From assembly GCA_944391755.1 (NCBI GenBank), contig CALXUT010000006.1, positions 1 to 35,192 on the forward strand: DNA of 35,192 bases. The letters run 5' to 3'. The translations under genes were made by a program, and so were the position numbers. Below, piece by piece: positions 1-35,192 of the stretch (its first letter is position 1; every line of letters starts with the position of its first letter). The notes beneath the pieces are model-generated. The model was not told the origin of the DNA. It ran no database searches and saw only the letters and a list, made by a program, of their open reading frames with translations. This DNA is from an uncultured Clostridia bacterium. Lineage in GTDB: Bacteria; Bacillota; Clostridia; TANB77; CAG-508.

Positions 1-127
1 ATACAAAATAAAATTATAAGTTTACTTATTATTTTTTTCATAAAATACATTTCCTTCTTTCTCAGTATATATCTTTTTTTATTATATATTAAAAAGAGTT
101 TATTTACAATAGAATTAGCTCGAATTA

Positions 128-152
128 TAGGTTTACAATAGATATGTCACAC
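128..152 (+). repeat. Left terminal inverted repeat of the IS
   Basis: Begins TAGGTTT and ends TATGTCACAC; pairs with the copy at 1227-1251 in inverted orientation with five mismatches, all between the two conserved blocks. Confidence 0.75.
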
Positions 153-172
153 CTAATATAAAAAATAAAAGT

Positions 173-240
173 AGGAAATACCAGAAAATATGATAAAATG
201 ATTTTAACCACAAAATCTTTATCGAAAGAAGGTATTTCCT
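173..240 (+). promoter_or_regulatory. Leader inverted repeat flanking the transposase ribosome site
   Basis: The 10 bases AGGAAATACC (173-182) are the exact inverse complement of GGTATTTCCT (231-240), which ends directly before the ATG and overlaps the GAAGG ribosome site. A TGATAAAAT-type -10 lies between the arms (about 191-199). A transcript entering from outside would carry both arms and could hide the start; one starting inside would carry only the right arm. This is known logic for several IS families; for this element it is inference. Confidence 0.5.
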
Positions 241-1176
241 ATGAATAGTATAACACAAGATATACTGTATAAGCAATCAGTTATAAAATATTCTTTTAAA
301 CATGGAGTAACAAAAGCGGCAATAAAATTCAAAATGCATAGAAAAACAATATATAGATGGCGTGAAAAATATGATGGAACAGCACAATCATTAAAAAATA
401 AAACAAGAAGACCACATAGTCATCCAAAGCAACATACAGAAACAGAAATAAAATTAATAAAAAATTATAAATATAAAAATAAAGAAACAGGATTAGTAGT
501 GTTATGGATAAAATTGAGGCGAGCAGGATATACAAGAACAATAACAAGTTTATATAGAGTAATGCAAAGGATAGGAATATATAACAAAGCGCCAAGCAAA
601 AAGAAAGAATATGAGCCAAAACCATATGAAGAAATGAGATATCCAGGAGAAAGAGTACAAGTAGATGTAAAATATGTACCAGCAAAGAGTTTAACAAAAG
701 AAGTAAAAGAACAAGATGGAAGGTATTATCAATATACAGCAATAGATGAATATACAAGAAAAAGAGTGTTGTGGGCGAGTAAAGAACAGAGCACGAGTGC
801 ATCAACGGAATTCATAAAAGTGATAATGAGGAAATTCCCATTTAAAATAGAATGTATACAGACAGATAATGGATTTGAATTTACGAATAGACTAAATTGG
901 CAAGGAACAAAGAAAAAGACAATGTTCGAGAATAAATTGGAAGAGTTAGGAATAAGACATAAGCTAATAAAACCAAAGACACCAAGACATAATGGAAAAG
1001 TAGAAAGAAGTCATAGAAAAGATCAAGAGAGATTCTATTACAATAAGATATTTTGTAGTTTTGAAGACTTTAAAAACAGATTAAAATATTGGGAGAAAGA
1101 ATACAATAATTTTCCTATGAAACCACTAAAGTGGTTAATTCCAAACGAAAAATATTTAGAATATATAAAAGGTTAA
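241..1176 (+). CDS. IS481-like transposase (DDE integrase core)
   Basis: Catalyses cut-and-paste or copy movement of the surrounding element. Residues 1-60 form a helix-turn-helix of the Homeodomain-like type (a YSFKHGVTKAAIKF stretch followed by HRKTIYRW). The rve integrase core follows, with the three acidic catalytic positions visible: D in VQVDVKY (about residue 140), D in IQTDNGFEF (about 209), and E in GKVERSHRKDQ (about 254). The length of 311 residues is normal for a one-frame IS481 transposase, with no frameshift. The ATG at 241 is preceded by an AGAAGG ribosome site inside an inverted repeat that may repress translation. Codon use is as AT-rich as the host genes, so the element is well adapted to this type of genome. 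An IS3-family OrfB is the alternative, but no OrfA is present. Confidence 0.88.
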   Translation: MNSITQDILYKQSVIKYSFKHGVTKAAIKFKMHRKTIYRWREKYDGTAQSLKNKTRRPHSHPKQHTETEIKLIKNYKYKNKETGLVVLWIKLRRAGYTRTITSLYRVMQRIGIYNKAPSKKKEYEPKPYEEMRYPGERVQVDVKYVPAKSLTKEVKEQDGRYYQYTAIDEYTRKRVLWASKEQSTSASTEFIKVIMRKFPFKIECIQTDNGFEFTNRLNWQGTKKKTMFENKLEELGIRHKLIKPKTPRHNGKVERSHRKDQERFYYNKIFCSFEDFKNRLKYWEKEYNNFPMKPLKWLIPNEKYLEYIKG

Positions 1177-1226
1177 AGTACAGAGTAGTCATATTAGGCA
1201 TTTCAAACTATATATTTATCAATAAA

Positions 1227-1251
1227 GTGTGACATATGTTTGACAAACCTA
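1227..1251 (-). repeat. Right terminal inverted repeat of the IS
   Basis: Read on the minus strand it starts TAGGTTTG and ends ATATGTCACAC, matching the left end. It lies about 50 bp after the transposase stop codon. Confidence 0.75.
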
Positions 1252-1282
1252 CAGCTTATTTATTTTTTTATTTTTAACCCTA

Positions 1283-1311
1283 TTGATTTTACTATTGTTT
1301 AATGTTATATT
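1283..1311 (+). promoter_or_regulatory. Promoter of the pilin-signal surface gene
   Basis: TTGATT (1283-1288), 17-bp spacer, TATATT (1306-1311): a sigma-A type promoter about 70 bp before the ATG at 1383. Confidence 0.55.
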
Positions 1312-1314
1312 ATT

Positions 1315-1333
1315 CTTATAGAATTTCTATAAG
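1315..1333 (+). promoter_or_regulatory. Perfect dyad at the predicted transcription start
   Basis: CTTATAGAA-T-TTCTATAAG is a perfect 9+1+9 dyad at the expected transcription start of the preceding promoter. It could be an operator or a 5' RNA hairpin. No U-run follows, so it is not a terminator. Confidence 0.45.
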
Positions 1334-1382
1334 TTAAAAAATTAATGATAAATATAAAGAGGAGAATTAGGAGTGAAAACAA

Positions 1383-2973
1383 ATGAAAAATAAAAATGGA
1401 ATAACATTAATAGCGCTAACAATAACCGTAATCATATTACTAATATTAGCAAGTGTAACAACCTATTCGGGAATAAGTACAATTAAATCAAGTAAATTAA
1501 ATAAATACAAACAAGAACTTGAAATCATGCAATCTCAAGTAAATTTGTTGTACGAAAAATATCATACAGAAATAGAAGAAGGACAAGAAATAAATATAGG
1601 ACAAGGACTTACAAATTCAGAACAAGAGAATAATGCATTTTCAGGAGCAGGTGAAACTGACAAAACAGGATATAAAATATTTACGACAGAAACCATAGAA
1701 GAATTAGGAATAGATGGAATAGAAAGAGAATATCTAGTAAATGTAGCCAAAAGGAAAGTAATCAGTCTAGAACCATTTGAACAAGATGGAGTGGCTTATT
1801 ATACTTTAGAACAAATAAGCGAAAAAAATACAATAAATGAAGGAATAGAAAGAGGAGAAGTAGCATTTTCGTTAAAAACGAAATTATCAGAGGGAGGATT
1901 GGAAGTAACAGTATCAGATATAAAATATTCAAAATATGTAGGAAAAGGAAGTATATTATATCAAAAAGTAGGAAGTGATACATGGAGAACATTAGTAACA
2001 GATTATAGGAAAGAAGAATATACTTTTACATTAAGTGAAGCAGGAGAATATAATGTTAAAATAATAGATGTAGCAGGAGTAGAAAAAATGGCAGATAATC
2101 CAATTGTGGTACCAGCATCAGGAAATTATTTATTAGATGGAACAACTTATTTTAATACATTGGTAGAAGCAGTGGCAGCAGCTAAAGATGGTTCAACAAT
2201 TAAAGTTGTAAAAAATACAGAAGAAACAGAATCAGTAACAATAGATAAAAGTATAACACTTGATACGAATGGAAAAATAATAAATTATACAGATGCAAAT
2301 AAAATAACAATAAATGCAGAAAAAAATGTTCTAATTGAAGGAAATGGAGTAATCTCAGGAGGAGCGAAAGTATCACTTATTCTTAATAATGGTAATTTAG
2401 AAATAAATAGTACAACTATAGATTCACCAGTTGCAGGAGCAGTGTCTTCAACCATATATAATTTAGATAATGCTACAGTAATTTCTAATAATAGTAATGT
2501 AAGTAATATAACTATTTCATCTGCATCTGATGTTTCAAAAATAGTTATAAATGGTGGAAAATATGATACTTTATCAACACGGAATTAGTATGGCAGGAAC
2601 ATTTATTATTAATGATGGCATAATAAATTCAATAAGTTTAAGGACAGGAGGAAATTGTACAATTAATAGTGGTCAAATAGAAAAAATCACATTATCAAGT
2701 GATAATAAGGATATATATTTAACAATAGGTGATATGAATGAAACATTAAATAATGATAATCCACAAATAGGAGATATTAGTATTACAAGTAATGATTTTG
2801 CAGGAATAACAGCAATTATTAATTTTTATAATGGTATTATAAAAAATTGTGATATTGACATTGAGGATGCTCTATTAGGGAGGAATGACCATGGATATGT
2901 AGGTACATATAATATAAGACCAGGTTATAAAGCGCAAAAGACAGAAGAAGGAATCATATTAGTAAAAGAATAA
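1383..2973 (+). pseudogene. Frameshifted surface protein, pilin-type N-terminus
   Basis: Two overlapping frames make one protein. The first part (1383-2588, 401 residues) opens with a type IV pilin-like signal: basic MKNKN, then GITLIALTI and a 20-residue hydrophobic helix. The Glu at +5 of classical pilins is Ala here, so true pilin assembly is doubtful. From about residue 255 (LLDGTTYFNTLVEAVAAAKDG) it becomes a repetitive Asn/Ile/Ser-rich region that looks like a right-handed parallel beta-helix, as in surface adhesins. The same repeat style continues in the second frame (from about 2576 to 2973), so a single-base shift between about 2570 and 2588 broke the gene; dropping the C of ACACGG would join TLST to GISMAGTF. 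The first frame ends early at a TAG. No homopolymer lies there, so slipped-strand phase variation is not obvious; a real mutation or a sequencing error are both possible. Ribosome site AGGAG precedes the ATG. Confidence 0.65.
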
Positions 2974-2975
2974 TT

Positions 2976-3017
2976 AAAAATAAGGCTACTGATAAATATT
3001 CAGTAGTCTTATTTTTT
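2976..3017 (+). terminator. Terminator, possibly bidirectional
   Basis: A stem of about 17 bp (AATAAGGCTACTGA against TCAGTAGTCTTATT) with a 7-nt loop, followed by Ts on the plus strand and preceded by As, so it can serve both the surface gene and the convergent asnS. Confidence 0.85.
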
Positions 3018-3046
3018 CTAAACATTAATATAAAAATCAAATTTAA

Positions 3047-4432
3047 CTAAAAATCACAATTTTTTGGTGTTCTTGGGAAAGGAAGAACATCACGAATATT
3101 TTGCATACCTGTAAGATACATAAGGGCTCTTTCAAATCCAAGACCAAATCCAGCATGTTTCACACTACCATATTTTCTAAGATCAAGATACCAATCATAA
3201 CAAGAAAGATCCATATTTAGTTCTTTCATTCTAGAAAGCAATTTTTCATAATCTTCTTCTCTTTGACTACCACCAATAATTTCTCCAATACCAGGAGTCA
3301 ATAGGTCAGCTGCTGCAACGGTTTTTCCATCTGGATTTTATTTCATATAAAATGCTTTAATATCCATAGGGTAATCTGTTACAAAAACAGGTTTACCAAA
3401 AACTTTTTCACATAAATATCTCTCATGTTCCGTTTGTAAATCAATACCCCAAGAAACTTTAAATTCAAATTGGTCATTTGCTTTTTCTAATTCTTTAACA
3501 GCATCTGTATAAGTAATTCTGCCAAAATTAGAACGGATAACATTGTGTAATCTATCTAATAAAGTTTTATCAACAAAATTATTAAAAAATGCCATTTCTT
3601 CTGGACACTGTTCTAATACATATGAAAAAACATATTTTAACATATCTTCTGCTAAATCCATATCATCATTCAAATCTGCAAAAGAAATCTCAGGTTCAAT
3701 CATCCAAAATTCAGCAGCATGCTTTACAGTATTAGAATTTTCAGCTCTGAAAGTAGGTCCAAAAGTATAAACATTTTTAAAAGCAGAAGCAAAAGTTTCT
3801 ACATTTAATTGACCACTAACTGTAAGATGAGCAGGTTTTCCAAAGAAATCTTTTGAATAATCTACTTTTCCATCATCTGTTAAAGGAACATTTGCTAAAT
3901 CAAAAGAGTTAACATTAAACATTTCCCCTGCACCTTCTGCATCACTAGAAGTGATGATTGGAGTATGCACATAAACAAAACCACGTTCTTGGAAAAATTT
4001 ATGTATAGCATAACTCAATACGCTTCTAACTCTAAAAACGGCATTAAAAGTATTTGTCCTAGGTCGAAGATGAGCAATTGTACGCAAATATTCAAAAGAA
4101 TGTCTTTTCTTTTGAAGAGGATAATCTGTTGGACACAAATTTTCTATTTCAATTTTACTTGCTTGAATTTCAAAAGGTTGTTTAGCATTTTCTGTGATAA
4201 CAAAAGTACCTGTAACTTTTATAGAAGAACTAATTGTAAGTTTTGAAACTTCATTGAAATTATCTAATTTGTCAGTAAAAACAATTTGAACATTCTTAAA
4301 AAAAGAACCATCATTTAGTTCTATAAATCCAAAAGTTTTGGAATCTCTAACTGTTTTTACCCATCCTTCAATTGTAATTTCTTTATCTTTATAATTTGAT
4401 GTGTTTCTAAATAAATCTTTTAAATCTGTCAT
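3047..4432 (-). pseudogene. asnS: Asparaginyl-tRNA synthetase with an in-frame TAA
   Basis: Encodes the class II enzyme that charges tRNA-Asn with asparagine. The N-terminal OB-fold anticodon-binding domain ([24 protein letters not shown]) and catalytic domain are clear: motif 2 around FRAENS and, near the C-terminus, [12 protein letters not shown] and motif 3 GLGFERAL, ending [11 protein letters not shown]. Frame is kept throughout, but codon 365 (3338-3340, read on the minus strand) is TAA between DIKAFYMK and [16 protein letters not shown]. AsnRS has Leu or Arg-Leu at this place (MRLNEDGK in E. coli, from memory), so one T-to-A change in TTA explains it. Read through, the protein is 461 residues, the normal length. 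The truncated product would lack motif 3 and be inactive. Ribosome site GGAGGT is well placed. No T-box fits in the short leader. A second asnS elsewhere, the tRNA-dependent amidation route, or a base error could explain survival. Confidence 0.85.
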
Positions 4433-4460
4433 AATTTACCTCCATTAATATTATGTAAAG

Positions 4461-4489
4461 ATTATACAATATTATACTAAAAAAAACAA
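4461..4489 (-). promoter_or_regulatory. asnS promoter
   Basis: On the minus strand TTGTTT (4484-4489), 17-bp spacer, TATAAT (4461-4466), about 30 bp before the asnS start. Confidence 0.6.
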
Positions 4490-4507
4490 GGAAAATACTA
4501 AAAAATA

Positions 4508-4536
4508 TTGAAATATTAAACTTTAAATAGTAAAAT
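4508..4536 (+). promoter_or_regulatory. Promoter of the WG-repeat gene
   Basis: TTGAAA (4508-4513), 17-bp spacer, TAAAAT (4531-4536), divergent from the asnS promoter. Confidence 0.6.
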
Positions 4537-4562
4537 GAAATAAAAAGAAAAGGAGAATGAAA

Positions 4563-6110
4563 ATGACTAAAAAGAAGAGTGCAATCATAATAATTATTAT
4601 AATAATAGTAATAAGTTTAGCCATATCCATATATATACCAAATAAGAGAAGAATAAAGGAAAAAATAACAGACAACTCAATTTCTTATTATGTACTAAAG
4701 AGAAATGAAGAATATGGAGTAATAAATGGAAATGGAGATATTGTAATAGAACCACAATATGAGGAAATCATTATACCAAATCAGCATAAAGCAGTTTTTA
4801 TATATAAAAATGAAGAGGAAAGTAAAGTTGTAAATGAAAAAAATCAGGTAATATTTGATAAATTCTCGAATGTAACGCCAATAGAACTCACAAATTTAAT
4901 TTCAGAAACACCATACGAAAAGCAAGTCCTAAAATATGAAGTTGATGGAAAATATGGATTAGTAAGTATCGATGGAGAAAAAATAACAGATGCCAAATAT
5001 GAGGAAATATCAAGTTTTGAACATAAAGAAGGGAATTTATTAGTAAAAGAAAATAATAAATATGGAGTGATAAATGATAAGGGAAATCAAATAATAAAAT
5101 GTAATTATGATTCTATAGTTTCAGATCAGTACTATTCTGCAGTAGATGAATACAAAAAAACAGGATATATTGTTTGTAATATCACAGATGAAGGTTATAG
5201 ATATGGATATTATGATTATGAAGGAAGCCAAATGCTAGATGTTGAATATAATGAAATAACAAGACTTATAGAAGGATCAAATCAAGAATATATTTATCTA
5301 ATAGTAGCAAAGAATGGACAATATGGAGTATTTATAAATAATAATAAAATAATAAATACACGATACCAATCCATATCCTATAACCAAAATATGCAGATGT
5401 TTATTGTAGAAATAACAGGACAATATGGAGCAATAGATGAAAAAGGAAATGAAATATTAAAAATCGAATATTCTAGTTTAGAAATACAAGGAATGTATAT
5501 ATATGCAGAAAGGAATGAAGAACAAAAAGTATTTAATAAAAATGCAGAAGAAATAAACATTCCGTTTAACACAATTATACAACAAACTTCAAACTCAGAA
5601 TATTATATCAAAATAACACAAGATGAAACGCAAAGTTATACACTAGTAAACTCAAATTTAGAGGAAATGATAGAGCAAAAATATCCATATTTGGAATATA
5701 TTTTTGGAGAATATTTTATTGCAACAAATACAGATGGAAAAAATGGAATTATTAATTCTAAGGGAGAGATGATATTAGATTTTAATTATGATGTCATTCA
5801 AACAATTAATGGCAAGAATATGATACAAGCTATTAATTTTGAAACAAATGTTAATGATATTTATAATAGTGAATTAATAAAAACATTAGAAATTCAAAAT
5901 ATAATTATTCAAGAAGAAAATGATTATGTGAAAATTTATAATGATAATGAAGAATATTATTTAGACAATAATGGAAATATAATAGAAGATGAAGAAAAAA
6001 TAAAAGAAATTGAACAAGAAAATGCAAGTTTAAGAATAAAAAATTTCAAACGAATGGTTGATGAAGTAGGACAATATTATTATATTGAAGAAAATAACAA
6101 TGAAACATAG
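4563..6110 (+). CDS. Membrane-anchored WG-repeat protein
   Basis: A 515-residue protein with an N-terminal membrane anchor (KKKSAIIIIIIIIVISLAIS) and an extracellular part made of about seven WG/KWG-type beta repeats. Each has the pattern YGV-I-(N/D)-xxG-x-I-I-xxxY-(D/E)-x-I, for example EYGVINGNGDIVIEPQYEEI, KYGVINDKGNQIIKCNYDSI and QYGAIDEKGNEILKIEYSSL. The usual Trp-Gly is Tyr-Gly here. WG repeats are common in bacterial surface proteins; their ligand is generally unknown, so I give no function. The ATG at 4563 is preferred to the one at 4557 because AGGAG (4551-4555) sits only 1 nt before the first and 7 nt before the second. It has its own promoter and ends before a strong terminator, so it is a single-gene unit. 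Confidence 0.8.
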   Translation: MTKKKSAIIIIIIIIVISLAISIYIPNKRRIKEKITDNSISYYVLKRNEEYGVINGNGDIVIEPQYEEIIIPNQHKAVFIYKNEEESKVVNEKNQVIFDKFSNVTPIELTNLISETPYEKQVLKYEVDGKYGLVSIDGEKITDAKYEEISSFEHKEGNLLVKENNKYGVINDKGNQIIKCNYDSIVSDQYYSAVDEYKKTGYIVCNITDEGYRYGYYDYEGSQMLDVEYNEITRLIEGSNQEYIYLIVAKNGQYGVFINNNKIINTRYQSISYNQNMQMFIVEITGQYGAIDEKGNEILKIEYSSLEIQGMYIYAERNEEQKVFNKNAEEINIPFNTIIQQTSNSEYYIKITQDETQSYTLVNSNLEEMIEQKYPYLEYIFGEYFIATNTDGKNGIINSKGEMILDFNYDVIQTINGKNMIQAINFETNVNDIYNSELIKTLEIQNIIIQEENDYVKIYNDNEEYYLDNNGNIIEDEEKIKEIEQENASLRIKNFKRMVDEVGQYYYIEENNNET

Positions 6111-6124
6111 TTTAAAAATACAGA

Positions 6125-6167
6125 AAAGAGTAAATAATTAAATTATAATTATTTACTCTTTATTTTT
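6125..6167 (+). terminator. Terminator of the WG-repeat gene
   Basis: A perfect 15-bp stem (6125-6139 with 6147-6161), 7-nt loop, then TATTTTT. Confidence 0.85.
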
Positions 6168-6178
6168 GAAAGGATGAG

Positions 6179-7036
6179 ATGATAATGGGAATTGGAATTG
6201 CACTAGCAGGAGGTGGAATTAGAGGAATAGCTCATGCAGGAGTTTTAAAAGCTTTAGAAGATAATAAAATAGAAATAGATGCTATAGGGGGAACAAGTGC
6301 AGGGAGTATTGTTGCAGCACTATATGCAATGGGATATAAACCGTATTATATATATATATTATTCAAAAAATATGCACAAGAGATTATAAATATAGGAAAT
6401 GCACCTATCATAAATGGTATTGGGAATTTTATAAAAAATAAAAAAATAGGATTATTAGGACTCAATGATGGAACTCTATTAGAAAAAATGTATAATGAAT
6501 TAGCATTAAGAAAAGGAATCAAAGTAATTGGAGATATCAAAATGCCATTAGTAATTCCGGCAGTAGATATTGCAGAAGCCAAAGAATATATATTTACAAA
6601 TTGTGCTCCAAGAGATAACTTAAATGACAAATATATAACAGAAATACCAATAGGAAAAGCAGTAAGAGCTAGTAGCAGTTTTCCGGCAATATTTTGTCCT
6701 TGTGAATTTAAAAATCATATGTTTTTAGATGGAGGAACATTAGATAATATCCCAATAATGCCATTAAAAGAAATCTATAATCATAAAATTATGGCAGTTA
6801 ATTTTCAAGCAGATCCTGTTGAAGAAAATAGTGATTTAATGGATATTGTAATGAAAACATTAGATATTATGGGAAATAAAATAGCGGAAAAAGGATTAGA
6901 AGAAAGTGATTTTATTTTAACGATTCCAACAGATAGAGCAGGATTGTTAGATATAGAAAAATTAGATAAATGTTATCAATATGGATATGATAAAACAATA
7001 GAAAATTTAGAAAATATAAGAAATATATTAAAATAA
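6179..7036 (+). CDS. Patatin-like phospholipase (RssA/YchK type)
   Basis: A 285-residue cytoplasmic lipid acyl hydrolase of the bacterial patatin family. The oxyanion glycine loop AGGGIRGIAHAGVLKAL is at residues 9-25, the nucleophile elbow G-T-S-A-G at about 38-42 (catalytic Ser 40), and the catalytic Asp in FLDGGTLDNIP at about 184, giving the Ser-Asp dyad. A C-terminal helical tail follows. There is no signal peptide, as usual for this family. Start ATG 6179 has AAAGG 5 nt upstream; a second ATG two codons on is less well spaced. The cysteine desulfurase gene begins 26 nt downstream, so the two are probably cotranscribed, though the functions have no evident link. The natural substrate cannot be read from sequence. 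Confidence 0.87.
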   Translation: MIMGIGIALAGGGIRGIAHAGVLKALEDNKIEIDAIGGTSAGSIVAALYAMGYKPYYIYILFKKYAQEIINIGNAPIINGIGNFIKNKKIGLLGLNDGTLLEKMYNELALRKGIKVIGDIKMPLVIPAVDIAEAKEYIFTNCAPRDNLNDKYITEIPIGKAVRASSSFPAIFCPCEFKNHMFLDGGTLDNIPIMPLKEIYNHKIMAVNFQADPVEENSDLMDIVMKTLDIMGNKIAEKGLEESDFILTIPTDRAGLLDIEKLDKCYQYGYDKTIENLENIRNILK

Positions 7037-7062
7037 ATGAATATAATATAGGGGAAAGATAG

Positions 7063-8202
7063 GTGAAATTTATGAACAATATATATTTTGATAATGCAGC
7101 AACAACAAGAATAAAATCAGAAGTCTTAAATGAAATGATGCCATATCTAACAACGAATTATGGAAATGCATCTTCTTTATATACAATCGGTAGACAATCT
7201 AAAAGAGCAATTGAAAATGCAAGAAAGCAATCTGCAGAACTCATAAACTGTAATTCAAATGAAATTTATTTTACAGGTGGTGGTTCAGAAAGTGATAATA
7301 TAGCGTTAAAAGGATTTTCATATGCAAATAGACAAAAAGGAAATCATATCATAACCTCTAAAATAGAACATCCGGCAGTATTAGAAAGTTGTAGATTTTT
7401 AGAAAAACGTGGATTTGAAGTTTCTTATATAAATGTAAATAAAGATGGAATTGTTGATTTAGAAGAACTAGAACGAACAATAAAACCAACGACTATATTA
7501 ATAAGTATTATGTTTGCAAATAATGAAATTGGAACAATTCAACCGATTGAAGAAATTGGTAAAATTGCTAAAAGAAATAATATTATATTTCATTCTGATG
7601 CAGTTCAAGCAGCAGGAAATACACCTATAGATGTAAGAAAAATGCAAATAGACATGCTATCCATGTCAGGCCATAAAATAAATGCTCCAAAAGGAATAGG
7701 CATATTATATGTAAAAAAAGACATACAAATTGAAAAAATAATAAGTGGAGGGCATCAAGAAAAAGACAAAAGAGCTGGTACAGAAAATATAGCGGGAATT
7801 GTTGGGATTGGTAAAGCCTGTGAGATAGCCAATAAAAATCTTAACACGCATATAAGAAATTTAAAGAGATTGAGAGATTATTATATTTCTAGATTACAAA
7901 AGGAAATGTCTGATAAAATTCATATTAATGGTACAATGGAAAAAAGATTACCAGGGAATGCCAATGTTTCTTTTGAGGGATTAGATTCTTCTGAATTAAT
8001 ATTTAGACTAGATGAAAAAGGAATATGCGTATCAAGTGGTTCTGCATGCTCATCAGGTAGTAGGGAACCATCACATGTTTTAACAGCTATTAATTTGCCA
8101 GACAAATATTTAAATTGTGCAATAAGAACAACATTTGGAGATACTAATACTTTTGAAGAAATTGATTATTTCATTAAGGTATTAAAAAGTTTTTACAAAT
8201 AA
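7063..8202 (+). CDS. Cysteine desulfurase (NifS/IscS type)
   Basis: PLP enzyme that takes sulfur from cysteine as an enzyme-bound persulfide for Fe-S cluster assembly, tRNA thiolation or other uses. FDNAATTR opens the protein; GGGSESDNIALKG binds the cofactor phosphate; SMSGHKINAPKGIG carries the Schiff-base lysine; SSGSACSSGS near the C-terminus carries the active-site cysteine on the long loop of group I enzymes. Length 379 matches NifS/IscS. The start is either GTG 7063 or, better spaced behind AGGTG, ATG 7072; the family motif begins directly after the second. No iscU, nifU or thiI lies next to it, so the sulfur acceptor is not indicated by context. It follows the patatin gene and ends in a large hairpin. 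Confidence 0.92.
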   Translation: MKFMNNIYFDNAATTRIKSEVLNEMMPYLTTNYGNASSLYTIGRQSKRAIENARKQSAELINCNSNEIYFTGGGSESDNIALKGFSYANRQKGNHIITSKIEHPAVLESCRFLEKRGFEVSYINVNKDGIVDLEELERTIKPTTILISIMFANNEIGTIQPIEEIGKIAKRNNIIFHSDAVQAAGNTPIDVRKMQIDMLSMSGHKINAPKGIGILYVKKDIQIEKIISGGHQEKDKRAGTENIAGIVGIGKACEIANKNLNTHIRNLKRLRDYYISRLQKEMSDKIHINGTMEKRLPGNANVSFEGLDSSELIFRLDEKGICVSSGSACSSGSREPSHVLTAINLPDKYLNCAIRTTFGDTNTFEEIDYFIKVLKSFYK

Positions 8203-8203
8203 T

Positions 8204-8303
8204 AATAAAAAAGTAATATATAACTATTTCATGCCAAAAACATAGCTGGGGTCTTCCTATGGGTCTTTGGCTATTCAATAGTTATATATTACTTTTTTTA
8301 TTT
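8204..8303. terminator. Long nested hairpin between convergent genes
   Basis: An outer stem of at least 21 bp (AAAAAAGTAATATATAACTAT against its complement at 8278-8298) ends in a T-run on both strands, so it can terminate both flanking genes. The loop of about 50 nt is itself structured: GCCAAA (8233-8238) pairs with TTTGGC (8266-8271), and CATAG (8241-8245) with CTATG (8257-8261). GGGTCTT occurs twice in the loop region. This is far more structure than a terminator needs. Confidence 0.75.
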
Positions 8304-8317
8304 TAATAATTATATAT

Positions 8318-8977
8318 TTAGTCATTTATGGTGCAAGATTCTAAAATAAGTTCACCATCTTGAAGCAAGATAATTGCTTCACCAGTAGCCTCAGGAGTTC
8401 CATCGTCAATCATACTATTTACAACATTGAAAGAAACTTTATATTTATGATCTTCAGTTTCTTCAATTTTTTGAACAGAAGCTTTTTTATCAGAATAAGT
8501 TATACTGCTAGCATCGGCTTCAATTCCAGCAAGATTAGCATTTGCTCCAGGAGCTTTTTCAAAAGAATCTGTTTCTGGATTATACTCATAGTCTGAAACA
8601 ACAATTCCATGAAAATCTACAGATGCAGGAATACTATTTGAGTTAACCATTCCCAAAATTGTAGAAGTAGGAACCGAAGTATCAGAACCTGTAGCAAAAT
8701 AAGAATCTAATGCTTGTTTTAAGTTTGCTTGAAATATTTGTAGTTCATTATATTGGCTAGCTCCTGATAGTTGATAAACCTTTTGAATGTCTAAAACAGT
8801 ATCTTCTAAATATCCATAGATAGCAGCTTTTTCAAAATCATTAAACTCTAAAGCTTTATCTTTTGAAAAGATGTTAATGATTGCAAATATAACAGCAACA
8901 ATTACGATAATTGCTATTATTGCTATAACTACTTTTTGAGAATTTAAATTTTTACTAGATTTTTTTTCAACTTTCAT
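8318..8977 (-). CDS. Unknown membrane-anchored protein
   Basis: I do not recognise this family. The protein has a short Lys/Ser-rich cytoplasmic start, one membrane helix (VVIAIIAIIVIVAVIFAIINIF, about residues 14-36 written here in parts as a single hydrophobic block) and about 180 residues outside. The outer part is acidic, has no cysteine apart from one near the C-terminus (LESCTIND), no repeats, and looks like a compact alpha/beta domain; a lipoprotein box is absent. The start ATG 8977 is chosen because GAAAGG lies upstream at normal spacing; an in-frame ATG at 9007 precedes that ribosome site and is unlikely. It is a single gene with its own promoter, convergent with the cysteine desulfurase gene and divergent from mraZ. 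Confidence 0.7.
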   Translation of the reverse strand: MKVEKKSSKNLNSQKVVIAIIAIIVIVAVIFAIINIFSKDKALEFNDFEKAAIYGYLEDTVLDIQKVYQLSGASQYNELQIFQANLKQALDSYFATGSDTSVPTSTILGMVNSNSIPASVDFHGIVVSDYEYNPETDSFEKAPGANANLAGIEADASSITYSDKKASVQKIEETEDHKYKVSFNVVNSMIDDGTPEATGEAIILLQDGELILESCTIND

Positions 8978-9011
8978 AACTTTTTTCCTTTCGTATATAA
9001 ATTTCATAGAT

Positions 9012-9039
9012 ATAGTATCATATGATAAAAAAAATTCAA
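9012..9039 (-). promoter_or_regulatory. Promoter of the unknown membrane protein gene
   Basis: Minus strand TTGAAT (9034-9039), 16-bp spacer, TACTAT (9012-9017), about 35 bp before the start. Confidence 0.5.
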
Positions 9040-9057
9040 GAAAATTATAAAAAGTAC

Positions 9058-9086
9058 TTGCAAAATAATAAAAAATGTATTATTAT
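9058..9086 (+). promoter_or_regulatory. mraZ promoter
   Basis: TTGCAA (9058-9063), 17-bp spacer, TATTAT (9081-9086). The predicted transcription start (about 9093) falls at the first base of the MraZ operator. Confidence 0.7.
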
Positions 9087-9092
9087 TGAATC

Positions 9093-9122
9093 AAAGTGGA
9101 GCAAAGTGGCATAAAGTGGTGA
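9093..9122 (+). promoter_or_regulatory. MraZ operator, three 10-bp repeats
   Basis: AAAGTGG occurs three times at exact 10-bp spacing: AAAGTGGAGC (9093), AAAGTGGCAT (9103), AAAGTGGTGA (9113). Tandem AAAGTG-type boxes before mraZ are the known binding site of MraZ in Mollicutes and other Bacillota, so autoregulation of the division operon is expected. Confidence 0.88.
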
Positions 9123-9146
9123 ATGAAGAAAAGAGGTGAAATTCAA

Positions 9147-9572
9147 TTGTTAATTGGTGAATACGAGCATTCTCTAGATGTTAAAGGCAGATTAATCATG
9201 CCAGCGAAATTAAGACAAGATATAGGAGAAAAATTTATCATAACAAAAGGGCTAGATGGATGTTTATTTGTATTTTCACAAAATGAATGGTTGAATTTTG
9301 AAACAAAATTGAAAGCGCTTCCACTATCAGATAAAAATGCTAGAAACTTTGTTAGATTTTTCTTATCAGGAGCAACGGAGTGTGAAATAGATAAGCAAGG
9401 TAGATTTTTAATACCAAGTAATCTAAGAGAAGCAGCAAAATTAAGTAAAGATGCTGTAATTGTGGGAGTAGGAACTAGATTAGAAATTTGGGACAAAGAA
9501 ACTTGGCAAAAATGTGATGAAACTATTTCTGCTGATGAAATTGCAGAAAATATGACAATGTTAGGTATATAA
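9147..9572 (+). CDS. mraZ: Transcriptional regulator MraZ
   Basis: A DNA-binding protein of the SpoVT/AbrB-like double-domain type that controls the division and cell-wall cluster. Two family motifs are visible: [16 protein letters not shown] in the first half and [17 protein letters not shown] in the second, each a DxxGR(L/F)xxP signature. The TTG at 9147 is the likely start: AGAGGTGA lies 7 nt upstream and translation then opens [11 protein letters not shown], as in the family, giving 141 residues. The ATG at 9123 would add an atypical tail and place the ribosome site inside the gene. It is the first gene of an operon with rsmH and ftsL, but a 257-nt gap separates it from rsmH. Confidence 0.95.
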
Positions 9573-9576
9573 CTTG

Positions 9577-9732
9577 CAAAAGTTTATATAAAAATACAAA
9601 AGAAAAATTTACAAAAGACATCATACGAAAGAAAAAAATAAGAAAACAAAAGACAAAACTCAAAAGATAAAACCAAAAAATACAAAAGAAAAAATTGCAA
9701 AAGATAAATTCCAAGAATTTTATGAACAAAAG
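9577..9732 (+). repeat. Purine-rich tract with eight CAAAAG repeats
   Basis: Between mraZ and rsmH, CAAAAG(A) occurs at 9577, 9597, 9612, 9647, 9661, 9683, 9698 and 9727, in a plus strand almost free of G/C otherwise. Spacing is irregular (14-35 nt), so it is not a CRISPR array. It could be an unstructured RNA linker or a decayed Lys-rich coding tail; no intact frame covers it. Confidence 0.6.
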
Positions 9733-9769
9733 AAAATTGCAATAAACACGAGATAATAAACATAAGGTT

Positions 9770-9806
9770 AGCAGCTGGGGAAAAATAAACATTCAAACCA
9801 GCTGCT
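9770..9806 (+). promoter_or_regulatory. Hairpin before rsmH
   Basis: AGCAGCTGG (9770-9778) pairs with CCAGCTGCT (9798-9806) across a 19-nt loop, 12 nt before the rsmH ribosome site. No T-run follows, so it is an RNA processing or stability element rather than a terminator. Confidence 0.5.
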
Positions 9807-9829
9807 GTATTGTAAAATGAGGTGGAAAA

Positions 9830-10759
9830 TTGGAATTTAGTCATAAGCCAGTATTGCTAGAAGAAACAATAAAAGGATTACATATAAAAGAAAATGGAAT
9901 ATATATAGATGGAACTTTAGGTGGAGCAGGACATAGTAAACAAATTTTAAAACAATTATCGCCTAAAGGTTTACTCATTGGAATTGACAGAGATGAAGAT
10001 GCATTAAAAGCAGCAAGAGAAAATTTAAAAGAATTTTCAAATGTAAAATATATACATGGAAACCATGATGAATTAGAAGATATACTACAAACAATAGGAA
10101 TAGAAAAAGTAGATGGAATATTGCTAGATTTAGGGGTATCTTCTTATCAATTAGATGAAAAGGCTAGAGGATTTAGTTACTTAGGAAATAATGAACTGGA
10201 TATGAGAATGGATAAAACTCAAAAACTAACAGCAAAAGAAGTCATTAATACATATAGTGAAGAAAAACTAGCGCAAATCATCTATGAATATGGTGAAGAA
10301 AGATTTTCAAGACAAATTGCTAAAAATATATGTAACTTAAGAAAAAATAAACAAATAGAAACAACAGAAGAGTTAGTAAATATCATTGAAAAATCTATAC
10401 CATCATTTGCTAAAAAAGATGGTCATCCAGCAAAAAGAACATTTCAAGCAATTAGAATAGAAGTAAATAATGAAATAAAGCCAATAGAAAATACGATAAG
10501 GACATGTATAAAGCACTTAAAAAATGGAGGAAGGTTATGTGTGATAACATTCCATTCATTAGAAGATAGAGCAGTAAAGAACGCCTATATAGAAGCAGAA
10601 GGAAAATGTACTTGTCCTAAGGATTTACCATATTGTGTATGTGGTGCAAAATCAGAAGGAAAGATAATTAATAAAAAACCAATCATCGCTACTGAAGAAG
10701 AGCAAAAAGAAAATTCTAGATCAAAAAGTGCAAAACTTAGAATTTTTGAAAAAAATTAA
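9830..10759 (+). CDS. rsmH: 16S rRNA C1402 N4-methyltransferase RsmH
   Basis: S-adenosylmethionine-dependent enzyme (formerly MraW) that N4-methylates C1402 of 16S rRNA. Diagnostic stretches are HKPVLLEETIKGL at the N-terminus, the SAM-binding DGTLGGAGHSKQIL (about residues 24-37), IGIDRDEDAL, LLDLGVSSYQLDE, GFSY, and the C-terminal CVITFHSLEDRAVKN. Length 309 is normal. The TTG at 9830 is the start: GAGGTG lies 5 nt upstream and the family N-terminus follows at once. A CTCP/YCVC cysteine cluster near residue 262-275 is usual for the family. It is 23 nt upstream of ftsL. Confidence 0.97.
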   Translation: MEFSHKPVLLEETIKGLHIKENGIYIDGTLGGAGHSKQILKQLSPKGLLIGIDRDEDALKAARENLKEFSNVKYIHGNHDELEDILQTIGIEKVDGILLDLGVSSYQLDEKARGFSYLGNNELDMRMDKTQKLTAKEVINTYSEEKLAQIIYEYGEERFSRQIAKNICNLRKNKQIETTEELVNIIEKSIPSFAKKDGHPAKRTFQAIRIEVNNEIKPIENTIRTCIKHLKNGGRLCVITFHSLEDRAVKNAYIEAEGKCTCPKDLPYCVCGAKSEGKIINKKPIIATEEEQKENSRSKSAKLRIFEKN

Positions 10760-10782
10760 GATACCAATGGAGGTGAGTAACA

Positions 10783-11334
10783 ATGGCAAGAATGTCTTAT
10801 CAATATGAAACAAGTCCAAGAAAATATGAACCTGAATATACAACCAAAAAAAGAACAACAAAAAATGTTCAAAATAAGAAATCATCTCAAAAAGTTTCAG
10901 AAAACAAAAAGGTTGCAAAAAAAGAAAATATAAAGAAAAGACTTGAGCAAGAAAGAGCAAAAAAATTGGAAGAAAAGAAAAAGAAAACAAAACAAGTTAT
11001 TTTAGTTATTGCCATATTTGGTATGTTACTCTCAGTAAGTTATAGAGAAATTTCTGTAATGGAAATGTTTAACCAAAAGAAAGACTTGGAAAATCAATTA
11101 GCTGTTATAGAAAAAGAAAATGGGCAAGTAGAAAAAAGTATAAAAGAAGTAGAAAGTACGTTAGATTGGAATAAAATAAAACAAAAAGCAACAGATGAAT
11201 TGGGAATGGAAAGTAAACAAGCGATACCATTAGACTTAGAAAAAACAGATAATGTAGAAACAGATACGCAATTTATACAAGAAGAAGAAACAAGTTGGCT
11301 AGAAAAAATAGTAAGTTTTTTTATAAATAGATAA
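10783..11334 (+). CDS. ftsL: Cell division protein FtsL-like
   Basis: A 183-residue bitopic protein of the septal FtsL/DivIC type, which with FtsB/DivIC and FtsQ/DivIB activates the septal synthase. It has a long Lys/Glu-rich cytoplasmic tail (about 70 residues), one membrane helix (VILVIAIFGMLLSVSY), and a coiled-coil outside (MFNQKKDLENQLAVIEKENGQVEKSIKEVES in two parts). ATG 10783 follows a strong GGAGGTGA site. Sequence identity within this family is low, so the call rests on topology and on position directly after mraZ-rsmH. The next genes expected in the cluster (ftsI/spoVD, murE, mraY) are absent: a terminator overlaps the stop codon and a minus-strand gene follows. Confidence 0.82.
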   Translation: MARMSYQYETSPRKYEPEYTTKKRTTKNVQNKKSSQKVSENKKVAKKENIKKRLEQERAKKLEEKKKKTKQVILVIAIFGMLLSVSYREISVMEMFNQKKDLENQLAVIEKENGQVEKSIKEVESTLDWNKIKQKATDELGMESKQAIPLDLEKTDNVETDTQFIQEEETSWLEKIVSFFINR

Positions 11335-11369
11335 AAGCTTAAGGTAACTATTATACCTTAAGCTTTTTT
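11333..11369. terminator. Bidirectional terminator overlapping two stop codons
   Basis: Perfect 14-bp stem (AAAAGCTTAAGGTA with TACCTTAAGCTTTT), 7-nt loop, T-run. The left arm starts inside the ftsL stop codon, and the right arm begins next to the stop of the minus-strand HD-GYP gene. Confidence 0.88.
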
Positions 11370-12283
11370 ACGATTTTAATTTCTTTGTGTAAATTTTCTA
11401 ATATTTCTTTTCTTAAATCATATGCATCTTTAAATTCTTTGTATAAATTATCAAAATTGTCAACAGATTCATCAGATCTTAATAACATATCAATATATTG
11501 TTCATAATAAAGTATATCATTTTGTTTTTTGGCTTCATTTTTCTTTTGAATGTATTTTTCTATTTTTTTATATCTATCTAATTCTTTATCTAAATAAGCA
11601 ACATAATCCATTGTACAAGCAATTTCATATTCAATATCATCAATGACAACTTTAATTAATTTATTTACTATGAGTTTATTATTTTTTCCTGACTTTGTAA
11701 AACCTGTACCAGAAGGAGCATTAGGAGAAGGTTTCGTATTTTCTATAATAATATTTAAAGCATCAGATATTCCAATATGGGTTTTATATTGTCTTTTATG
11801 AACTAAAGCATCATATTCATCTGCAACTCTTATAATTTGCGCTTCATAAGGGATATCTTTTTTGACTAATCCTTGTGGATATCCTGTACCATCAAGAGCT
11901 TCATGGTGATAATATGGTCCTGCATAATAAGGTCTAAGTTTTGCATCTTTTATGCATAATTTATACCCTAATGTTGTATGCGTTTTCATAATCTCATATT
12001 CTTCATCAGTTAAAGAAGAAGGCTTTTGAAGTATACTTGCAGGGATAAACATTTTTCCAATATCATGTAAATAAGCACAAGTAACACAATATTCCGTAAA
12101 ACCTTTTGAACAATGCAATTTTTTACATAAGTTACATGTAATGGTTGCAACATTTTCGCAATGTTCTCTTGTATACACATCTAAAGAATCTAATAAATTT
12201 AATTGATATTGAATTGCTTTGTCTAAATTATAAGATTTAAGATAAGTTTGATCATAAAAGTTAAAGGTTTGTTTAATTTCCAT
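11351..12283 (-). CDS. HD-GYP domain protein, probable cyclic-di-GMP phosphodiesterase
   Basis: A 310-residue cytoplasmic protein. An HD-GYP domain is at about residues 25-185: TREHCENVA, the metal-binding YLHDIGKMFIP, then TTLGYKL, YHHEALDGTGYPQGL (the HHE..DG.GYP signature) and ADEYDALVHKR. HD-GYP enzymes hydrolyse cyclic di-GMP; the GYP motif is intact here, so activity is plausible. An alpha-helical, partly coiled C-terminal part of about 120 residues (rich in Lys, Asp, Tyr) is of unknown role, and no receiver or PAS domain is attached. ATG 12283 is the start because GAGGAG lies 7 nt before it; an upstream TTG would place the ribosome site within the coding region. It is divergent from the surface-fibre operon, which makes a regulatory link with matrix production tempting but unproven. 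Confidence 0.85.
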   Translation of the reverse strand: MEIKQTFNFYDQTYLKSYNLDKAIQYQLNLLDSLDVYTREHCENVATITCNLCKKLHCSKGFTEYCVTCAYLHDIGKMFIPASILQKPSSLTDEEYEIMKTHTTLGYKLCIKDAKLRPYYAGPYYHHEALDGTGYPQGLVKKDIPYEAQIIRVADEYDALVHKRQYKTHIGISDALNIIIENTKPSPNAPSGTGFTKSGKNNKLIVNKLIKVVIDDIEYEIACTMDYVAYLDKELDRYKKIEKYIQKKNEAKKQNDILYYEQYIDMLLRSDESVDNFDNLYKEFKDAYDLRKEILENLHKEIKIVKKLKV

Positions 12284-12312
12284 AATTCGTCTCCTCAAAA
12301 ATAATTTATTTT

Positions 12313-12341
12313 ATAATATCATTAAAAAATATAAAGTGCAA
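12313..12341 (-). promoter_or_regulatory. HD-GYP gene promoter
   Basis: Minus strand TTGCAC (12336-12341), 17-bp spacer, TATTAT (12313-12318), 30 bp before the start codon. Confidence 0.6.
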
Positions 12342-12405
12342 TAGTAAAATAATTTTATATTTTTTAGATGTTTAAGTCTAGTAAAATGGCCATATTTAAG
12401 GCAAT

Positions 12406-12422
12406 TGTCGAAGAATGTCGAT
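12406..12422 (+). promoter_or_regulatory. Two Spo0A-type boxes
   Basis: TGTCGAA (12406-12412) equals the consensus Spo0A box; TGTCGAT (12416-12422) differs at one base. They lie on one strand with starts 10 bp apart, one helical turn, as in Spo0A-activated promoters such as spoIIG. They end 9 bp before a TTGACA -35. Spo0A is the master regulator of sporulation and of biofilm in Bacillota. Confidence 0.55.
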
Positions 12423-12431
12423 GAAAAGTTC

Positions 12432-12464
12432 TTGACAAAATATACCAAGGAGTGGTAACATAAT
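12432..12464 (+). promoter_or_regulatory. Promoter of the sortase/fibre operon
   Basis: Consensus -35 TTGACA (12432-12437). The -10 is either TAACAT (12456, 18-bp spacing) or CATAAT (12459, 21-bp spacing). The wide second option resembles Spo0A-dependent promoters with a 22-bp spacer, which need the activator. Confidence 0.55.
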
Positions 12465-12555
12465 TATAGAATTTAAATCAAAAAAGATTAATTCAAAATT
12501 TTTTTCGAAAAAAATCCAAAAAATTACAATTGAATAAGTGGGGTGATGTAAATGC

Positions 12556-13128
12556 ATGTTTCAATTTACACATAGGCGTATAGTTGTTTTTAAATTCCTA
12601 CTATTCATAACGATATTTTGTTTAATTCAGATTATTTTATATCTATATTCAGAAAATATTCATATAGAAAATGAATTTAATCAAAACATTATGAATACAG
12701 TAATAAACAATATACCAGTAGAAGAGAAAGAAAAAGCAGATATTTGGCAAATAGAAATTCCTACAATAGGACTTATAGCAGAAATATCAGAAGGAACTAC
12801 ACAAGATATATTAAAGAAAAATGTAGGACATTTTACGCAAACATCTAAAATTGCAGGTAATATTGGATTAGCTGCGCATAATAGAGGTTATGAAGTAAAT
12901 TATTTTGAAAAATTAAAATTCTTAAAGGAAGGAGATGAAATCATATATCGATATAATGAATATGAAAATACATATATAGTAACAGATAATTTTATTATAA
13001 AAGATACTGATTGGGAGCATTTAGAAGTTACAGATGAAAATCAACTAACACTAATAACATGTGTAGAAAATGCACCAGAATTTAGAAGATGTGTGAAAGC
13101 TATAGAAAAAGAGGAGGGAATGTATTGA
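12556..13128 (+). CDS. Class D-like sortase
   Basis: A membrane-bound transpeptidase that cuts surface proteins at LPxTG-type motifs and joins them to a nucleophile. The 190 residues comprise an N-terminal anchor (about 12-32) and a sortase beta-barrel with all three active-site residues: His in GLAAHNRG (about 112), Cys in TLITCVEN (about 160), and Arg in FRRCVKA (about 168-170). The short size, anchor at the N-terminus and TLITC motif fit class D better than pilin-type class C, which usually carries a lid and a C-terminal helix. ATG 12556 has GGTGAT 8 nt upstream. It is the first gene of the operon and overlaps the start of its likely substrate gene, an adhesin ending in LPVTG. Confidence 0.88.
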   Translation: MFQFTHRRIVVFKFLLFITIFCLIQIILYLYSENIHIENEFNQNIMNTVINNIPVEEKEKADIWQIEIPTIGLIAEISEGTTQDILKKNVGHFTQTSKIAGNIGLAAHNRGYEVNYFEKLKFLKEGDEIIYRYNEYENTYIVTDNFIIKDTDWEHLEVTDENQLTLITCVENAPEFRRCVKAIEKEEGMY

Positions 13129-14375
13129 GAAAAATAATAAAAATAGCATTAACAATTTTCATTATACTCATTTCAAATTTTTTAATATTAAGGAATACAG
13201 TACAGGCGTTAGAAAATCAACAAATATCATTACAATATTTAGGACAATTCAATAGAATATTAAAATATAATGGGATTCCAATCAAGACATCACATGTTGT
13301 TTCCAATAATGGTGGTCAACAATACCCAGCATATTGTTTAAATGTAGACTTGCCAGGAGTTGAAGAAAACAATCAATATCCTGTAGAACAGATTGGAAAA
13401 ATCACAGATTTAGGCTTATGGAGAGTCATCATAAATGGTTATCCATATAAAACATTAGAACAATTAGGCGTAGTAAATGAAGAAGAGGCATATATAGCAA
13501 CAAAACAAGCAGTATATTGCTATTTAGAAAATAGAGGTACTGAAAATTATGAAGGAATAGGCGAAGCTGGAGAAAGAACATTAAGAGCATTGAATTTAAT
13601 TTTAGAAAATGCTAGAAATTCAACAGAAACATTTGAAAATACAAATATAGAAATCAATGAAAGTAAAGAGTGGGAGGTAGATGAAATTGATATGCAATAT
13701 ATATCGAAAATATATGAACTAAAAAGTAATATCAATATAGCAAGTTATACAATAACATTAGAAAATCAGCCAGATGGTTGTAAAATAACAGATATAAAAA
13801 ATCAAGAAAAAGATCATTTTTATTCAAGTGAAAAATTTAAAATTCTCATACCAATTACGAGTTTGAAAGAATCTGGAAATTTTAAAATCAAAATTTATAC
13901 CCAAATGGAAACAAAACCAGTATTTTATGGAAAATCACCAAGTAGTGAATTACAAGATTATGCATTAACAGCATATAAATGTGAAGATATAAAAACAGAA
14001 TTGATTCAGGAATATGAAAAAAATGACACGGAAATTATCATTGAAAAACAAGATGATGAAACAAAAGAAGCATTATTTGGTGCTAAATTTGAAATTTTAA
14101 ATGAAAATAAAAAAGTAATCAGAGTTGCAGAAACAGACGAAGATGGAGAAATCCATATAAAAGAACTATTACCAGGAGTTTATTATATAAGAGAAATAAA
14201 AGCACCAACAGGATATCATACAAATACAGATATGTATAAAGTAGAGATAAAGATGAATGAAAAAGTAAATATAATTGTAAAAAATAGTAAGATAGAAATT
14301 GTCACTGTAGAAGTATCGGAAATACCTGAAACACCAGAAATAGAACAACCTAAATTACCAGTGACAGGGATGTAA
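13125..14375 (+). CDS. Thioester-domain/SpaA adhesin ending in LPVTG
   Basis: A secreted surface protein of 416 residues. A signal peptide (about 1-28, ending VQA before LENQQ) is followed by a thioester (TQxA) domain: Cys in QYPAYCLN (about 71) and Gln in IATKQAVY (about 128) are the expected partners of an internal Cys-Gln thioester that can bind host or matrix amines. A middle beta region leads to a SpaA/Cna-B-type domain (about 305-390: IIIEKQDDETKEALFGAKFE ... GEIHIKELLPGVYYIREIKA). The protein then ends PKLPVTGM-stop: a sortase motif without the hydrophobic helix and basic tail that normally follow. TTG 13125 is the start (GAGGAGG 7 nt upstream), overlapping the sortase stop. The next gene starts 12 nt on, in the same frame, with its own ribosome site. 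Confidence 0.85.
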   Translation: MRKIIKIALTIFIILISNFLILRNTVQALENQQISLQYLGQFNRILKYNGIPIKTSHVVSNNGGQQYPAYCLNVDLPGVEENNQYPVEQIGKITDLGLWRVIINGYPYKTLEQLGVVNEEEAYIATKQAVYCYLENRGTENYEGIGEAGERTLRALNLILENARNSTETFENTNIEINESKEWEVDEIDMQYISKIYELKSNINIASYTITLENQPDGCKITDIKNQEKDHFYSSEKFKILIPITSLKESGNFKIKIYTQMETKPVFYGKSPSSELQDYALTAYKCEDIKTELIQEYEKNDTEIIIEKQDDETKEALFGAKFEILNENKKVIRVAETDEDGEIHIKELLPGVYYIREIKAPTGYHTNTDMYKVEIKMNEKVNIIVKNSKIEIVTVEVSEIPETPEIEQPKLPVTGM

Positions 14376-14387
14376 GGAGGAAATATA

Positions 14388-14963
14388 TTGAAAGAAAAAA
14401 CAAAAAAATTAATCATATTACTATGTGCATTATTACTATTAATAGGAGTTGGAACAGGAGGGTATACTTATGCAAAATATAGAACAACAGAAAAAGGAGG
14501 AGGACAAGCAGATATTGCAAAATGGTCATTCAAAGTGGGTACAGAAGAAGAACAGATACAAAACATAAAATTAGTGAATACAGTAGATAAAGATACATTA
14601 GCAAATGGAAAAATTGCACCAGGAACTTCAGGAGAATTTTTTATAAATTTAGATGCAACAGGATCAGAAGTAGGCGTTGATTATGAAGTAAAGTTTACGA
14701 ATGAAAAAAATAAACCAAGCAATATTACATTTTCTTATTCAGGACAAAAATATCATTCTTTAAGTGAAATTACTGCAATTAAAGGGAAGATAGGAGTTGA
14801 TGAAGAAAACAAAACAAGAAGAATCCAAATCTTATGGACATGGGAATATGAAACAGGAACAGGAGAAGAAATTAATGAAAATGATATTTTAGATACACAA
14901 GAAGGAATTGCAGATTTAGAGTATAGTTTTGATGTAAGTGTTATAGGAACACAAAGTAGATAG
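14388..14963 (+). CDS. TasA/camelysin-like matrix protein 1
   Basis: A secreted protein of 191 residues with the features of the TasA/CalY (M73) family, known as biofilm-fibre subunits. A long signal (KEKTKKLIILLCALLLLIG) is followed by YAKYRTTEKGG, then KWSFKVG, the family hallmark ANGKIAPGTSGEFFINLDA, and TRRIQILWTWEYETGTGEE ... DTQEGIADLEYSFDVSVIGTQ. TasA-type signals are usually cut by the dedicated peptidase SipW, which is not in this window. The TTG at 14388 has AAGGAGG at ideal spacing. It is the best-conserved of three such paralogues here and the likely main fibre subunit. Catalytic activity is not expected; M73 naming is historical. Confidence 0.78.
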   Translation: MKEKTKKLIILLCALLLLIGVGTGGYTYAKYRTTEKGGGQADIAKWSFKVGTEEEQIQNIKLVNTVDKDTLANGKIAPGTSGEFFINLDATGSEVGVDYEVKFTNEKNKPSNITFSYSGQKYHSLSEITAIKGKIGVDEENKTRRIQILWTWEYETGTGEEINENDILDTQEGIADLEYSFDVSVIGTQSR

Positions 14964-14984
14964 TAAAATAATAGAAAAAATGAG

Positions 14985-15005
14985 AAAGGAGGAATATAAG
15001 ATATA
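14985..15005 (+). promoter_or_regulatory. Ribosome site pointing to an AUA start
   Basis: A full AAAGGAGG (14985-14992) has no ATG, GTG or TTG in reach in the next gene's frame. The in-frame codon at 15003 is ATA, 10 nt downstream, and an in-frame TAA lies at 14997. Starting at ATA would supply the basic residues KNKVNKNKR before the hydrophobic signal, which the ATG at 15039 lacks. Confidence 0.45.
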
Positions 15006-15038
15006 AAGAACAAAGTCAATAAAAATAAAAGGGTAGTT

Positions 15039-15503
15039 ATGTTATCCATCTTGCTAATAACACTTATATTAACGACACCAATCGTTTTTGCTAAATACAA
15101 TACCTTAGAAATATTAAAAAGTAAGACAGAAATAGCAAAACCAATATTTGAGGTACATGGAACAGAAAGTAGTAAAATAAATGCAATTAACAATATTGGA
15201 TATTATGAATTTACAATAAAAAACTTTAATGAAATAGGAGTAAGTGAAATAGGATTTTTGTATACGATCGAAATTGTTGCAGATATAGATGAAAGTATAA
15301 AATTTGAATTATATAAGGAAGAACAAAAAGTAGAACTTAAGAATTTAAAAACAGAAACATTATCTATAGCAGCAAATGAAAGAATCGAACAAAAATATAA
15401 ACTAAAAGTAACGTATGATCGTTCATTAGGAGAAAAAGGAAAAGATATACTCCAAGAAGTACAAATAAAAGTTCATTCAGAACAAGTAAAAACAGGAAGT
15501 TGA
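15039..15503 (+). CDS. TasA-like secreted protein 2
   Basis: A small secreted protein, 154 residues from the ATG at 15039. The sequence opens with a hydrophobic signal (LSILLITLILTTPIVFA) directly followed by KYNTLEIL, so it shares the A-K-Y junction of its neighbours. The rest is predicted beta sandwich with alternating Ile/Lys/Glu strands (YYEFTIKNFNEIGVSEIGFLY, EQKYKLKVTYDRS in parts) and no cysteines. As drawn the signal lacks a basic n-region; an upstream start at an ATA (15003), served by a much stronger ribosome site, would add 12 residues including KNKVNKNKRVV and is probably the real one. It lies between two TasA-like genes and is probably an accessory fibre or anchoring subunit; this is inferred from context. 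Confidence 0.7.
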   Translation: MLSILLITLILTTPIVFAKYNTLEILKSKTEIAKPIFEVHGTESSKINAINNIGYYEFTIKNFNEIGVSEIGFLYTIEIVADIDESIKFELYKEEQKVELKNLKTETLSIAANERIEQKYKLKVTYDRSLGEKGKDILQEVQIKVHSEQVKTGS

Positions 15504-15507
15504 TAAA

Positions 15508-16020
15508 ATGAAAAAATTAATATATTTTTTAATCATAATTTTCATTCTTATTATGATATTCTTAATTTTTTATAAATCTAAAAAAAGCATATTTGATGAC
15601 CACACAATTTTTAATATGTGGGAGGAATATGTAATAAATCCCGAAAAAGATGAATCTATACAAATAGATATATTTAAAAAAGTAAGCAATGGAAATAAAG
15701 TACATGGAAAAATTGCTCCAGGAAGTTATGGTAGTTTTATTATAAAACTCATTAGACCAGAAAATTCTAAAATAGATATACAAATAAAAGACATGACAAA
15801 TAAACCAGAAAATTTAATGTTTATTTTGGATAATCGTGAATTTTATTCGATGGAAGAAATGCAAGAAGCATTAAAAGAAAAGTTTTTAACAGAAGACAGA
15901 GTTACAATCAATTGGAAATGGCAATATGAAATTAGTCAAGAAGGTGATATAGAAGATACAAAAAGTGGAGAAAATGCTCAAAGCTATATATTTGAAATAA
16001 ATGCAATAATAGAAGAATAG
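15508..16020 (+). CDS. TasA-like protein 3, membrane-anchored
   Basis: A 170-residue paralogue of the first TasA-like protein: it keeps NGNKVHGKIAPGSYGSFIIKL (compare ANGKIAPGTSGEFFINL), NKPENLMFI, and VTINWKWQYEISQEGDIEDT, but the signal region is an uncleaved-looking hydrophobic helix (LIYFLIIIFILIMIFLIFY) with no A-K-Y junction. It may stay in the membrane as an anchor or nucleator for the fibre, a role TapA plays in Bacillus; this is inference from topology only. It begins 4 nt after the previous stop (GGAAG upstream) and ends 10 nt before the next gene, so it is translated within one operon. Confidence 0.72.
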   Translation: MKKLIYFLIIIFILIMIFLIFYKSKKSIFDDHTIFNMWEEYVINPEKDESIQIDIFKKVSNGNKVHGKIAPGSYGSFIIKLIRPENSKIDIQIKDMTNKPENLMFILDNREFYSMEEMQEALKEKFLTEDRVTINWKWQYEISQEGDIEDTKSGENAQSYIFEINAIIEE

Positions 16021-16030
16021 AAAGGAAAAT

Positions 16031-17356
16031 ATGAAATTTAAGATATGTATTATATTAACAATCGTATTCGTGATGTTTAATTGGAACTATAAAAGTTTTG
16101 CTAAATATATATTTAAATATGAAGAAACTATATTTGAATTAGATATAGATAGAACATTGCCAAAAGCAGAAGTGATACAAATCACAAACACAAATGCTGG
16201 CTATGAAAATTATGCAAATAAATCACATGAAATACTTATAACAATAAAAGTTTTTGATAATCATCAATTAATAAACAATTTGAAAGATTTTGAGATATTT
16301 GTAAATACAAAAGAGAGCGATTGTACAAAAGAAACGAAGATTTTAGAAAAAACAGAAAATTATATAATTTATCAATTAAAATTAACAAATATATTAGAAG
16401 AGGGAGAATTGTTTATAAAAATACCAGAAAATAGTTTTGAAGATAATTCAAAAAATAAAATGGAAGAATGTTTGTTAAAAACAGGAATATTCATAGACAA
16501 TACTGCACCAGTGGTAAACTATAGTCAAACAATAAAATCCAATGGAAAAGTAGTAGCCAATTTAATAAGCAATGAAGAAGTGAGAAATTTAGATGGATGG
16601 CTATTAGATGATACAAGAAAGATACATTCTAAAGAATTTATTTCAGATGTAAGTTATCATAGAAATATTATAGATTTAGCAGGTAATATATCCAATGTTA
16701 ATATTGATGTAAAAGATGCCACATATTTAGGGTTAGAAATAAAGGCACATATGTCAAGTAGTGCATGGCAGACAACAGAAAGCAATATTATTGGACGAAT
16801 GGAAAAAGGAAATTATAAGTATAAATTTGAAAGTTTATTATTCAGAACAGGAGAGAATGTGGCAAAAGACTATTTACAAGTCTCTGGATATGTTCATTCA
16901 CATTGGGGAGAAGGCTCAACTGCTATAGCTAGTCAATTTAAAGTACCATATTATTATGGATATAATCCCATTTCAGGATATAAAACTATGGAAAATACGG
17001 AATTAGTAAATTATAATGGTAAAGAGTATATTCACTTAGGAGGAGAAGGAATTAATTATCAAGGAAATACAGATATTAATGGGAATCATCCAATTCCTGT
17101 AGAAATTGCTAGACAATATAAATATGGAATATCTGGAATAAAATTAGACTTAAAAGAACATTCTGAAAATGCAATTATTTATCAAATATTTTTTGATGAT
17201 ACTGGATGGCTTGAAACATGTAAAAATGGAGAAATGGCAATGAGAAGTGAAACTGAGCCTATAGAAGCGATGAGAGTTGCTGTGATTCCAAATTCTGAAT
17301 TGGAATTTGTATTACGAGAATGGAACGAAGATATAGGAACCTATAATTTTGATTAA
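16031..17356 (+). CDS. Large secreted protein with ChW-like C-terminal domain
   Basis: A 441-residue secreted protein. Signal peptide at about 1-24, followed by FAKYIFKYEE, sharing the A-K-Y junction of the TasA-like neighbours. Residues about 30-155 look like Ig-type beta sandwiches (KSHEILITIKVFDN ... FIDNTAPVVNYSQ) and are followed by a further short Ig-like unit. The C-terminal half (about 235-441) contains GLEIKAHMSSSAWQTTE and IIYQIFFDDTGWLETCKNGE with EPIEAMRVAVIP; the second resembles the clostridial hydrophobic-W (ChW) repeat, where a Gly-Trp and an (L/I)EA motif recur. The domain is aromatic-rich (YYYGYNPISGYK) and may bind carbohydrate or protein. It ends the fibre operon; likely role is adhesion or cross-linking of the matrix. 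Function is inferred. Confidence 0.65.
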   Translation: MKFKICIILTIVFVMFNWNYKSFAKYIFKYEETIFELDIDRTLPKAEVIQITNTNAGYENYANKSHEILITIKVFDNHQLINNLKDFEIFVNTKESDCTKETKILEKTENYIIYQLKLTNILEEGELFIKIPENSFEDNSKNKMEECLLKTGIFIDNTAPVVNYSQTIKSNGKVVANLISNEEVRNLDGWLLDDTRKIHSKEFISDVSYHRNIIDLAGNISNVNIDVKDATYLGLEIKAHMSSSAWQTTESNIIGRMEKGNYKYKFESLLFRTGENVAKDYLQVSGYVHSHWGEGSTAIASQFKVPYYYGYNPISGYKTMENTELVNYNGKEYIHLGGEGINYQGNTDINGNHPIPVEIARQYKYGISGIKLDLKEHSENAIIYQIFFDDTGWLETCKNGEMAMRSETEPIEAMRVAVIPNSELEFVLREWNEDIGTYNFD

Positions 17357-17423
17357 ATTTTTGTATAAATTCCCAAGGAATGGAAAAAATGAAAATATAA
17401 GATTTTTCCAAAGGAGTGATATA

Positions 17424-17765
17424 ATGGAATCAAGCGATATGAAAAATATGGTGGTACTTAAAAATCTTCCATCTAATATGGTAGAAGAAGCAATCATTAT
17501 TTTTAAAGAAACGCAAAGAGTGAAAGAAAAAGAAGTGATAGATAAAAGTAACAAAATTGCTTTTGAGGAGATACAGCCAAAATCAAGAGAATATATTTTA
17601 AAAGAAGCGGAAATGCTTGTAACAGATTATATCAATAAGATTGAAAACAAGGGAAAAGAAACAAAAGGAGAAATAAACATAAAAATGAAATACAAAAAAT
17701 TAAAACAATATAGTATCGTTTCTACAGTACTTTTCATTATCAGTTTTCTGTTAAATTTCATATAA
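17424..17765 (+). CDS. Unknown small tail-anchored protein
   Basis: I do not recognise this family. The 113-residue protein is mainly helical and charged, and ends in one hydrophobic segment (IVSTVLFIISFLLNFI), so it is probably a tail-anchored membrane protein with its bulk in the cytoplasm. ATG 17424 is chosen because AAAGGAGTG lies just upstream. The gap of 68 nt from the fibre operon contains a small hairpin (GGAAAAA with TTTTTCC) but no convincing promoter, so it may be the last gene of that operon. A strong terminator follows. Confidence 0.65.
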   Translation: MESSDMKNMVVLKNLPSNMVEEAIIIFKETQRVKEKEVIDKSNKIAFEEIQPKSREYILKEAEMLVTDYINKIENKGKETKGEINIKMKYKKLKQYSIVSTVLFIISFLLNFI

Positions 17766-17774
17766 TATAAACAT

Positions 17775-17828
17775 AAAACACTTTATATATGCATAAACAT
17801 TAATAAATGCATTATATAAAGTGTTTTT
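17775..17828 (+). terminator. Terminator after the surface-fibre region
   Basis: A 20-bp stem with one bulge (AAAACACTTTATATATGCAT against its complement at 17807-17827), 12-nt loop, T-run at its end. Confidence 0.85.
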
Positions 17829-17861
17829 ATAAATCGCTTTGTTCTGTAAGGAGGAATAGAA

Positions 17862-18806
17862 ATGGAAAGAGTAATGTCAGTAGAAGATAAAATTAGACGA
17901 GCAGAAGAAATTTATTATAGAAGAAAAGAACAAGAAAATCCAAAACAAGAAAATGTAAGAATACCTGCTAGAAATGAAAAAAAAGATGTAAAACTATTTA
18001 AGAAAATGATGATTCAGATAATCGTTTGTTTGACAATCTATAGTATTTTTTATTTAGTAGTCAATAGTAATTATATATTTTCAGAAGATTTTACCAATAA
18101 AGCAAAAGAGATTTTATCTCAAGATATAAATTTCAAAGAGCTTTATACAACTTTATCTACTAAAATCAATGAAACTCTGAATAGTTTTACAAATAAAGAA
18201 CAAACTCAAGAAACGAATCAAGAAAATAATACAGAACAAAATCAAATAGATACGGAAAACATACAAAATAATGATGAAAATATTGGAGGAGCAGAAGAAG
18301 TATTAACAGAACAGGTAGAAAATGTGGAAAATAGTGCTACAAATACAGATACTACAGAACCTTTGGCAGAAGAACCACAGCTATCACAAATGGAACAAGA
18401 CGCAAATTATATAAAAAGTACAATCAGTTTTATAAAACCTGTAAGTGGAACCATTAGCTCAGTATATGGGTGGAGAAATCCTACTACTGCAACAGTACCA
18501 AAAGATCATAAAGGAACAGATATAGCGGCAGTAACCGGTACCAAAATTGTTTCAGCAACTGATGGAACAGTCATTCTAGCATCATCAGAAGGAGATTATG
18601 GAAATCATTTAAAAATCCAAATAAATGATGTTATTATTGTCTATGCACATTGCAATAAATTATATGTAAAAGAAGGGGATACAATAACACAAGGACAAGA
18701 AATTGCAGAAGTAGGTTCAACAGGAAATACAACTGGTCCACACCTGCACTTTGAAGTGAGATATCAAAATCGATATGTAGATCCACAAATGATATTAGAG
18801 TTATAG
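17862..18806 (+). CDS. spoIVFA: M23 peptidase-domain membrane protein, SpoIVFA-like
   Basis: A 314-residue bitopic protein: cytoplasmic Lys/Arg-rich start, a membrane helix (about 50-72), a Gln/Asn/Glu-rich linker (about 105-180) and a C-terminal LytM/M23 domain. The domain starts FIKPVSGTISSVYGWR and has the zinc ligands H and D in DHKGTDIA (about 215-219) and HLHFEVR (about 294), plus YAHC. SpoIVFA holds and regulates the sigma-K processing protease SpoIVFB, and the adjacent gene is of that M50 family, which is the main reason for this call. In B. subtilis SpoIVFA the M23 domain is degenerate, whereas here all ligands appear present, so hydrolytic activity is possible. SpoIIQ is the alternative but has a different partner. 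A strong AAGGAGG site precedes ATG 17862. Confidence 0.75.
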   Translation: MERVMSVEDKIRRAEEIYYRRKEQENPKQENVRIPARNEKKDVKLFKKMMIQIIVCLTIYSIFYLVVNSNYIFSEDFTNKAKEILSQDINFKELYTTLSTKINETLNSFTNKEQTQETNQENNTEQNQIDTENIQNNDENIGGAEEVLTEQVENVENSATNTDTTEPLAEEPQLSQMEQDANYIKSTISFIKPVSGTISSVYGWRNPTTATVPKDHKGTDIAAVTGTKIVSATDGTVILASSEGDYGNHLKIQINDVIIVYAHCNKLYVKEGDTITQGQEIAEVGSTGNTTGPHLHFEVRYQNRYVDPQMILEL

Positions 18807-18818
18807 GAAGGAAATTAT

Positions 18819-19466
18819 ATGAAAATTAGAATAGATTTAAAAATTCTTATTTTTTTTGTACTATTTTATTTGACAGACCAAATTGAAATTTATTTAATCA
18901 TAATGGCATTTTGTGTAGTTCATGAATTAGGACATATGTTAATGGGATTCATTTTAGGATTAAAGCTAGAAAGATTAACCGTTATTCCATGCGGATTAAC
19001 CATTTCATTTAAGGCTAATGTAGATGATTTGAATGTTAAAATAAAAAATGGGAATTTACTAGAATTAAAGAAAATATTTGTTGCCATAGCAGGACCTTTG
19101 GTAAGCCTAACTTTGGCAATTGTATATTTGTATTTTGAACCAATATATATTTCAAAACAAGATGCAATTTATTCAAACATATTAATATTATTATTTAATT
19201 TGATACCTTTATATCCATTAGATGGAGGAAGAATCTTAAAAGGAATATTACATATGCAATATGGTAATAGACAAGCAAAATATATCATAAATAAAGTCTC
19301 TAATATAACCATGATTATTTTAACGATTATGAGCAGCATTGCTGTATATTATTTTAAAAATATTGCTATATTTTTAATTTGTATATTTTTATGGATGATT
19401 ACAGTACAAGAAAATAAAAAATTTAGAACAAACAGGAGAATGTATGAAATATTAGATAAGAACTAA
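18819..19466 (+). CDS. spoIVFB: M50 intramembrane metalloprotease, SpoIVFB-like
   Basis: A polytopic site-2-type protease, 215 residues. The zinc site HELGH is in VVHELGHMLMG (about residue 34) and the third ligand in NLIPLYPLDGGRIL (about 132). Several hydrophobic segments follow. SpoIVFB cleaves pro-sigma-K in the mother-cell membrane around the forespore. The family has other members, but the preceding SpoIVFA-like M23 gene (12-nt gap) supports the assignment. B. subtilis SpoIVFB carries a C-terminal CBS domain of about 70 residues that this protein lacks, a shortened form also found in clostridia. Ribosome site GGAAGG is close to the ATG. Confidence 0.82.
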   Translation: MKIRIDLKILIFFVLFYLTDQIEIYLIIMAFCVVHELGHMLMGFILGLKLERLTVIPCGLTISFKANVDDLNVKIKNGNLLELKKIFVAIAGPLVSLTLAIVYLYFEPIYISKQDAIYSNILILLFNLIPLYPLDGGRILKGILHMQYGNRQAKYIINKVSNITMIILTIMSSIAVYYFKNIAIFLICIFLWMITVQENKKFRTNRRMYEILDKN

Positions 19467-19467
19467 C

Positions 19468-19505
19468 TTGACGAAACAAAAAAAACGTTATATGATTATA
19501 TAACG
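19468..19505 (+). promoter_or_regulatory. Promoter with overlapping palindrome
   Basis: TTGACG (19468-19473), 17-bp spacer, TATGAT (19491-19496). A perfect inverted repeat CGTTATAT-GATT-ATATAACG (19486-19505) covers the -10 and the expected start, the position of a repressor operator. Confidence 0.6.
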
Positions 19506-19518
19506 AAAGGAGCAGAAA

Positions 19519-20403
19519 ATGCTAGAAAAATGTACAATATGCCCGCATAAATGTGGAATAGATAGAACAAAAACTGCTGGTAGATGTAAAGCGACTGACA
19601 AAATAAAAATAGCACTATACTCTGTACATAAATTTGAAGAACCATGTATCAGTGGAGAAAATGGTTCAGGTACTATATTTTTTTCTAATTGTAATATGAA
19701 TTGTATTTATTGTCAGAATTATGAAATTAGCCAACAAGGGAAAGGTAGAGAAATATCCATAGAGGAACTTGCTAATATCATGATAAAACAACAAGAGAAA
19801 GGTGTAGAAAATATCAATTTAGTAACACCAACAAGTTATGCAATACAAATTATAGAAGCTATAAAAATAGCAAAAGAAAAAGGATTAAAAATTCCTATTG
19901 TATATAATACCAATGGATATGAGAATGTAGAGACATTAAAACTATTAGAAGAATTTGTAGATATTTATTTGCCTGACCTAAAATATGTGGATAATACATT
20001 AAGTAAAAAATATTCAAAAGTAGATAATTATTTTGAAATTGCAACAAAAGCAATTAAAGAAATGTATCGACAAGTTGGACAACCTATATTAAATGAAAAT
20101 GGCATCATGCAAAAAGGTTTAATGATAAGGCATTTAATTTTACCAAATCAAGTAGAAAACAGCAAACAAATTTTAAAATGGATAAAAGAAAACATGGATT
20201 GTCATGTTTTTGTAAGCATTATGGCTCAATATTTTCCAACCTATAAAGCAAAGGAAAACAATGAGTTAAATAGGAAATTAACACAAAAAGAATATGAAGA
20301 AGTTGAAAATTATTTATATGATTTAGAATTAGAAAATGGATATATTCAAGAACTCGGAGAACATGAAGAAGAATATGTACCAAAATGGGAGGGAGAAGCA
20401 TGA
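19519..20403 (+). CDS. Radical SAM protein, PflX/PflA-like (COG1313)
   Basis: A 294-residue radical SAM protein related to pyruvate formate-lyase activating enzyme. The SAM-cluster motif is CNMNCIYC (Cys 58, 62, 65). A preceding cysteine-rich start, CTICPHKCGIDRTKTAGRC (Cys 5, 8, 12, 23) with Cys 43, is typical of the uncharacterised PflX family, and LVTPTSYAIQIIEAI and IVYNTNGYENVETLKLLE fit the barrel. Its substrate is unknown; a glycyl-radical enzyme is not encoded nearby. It may be regulated by the palindrome at its promoter. The PHP phosphoesterase gene overlaps its stop codon by ATGA, so the two are translationally coupled. Confidence 0.85.
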   Translation: MLEKCTICPHKCGIDRTKTAGRCKATDKIKIALYSVHKFEEPCISGENGSGTIFFSNCNMNCIYCQNYEISQQGKGREISIEELANIMIKQQEKGVENINLVTPTSYAIQIIEAIKIAKEKGLKIPIVYNTNGYENVETLKLLEEFVDIYLPDLKYVDNTLSKKYSKVDNYFEIATKAIKEMYRQVGQPILNENGIMQKGLMIRHLILPNQVENSKQILKWIKENMDCHVFVSIMAQYFPTYKAKENNELNRKLTQKEYEEVENYLYDLELENGYIQELGEHEEEYVPKWEGEA

Positions 20404-21281
20404 TAGATTTACATTTGCATACAAATCATTCAGATGGAACAGATACAGTAACAGAATTATTAGAAAATGCCGAAAAACAAAAATTAGAAATCATATCTAT
20501 AACAGACCATGATACCATAAGTGCTTATAAAGAATTAGAAACAATAAATATAAAAGAAAAGTTTTCTGGTAAAATTATACCTGGAACAGAAATAAAAGCA
20601 ATTTATAAGGGTAAAAATATAGAAGTACTGGGATATGGAATTGACTATAAAAAAATAAAGATAAATAAAATCGAAAATTTACAAGAAATTATACTAGAGC
20701 ATTTAAAAAATATAGCTGATACGTACAGTATTAAATATGATGCCAATATAGCAATAGATGAAAATACGAGTAACATATTTGGAAGTTATGTATTTGCAAA
20801 TGAAATTTTAAAATATAATGAAAATATTAGAAAACTAGAAGAATTAGGAGAAACAGACTTAACAAATAATAATTTTTTTAGAAAATGCGAATGTAACCCT
20901 AATAGTATATTCTATTTTGATGCATCAAAATATGTAAGTTCAATTGATGAAGTCATACAAGAAATCCATGATGCAGGAGGATTAGCCTTTTTGGCACATG
21001 CCTATATCTATGATTTTGAAAATCCAAAAGCTGAGATAGATAATATTCTGAAAACGACAGAAATAGATGGCTTAGAATGTCAATATCCATTATTTACAGA
21101 AGAGCAAAGACAAGAAATTATGGCATTATGTAAGAAATACAGCAAGTACATGTCTGGAGGTTCTGATTATCATGGAGATAGAAAACCAAATGTAAAAATG
21201 GGAACTGGAATTAATAACAATTTAAATATACCGAAAGAATTTATTCAAAATTGGATAGAAAAAGTCTTGATAATTAATTAA
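20400..21281 (+). CDS. PHP-family phosphoesterase (TrpH/RnaseAM-like)
   Basis: A 293-residue metal-dependent phosphoesterase of the PHP family. Metal-binding motifs are in order: IDLHLHTNHSDGTDT at the N-terminus, SITDHDTISAY (about 38-48), a Glu in PGTEIKA, LAHAYIYD (about residue 200) and GGSDYHGD (about 257). The family includes the E. coli enzyme that degrades 3',5'-bisphosphate nucleotides and trims RNA 5' ends, but substrates differ and cannot be assigned here. The true start is ATG 20400 (GGGAGGGAG just upstream); an earlier in-frame ATG at 20385 lies before this site. It overlaps the radical SAM gene by 4 nt. Confidence 0.86.
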   Translation: MIDLHLHTNHSDGTDTVTELLENAEKQKLEIISITDHDTISAYKELETINIKEKFSGKIIPGTEIKAIYKGKNIEVLGYGIDYKKIKINKIENLQEIILEHLKNIADTYSIKYDANIAIDENTSNIFGSYVFANEILKYNENIRKLEELGETDLTNNNFFRKCECNPNSIFYFDASKYVSSIDEVIQEIHDAGGLAFLAHAYIYDFENPKAEIDNILKTTEIDGLECQYPLFTEEQRQEIMALCKKYSKYMSGGSDYHGDRKPNVKMGTGINNNLNIPKEFIQNWIEKVLIIN

Positions 21282-21294
21282 TTTTTGATATAAT
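21267..21294 (+). promoter_or_regulatory. thyX promoter
   Basis: TTGATA (21267-21272), 16-bp spacer, TATAAT (21289-21294), partly inside the end of the PHP gene and about 28 bp before the start of thyX. Confidence 0.6.
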
Positions 21295-21321
21295 GTAAAA
21301 AAATATATGGAGGAGATAAAT

Positions 21322-21993
21322 ATGAGATTAGTTGAACCATGGATTAAAGTTGAAAAAATCGACGGCGTAAAAATCATGAAAAGAATTGAAAGAGCTTGTA
21401 GAACTTGCTACAGGTCAGAAGGAAAAATAACAGAAGATAGCTATAAACAATTATTAAAAAATTGTATTACAAGAGGACATGAATCTGTATTAGAACATGA
21501 AAAAGTTACAGTTAGAATCTATAATGATGTAGGATCATATAAAGATTTAACAAGACATAGATTTGCAAGTTTTTCTGTAGAATCTACTAGATACTGTAGT
21601 TATGATAAAGATAAATATGGAAATGAAATATCTTTCATAAATCCAATATATATAGAAGATAAAGAAGTATATGAAGTATGGAAAAAGACAATGCAAGAAA
21701 TTGAAAATGGTTATATCCAAATGAAAAAATTGGGTGCAACCACAGATATGTGTAGAGAAGTACTTCCACATTCTGTAGCTGCAGAATATACCATGACAGC
21801 CAATATTAGAGAATGGAAACATATTTTAAGTTTAAGAACAACAAAACATGTTCATCCATCTATCAGACAAGTATTAATACCATTATTAAAATACTTTAAA
21901 GAACAAATGCCAGATATATTTGATGAAATTGAATATGATGAAGAATTTGATCCAAAATATTATGCAAAATTAACAGTAGAAGATGAAGTATAA
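21322..21993 (+). CDS. thyX: Flavin-dependent thymidylate synthase
   Basis: Makes dTMP from dUMP with methylene-tetrahydrofolate, FAD and NADPH. The ThyX signature RHRX7S is present as RHRFASFSVES followed by TRY, and GHESVLEHEKVTVRI fits the FAD/dUMP region; EWKHILSLRTTKHVHPSIRQV is the conserved C-terminal part. Length 223 is normal. ATG 21322 follows GGAGG closely; the ATG at 21307 precedes that site and is not used. It has its own promoter and is followed by folA with a 27-nt gap. ThyX, unlike ThyA, releases tetrahydrofolate rather than dihydrofolate, which makes the neighbouring DHFR gene less strictly required. Confidence 0.97.
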   Translation: MRLVEPWIKVEKIDGVKIMKRIERACRTCYRSEGKITEDSYKQLLKNCITRGHESVLEHEKVTVRIYNDVGSYKDLTRHRFASFSVESTRYCSYDKDKYGNEISFINPIYIEDKEVYEVWKKTMQEIENGYIQMKKLGATTDMCREVLPHSVAAEYTMTANIREWKHILSLRTTKHVHPSIRQVLIPLLKYFKEQMPDIFDEIEYDEEFDPKYYAKLTVEDEV

Positions 21994-22020
21994 CTTATTG
22001 AACTAAAAGGAGCAAGAGAA

Positions 22021-22512
22021 ATGTTAAGTATAATCGTAGCAAAAGCAAAAAATAATGTAATTGGAAAAAACAATAAAATGATATGGAATATACCAGAAGA
22101 TTTGAAAAGATTTAAAGAATTGACAACAGGACATGTTATTATCATGGGAAGGAAAACTTTTGAATCATTAGGAACAATATTACCAGATAGAAAACATATT
22201 GTATTTACCAATAATCCAGATTTTAAAGTAGAAAATGAAAATGTGAAAATTGTACATTCTATGTTAGAAATACAAGAATATATAGAAGATAAAAATGAAA
22301 ATTTTGTGATAGGTGGTGCCATGATATATAATTTGTTAATGCCATATGTAACAAAATTGTATGTAACACAAATACACAAAGACTTTGAGGGGGATGCATT
22401 TTTCACTAGAATTGATGAGGAAAAGTGGAAAGAAGTCGAAAGAATACCAGGAATAAAAGATGAAAACAATCATTTTGAGTATGAATTTATTACTTATGAA
22501 AGAAGAAAATAA
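22021..22512 (+). CDS. folA: Dihydrofolate reductase
   Basis: Reduces dihydrofolate to tetrahydrofolate with NADPH. Conserved features: AKAKNNVIGKNNKMIWNIPEDLKRFK (in pieces: the substrate loop with Trp and the acidic Glu-Asp at about residue 26-27), HVIIMGRKTFES, ILPDRKHIV, FVIGGAMIYNLLMPY and the C-terminal EFITYER. Length 163 is normal for bacterial DHFR. The ribosome site AAAGGAG is well placed. Cotranscribed with thyX and closed by a strong terminator. Confidence 0.97.
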   Translation: MLSIIVAKAKNNVIGKNNKMIWNIPEDLKRFKELTTGHVIIMGRKTFESLGTILPDRKHIVFTNNPDFKVENENVKIVHSMLEIQEYIEDKNENFVIGGAMIYNLLMPYVTKLYVTQIHKDFEGDAFFTRIDEEKWKEVERIPGIKDENNHFEYEFITYERRK

Positions 22513-22517
22513 ACAAT

Positions 22518-22557
22518 AAAACGAATAGGTTTTAAAATAAATCTATTCGTTTTTTTA
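22518..22557 (+). terminator. Terminator of thyX-folA
   Basis: 11-bp stem AAAACGAATAG with CTATTCGTTTT, 14-nt loop, followed by a long T-run. Confidence 0.88.
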
Positions 22558-22602
22558 TAGTATTTCTAAAAGTGGTTAAACTATAAAAAAGGAGAATTTT
22601 TT

Positions 22603-23601
22603 ATGTTTAAACCAAAAGCAATCTATTATGAAAAAGAAATAGAAAATTATGTGTTAGGGAAAGAATTATTAGAAAAATATAAAGAAACGCCTAAAGTCAT
22701 CATTGAAAATCATAATAATATAGAAGAAATGAGAAAAAAGCAAAATGCAGAATTTGCAGATATGAAAAGAAATTTAATTATAGGGGTAAGAAAAACACAT
22801 AAATTTGTAGAAAATCATAAAACATCAGATTATTTAGTTCCATACACTTCTTCTGGATGTACAGCCATGTGCATGTATTGTTATTTAGTATGTAATTACA
22901 ATAAATGTGCCTATTTACGATTATTTGTAAATAGAGAGCAAATACTAGAAAAAATTATAAAAACTGCTCAAAAAAGTGAAAAAGAATTGACATTTGAGAT
23001 AGGAAGTAATAGTGATTTAGTTCTAGAAAATACCATAACAGGAAATTTGGTATGGACAATCGAAAACTTTGCCAATACGCAAAAAGGTTATTTAACATTG
23101 CCAACCAAGTTTGATATGGTAGATGATATATTACCATTGAACCATCAGCAAAAAATCATCATCAGAATGAGTGTCAATCCAGAAGAAATCATCAATAAAG
23201 TAGAATTTGGAACATCAAGGTTAAAAGGAAGAATAGAAGCAATCAATAAATTAGCAGAAGCAGGATATAAAATAGGAATTTTAATAGCACCAGTCATATT
23301 AGTAGAAAATTGGAAATTATTATATACAGAATTGATACAACAATTAAATGAGAGATTAACAGAGAAAGTAAAAAAAGAAGCTTTTTTTGAAATTATATTT
23401 ATGACCTATAGTTATGTGCATACAAAAATCAATGAAGAAGCATTTCCTAATACAATCCATTTATATAACAAAGAGATGATGACAGGAAGAGGAAAGGGAA
23501 AATATGCATATAAGAAAGAAATCAGAAACGAAGCAGAAATATATATAAGAGAACAAATGGAAAAGTATTTTCCACAAAATAAAATTGAATATATTGTATA
23601 A
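22603..23601 (+). CDS. splB: Spore photoproduct lyase-family radical SAM protein
   Basis: Repairs the spore photoproduct (a thymine dimer) during germination. Colinear with Bacillus SplB over its whole length (332 residues): YLVPYTSSGC, radical SAM motif CTAMCMYC (Cys 86, 90, 93), YLRLFVNREQI, LTLPTKF, FGTSRLKGRIEAINKLAEAG, GILIAPV, GRGKGKYAYKKE and the end KIEYIV. The position of the Bacillus hydrogen-donor Cys141 (FEASCTSD, from memory) reads FEIGSNSD here, i.e. serine, while two other cysteines (97, 102) sit just after the cluster. A 45-bp gap after the folA terminator carries GTATT and CTATAAA that could be a weak forespore promoter; AAAGGAG precedes the ATG. Confidence 0.88.
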   Translation: MFKPKAIYYEKEIENYVLGKELLEKYKETPKVIIENHNNIEEMRKKQNAEFADMKRNLIIGVRKTHKFVENHKTSDYLVPYTSSGCTAMCMYCYLVCNYNKCAYLRLFVNREQILEKIIKTAQKSEKELTFEIGSNSDLVLENTITGNLVWTIENFANTQKGYLTLPTKFDMVDDILPLNHQQKIIIRMSVNPEEIINKVEFGTSRLKGRIEAINKLAEAGYKIGILIAPVILVENWKLLYTELIQQLNERLTEKVKKEAFFEIIFMTYSYVHTKINEEAFPNTIHLYNKEMMTGRGKGKYAYKKEIRNEAEIYIREQMEKYFPQNKIEYIV

Positions 23602-23634
23602 AAGTCCTTAATTTCAATCATTAAGGACTTTTTT
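23601..23634 (+). terminator. splB terminator, left copy of an inverted pair
   Basis: 12-bp stem AAAGTCCTTAAT with ATTAAGGACTTT, loop TTCAATC, T-run. Its 23-base core (23605-23627) recurs inverted at 23791-23813. Confidence 0.85.
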
Positions 23635-23790
23635 CTTAAATACTATAGCATGAAAAGTAGTAAAAAGCAATAGTTTATATGCATATTTTTACTCACTCAA
23701 TTAGGTCTTTGACTTCAAAATATTTATATATAAACTGTCTACTAAATTTATCTAATTTAGTCATAATGAGAACTTTACGAAAAAATATTA
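23635..23790. other. Non-coding spacer between inverted copies
   Basis: No gene is visible. The spacer has internal symmetry: AGTTTATAT (about 23671) faces ATATAAACT (about 23730), and CTAAATT-TATCT-AATTTAG forms a perfect hairpin (about 23743-23761). With the flanking inverted copies this resembles a short non-autonomous element or the remains of one. Confidence 0.4.
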
Positions 23791-23813
23791 TCCTTAATGA
23801 TTGAAATTAAGGA
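23791..23813 (-). repeat. Inverted copy of the splB terminator core
   Basis: The exact reverse complement of 23605-23627, loop included, so the two are copies rather than chance hairpins. It has no T-run on the plus strand. Confidence 0.8.
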
Positions 23814-23842
23814 TAAACTAAAGAGAAATATATAAAAACAGA

Positions 23843-23871
23843 TTGATTTTTTATATAAAAAATATTATAAT
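23843..23871 (+). promoter_or_regulatory. Promoter of the ABC exporter operon
   Basis: TTGATT (23843-23848), 17-bp spacer, TATAAT (23866-23871). Confidence 0.65.
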
Positions 23872-23896
23872 ATTACAGAATTAAGGGGGAGTGAAA

Positions 23897-24787
23897 ATGG
23901 GACTAAAAGTCGAAAATGTAGTAAAACACTTTGGCGAAAAATTAGCAGTAGATCATATCAGCTTTGAAATGAAAGAACCAGGAGTGTTTGGATTATTAGG
24001 AACAAATGGTGCTGGAAAAACTACAACCATAAGAATGATGTTAGGAATGTTAAAAAAGGATTCTGGAGAAATTACTTGGAATGGAAAACAAGTAGAAAGA
24101 AAAAATGTGAAATTTGGATATTTACCAGAAGAAAGAGGAATTTATCCAAAAACAAAAATTTATGAGCAATTAATTTATTTTGCAGAATTAAAAGGAATGA
24201 AAAAAGAAGAAGCTTGTAAAGAAATTGATTACTGGATGGGAAGATTAAAAGTAGATGAATATAAAGATATGCAAGCTGAAAAATTGTCAAAAGGAAATCA
24301 ACAAAAAGTACAATTTATAGCATCTATATTAAACAACCCAGAATTAATCGTATTAGATGAACCATTTAGTGGATTAGATCCAGTAAATACAGAACTATTA
24401 AAAAATGTTATATTAGAATTAGTCGAAAAAGGAAAATATATCATCATGTCCAGTCACCAAATGTCATCTATAGAAGAATTTTGTAGTGATGTTGTCATCA
24501 TCAATAGAGGGAAAACAGTATTAAAAGGAAATTTAAAAGAAATCAAAGATGCATATCCTGCAAAGAGATTAGAAGTCAATGTAAAGCAAGATATTACATC
24601 TTATATAACAGAATTAGGAATGAACATTGAAAAAAATATTGATAACAATTACGAAATCAACATAGACAATGAAGAACAAGCACATACTTTAATGAAGAAC
24701 TTAGTAAACAATAATATATCCATAGACAAATTTGAATTAAAGAAACCAAGTTTAAATGATATATTTATAGAAAAGGTAGGTGCTTAA
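23897..24787 (+). CDS. ABC-2 exporter ATP-binding protein (NatA/YhaQ-like)
   Basis: Nucleotide-binding subunit of an ABC-2 type exporter, 296 residues. Walker A is GLLGTNGAGKTTT, the signature LSKGNQQKVQF, Walker B LIVLDEPFSGLDP and the switch His in SSHQM. A C-terminal extension of about 80 residues is typical of the NatA/YhaQ group. The ATG at 23897 and a GTG two codons earlier (23891) are both near the GGGGGAG site; I prefer the ATG. The permease gene begins 2 nt after the stop. Substrates of this subfamily (Na+, drugs, peptides) differ, and the sequence does not say which. Confidence 0.92.
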   Translation: MGLKVENVVKHFGEKLAVDHISFEMKEPGVFGLLGTNGAGKTTTIRMMLGMLKKDSGEITWNGKQVERKNVKFGYLPEERGIYPKTKIYEQLIYFAELKGMKKEEACKEIDYWMGRLKVDEYKDMQAEKLSKGNQQKVQFIASILNNPELIVLDEPFSGLDPVNTELLKNVILELVEKGKYIIMSSHQMSSIEEFCSDVVIINRGKTVLKGNLKEIKDAYPAKRLEVNVKQDITSYITELGMNIEKNIDNNYEINIDNEEQAHTLMKNLVNNNISIDKFELKKPSLNDIFIEKVGA

Positions 24788-24789
24788 GA

Positions 24790-26034
24790 ATGAGAGATTT
24801 ATTTATCGTAGCAAAATTTACAATAAAAGATATGATAAAAAGAAAATCTTTTATTATATCAAATTTAATAATATTACTAATTATCGTATTATTATTTAAT
24901 GTTCCTAATATATTAAATGCTATTACTGGTGATAATACTCCAAGTGAAACAAAGACGAATATATTAATAATGGATAAAGATAATATTTTTGAGGGAACAC
25001 TAGAACAATTAAATGATATGGATTTAGGTTATCAAGCCATTATATCCAATGAAGATTTACAATTAGAAGATATAAAAAGTAAAATTGAAAATGGTGAAAT
25101 AGAAGAAGCATTAAAAATTACGAATCAAGATGGAAGTATCCATATAGAGTACATAGTAGAAAATTTAGCAATGGTAACAAATGTACCAGAAAGTTTAGTA
25201 AATGCCATAACAACCATATATAGTAATTTACAAATTTCAAAATTAGGACTAACACAAGAACAATTAGCAAGTTTAGTACCAAATTTTAATTTTGAAATGA
25301 CACAAACAGAAGAACAAGAAGTACAAGGAAATCAATTTGCAATGATGTTAATGTCACTTGTATTATTTTATGCCATATATTTTTGTGCATATCAAGTATC
25401 AAGTTCAATAACAACAGAAAAAACATCAAAAATCATAGAGACACTTGTAACTTCAACAACACCTAGAACAATCGTATTAGGAAAAACAATTGGAATAGGG
25501 ATTGTAGGATTAATACAAATTGCTGCAATTATTGCAACTGCATTAATATCAAATGCATTATTCCTAGAAGAAGGCGTTTTAGATGGTATTATTGATTTTA
25601 GTAATATTACACCATTCTTAGGAATCATAACAGCCGTTTATTTTATATTGGGTTATGCAGTATATGCATTATTATATGCATTAACAGGTTCAACAGTAAG
25701 TAAGCCAGAAGATGTTCAATCAGCTAATGGACCAGTAGCAATTATAGCGGTTATCGGATTTTATTTAGCATATTTTACAATGATGAATCCAACAAGCGAA
25801 TTAAATAAATTAGCAGCAATATTACCAATATCATCACCATTCTGTATGCCATTTAGAGTAATGATGGGAATTGCAACTACACAAGAAATCGCAATATCAT
25901 TAGTTGTTATAGCAATCACGATATTTGTTGTAGCAAAAATATCTATCAAAATATATTCACAAGCTATATTAAATTATGGAAGCAAAATTAGTTTAAAAGA
26001 CATGTTAACAATGTATAAAAATAAAAATGTTTAG
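24790..26034 (+). CDS. ABC-2 exporter permease (NatB/YhaP-like)
   Basis: Membrane subunit of the same exporter, 414 residues. First helix at about 20-42, then an extracytoplasmic domain (about 45-185, beginning PSETKTNILIMDKDN), then five more helices in the C-terminal half (MMLMSLVLFYAIYFCAY, IGIVGLIQIAAIIATALIS, FLGIITAVYFILGYAVYALLYA, and two near the end). SSSITTEKTSKIIETLVTSTTP, in pieces, is the typical coupling region of ABC2_membrane_3 permeases such as YhaP. It ends directly before a very long hairpin. Confidence 0.9.
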   Translation: MRDLFIVAKFTIKDMIKRKSFIISNLIILLIIVLLFNVPNILNAITGDNTPSETKTNILIMDKDNIFEGTLEQLNDMDLGYQAIISNEDLQLEDIKSKIENGEIEEALKITNQDGSIHIEYIVENLAMVTNVPESLVNAITTIYSNLQISKLGLTQEQLASLVPNFNFEMTQTEEQEVQGNQFAMMLMSLVLFYAIYFCAYQVSSSITTEKTSKIIETLVTSTTPRTIVLGKTIGIGIVGLIQIAAIIATALISNALFLEEGVLDGIIDFSNITPFLGIITAVYFILGYAVYALLYALTGSTVSKPEDVQSANGPVAIIAVIGFYLAYFTMMNPTSELNKLAAILPISSPFCMPFRVMMGIATTQEIAISLVVIAITIFVVAKISIKIYSQAILNYGSKISLKDMLTMYKNKNV

Positions 26035-26055
26035 AATTTTGTAACCAAGATTTAG

Positions 26056-26108
26056 TAACACCAATAAAAAAGTCCCCAGTTAAGCTAGGGACTTTTTTAT
26101 TGGTGTTA
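26056..26108. terminator. Bidirectional terminator with 21-bp perfect stem
   Basis: Bases 26056-26076 and 26088-26108 are perfect inverse complements (core AAAAAAGTCCC with GGGACTTTTTT) around an 11-nt loop. It can end the exporter operon and the minus-strand gene at 26117. It marks the left edge of the foreign island. Confidence 0.85.
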
Positions 26109-26116
26109 TGGACAAA

Positions 26117-26311
26117 TCACATATCATCATGGTAGTTACCATCTTTGTCAATGTAACCGGAGGGGCCAAATCCGCTCTTTGGCCTTACATCACCAAACTG
26201 GTCGACCTCATATCCTCTTCGTTCATAGTCTCTTTTGGTTTTTCTGAAGGCACTGCTACGTTCGAGTTCTCTACTAATCTGCCGATCAGTCCACCGATCC
26301 TTGTAAGCCAT
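26117..26311 (-). CDS. Small unknown island protein
   Basis: A 64-residue, highly charged, soluble protein: MAYKDRWTDRQISRELERSS, then KRDYERRGYEVDQFGDVRPK and a Gly/Tyr/Asp-rich tail SGYIDKDGNYHDD. I do not recognise a family; there is no membrane segment and no cysteine. ATG 26311 is the start because AAAGGAG lies 8 nt upstream; longer in-frame starts overlap this site. It has its own consensus promoter and is transcribed away from the larger island gene. A small DNA- or nucleic-acid-associated role would fit the charge but is speculation. Confidence 0.6.
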   Translation of the reverse strand: MAYKDRWTDRQISRELERSSAFRKTKRDYERRGYEVDQFGDVRPKSGFGPSGYIDKDGNYHDDM

Positions 26312-26383
26312 AACCATTACTCCTTTCAAGTACTTACTTGTGTGAAGATAACTCGTGCACAATGCTTTTGCATTGCTTTACAT

Positions 26384-26412
26384 ATTATATCAAAACTTGT
26401 CACATTGGTCAA
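26384..26412 (-). promoter_or_regulatory. Promoter of the small island gene
   Basis: Minus strand TTGACC (26407-26412), 17-bp spacer, TATAAT (26384-26389). CAATGC-AAAA-GCATTG forms a hairpin in the leader. Confidence 0.75.
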
Positions 26413-26423
26413 GCTTTTTTCAT

Positions 26424-26438
26424 TTCAGTTCAGTTCAG
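26424..26438 (+). repeat. TTCAG tandem triplicate
   Basis: TTCAG three times without gaps, between the divergent island promoters; possibly a protein-binding site. Confidence 0.6.
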
Positions 26439-26444
26439 GTATGT

Positions 26445-26466
26445 TTTACAAAATTAATTTTGTAAA
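26445..26466. promoter_or_regulatory. 22-bp perfect palindrome between divergent promoters
   Basis: TTTACAAAAT followed by its mirror complement with centre AT/TA; every base pairs. It lies 26 bp before the -35 of the plus-strand gene and about 32 bp before that of the minus-strand gene, the place for a shared operator. Confidence 0.6.
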
Positions 26467-26492
26467 TACCGAAATTTAAGCCAAAAACGCTG

Positions 26493-26521
26493 TTGACATA
26501 ATATTAAAAGTGGTATATAAT
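26493..26521 (+). promoter_or_regulatory. Promoter of the larger island gene
   Basis: Perfect consensus TTGACA (26493-26498), 17-bp spacer, TATAAT (26516-26521). Confidence 0.85.
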
Positions 26522-26588
26522 AGTAAGCGTACGGCATTCATTATTGCACCGCTATAGTAGTGCACGACAAATGAAAGGAGTAAATAGT

Positions 26589-27266
26589 ATGCCTGGTTAT
26601 TATCTTCATCTCGCGGCTTGTGGAGGACATTCTCTGGAGAACCGGAGTTTTGTTCTCGGTGTAGAAGCACCCGACCTCTTGAAAAAGCATGTTAAGTTCT
26701 GTGGAGGAATCGAGAAAGCTCATGCTAAATATGATTCCCTTCGCACCAGTGAAATGCCAGAGTACTGCGAATTGCAGCCCCGTATCCAGCAGAAGGAAAT
26801 GGCTAATAGTAATGGAGGCCTTCATTATGGTTTGAGCAGTCAGCCTGATGTCAAAGCATGTTGGTCCGGTTTGACTGAGATGCAGAAGGCAAATCCTTTC
26901 TATAGGGGTTATGTCTGGCATCTTCTGACCGATGCAATCATGTATGGTCGACTGGACATTGAAAGTAAGTTCCAGAAGATTTTGCACGAATACCATGGAC
27001 ATCTGGACATGGAAGTAGTCGAGATGCAGGAGGTCGAGAAACTGCATGCCGACTGGGACAAGACTAATACGCTTGTCAGAAACACCTACCATATTGTTTT
27101 GCCTCCTGAAGTAGAGGAGCTAGGTGTTGTGAAATTTGTCAACGAAGGTGACCTTGTCTATGTTGACTGGTCTATTCTCAAGGAAACGATTGATTACATG
27201 AGAACCTTTGATCCTCTCAATGGTGATATGGAAAGCATCATCGAAGAGGTGCTGACCAGTATCTAA
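26589..27266 (+). CDS. Unknown His/Asp-rich protein, possible Zn-phospholipase C fold
   Basis: A 225-residue cytoplasmic protein with foreign codon use. Histidines and aspartates recur in hydrophobic contexts: GYYLHLAACGG at the start, VLGVEAPDLLKKH (about 30-42), GGLHYGLSSQPD (about 76-87), and RGYVWHLLTDAIMYGRLD (about 105-122). This spacing recalls the zinc-dependent phospholipase C-like family (PF00882), where H and D residues on helices bind zinc, but I cannot confirm membership. There is no signal peptide. The ATG 26589 has AAAGGAG upstream and leads to MPGYYLH; earlier in-frame starts cross the ribosome site. Its promoter matches consensus perfectly, so it is probably strongly expressed unless repressed at the nearby palindrome. 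Confidence 0.6.
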   Translation: MPGYYLHLAACGGHSLENRSFVLGVEAPDLLKKHVKFCGGIEKAHAKYDSLRTSEMPEYCELQPRIQQKEMANSNGGLHYGLSSQPDVKACWSGLTEMQKANPFYRGYVWHLLTDAIMYGRLDIESKFQKILHEYHGHLDMEVVEMQEVEKLHADWDKTNTLVRNTYHIVLPPEVEELGVVKFVNEGDLVYVDWSILKETIDYMRTFDPLNGDMESIIEEVLTSI

Positions 27267-27323
27267 TCGATGCCATCAAGGTTGTGCTAAACAGATAACC
27301 AGAAATACAGCAAAAAAACTTTC

Positions 27324-27357
27324 AATCCCGTAGCTAGATTTTAGCTACGGGATTTTT
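27324..27357 (+). terminator. Terminator at the right edge of the island
   Basis: 13-bp perfect stem AATCCCGTAGCTA with TAGCTACGGGATT, 5-nt loop, then a T-run. Confidence 0.9.
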
Positions 27358-27433
27358 TCAAAAAGCAGGGGTATATATCAAAATCATGAATTAATCTACA
27401 AAAAAATTGAAACTAAGACCATTTTACATCACC

Positions 27434-27462
27434 TTGACAAAAATTTTAAAAAATAGTAGAAT
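27434..27462 (+). promoter_or_regulatory. Promoter of the LiaF-like operon
   Basis: TTGACA (27434-27439), 17-bp spacer, TAGAAT (27457-27462). Confidence 0.65.
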
Positions 27463-27518
27463 AAATACGGTTTTAAGAGGTTTTATCAATAGAAAATAAA
27501 ACTTAAATGGAGGTTTTT

Positions 27519-28190
27519 ATGAAGAGAACAAGTATATTATGGGGAATTGTCTTAATTGTATTAGGACTTATCTTTGGATTAAATGCATTAGGAATAACTG
27601 ATATTAATATCTTTTTTAGAGGTTGGTGGACATTAATTATTATCATACCAAGTTTAATAGGCGTTATTAAAGACAGTAGAAAACTAGGAAATTATATCTG
27701 GTTATTAATCGGTGTAGCATTATTGTTAATTGCACAGGGGATATTGGATATTCGTAATGTAAGAAAATTAATATTTCCAGCGATATTAGTTATTATGGGA
27801 ATTACATTGATACTAAAAGAAACATTAGGACAAAAGTTAAATGATAAAATAAAAGAATTAAATAAAGATAATAAAGAAGAATATTATGCAACATTTTCTT
27901 CACAAAATTTAACTTTTATTGGAGAACAATTTCATGGAGCAACTTTAAATGCAATATTTGGAGGTATCGATTTAAATCTAAGAGAAGCGAATATCACACA
28001 AGACCAAGTCATCAATGCAACTTCTGTATTTGGAGGAATCGATATCATCGTACCAAACAATATAAATGTAATAGTAAAATCCAATTCCATTTTTGGTGGT
28101 GTAAGTAATAAAGCAGTAGATAACAAAGAAAATGTACCAACGATATATGTAAAAGCATTTTGTTTGTTTGGAGGAGTTGAAGTAAAATGA
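27519..28190 (+). CDS. LiaF/YvqF-like envelope-stress membrane protein
   Basis: A 223-residue protein with four closely spaced membrane segments in the first half (GIVLIVLGLIFGLNALG, WWTLIIIIPSLIGVI, YIWLLIGVALLLIAQG, LIFPAILVIMGITLIL) and a C-terminal beta-helical domain with repeated (I/V)FGG motifs: NAIFGGIDLNL, SVFGGIDIIVP, SIFGGVSNKAV, CLFGGVEVK. This is the layout of the cell-wall-active antibiotic response protein LiaF/YvqF, which restrains the LiaSR system in Bacillus. No LiaRS genes lie here. ATG 27519 follows GGAGG. It overlaps the next gene by ATGA, so the pair is coupled. Confidence 0.8.
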   Translation: MKRTSILWGIVLIVLGLIFGLNALGITDINIFFRGWWTLIIIIPSLIGVIKDSRKLGNYIWLLIGVALLLIAQGILDIRNVRKLIFPAILVIMGITLILKETLGQKLNDKIKELNKDNKEEYYATFSSQNLTFIGEQFHGATLNAIFGGIDLNLREANITQDQVINATSVFGGIDIIVPNNINVIVKSNSIFGGVSNKAVDNKENVPTIYVKAFCLFGGVEVK

Positions 28191-29005
28191 ATGTATTTCA
28201 AAAAATCATAAAATATGGTGCAATTGCATTTGGATTATATTTAGCAATAACGATTATATCCATTATTGTAGGAGTGGTACTTACTATAAGTACAGGGGTA
28301 TTTGGTGTTCAGATGATTGCTGAACAGTCAGATATAGAAAAAGTAGATGTAACACAAGAATTCGAACAATTTTCTAGACTAGATTTAGAAATTAATTCCT
28401 CTAATTTAACAATAAAAACAGAGGGAGAAGTATTTAAAATAGAAGCATCACAAATACCATCTACAACAAATATAGAAAATAAAAATGGAACATTAGAAAT
28501 TAAAGAAACCAAAAAACTTGCATTTTCTAAAGATGCTAAAATTACCATCTACATACCAAATCGTATAGAACTAGAAGAAATAAAACTAGAAATGGGTGCT
28601 GGAACAGTAGAAATGAACAATATCATTTCAAATAAAGTAGACTTCAACTTTGGAGCAGGAAGTGTAACCATAAATCAATTAATTTCAAATGACGCAGACA
28701 TAGAATGTGGCGCAGGTGAAGTGATAATAGAAGATGTAGATTTATCAAATGCAAATATTGGCACAGGTGTTGGTAAATTAGTATATTCAGGTTTTATGAG
28801 AGGTGAATCAGAAGTAAATTGCGGAATAGGAGAAGTGGATATAAGTCTAGAAGGTGGAAGTGAAATCTATAAGATAGATGCAGAAAAAGGCATAGGAGAT
28901 ATTAGAATAAATGATACAGAAGTAGCCAATAAATCTGTTACTGGAAATGGAGAAAACAGGATAGAAATCGATGGTGGAATAGGAAGTATTGAAATAAAAA
29001 TGTAA
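28187..29005 (+). CDS. DUF4097-type membrane-anchored beta-helix protein
   Basis: A 272-residue protein with one N-terminal membrane helix (about 9-40) and an outer domain made of short repeated strands: NSSNLTIKTEG, LEMGAGTVEMNNIIS, FNFGAGSVTINQLIS, IECGAGEVIIEDVDL, IGTGVGKLVYSG, NCGIGEVDISLEGG, GIGDIRIND, GGIGSIEIKM. The G(A/I)G-x-(V/I) pattern is that of DUF4097 (LiaG-like) proteins, putative adhesins or stress sensors of the envelope. It overlaps the LiaF-like gene by 4 nt, as liaG lies next to liaF in Bacillus. Its precise function is unknown. Confidence 0.8.
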   Translation: MNVFQKIIKYGAIAFGLYLAITIISIIVGVVLTISTGVFGVQMIAEQSDIEKVDVTQEFEQFSRLDLEINSSNLTIKTEGEVFKIEASQIPSTTNIENKNGTLEIKETKKLAFSKDAKITIYIPNRIELEEIKLEMGAGTVEMNNIISNKVDFNFGAGSVTINQLISNDADIECGAGEVIIEDVDLSNANIGTGVGKLVYSGFMRGESEVNCGIGEVDISLEGGSEIYKIDAEKGIGDIRINDTEVANKSVTGNGENRIEIDGGIGSIEIKM

Positions 29006-29012
29006 TAAAATC

Positions 29013-29064
29013 AAAAAAACCCCCATATACATTAATAAACAAAAAATGTAGAGGAGGTTTTTTT
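29013..29064 (+). terminator. Terminator-like hairpin containing the sipL ribosome site
   Basis: A7 and CCCCC (29013-29024) and ACATT (29029-29033) face AATGTA (29045-29050), GGAGG (29053-29057) and T7 (29058-29064), giving an imperfect hairpin whose T-run abuts the ATG of the next gene. It can end the upstream operon, and the same pairing would cover the GGAGG of sipL in any transcript coming from upstream. Confidence 0.6.
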
Positions 29065-30621
29065 ATGGATATAAACATAACAAAAGAAACTTTAAATGTG
29101 AATAAAATTGTATGTGAAAAGAAAGAAATGATTGATGTACAAGGAGATATGATTGTTCCAGATTCTAAACCAGATATATTAAATACTATCAATACAAGTG
29201 GAAATGTATGTATATATAAAAAAGAAGTTATGGATGGAAAAATAAGAATAGATGGGAACATCCTGACATATATCATGTATTTAGCAGATGATGAAAAAGA
29301 TAATGTAAGAGGCTTAAATACGGAATTAGATTTTTCTGAAACAATAAATGTACCAGAAGTAGAAGCAGGAATGAATGTGGATATAAGTACAAAAATAAAG
29401 GTGATTGATTGTAAAGTATTAAATGGTAGGAAAATTGGAATAAGAATTTCTTTAGAAATAAATTTAAAAATTTATGCAAAAGAAAGCATAAATATTACGA
29501 CAAATATGAATGATGAAAATATACAAACACTTAGTAAGAGTACAAAGGTGAATTCTTTATTAGGAGATGGCAATACAAGGGCATATATAAAAGAAAATGT
29601 ATCAATACCTTCAACAGACAATCTAGTAGAAATTTTAAATGCACAAATATGCTTAGTAGATAAAGATATTAAAATAAGTTATAATAAAGTATTAGCGAAA
29701 TCAGAGATAGAAGTAAAATTGCTTTATTTAACGGAAGATAATAGAATATGTACATGTCGTACTAGATTACCATTAGTAGGATTTATAGACATGCCAAATA
29801 TAAAAGAAGAGAATATATGTGAAACATCTTATATGATAGAAAATATGATTATAAAACCAAATACAATAGAAGAACATTCTGTTTATGTAGAATTAGGAGT
29901 TGAGATTTCATGTATGGTTTATGAAGAAAAAGAAATTAGAATCATAGAAGATATGTATTGCCCAGGAGAAAAAATGCAATTTAATACAACAATGGTAAAT
30001 ACCATATCAAATAAACAATGTATGAAATACACTTGTAATATTCGAGAAAAAATAAATGTTCCAGAATTAGAAAATGGAACAATCGTAGATGTAGAAATTA
30101 ATCCTATCATTAATAAAGAAAATAAACTAAATGGAAAAATCATATATGAGGGAGAATTAGAATTGAATTTTATTTTTACAGATCGCTCAACGATAGGAAT
30201 CAATACGAAAAGAATAAATATGCCTTTTGAACAAACATTAAATGGAATAGAAAATATAGAAGATAATAGAATGGATACTAGCATAGAAGTAAATGCACAA
30301 GAATTTACAAATCAGGGAGGAGTAATTAGTTCAAACATAGATTTAAATTTTGAAACAGATATGTATAAAAATTCTGCAATCCCAGTAATTGATGATATAA
30401 CAATGGAAGAAGAAGAAAATGCAGAAGATTATAGTGTCATCATTTATGTTGTGAAACCAGGAGATACTTTATGGAAAATTGCGAAAAGATTTGGAAGTAC
30501 AGTTGATGATATCGTAAGAGTGAATGGGATAGAAAGACCAGATAAATTAAATGTTGCAGAAAAAATATATATACCTAAATATGTATTAAAGAGAGCAAAA
30601 GAACCAATTACAATAGCTTAA
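29065..30621 (+). CDS. sipL: SPOCS (DUF3794) and LysM protein, SipL-like
   Basis: Spore-morphogenesis protein, 518 residues. The N-terminal three quarters hold SPOCS/DUF3794 units, seen as repeats of the type DVQGDMIVPDSKPDILNTI, INVPEVEAGMNVDIS, INVPELENGTIVDVEI. A LysM domain closes the protein (about 460-507: YVVKPGDTLWKIAKRFGS ... LNVAEKIYIPKY). SPOCS plus C-terminal LysM at about 520 residues is the architecture of SipL, which binds SpoIVA and is needed to build the coat on the forespore in Clostridioides difficile. Acts in the mother cell. ATG 29065 has GAGGAGG 7 nt upstream, inside a hairpin. YunB follows with a 1-nt gap. Confidence 0.82.
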   Translation: MDINITKETLNVNKIVCEKKEMIDVQGDMIVPDSKPDILNTINTSGNVCIYKKEVMDGKIRIDGNILTYIMYLADDEKDNVRGLNTELDFSETINVPEVEAGMNVDISTKIKVIDCKVLNGRKIGIRISLEINLKIYAKESINITTNMNDENIQTLSKSTKVNSLLGDGNTRAYIKENVSIPSTDNLVEILNAQICLVDKDIKISYNKVLAKSEIEVKLLYLTEDNRICTCRTRLPLVGFIDMPNIKEENICETSYMIENMIIKPNTIEEHSVYVELGVEISCMVYEEKEIRIIEDMYCPGEKMQFNTTMVNTISNKQCMKYTCNIREKINVPELENGTIVDVEINPIINKENKLNGKIIYEGELELNFIFTDRSTIGINTKRINMPFEQTLNGIENIEDNRMDTSIEVNAQEFTNQGGVISSNIDLNFETDMYKNSAIPVIDDITMEEEENAEDYSVIIYVVKPGDTLWKIAKRFGSTVDDIVRVNGIERPDKLNVAEKIYIPKYVLKRAKEPITIA

Positions 30622-30622
30622 T

Positions 30623-31354
30623 ATGTATGATAAAATTTATTCAAGAAAAAGATTTTTAATAAAACCTCTTAGGAATTATCCAAGACCACATAGAAATAGT
30701 AGAAACATAAAAAAACGAAAAAAAGTGATAAAAATATTAATAATCATATTATTAGTTATTATTATTTATAAAGTAATATTAAATTATGTAGATCCAATAT
30801 TTGAGGGACTATGTGAAGATCAAGTAAAATCAGTAGCAACAGTTATAACAAATCAACAATCAACAATGATTATGAATAAGTATCAATATAATGAATTATA
30901 TTCAATAGAAAAAGATGATAATGGTAAAATTTCAATGATAAAAGCCAATGTTGTTCCTGTAAATAATATGATATCTGACTTGACAGAAAATATACAAAAT
31001 GAATTTGACGAAATAGAGAAAAGCAATATAGAAGTTCCACTAGGAAGTTTATTTGGAACCTATTTTTTATCAGGGATAGGTCCTAATATTCCCATAAAAG
31101 TTTTAATGTCAGGAACACTTGATACGGAAATAAAGAATGAGTTTGAAACACAAGCAATCAACCAAACACTTCATAGAACTTATGTGGAATTTGAATGTAA
31201 TATGAAAATATTAACACCACTAAGTAGTTATTCAAAAACAATTACGAATCAAGTGATAGTAGGAGAACATGTTATAATAGGTGAAATTCCAAGTACATTT
31301 TATGATTTGGAAGGCATTACTTCACCTGAAGAGACTCTCAATGTGATAGATTAA
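30623..31354 (+). CDS. yunB: Sporulation protein YunB
   Basis: A 243-residue mother-cell sporulation protein of unknown biochemical role. A basic start (YSRKRFLIKPLRNYPRPHRN) is followed by one membrane helix (about 38-55) and an outer domain with family features: VDPIFEGLCEDQVKSVAT, EVPLGSLFGTYFLSGIGPNI, INQTLHRTYVEFECNM and VIVGEHVIIGEIPSTFYDL. YunB is under sigma-E control in Bacillus. There is no clear ribosome site; the ATG lies 1 nt after the sipL stop, so translation is probably coupled. A short terminator follows. Confidence 0.88.
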   Translation: MYDKIYSRKRFLIKPLRNYPRPHRNSRNIKKRKKVIKILIIILLVIIIYKVILNYVDPIFEGLCEDQVKSVATVITNQQSTMIMNKYQYNELYSIEKDDNGKISMIKANVVPVNNMISDLTENIQNEFDEIEKSNIEVPLGSLFGTYFLSGIGPNIPIKVLMSGTLDTEIKNEFETQAINQTLHRTYVEFECNMKILTPLSSYSKTITNQVIVGEHVIIGEIPSTFYDLEGITSPEETLNVID

Positions 31355-31357
31355 AGT

Positions 31358-31387
31358 AAAACCCAAAGTTTATACTCTGGGTTTTTT
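31358..31387 (+). terminator. sipL-yunB terminator
   Basis: 8-bp stem AAAACCCA with TGGGTTTT, 12-nt loop, T-run. Confidence 0.75.
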
Positions 31388-31519
31388 AGACATATTTATG
31401 AGAAATAAAAACAACAGCTTCAGTTAACTTCATTAGCAAAATAGAATAAATATAAAAATAAGGTTCATTTTGGAAACTTAAAAAAATCTATATCATTAAA
31501 AACAAATGTTCTGAAAATA
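31388..31519. other. Non-coding spacer
   Basis: About 130 bp of AT-rich sequence after the yunB terminator; I see no gene or clear signal in it. The 690 bp between yunB and rpsI as a whole hold the toxin-antitoxin candidate. Confidence 0.4.
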
Positions 31520-31548
31520 TTGACATTTTACTATAAAAATTGTATAAT
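31520..31548 (+). promoter_or_regulatory. Toxin mRNA promoter
   Basis: Perfect consensus TTGACA (31520-31525), 17-bp spacer, TATAAT (31543-31548). Mirrors the antisense promoter at 31824-31852. Confidence 0.85.
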
Positions 31549-31573
31549 CTGTTAAGAAAGTAAGGAAAAGCGG

Positions 31574-31586
31574 AATGTGGTTACCA
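31574..31586 (+). repeat. Left arm of the 13-bp inverted repeat
   Basis: AATGTGGTTACCA in the toxin leader; its exact inverse complement is at 31786-31798. It starts 25 bp after its -10, as does the other copy after its own. UGGUUACCA is nearly self-complementary, so two such RNAs could pair. Confidence 0.85.
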
Positions 31587-31621
31587 TCTCAATTCTACAT
31601 AAGAAAGTGAGGTGGTGTGAA

Positions 31622-31759
31622 ATGTTAGAAGAAATGCTTTTACAATTATTGATTTTATCATTTTTTGGAAATGTAGCTCTTGCTATCATCTCATTTGCAT
31701 TAATTATAGTTATAACTATAATTATATACAAAGAAAATCACATCTCTGCTGACCAATAG
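31622..31759 (+). CDS. Small hydrophobic peptide, candidate type I toxin
   Basis: A 45-residue peptide: MLEEMLLQLLILSFFGN, then a hydrophobic stretch VALAIISFALIIVITIIIY and the polar end KENHISADQ. The single membrane helix, acidic start and short charged tail match holin-like/type I toxins of Bacillota (TxpA, BsrG, Fst, Hol_Tox group), which damage the membrane when translated. GAGGTGGTG gives a usable ribosome site before ATG 31622. It has a perfect consensus promoter with a leader of about 67 nt, and a terminator that overlaps its last codons. On the opposite strand a second perfect promoter drives a short RNA into the same terminator. An unrelated small membrane peptide remains possible. 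Confidence 0.68.
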   Translation: MLEEMLLQLLILSFFGNVALAIISFALIIVITIIIYKENHISADQ

Positions 31760-31773
31760 AGATATGATTTTTT
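31734..31773. terminator. Shared bidirectional terminator of the toxin locus
   Basis: 14-bp stem with one mismatch (AAAATCACATCTCT with AGAGATATGATTTT), 10-nt loop; T6 on the plus strand and TTTTCTTT on the minus strand. It contains the toxin stop codon. Confidence 0.75.
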
Positions 31774-31785
31774 AATTATCCATGT

Positions 31786-31798
31786 TGGTAACCACATT
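31786..31798 (-). repeat. Right arm of the 13-bp inverted repeat
   Basis: Inverse complement of 31574-31586. With its promoter (31847-31852 and 31824-31829) it forms a 67-bp unit of the same length and spacing as 31520-31586; I count 44 of 67 bases identical. Confidence 0.85.
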
Positions 31799-31823
31799 TT
31801 GTGGATCCTTATTTTCTATAATT

Positions 31824-31852
31824 ATTATAATACAGAAAATGAAGAATGTCAA
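31824..31852 (-). promoter_or_regulatory. Antisense RNA promoter
   Basis: Minus strand TTGACA (31847-31852), 17-bp spacer, TATAAT (31824-31829): perfect consensus with optimal spacing. Confidence 0.85.
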
Positions 31853-32028
31853 ATATTTTTAAACTAAAGGCTACAAATATTTTGAAATAATGTAAAAGTT
31901 TTGAAATTTTGCAAAATAACATAAGGAGATATTAATAAATGGGAGCGATATTAATAGGAAATGGTATTAAATGTTTATAACTAATGAATAATGTTTACAA
32001 AATGCAACTAAAAAATAAAAAGAACAAT
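31853..32028. other. Spacer with a 13-codon frame
   Basis: AT-rich. AAGGAGA (31922) lies 10 nt before ATG 31939 of a 13-residue frame (MGAILIGNGIKCL, stop 31978-31980). It may be a remnant of a gene start or chance; nothing else is seen. Confidence 0.3.
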
Positions 32029-32065
32029 AAAAAACCTCAGAAGTATTAAAAATTCTGAGGTTTTT
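32029..32065 (-). terminator. rplM-rpsI terminator
   Basis: 13-bp stem AAAAACCTCAGAA with TTCTGAGGTTTTT, 10-nt loop; the T-run needed on the minus strand is present, just after the rpsI stop. Confidence 0.85.
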
Positions 32066-32077
32066 ATAAAAAGCAGA

Positions 32078-32479
32078 TTATCTCTTACTAAATTGTGGGG
32101 CTTTTCTAGCTTTTTTAAGACCGTATTTTTTTCTTTCTTTCATACGAGGATCTCTTGTTAAGAATCCATTAGATTTTAATGCAGGTCTATATTCAGCATT
32201 TGCTTCATTTAAAGCTCTAGCGATACCATGTCTAATAGCTCCTGCTTGACCAGAAACACCTCCACCTTTTACTGAACAAATTACATCATATTTAGCTAAT
32301 GTATTTGTAACAGTTAATGGTTGTCTAACAATAACTTTTAATGTTTCTAAATCGAAAAATTCTTCAATATCTTTTCCGTTAATTGTTATTTTTCCTGTTC
32401 CTTCAACTAATCTAACTCTAGCTATTGAGCTTTTTCTTCTACCTGTACCCATATATACTATTTTATTTGCCTTAGCCAT
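32078..32479 (-). CDS. rpsI: Ribosomal protein S9
   Basis: Small-subunit protein S9, 133 residues, near the P-site tRNA. The family features are [21 protein letters not shown] (in pieces), [21 protein letters not shown], the basic [21 protein letters not shown] and the invariant C-terminal SKR, whose Lys/Arg contacts the P-site tRNA. AAGGAGG precedes the ATG. It follows rplM by 19 nt, the standard L13-S9 operon. Confidence 0.98.
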
Positions 32480-32498
32480 TATTATAGTTCCTCCTTAA

Positions 32499-32933
32499 TT
32501 AAAAATTCCATATTTCTGGTTTTTGTGCTTGAAGATTGTGTTCACTACCAGCGAATACTCTTAATTTTGTTGCCATTTTTCTTCCTAAAGAATTATGTGG
32601 TAACATTCCTTTAACAGCTAATGTCATAGCTTTTTCTGGATTTTTGTCAAGCATTACACTTGCAGGAGTTTCTTTCATTCCTCCAATATAACCTGAATGA
32701 TGTCTGTAAACTTTTGAATTGATTTTGTTTCCTGTTAATACTACATCTTTACAATTGATAATAATTACATTATCACCTGTATCCATATTTGGTGTGAAAG
32801 TTGGTTTATGTTTTCCTCTTAATAATCTAGCAGCTTCTGTAGCAACTCTACCAAGTGGTTTGTTAGCTGCATCGATGATATACCATTTTCTTTCAATTTC
32901 TGATTTTTTTGCACTATATGTAACATTGTTCAT
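32499..32933 (-). CDS. rplM: Ribosomal protein L13
   Basis: Large-subunit protein L13, 144 residues, an early assembly protein. Visible hallmarks: [27 protein letters not shown] (in pieces), [33 protein letters not shown], and the C-terminal [20 protein letters not shown]...H. The AGGAGGG site lies somewhat far (about 12 nt) before the ATG. Operon with rpsI; a leader of about 105 nt with a conserved-looking hairpin suggests feedback control. Confidence 0.98.
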
Positions 32934-33039
32934 GGTAATATTTACCCTCCTATTTTAAATTTAATTTGATATATATGAAATTTAAATCTAAAACCACCGG
33001 GGAGAAGTTTCATATTTAAATCATATTCTAACATAATAC
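32934..33039 (-). promoter_or_regulatory. Candidate L13 leader RNA
   Basis: Between the promoter and rplM, the minus-strand RNA holds ATATGAAA (33008-33015) pairing with TTTCATAT (32973-32980) around a loop with CTTCTCCCCGGTGG, the only GC-rich patch nearby. Bacillota have a known autoregulatory L13 leader; position, size and the CUCCCCGG patch fit, but I could not check the covariance model. Confidence 0.5.
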
Positions 33040-33045
33040 CAAATA

Positions 33046-33074
33046 ATTTTAATACAAAAATAGGAATTTGTCAA
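33046..33074 (-). promoter_or_regulatory. rplM-rpsI promoter
   Basis: Minus strand TTGACA (33069-33074), 17-bp spacer, TAAAAT (33046-33051). Confidence 0.75.
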
Positions 33075-33092
33075 TAAATTTGGTAAAACTTC

Positions 33093-33121
33093 TTGATAAA
33101 TTTTACAATTATCAATATAAT
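33093..33121 (+). promoter_or_regulatory. Promoter of the flippase gene
   Basis: TTGATA (33093-33098), 17-bp spacer, TATAAT (33116-33121). TTGATAA (33093) and TTATCAA (33109) form a dyad spanning the spacer, a possible operator. Confidence 0.65.
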
Positions 33122-33179
33122 GTATATGATTCATTAATAATTGATAAGAAAAAAACATACAATGCAAATAGGAGGAAAC

Positions 33180-34805
33180 ATGCCAGAAGTTGAAAGAACA
33201 ACCAAAAAGGAAACATTTATGCAAGGTGTTGTCACCATAATGTTTTCACAAATATTAATAAAAGTCCTAGGGTTGATATATACACTTTATTTAACCAATA
33301 GAGAAGGATTTGGCGATGCAGGAAATGCAATATATGCAAGTGGATACCAGATTTATGCATTATTACTTACAATATCTTCAATAGGAGTTCCCAATGCCAT
33401 ATCAAAATTAGTGGCAGAAAGATTAGCATTAGGAGATAGTAGAGGCGCAAATAGAATTTTTAAGGTAGCTTTAGCTACATTTGGAGCAATCGGTGCTGTA
33501 GGAACTATGTTATTATTCTTTGGGGCACATACATTAGCATATGATTTTATCCAAATTCCAGAAGCGGAACTAACATTAATTGCATTATCACCAGCTATAT
33601 TCTTTGTATCTATTTCATCAGTATTAAGAGGATATTTTAACGGAAGAAGAACATTAAAAACAACAGCAAGAGCACAAACTTTAGAACAAGTATTTAAAAC
33701 AGTATTAACAATTGTTATTGTAGAAATTGTAGCACACATTACATCAACATCAACAGAAATGATGGCAGCAGGAGCAAATGTGGCAACAACAATTGCAACA
33801 TTTTCAAGTTTTATATATCTATTTATGTATTATAGAGTTAGAAGAAAAGAAATTGGAAATGAAATTGCAAGTTCTGTAAATTATAAATATGAAAGTGTAA
33901 AAACAATTGTAAAGAAAATATTAAAAGTTTCAGTTCCTCTTACACTAAGTTCCATTATGACATCATTTAATAAAAATATAGATTCCTTTACTGTAAAAAG
34001 AATTTTAAGTACCTATATGGCATCTGATGTTGCAACAAGATTATATGGACAGTTAAGTGGAAAAGTAGATACCTTAACGAATTTACCTCTTGCTATTAAT
34101 ATAGCTTTTGCAACAGCATTAGTACCAGCGATATCAGCAGCAAAAGCCAAAAATGATAAAGAAACAGCAACGAAAAGAACATCATTTTCATTATTAACAT
34201 CCATGTTGATAGGTTTACCTTGTGTTGTAGGAATGATTGTATTTGCACAGCCAATATTAAATTTATTATATCCAAATGCAAATGAAGGAGCATTATTATT
34301 ACAATTAATATCAGTTTCTGTCATATTCTCAATATTAGATCAAACCATAAATGGAGCATTACAAGGATTTGGAAAAGTAATTGTACCAGCAGTTGCATTA
34401 GGAATAGGTGTTATTGTGAAATTAATTTTAAATTTAATATTATTACCAGTACCAGAACTAAATGTATATGGTGCAGCAATTGGTTCAATCGCATGCCATA
34501 TGGTCGCATTTTTGATTGTATTTAACATATTAAAAAGAAATGTAAAGTTAGATTTACCATTTAAAAAATTTATTTTTAAACCTGCAGTAGCAACTGGAAT
34601 CATGGCAGTATGTTCCTATACAATGTTTTTAATATTAAATAGTATAATTCCTGGAAATGGTGCAACAATAATAGCAATGCTATTTGCGGTAATCATTTAT
34701 GTATTATCAGTAGTGGTATTAAAAATTTATAACAAAGAAGATATTTATATGTTGCCAAAAGGTGATAAAATCTATAAATTGCTAGAAAAAATAAAATTAT
34801 ATTAA
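33180..34805 (+). CDS. SpoVB/MurJ-type polysaccharide flippase
   Basis: A polytopic MOP-superfamily transporter of 541 residues that probably flips a lipid-linked cell-wall or cortex precursor. About 14 hydrophobic segments; family stretches include TFMQGVVTIMFSQILIKVLGLIY (in pieces), AISKLVAERLALGD, SPAIFFVSISSVLRGYFNGRR, LPLAINIAFATALVPAISAA and INGALQGFGK. Similarity to SpoVB/YabM/YtgP is clear from memory, but the exact paralogue is uncertain, since MurJ-like and SpoVB-like members are close. The neighbouring HU gene supports the spoVB-mazG-hup-yabPQ arrangement of clostridia, here without mazG between. ATG 33180 follows AGGAGG; upstream in-frame ATGs lie before this site. Confidence 0.85.
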   Translation: MPEVERTTKKETFMQGVVTIMFSQILIKVLGLIYTLYLTNREGFGDAGNAIYASGYQIYALLLTISSIGVPNAISKLVAERLALGDSRGANRIFKVALATFGAIGAVGTMLLFFGAHTLAYDFIQIPEAELTLIALSPAIFFVSISSVLRGYFNGRRTLKTTARAQTLEQVFKTVLTIVIVEIVAHITSTSTEMMAAGANVATTIATFSSFIYLFMYYRVRRKEIGNEIASSVNYKYESVKTIVKKILKVSVPLTLSSIMTSFNKNIDSFTVKRILSTYMASDVATRLYGQLSGKVDTLTNLPLAINIAFATALVPAISAAKAKNDKETATKRTSFSLLTSMLIGLPCVVGMIVFAQPILNLLYPNANEGALLLQLISVSVIFSILDQTINGALQGFGKVIVPAVALGIGVIVKLILNLILLPVPELNVYGAAIGSIACHMVAFLIVFNILKRNVKLDLPFKKFIFKPAVATGIMAVCSYTMFLILNSIIPGNGATIIAMLFAVIIYVLSVVVLKIYNKEDIYMLPKGDKIYKLLEKIKLY

Positions 34806-34923
34806 ATTTTATAAAAAAAGAGGGGATTTTATTTTATTTTGGAGAATAAGATAAAATAGAAGTACAGATATTGCAATAACGCAGTATTCGTACATATACA
34901 AAATTTTATAGGAGGTAATGTAC

Positions 34924-35192
34924 ATGAACAAAGCTGAATTAGTAGCAGCTATTGCTGCAAAAACAGGTGAATCTAAAAAAGCAACAGAAGCAGCAGTTAA
35001 TGCATTCACAGAAGTTGTATCTGAATCATTAAAAGGAGGAGACAAAGTTCAACTAGTTGGATTTGGTTCTTTCGAAGTTAGAAAAAGAGCTGCTAGAAAA
35101 GGTAGAAATCCTCAAACAAAAGAAGAAATAAAAATACCTGCATCTAAAGCTCCAGTATTCAAAGCTGGTAAAGCATTAAAAGATTTAGTAAA
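34924..35192 (+). CDS. hup: DNA-binding protein HU (cut by window end)
   Basis: Histone-like HU, dimeric DNA-bending protein. The 89 visible residues cover almost the whole protein: [40 protein letters not shown], the DNA-contact arm [19 protein letters not shown] with its Pro, and [12 protein letters not shown]. The window ends one to a few codons before the expected stop. GGAGGT with good spacing precedes the ATG. A weak promoter (TTGCAA 34871, TATACA 34895, 18-bp spacer) lies in the gap after the flippase gene. Codon use is richer in GCA, GCT and CTA than neighbours, as expected for a highly expressed gene. Confidence 0.97.

Follow-up and report, generated by a model that had tools for sequence, protein, structure and literature searches.

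In Bacillus subtilis, the bsrG toxin mRNA and the antisense RNA SR4 are transcribed convergently and overlap at their 3' ends. The same arrangement of toxin mRNA and antisense RNA is described for txpA-ratA of this bacterium (PMC4147584). In the par locus of pAD1, convergent promoters share a bidirectional terminator, and repeats give the two RNAs a second contact; the Shine-Dalgarno (SD) sequence of the toxin is sequestered by a 5' stem-loop. According to the sections of the source used here, the repeat sequences differ between par loci, and the YUNR U-turn in the terminator loop of the toxin RNA is absent from some par homologues (PMC7472228). Two E. coli systems, tisB/istR-1 and dinQ/agrB, combine a LexA-controlled toxin promoter, a hydrophobic peptide and an RNA antitoxin, and the tisB message has an inhibitory 5' UTR structure (PMC8309996); tisB and istR-1 are divergent (PMC4147584). 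Three pairs of Clostridioides difficile (CD2517.1-RCd8, CD2907.1-RCd9 and CD0956.2-RCd10) are convergent and overlapping. They encode small membrane proteins of 50-53 aa, which the sections used here describe as having no homology to known type I toxins, and they have Sigma B promoters and a CRISPR association (PMC6563280).

A cassette with a comparable layout lies in the window, by which we mean the whole stretch of 35,192 nucleotides analyzed here, from an uncultured Clostridia bacterium with a draft genome of 1.48 Mb. The cassette is flanked by genes that we take to be yunB-like and rpsI. Its features are the following:

31499-31512, + strand: candidate LexA box AAAACAAATGTTCT, upstream of the toxin -35, scoring 10.7 bits with a matrix made from recA and lexA of the genus
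31520-31548, + strand: toxin promoter TTGACA-17-TATAAT, 12/12 in the sequence
31555-31621, + strand: leader of the toxin mRNA, its start placed from the -10, with a purine-rich 5' end common to the antisense RNA
31574-31586, + strand: sense copy of element E, AATGTGGTTACCA, read from the sequence
31583-31591, + strand: anti-SD arm ACCATCTCA, predicted by folding to pair in cis with 31608-31616
31608-31616, + strand: SD region TGAGGTGGT, read from the sequence
31622-31759, + strand: ORF of a 45-aa hydrophobic peptide, the candidate toxin, with its ATG at 31622
31732-31773, both strands: shared hairpin, read as a terminator from either side, located by a looser hairpin search
31725-31818, - strand: antisense RNA of ~94 nt, both ends placed from the promoter and hairpin positions and from the family alignment
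31786-31798, - strand: antisense copy of element E, read from the sequence
31792-31804, - strand: 5' hairpin of the antisense RNA, an inverted repeat with two-sided pair-keeping changes
31852-31824, - strand: antisense promoter TTGACA-17-TATAAT, 12/12 in the sequence

The first-pass annotation of this DNA had proposed a convergent type I toxin-antitoxin locus with two perfect promoters, a shared element 25 nt past each -10 and two 67-bp units that are inverted relatives, and this anatomy is borne out. AATGTGGTTACCA occurs once per strand in the window (31574 and 31786), each time at that spacing. As inverted copies the 67-bp units are identical at 44/67 positions, or at 32/55 outside the hexamers; inverted 67-mers drawn at random from the surrounding sequence have a mean of 19.9 (sd 4.0), and 0/20000 reach 44. 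Both strands of the window together hold 3 perfect promoters with spacers of 16-18 nt, against 0.14 per dinucleotide shuffle. The third of these has its -35 beginning at 26493 on the + strand, just 5' of a 240-aa ORF that starts at 26544. Over ~50 nt at the shared terminator the two predicted transcripts cover the same DNA and are perfectly complementary. In the window's subfamily the codons for the C-terminal residues of the peptide, ENHISADQ, lie within the terminator hairpin itself (31732-31759); in the shorter family peptides examined, the ORF ends before the hairpin. Relatives of the neighboring yunB-like gene (30623-31354) are split near residue 144 in several genomes of the genus, often by an in-frame TAG, and the recA matches in two genomes (G010 and G026) contain TGA and TAG stops; these may be pseudogenes, assembly errors or something else.

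The peptide has a hydropathy peak of 3.02 over 19 residues, and it is this hydropathy that suggests a single helix. A search with the one peptide finds relatives in 70/117 genomes of the genus, and a profile search finds the peptide in 145/210. In an order-wide sample it is present in 148/287 genomes, with 2 of the 148 outside the window's family; the 139 misses are a single count of family members and outsiders. The window's genome carries four copies of the peptide family at E <=1e-3 and at least one further cassette (L375), whose peptide has no significant profile match (E 0.071). One close peptide alignment leads to 55 loci, and the named relatives are metagenome-assembled uncultured Clostridia, Clostridium sp. 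or similar. The ORF is under purifying selection: in 771 related, non-independent pairs the median dN/dS is 0.39, and it is below 1 in 93%. Four family peptides have no match in Pfam or NCBIfam up to E 10, Fst included; three peptides give nothing under E 0.2 in PHROGs; and searches of phages, plasmids and viral contigs, with one peptide or one subfamily alignment each, give no match. In Rfam the window has no hit at the gathering threshold, and at the locus there are sub-threshold hits only. A literature search found no description of the cassette family, which does not in itself prove that none exists. This is thus a large family of cassettes in uncultured Clostridia without a match in Pfam, NCBIfam or Rfam.

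For the comparison of promoters and RNAs, 147 distinct loci were assembled. Two (L157 and L187) were removed before promoter scoring, which covered 144 toxin sides and 142 antisense sides. Sufficient flank was available for 141 loci and a confident leader for 121, then 118; the leader permutation test used 113, after removal of 5 whose antisense anchor was misplaced. A promoter with 0-1 mismatches is present on the antisense side of 137/142 loci (4/142 shuffles) and on the toxin side of 33/144 (1/144 shuffles), so that, as judged from these sequences, the antisense promoter is closer to consensus and better conserved than the toxin promoter. Homologues thus keep the antisense promoter, and they keep the mirrored repeat as well; had they lost these while retaining the peptide, the convergent locus first proposed would have been refuted. 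Related genomes thus show the peptide together with a near-consensus antisense promoter. Two perfect promoters are special to the window and a few other loci and are no rule of the family. Outside the window's subfamily, many toxin promoters have no good LexA-like box but carry GTTCGCTTG overlapping the -35, and others have TAGACAA-type variants; these sequences are possibly another operator.

Upstream of the toxin promoter, conservation extends to about -56, the position of the LexA-like box, and on the antisense side it ends near the -35. The box was scored with a matrix built from the boxes that precede 21 recA and 25 lexA genes of the genus, and from no toxin locus. These boxes were chosen by regular expressions (in 21/23 and 25/28 loci), and LexA binding at them is therefore itself presumed. 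A score of at least 8 is reached at 32/121 toxin promoters, at 7/118 antisense promoters and in 3.3% of shuffles, and 29 of the 32 toxin-promoter sites fall between -53 and -68 relative to the start of the leader. A site of 10.7 to 16.2 bits is present in 13/14 loci of the window's subfamily, a count that leaves out two further members that are truncated or without a start. The half-sites are constant and the center is variable (TTTT, AAAT, AAAA). The window's own box, AAAACAAATGTTCT, has the lowest score of the subfamily set, tied with that of L034, and sites scoring as well number 3 in the 35-kb window. The LexA-like box suggests that the subfamily could be induced by the SOS response, as is E. 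coli tisB. As a rule for the whole family the box was rejected: it is strong in the window's subfamily and weak or absent at most other loci, and we therefore propose that the subfamily, not the family, is under SOS control.

Folding predictions indicate that the ribosome-binding site (RBS) of the toxin is locked by its own leader. The mean predicted probability that the SD is unpaired is 0.09 over 115 loci, versus 0.42 for shuffled leaders, and values below 0.2 are predicted in 96/115 loci versus 14% with shuffled leaders. E is predicted to pair better in cis with the RBS of its own locus than with that of a permuted locus (24 clusters, 0/500). On the antisense side, all 5 consensus pairs of the 5' hairpin have at least one two-sided pair-keeping change among 54 sequences; broken or gapped cells number 0 to 4 per pair. 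The RNAalifold consensus of the antisense RNA contains this hairpin and lacks the terminator stem. A strict terminator scan misses 31732-31773 because the A/T arms of the hairpin pair with each other; the looser search recovers a shared hairpin in 108/141 loci, a few of them plainly spurious. YUNR is found in the terminator loop in 84/108 cases on the toxin strand and 39/108 on the other strand, compared with 44% of shuffled loops, the loops of relatives being non-independent. In 5/141 loci (L083, L103, L109, L125 and L164) the toxin leader carries, upstream of E and at an identical position, an insert of ~60 nt that contains a strong hairpin (ACGCTTACCTGA ... AGCGTTAT) and resembles a small palindromic element that prefers one site.

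The two RNAs of a locus resemble each other in their leaders in a way that is particular to that locus. The 13-bp element E varies between loci (GGTTACC, GGTTTGCC, GTGTTGCC, GTGCTACC, GTCGCC and others), and within each locus the sense and antisense copies vary together. In a comparison of own and permuted leader matches over 26 peptide clusters, 0/500 permutations equaled the own match; at other clustering cut-offs the result was 45/500 at 70% (6 clusters) and 0/500 at 75, 80 and 90% (14, 26 and 47 clusters). The inverted relatedness of the two 5' ends, noted at first for the window, is real and recurs in loci with other peptides, where the own match beats permuted ones in a test of 27 of 30 loci, a few with a misplaced leader (0/2000). 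Paralogous cassettes within one genome behave likewise: the own match is 9.78 versus 7.62 (0/10000 permutations) and is better in 36 cases, tied in 6 and worse in 12, for 58 loci in 28 genomes, 4 of the loci having no differently named partner. This comparison removes the genome background, which argues against one trans-acting factor reading a fixed sequence. With segment limits for E and the leader that were set after seeing the sequences, and with sequences that share ancestry, the two arms match in the +1 leader (15/5000) and E (0/5000), and they do not match in the promoter spacer (4310/5000), the region upstream of the -35 (892/5000) or the region after E (2846/5000). The confinement of matching to transcribed segments points to selection on the RNAs and not to gene conversion.

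What the matched leaders do is less readily explained by base pairing. The first-pass annotation had supposed that the RNAs could pair through a nearly self-complementary element, but as a general reason for the matching this was rejected, since only 7/27 distinct E cores, the window's among them, exceed 95% of their shuffles in self-complementarity. Nor did a model of RNA-RNA pairing bear the idea out: leader identity is specific to the locus, but for the predicted pairing of leader with leader such specificity is not clear (88/2000 in the best of nine comparisons). The sense copy of E is predicted to pair with the 5' arm of the antisense hairpin at -11.60 kcal/mol, versus -7.91 for shuffles, with 19/500 for own against permuted loci and 149/2000 within genomes. 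A role of antisense E as an anti-SD in trans was also rejected, the effect being weak (24/87 beat 90% of shuffles at the RBS) and not locus-specific. In 82 distinct loci, some with misplaced hairpins, 93/101 positions at which sense E differs from the antisense 3' arm are also unpaired with the antisense 5' arm, and the combination of hairpin and pairing alone therefore fails to explain leader identity. We tentatively entertain the idea, on balance doubtful, that the identical 5' leader is a locus-specific address label whose two copies are kept alike by selection on the RNAs. A shared partner might recognize this label, or the leaders might make homotypic contacts. If this is true, paralogous SOS-linked cassettes would coexist without cross-talk, and different toxic peptides could be swapped on one chassis.

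That the regulatory parts serve more than one peptide is seen when the peptide is ignored. A pattern consisting of the antisense promoter and the leader start has matches in 44/58 genomes and a reversed control has 0. A subset of the matches (30 loci and 40 further regions) gave 67 distinct antisense units, of which 5 are truncated by contig ends and 62 remain. An SD-preceded hydrophobic ORF faces the antisense unit in 47/62; for units with at least 250 nt the count is 45/60, versus 19/1200 dinucleotide shuffles and 16/1000 random stretches of the window. Of these 47 facing ORFs, 17 match the profile of the window peptide and 30 do not, and thus one regulatory chassis serves several peptides. 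The 30 may, from their sequences, be separate or very distant families; non-matching chassis peptides have no match in NCBIfam and only sub-cutoff matches in Pfam (best E 0.014, at 15.1 bits where the cut-off is 27.7). Among the other 15/62 units, some contain ORFs missed by the filter, in some the start of the ORF has been lost, and several are without a hydrophobic frame. Antisense units with a lost or truncated ORF, such as L007, L008, L015 and L029 (two of these are the same units as in the 15), suggest that the antisense part can outlive the toxin. This is as expected if only the antitoxin can safely remain, and loss of the ORF could also be drift.

The computed anatomy, family conservation, purifying selection, predicted RBS lock, LexA-like site and locus-specific leader matching are, in our judgment, probably those of a chromosomal type I toxin-antitoxin cassette with a par-like layout. 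The first-pass annotation did not include the LexA-like box, the predicted locking of the RBS in cis, the extent of the family or the other chassis peptides. We infer that both strands are transcribed. The strong promoter would produce the short antisense RNA, and the toxin promoter an mRNA whose leader hides its own RBS. The RNAs would overlap by their ~50 nt at the shared terminator, and through this RNA-RNA control the antisense RNA would prevent synthesis of the peptide. For the window's subfamily we expect the LexA-like site to keep the toxin promoter repressed as long as the DNA is undamaged; upon SOS induction the toxin mRNA would exceed the antisense RNA, and the membrane peptide, presumably toxic, would slow the cell.

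Much of this would also suit a peptide that is induced by stress and modulates the membrane or cell division without killing, its dose being trimmed by an antisense RNA. The cassettes are chromosomal and often present in several copies per genome, one subfamily has a LexA-like box, and the peptide queries used found no plasmid, phage or viral-contig copy. We nevertheless think a modulator unlikely: an antisense promoter much closer to consensus than the toxin promoter, a locked RBS and antisense units that persist after loss of the ORF all fit a harmful product better. A second reading concerns the leaders only, and attributes their likeness to DNA repair, through conversion or template switching at the inverted repeats, and not to a function of the RNA. 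That leader identity is locus-specific within one genome while predicted pairing is not clearly so speaks in its favor. Conversion, however, should ignore transcript starts, and the matching found in the +1 leader and E does not extend to the adjacent spacer, the upstream region or the sequence after E; repair as the sole cause is improbable to about the same degree as the modulator.

Cassettes that are at least 90% identical usually lie in unrelated flanks (100/131 pairs differ on both sides), and there are cassette-free sites, the rpsI end being found 86-181 nt past the yunB match in 3/29 loci of relatives. A mobile element of the MITE type, with promoters in its terminal inverted repeats by chance and the peptide and antisense RNA as by-products, is nonetheless very unlikely, since no conserved fixed outer ends for terminal inverted repeats were found. 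In addition, conservation stops at functional parts and does so asymmetrically, the arms do not match in the promoter spacer and upstream of it, and the ORF is under purifying selection. The perfect 13-bp inverted repeats on both sides of the ORF might also be taken for an invertible switch, in which recombination at the copies of E turns the ORF toward the strong promoter. Among 118 loci, however, the AGCAG type is found in 114 sense and 0 antisense leaders, the hairpin arm in 116 antisense and 0 sense leaders, and no flipped state was seen. The leader types never change sides, so that a switch is the least credible of these readings and can hardly be entertained.

In layout the cassette is like par/fst (RNA I / RNA II), with convergent promoters and a bidirectional terminator, here recognized at the sequence level. 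As in par, the SD is sequestered by a 5' stem-loop, here by prediction, repeats lie near the 5' ends and YUNR is on the terminator loop of the toxin strand. The two differ in their repeats: those of par are, in the sections of the source used here, direct and complementary in both RNAs, whereas the clear repeat of the cassette is inverted and identical in both RNAs, which raises the question of why a toxin mRNA and its antisense RNA share identical and not complementary sequence. The cassette also has a LexA-like box, and LexA is unmentioned in the main text of that review (PMC7472228). Since its peptide has no Fst match and its clear repeat is inverted, we do not place it among the Fst members. 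With txpA/RatA and bsrG/SR4 it has the convergent overlap in common; its peptide is without a Pfam or NCBIfam profile match, and the portions of the literature consulted for these two pairs make no mention of mirrored leaders.

With tisB, as far as the source sections used here describe it, the cassette shares a small hydrophobic peptide, a putative RNA antitoxin, a predicted inhibitory structure in the 5' UTR and a putative LexA trigger; it is convergent, encodes another peptide and belongs to Clostridia. The C. difficile pairs are likewise clostridial and convergent. The cassette would be linked to LexA and not to Sigma B, and the two are set apart by description, not by sequence, from the sections used of PMC6563280; these contain no SOS-controlled clostridial type I case, and the SOS-inducible examples that they name are from E. 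coli. What is new in the present family is the LexA-like box in a subfamily, the locus-matched leaders and the single chassis facing other hydrophobic peptides. The family adds a large type I toxin-antitoxin-like group in uncultured Clostridia, unmatched in the family libraries searched. It also predicts SOS-controlled membrane toxins in Firmicutes, a phylum that would then join E. coli, the only source of such cases named in the sections of the reviews used here (PMC8309996, PMC6563280, PMC4147584).
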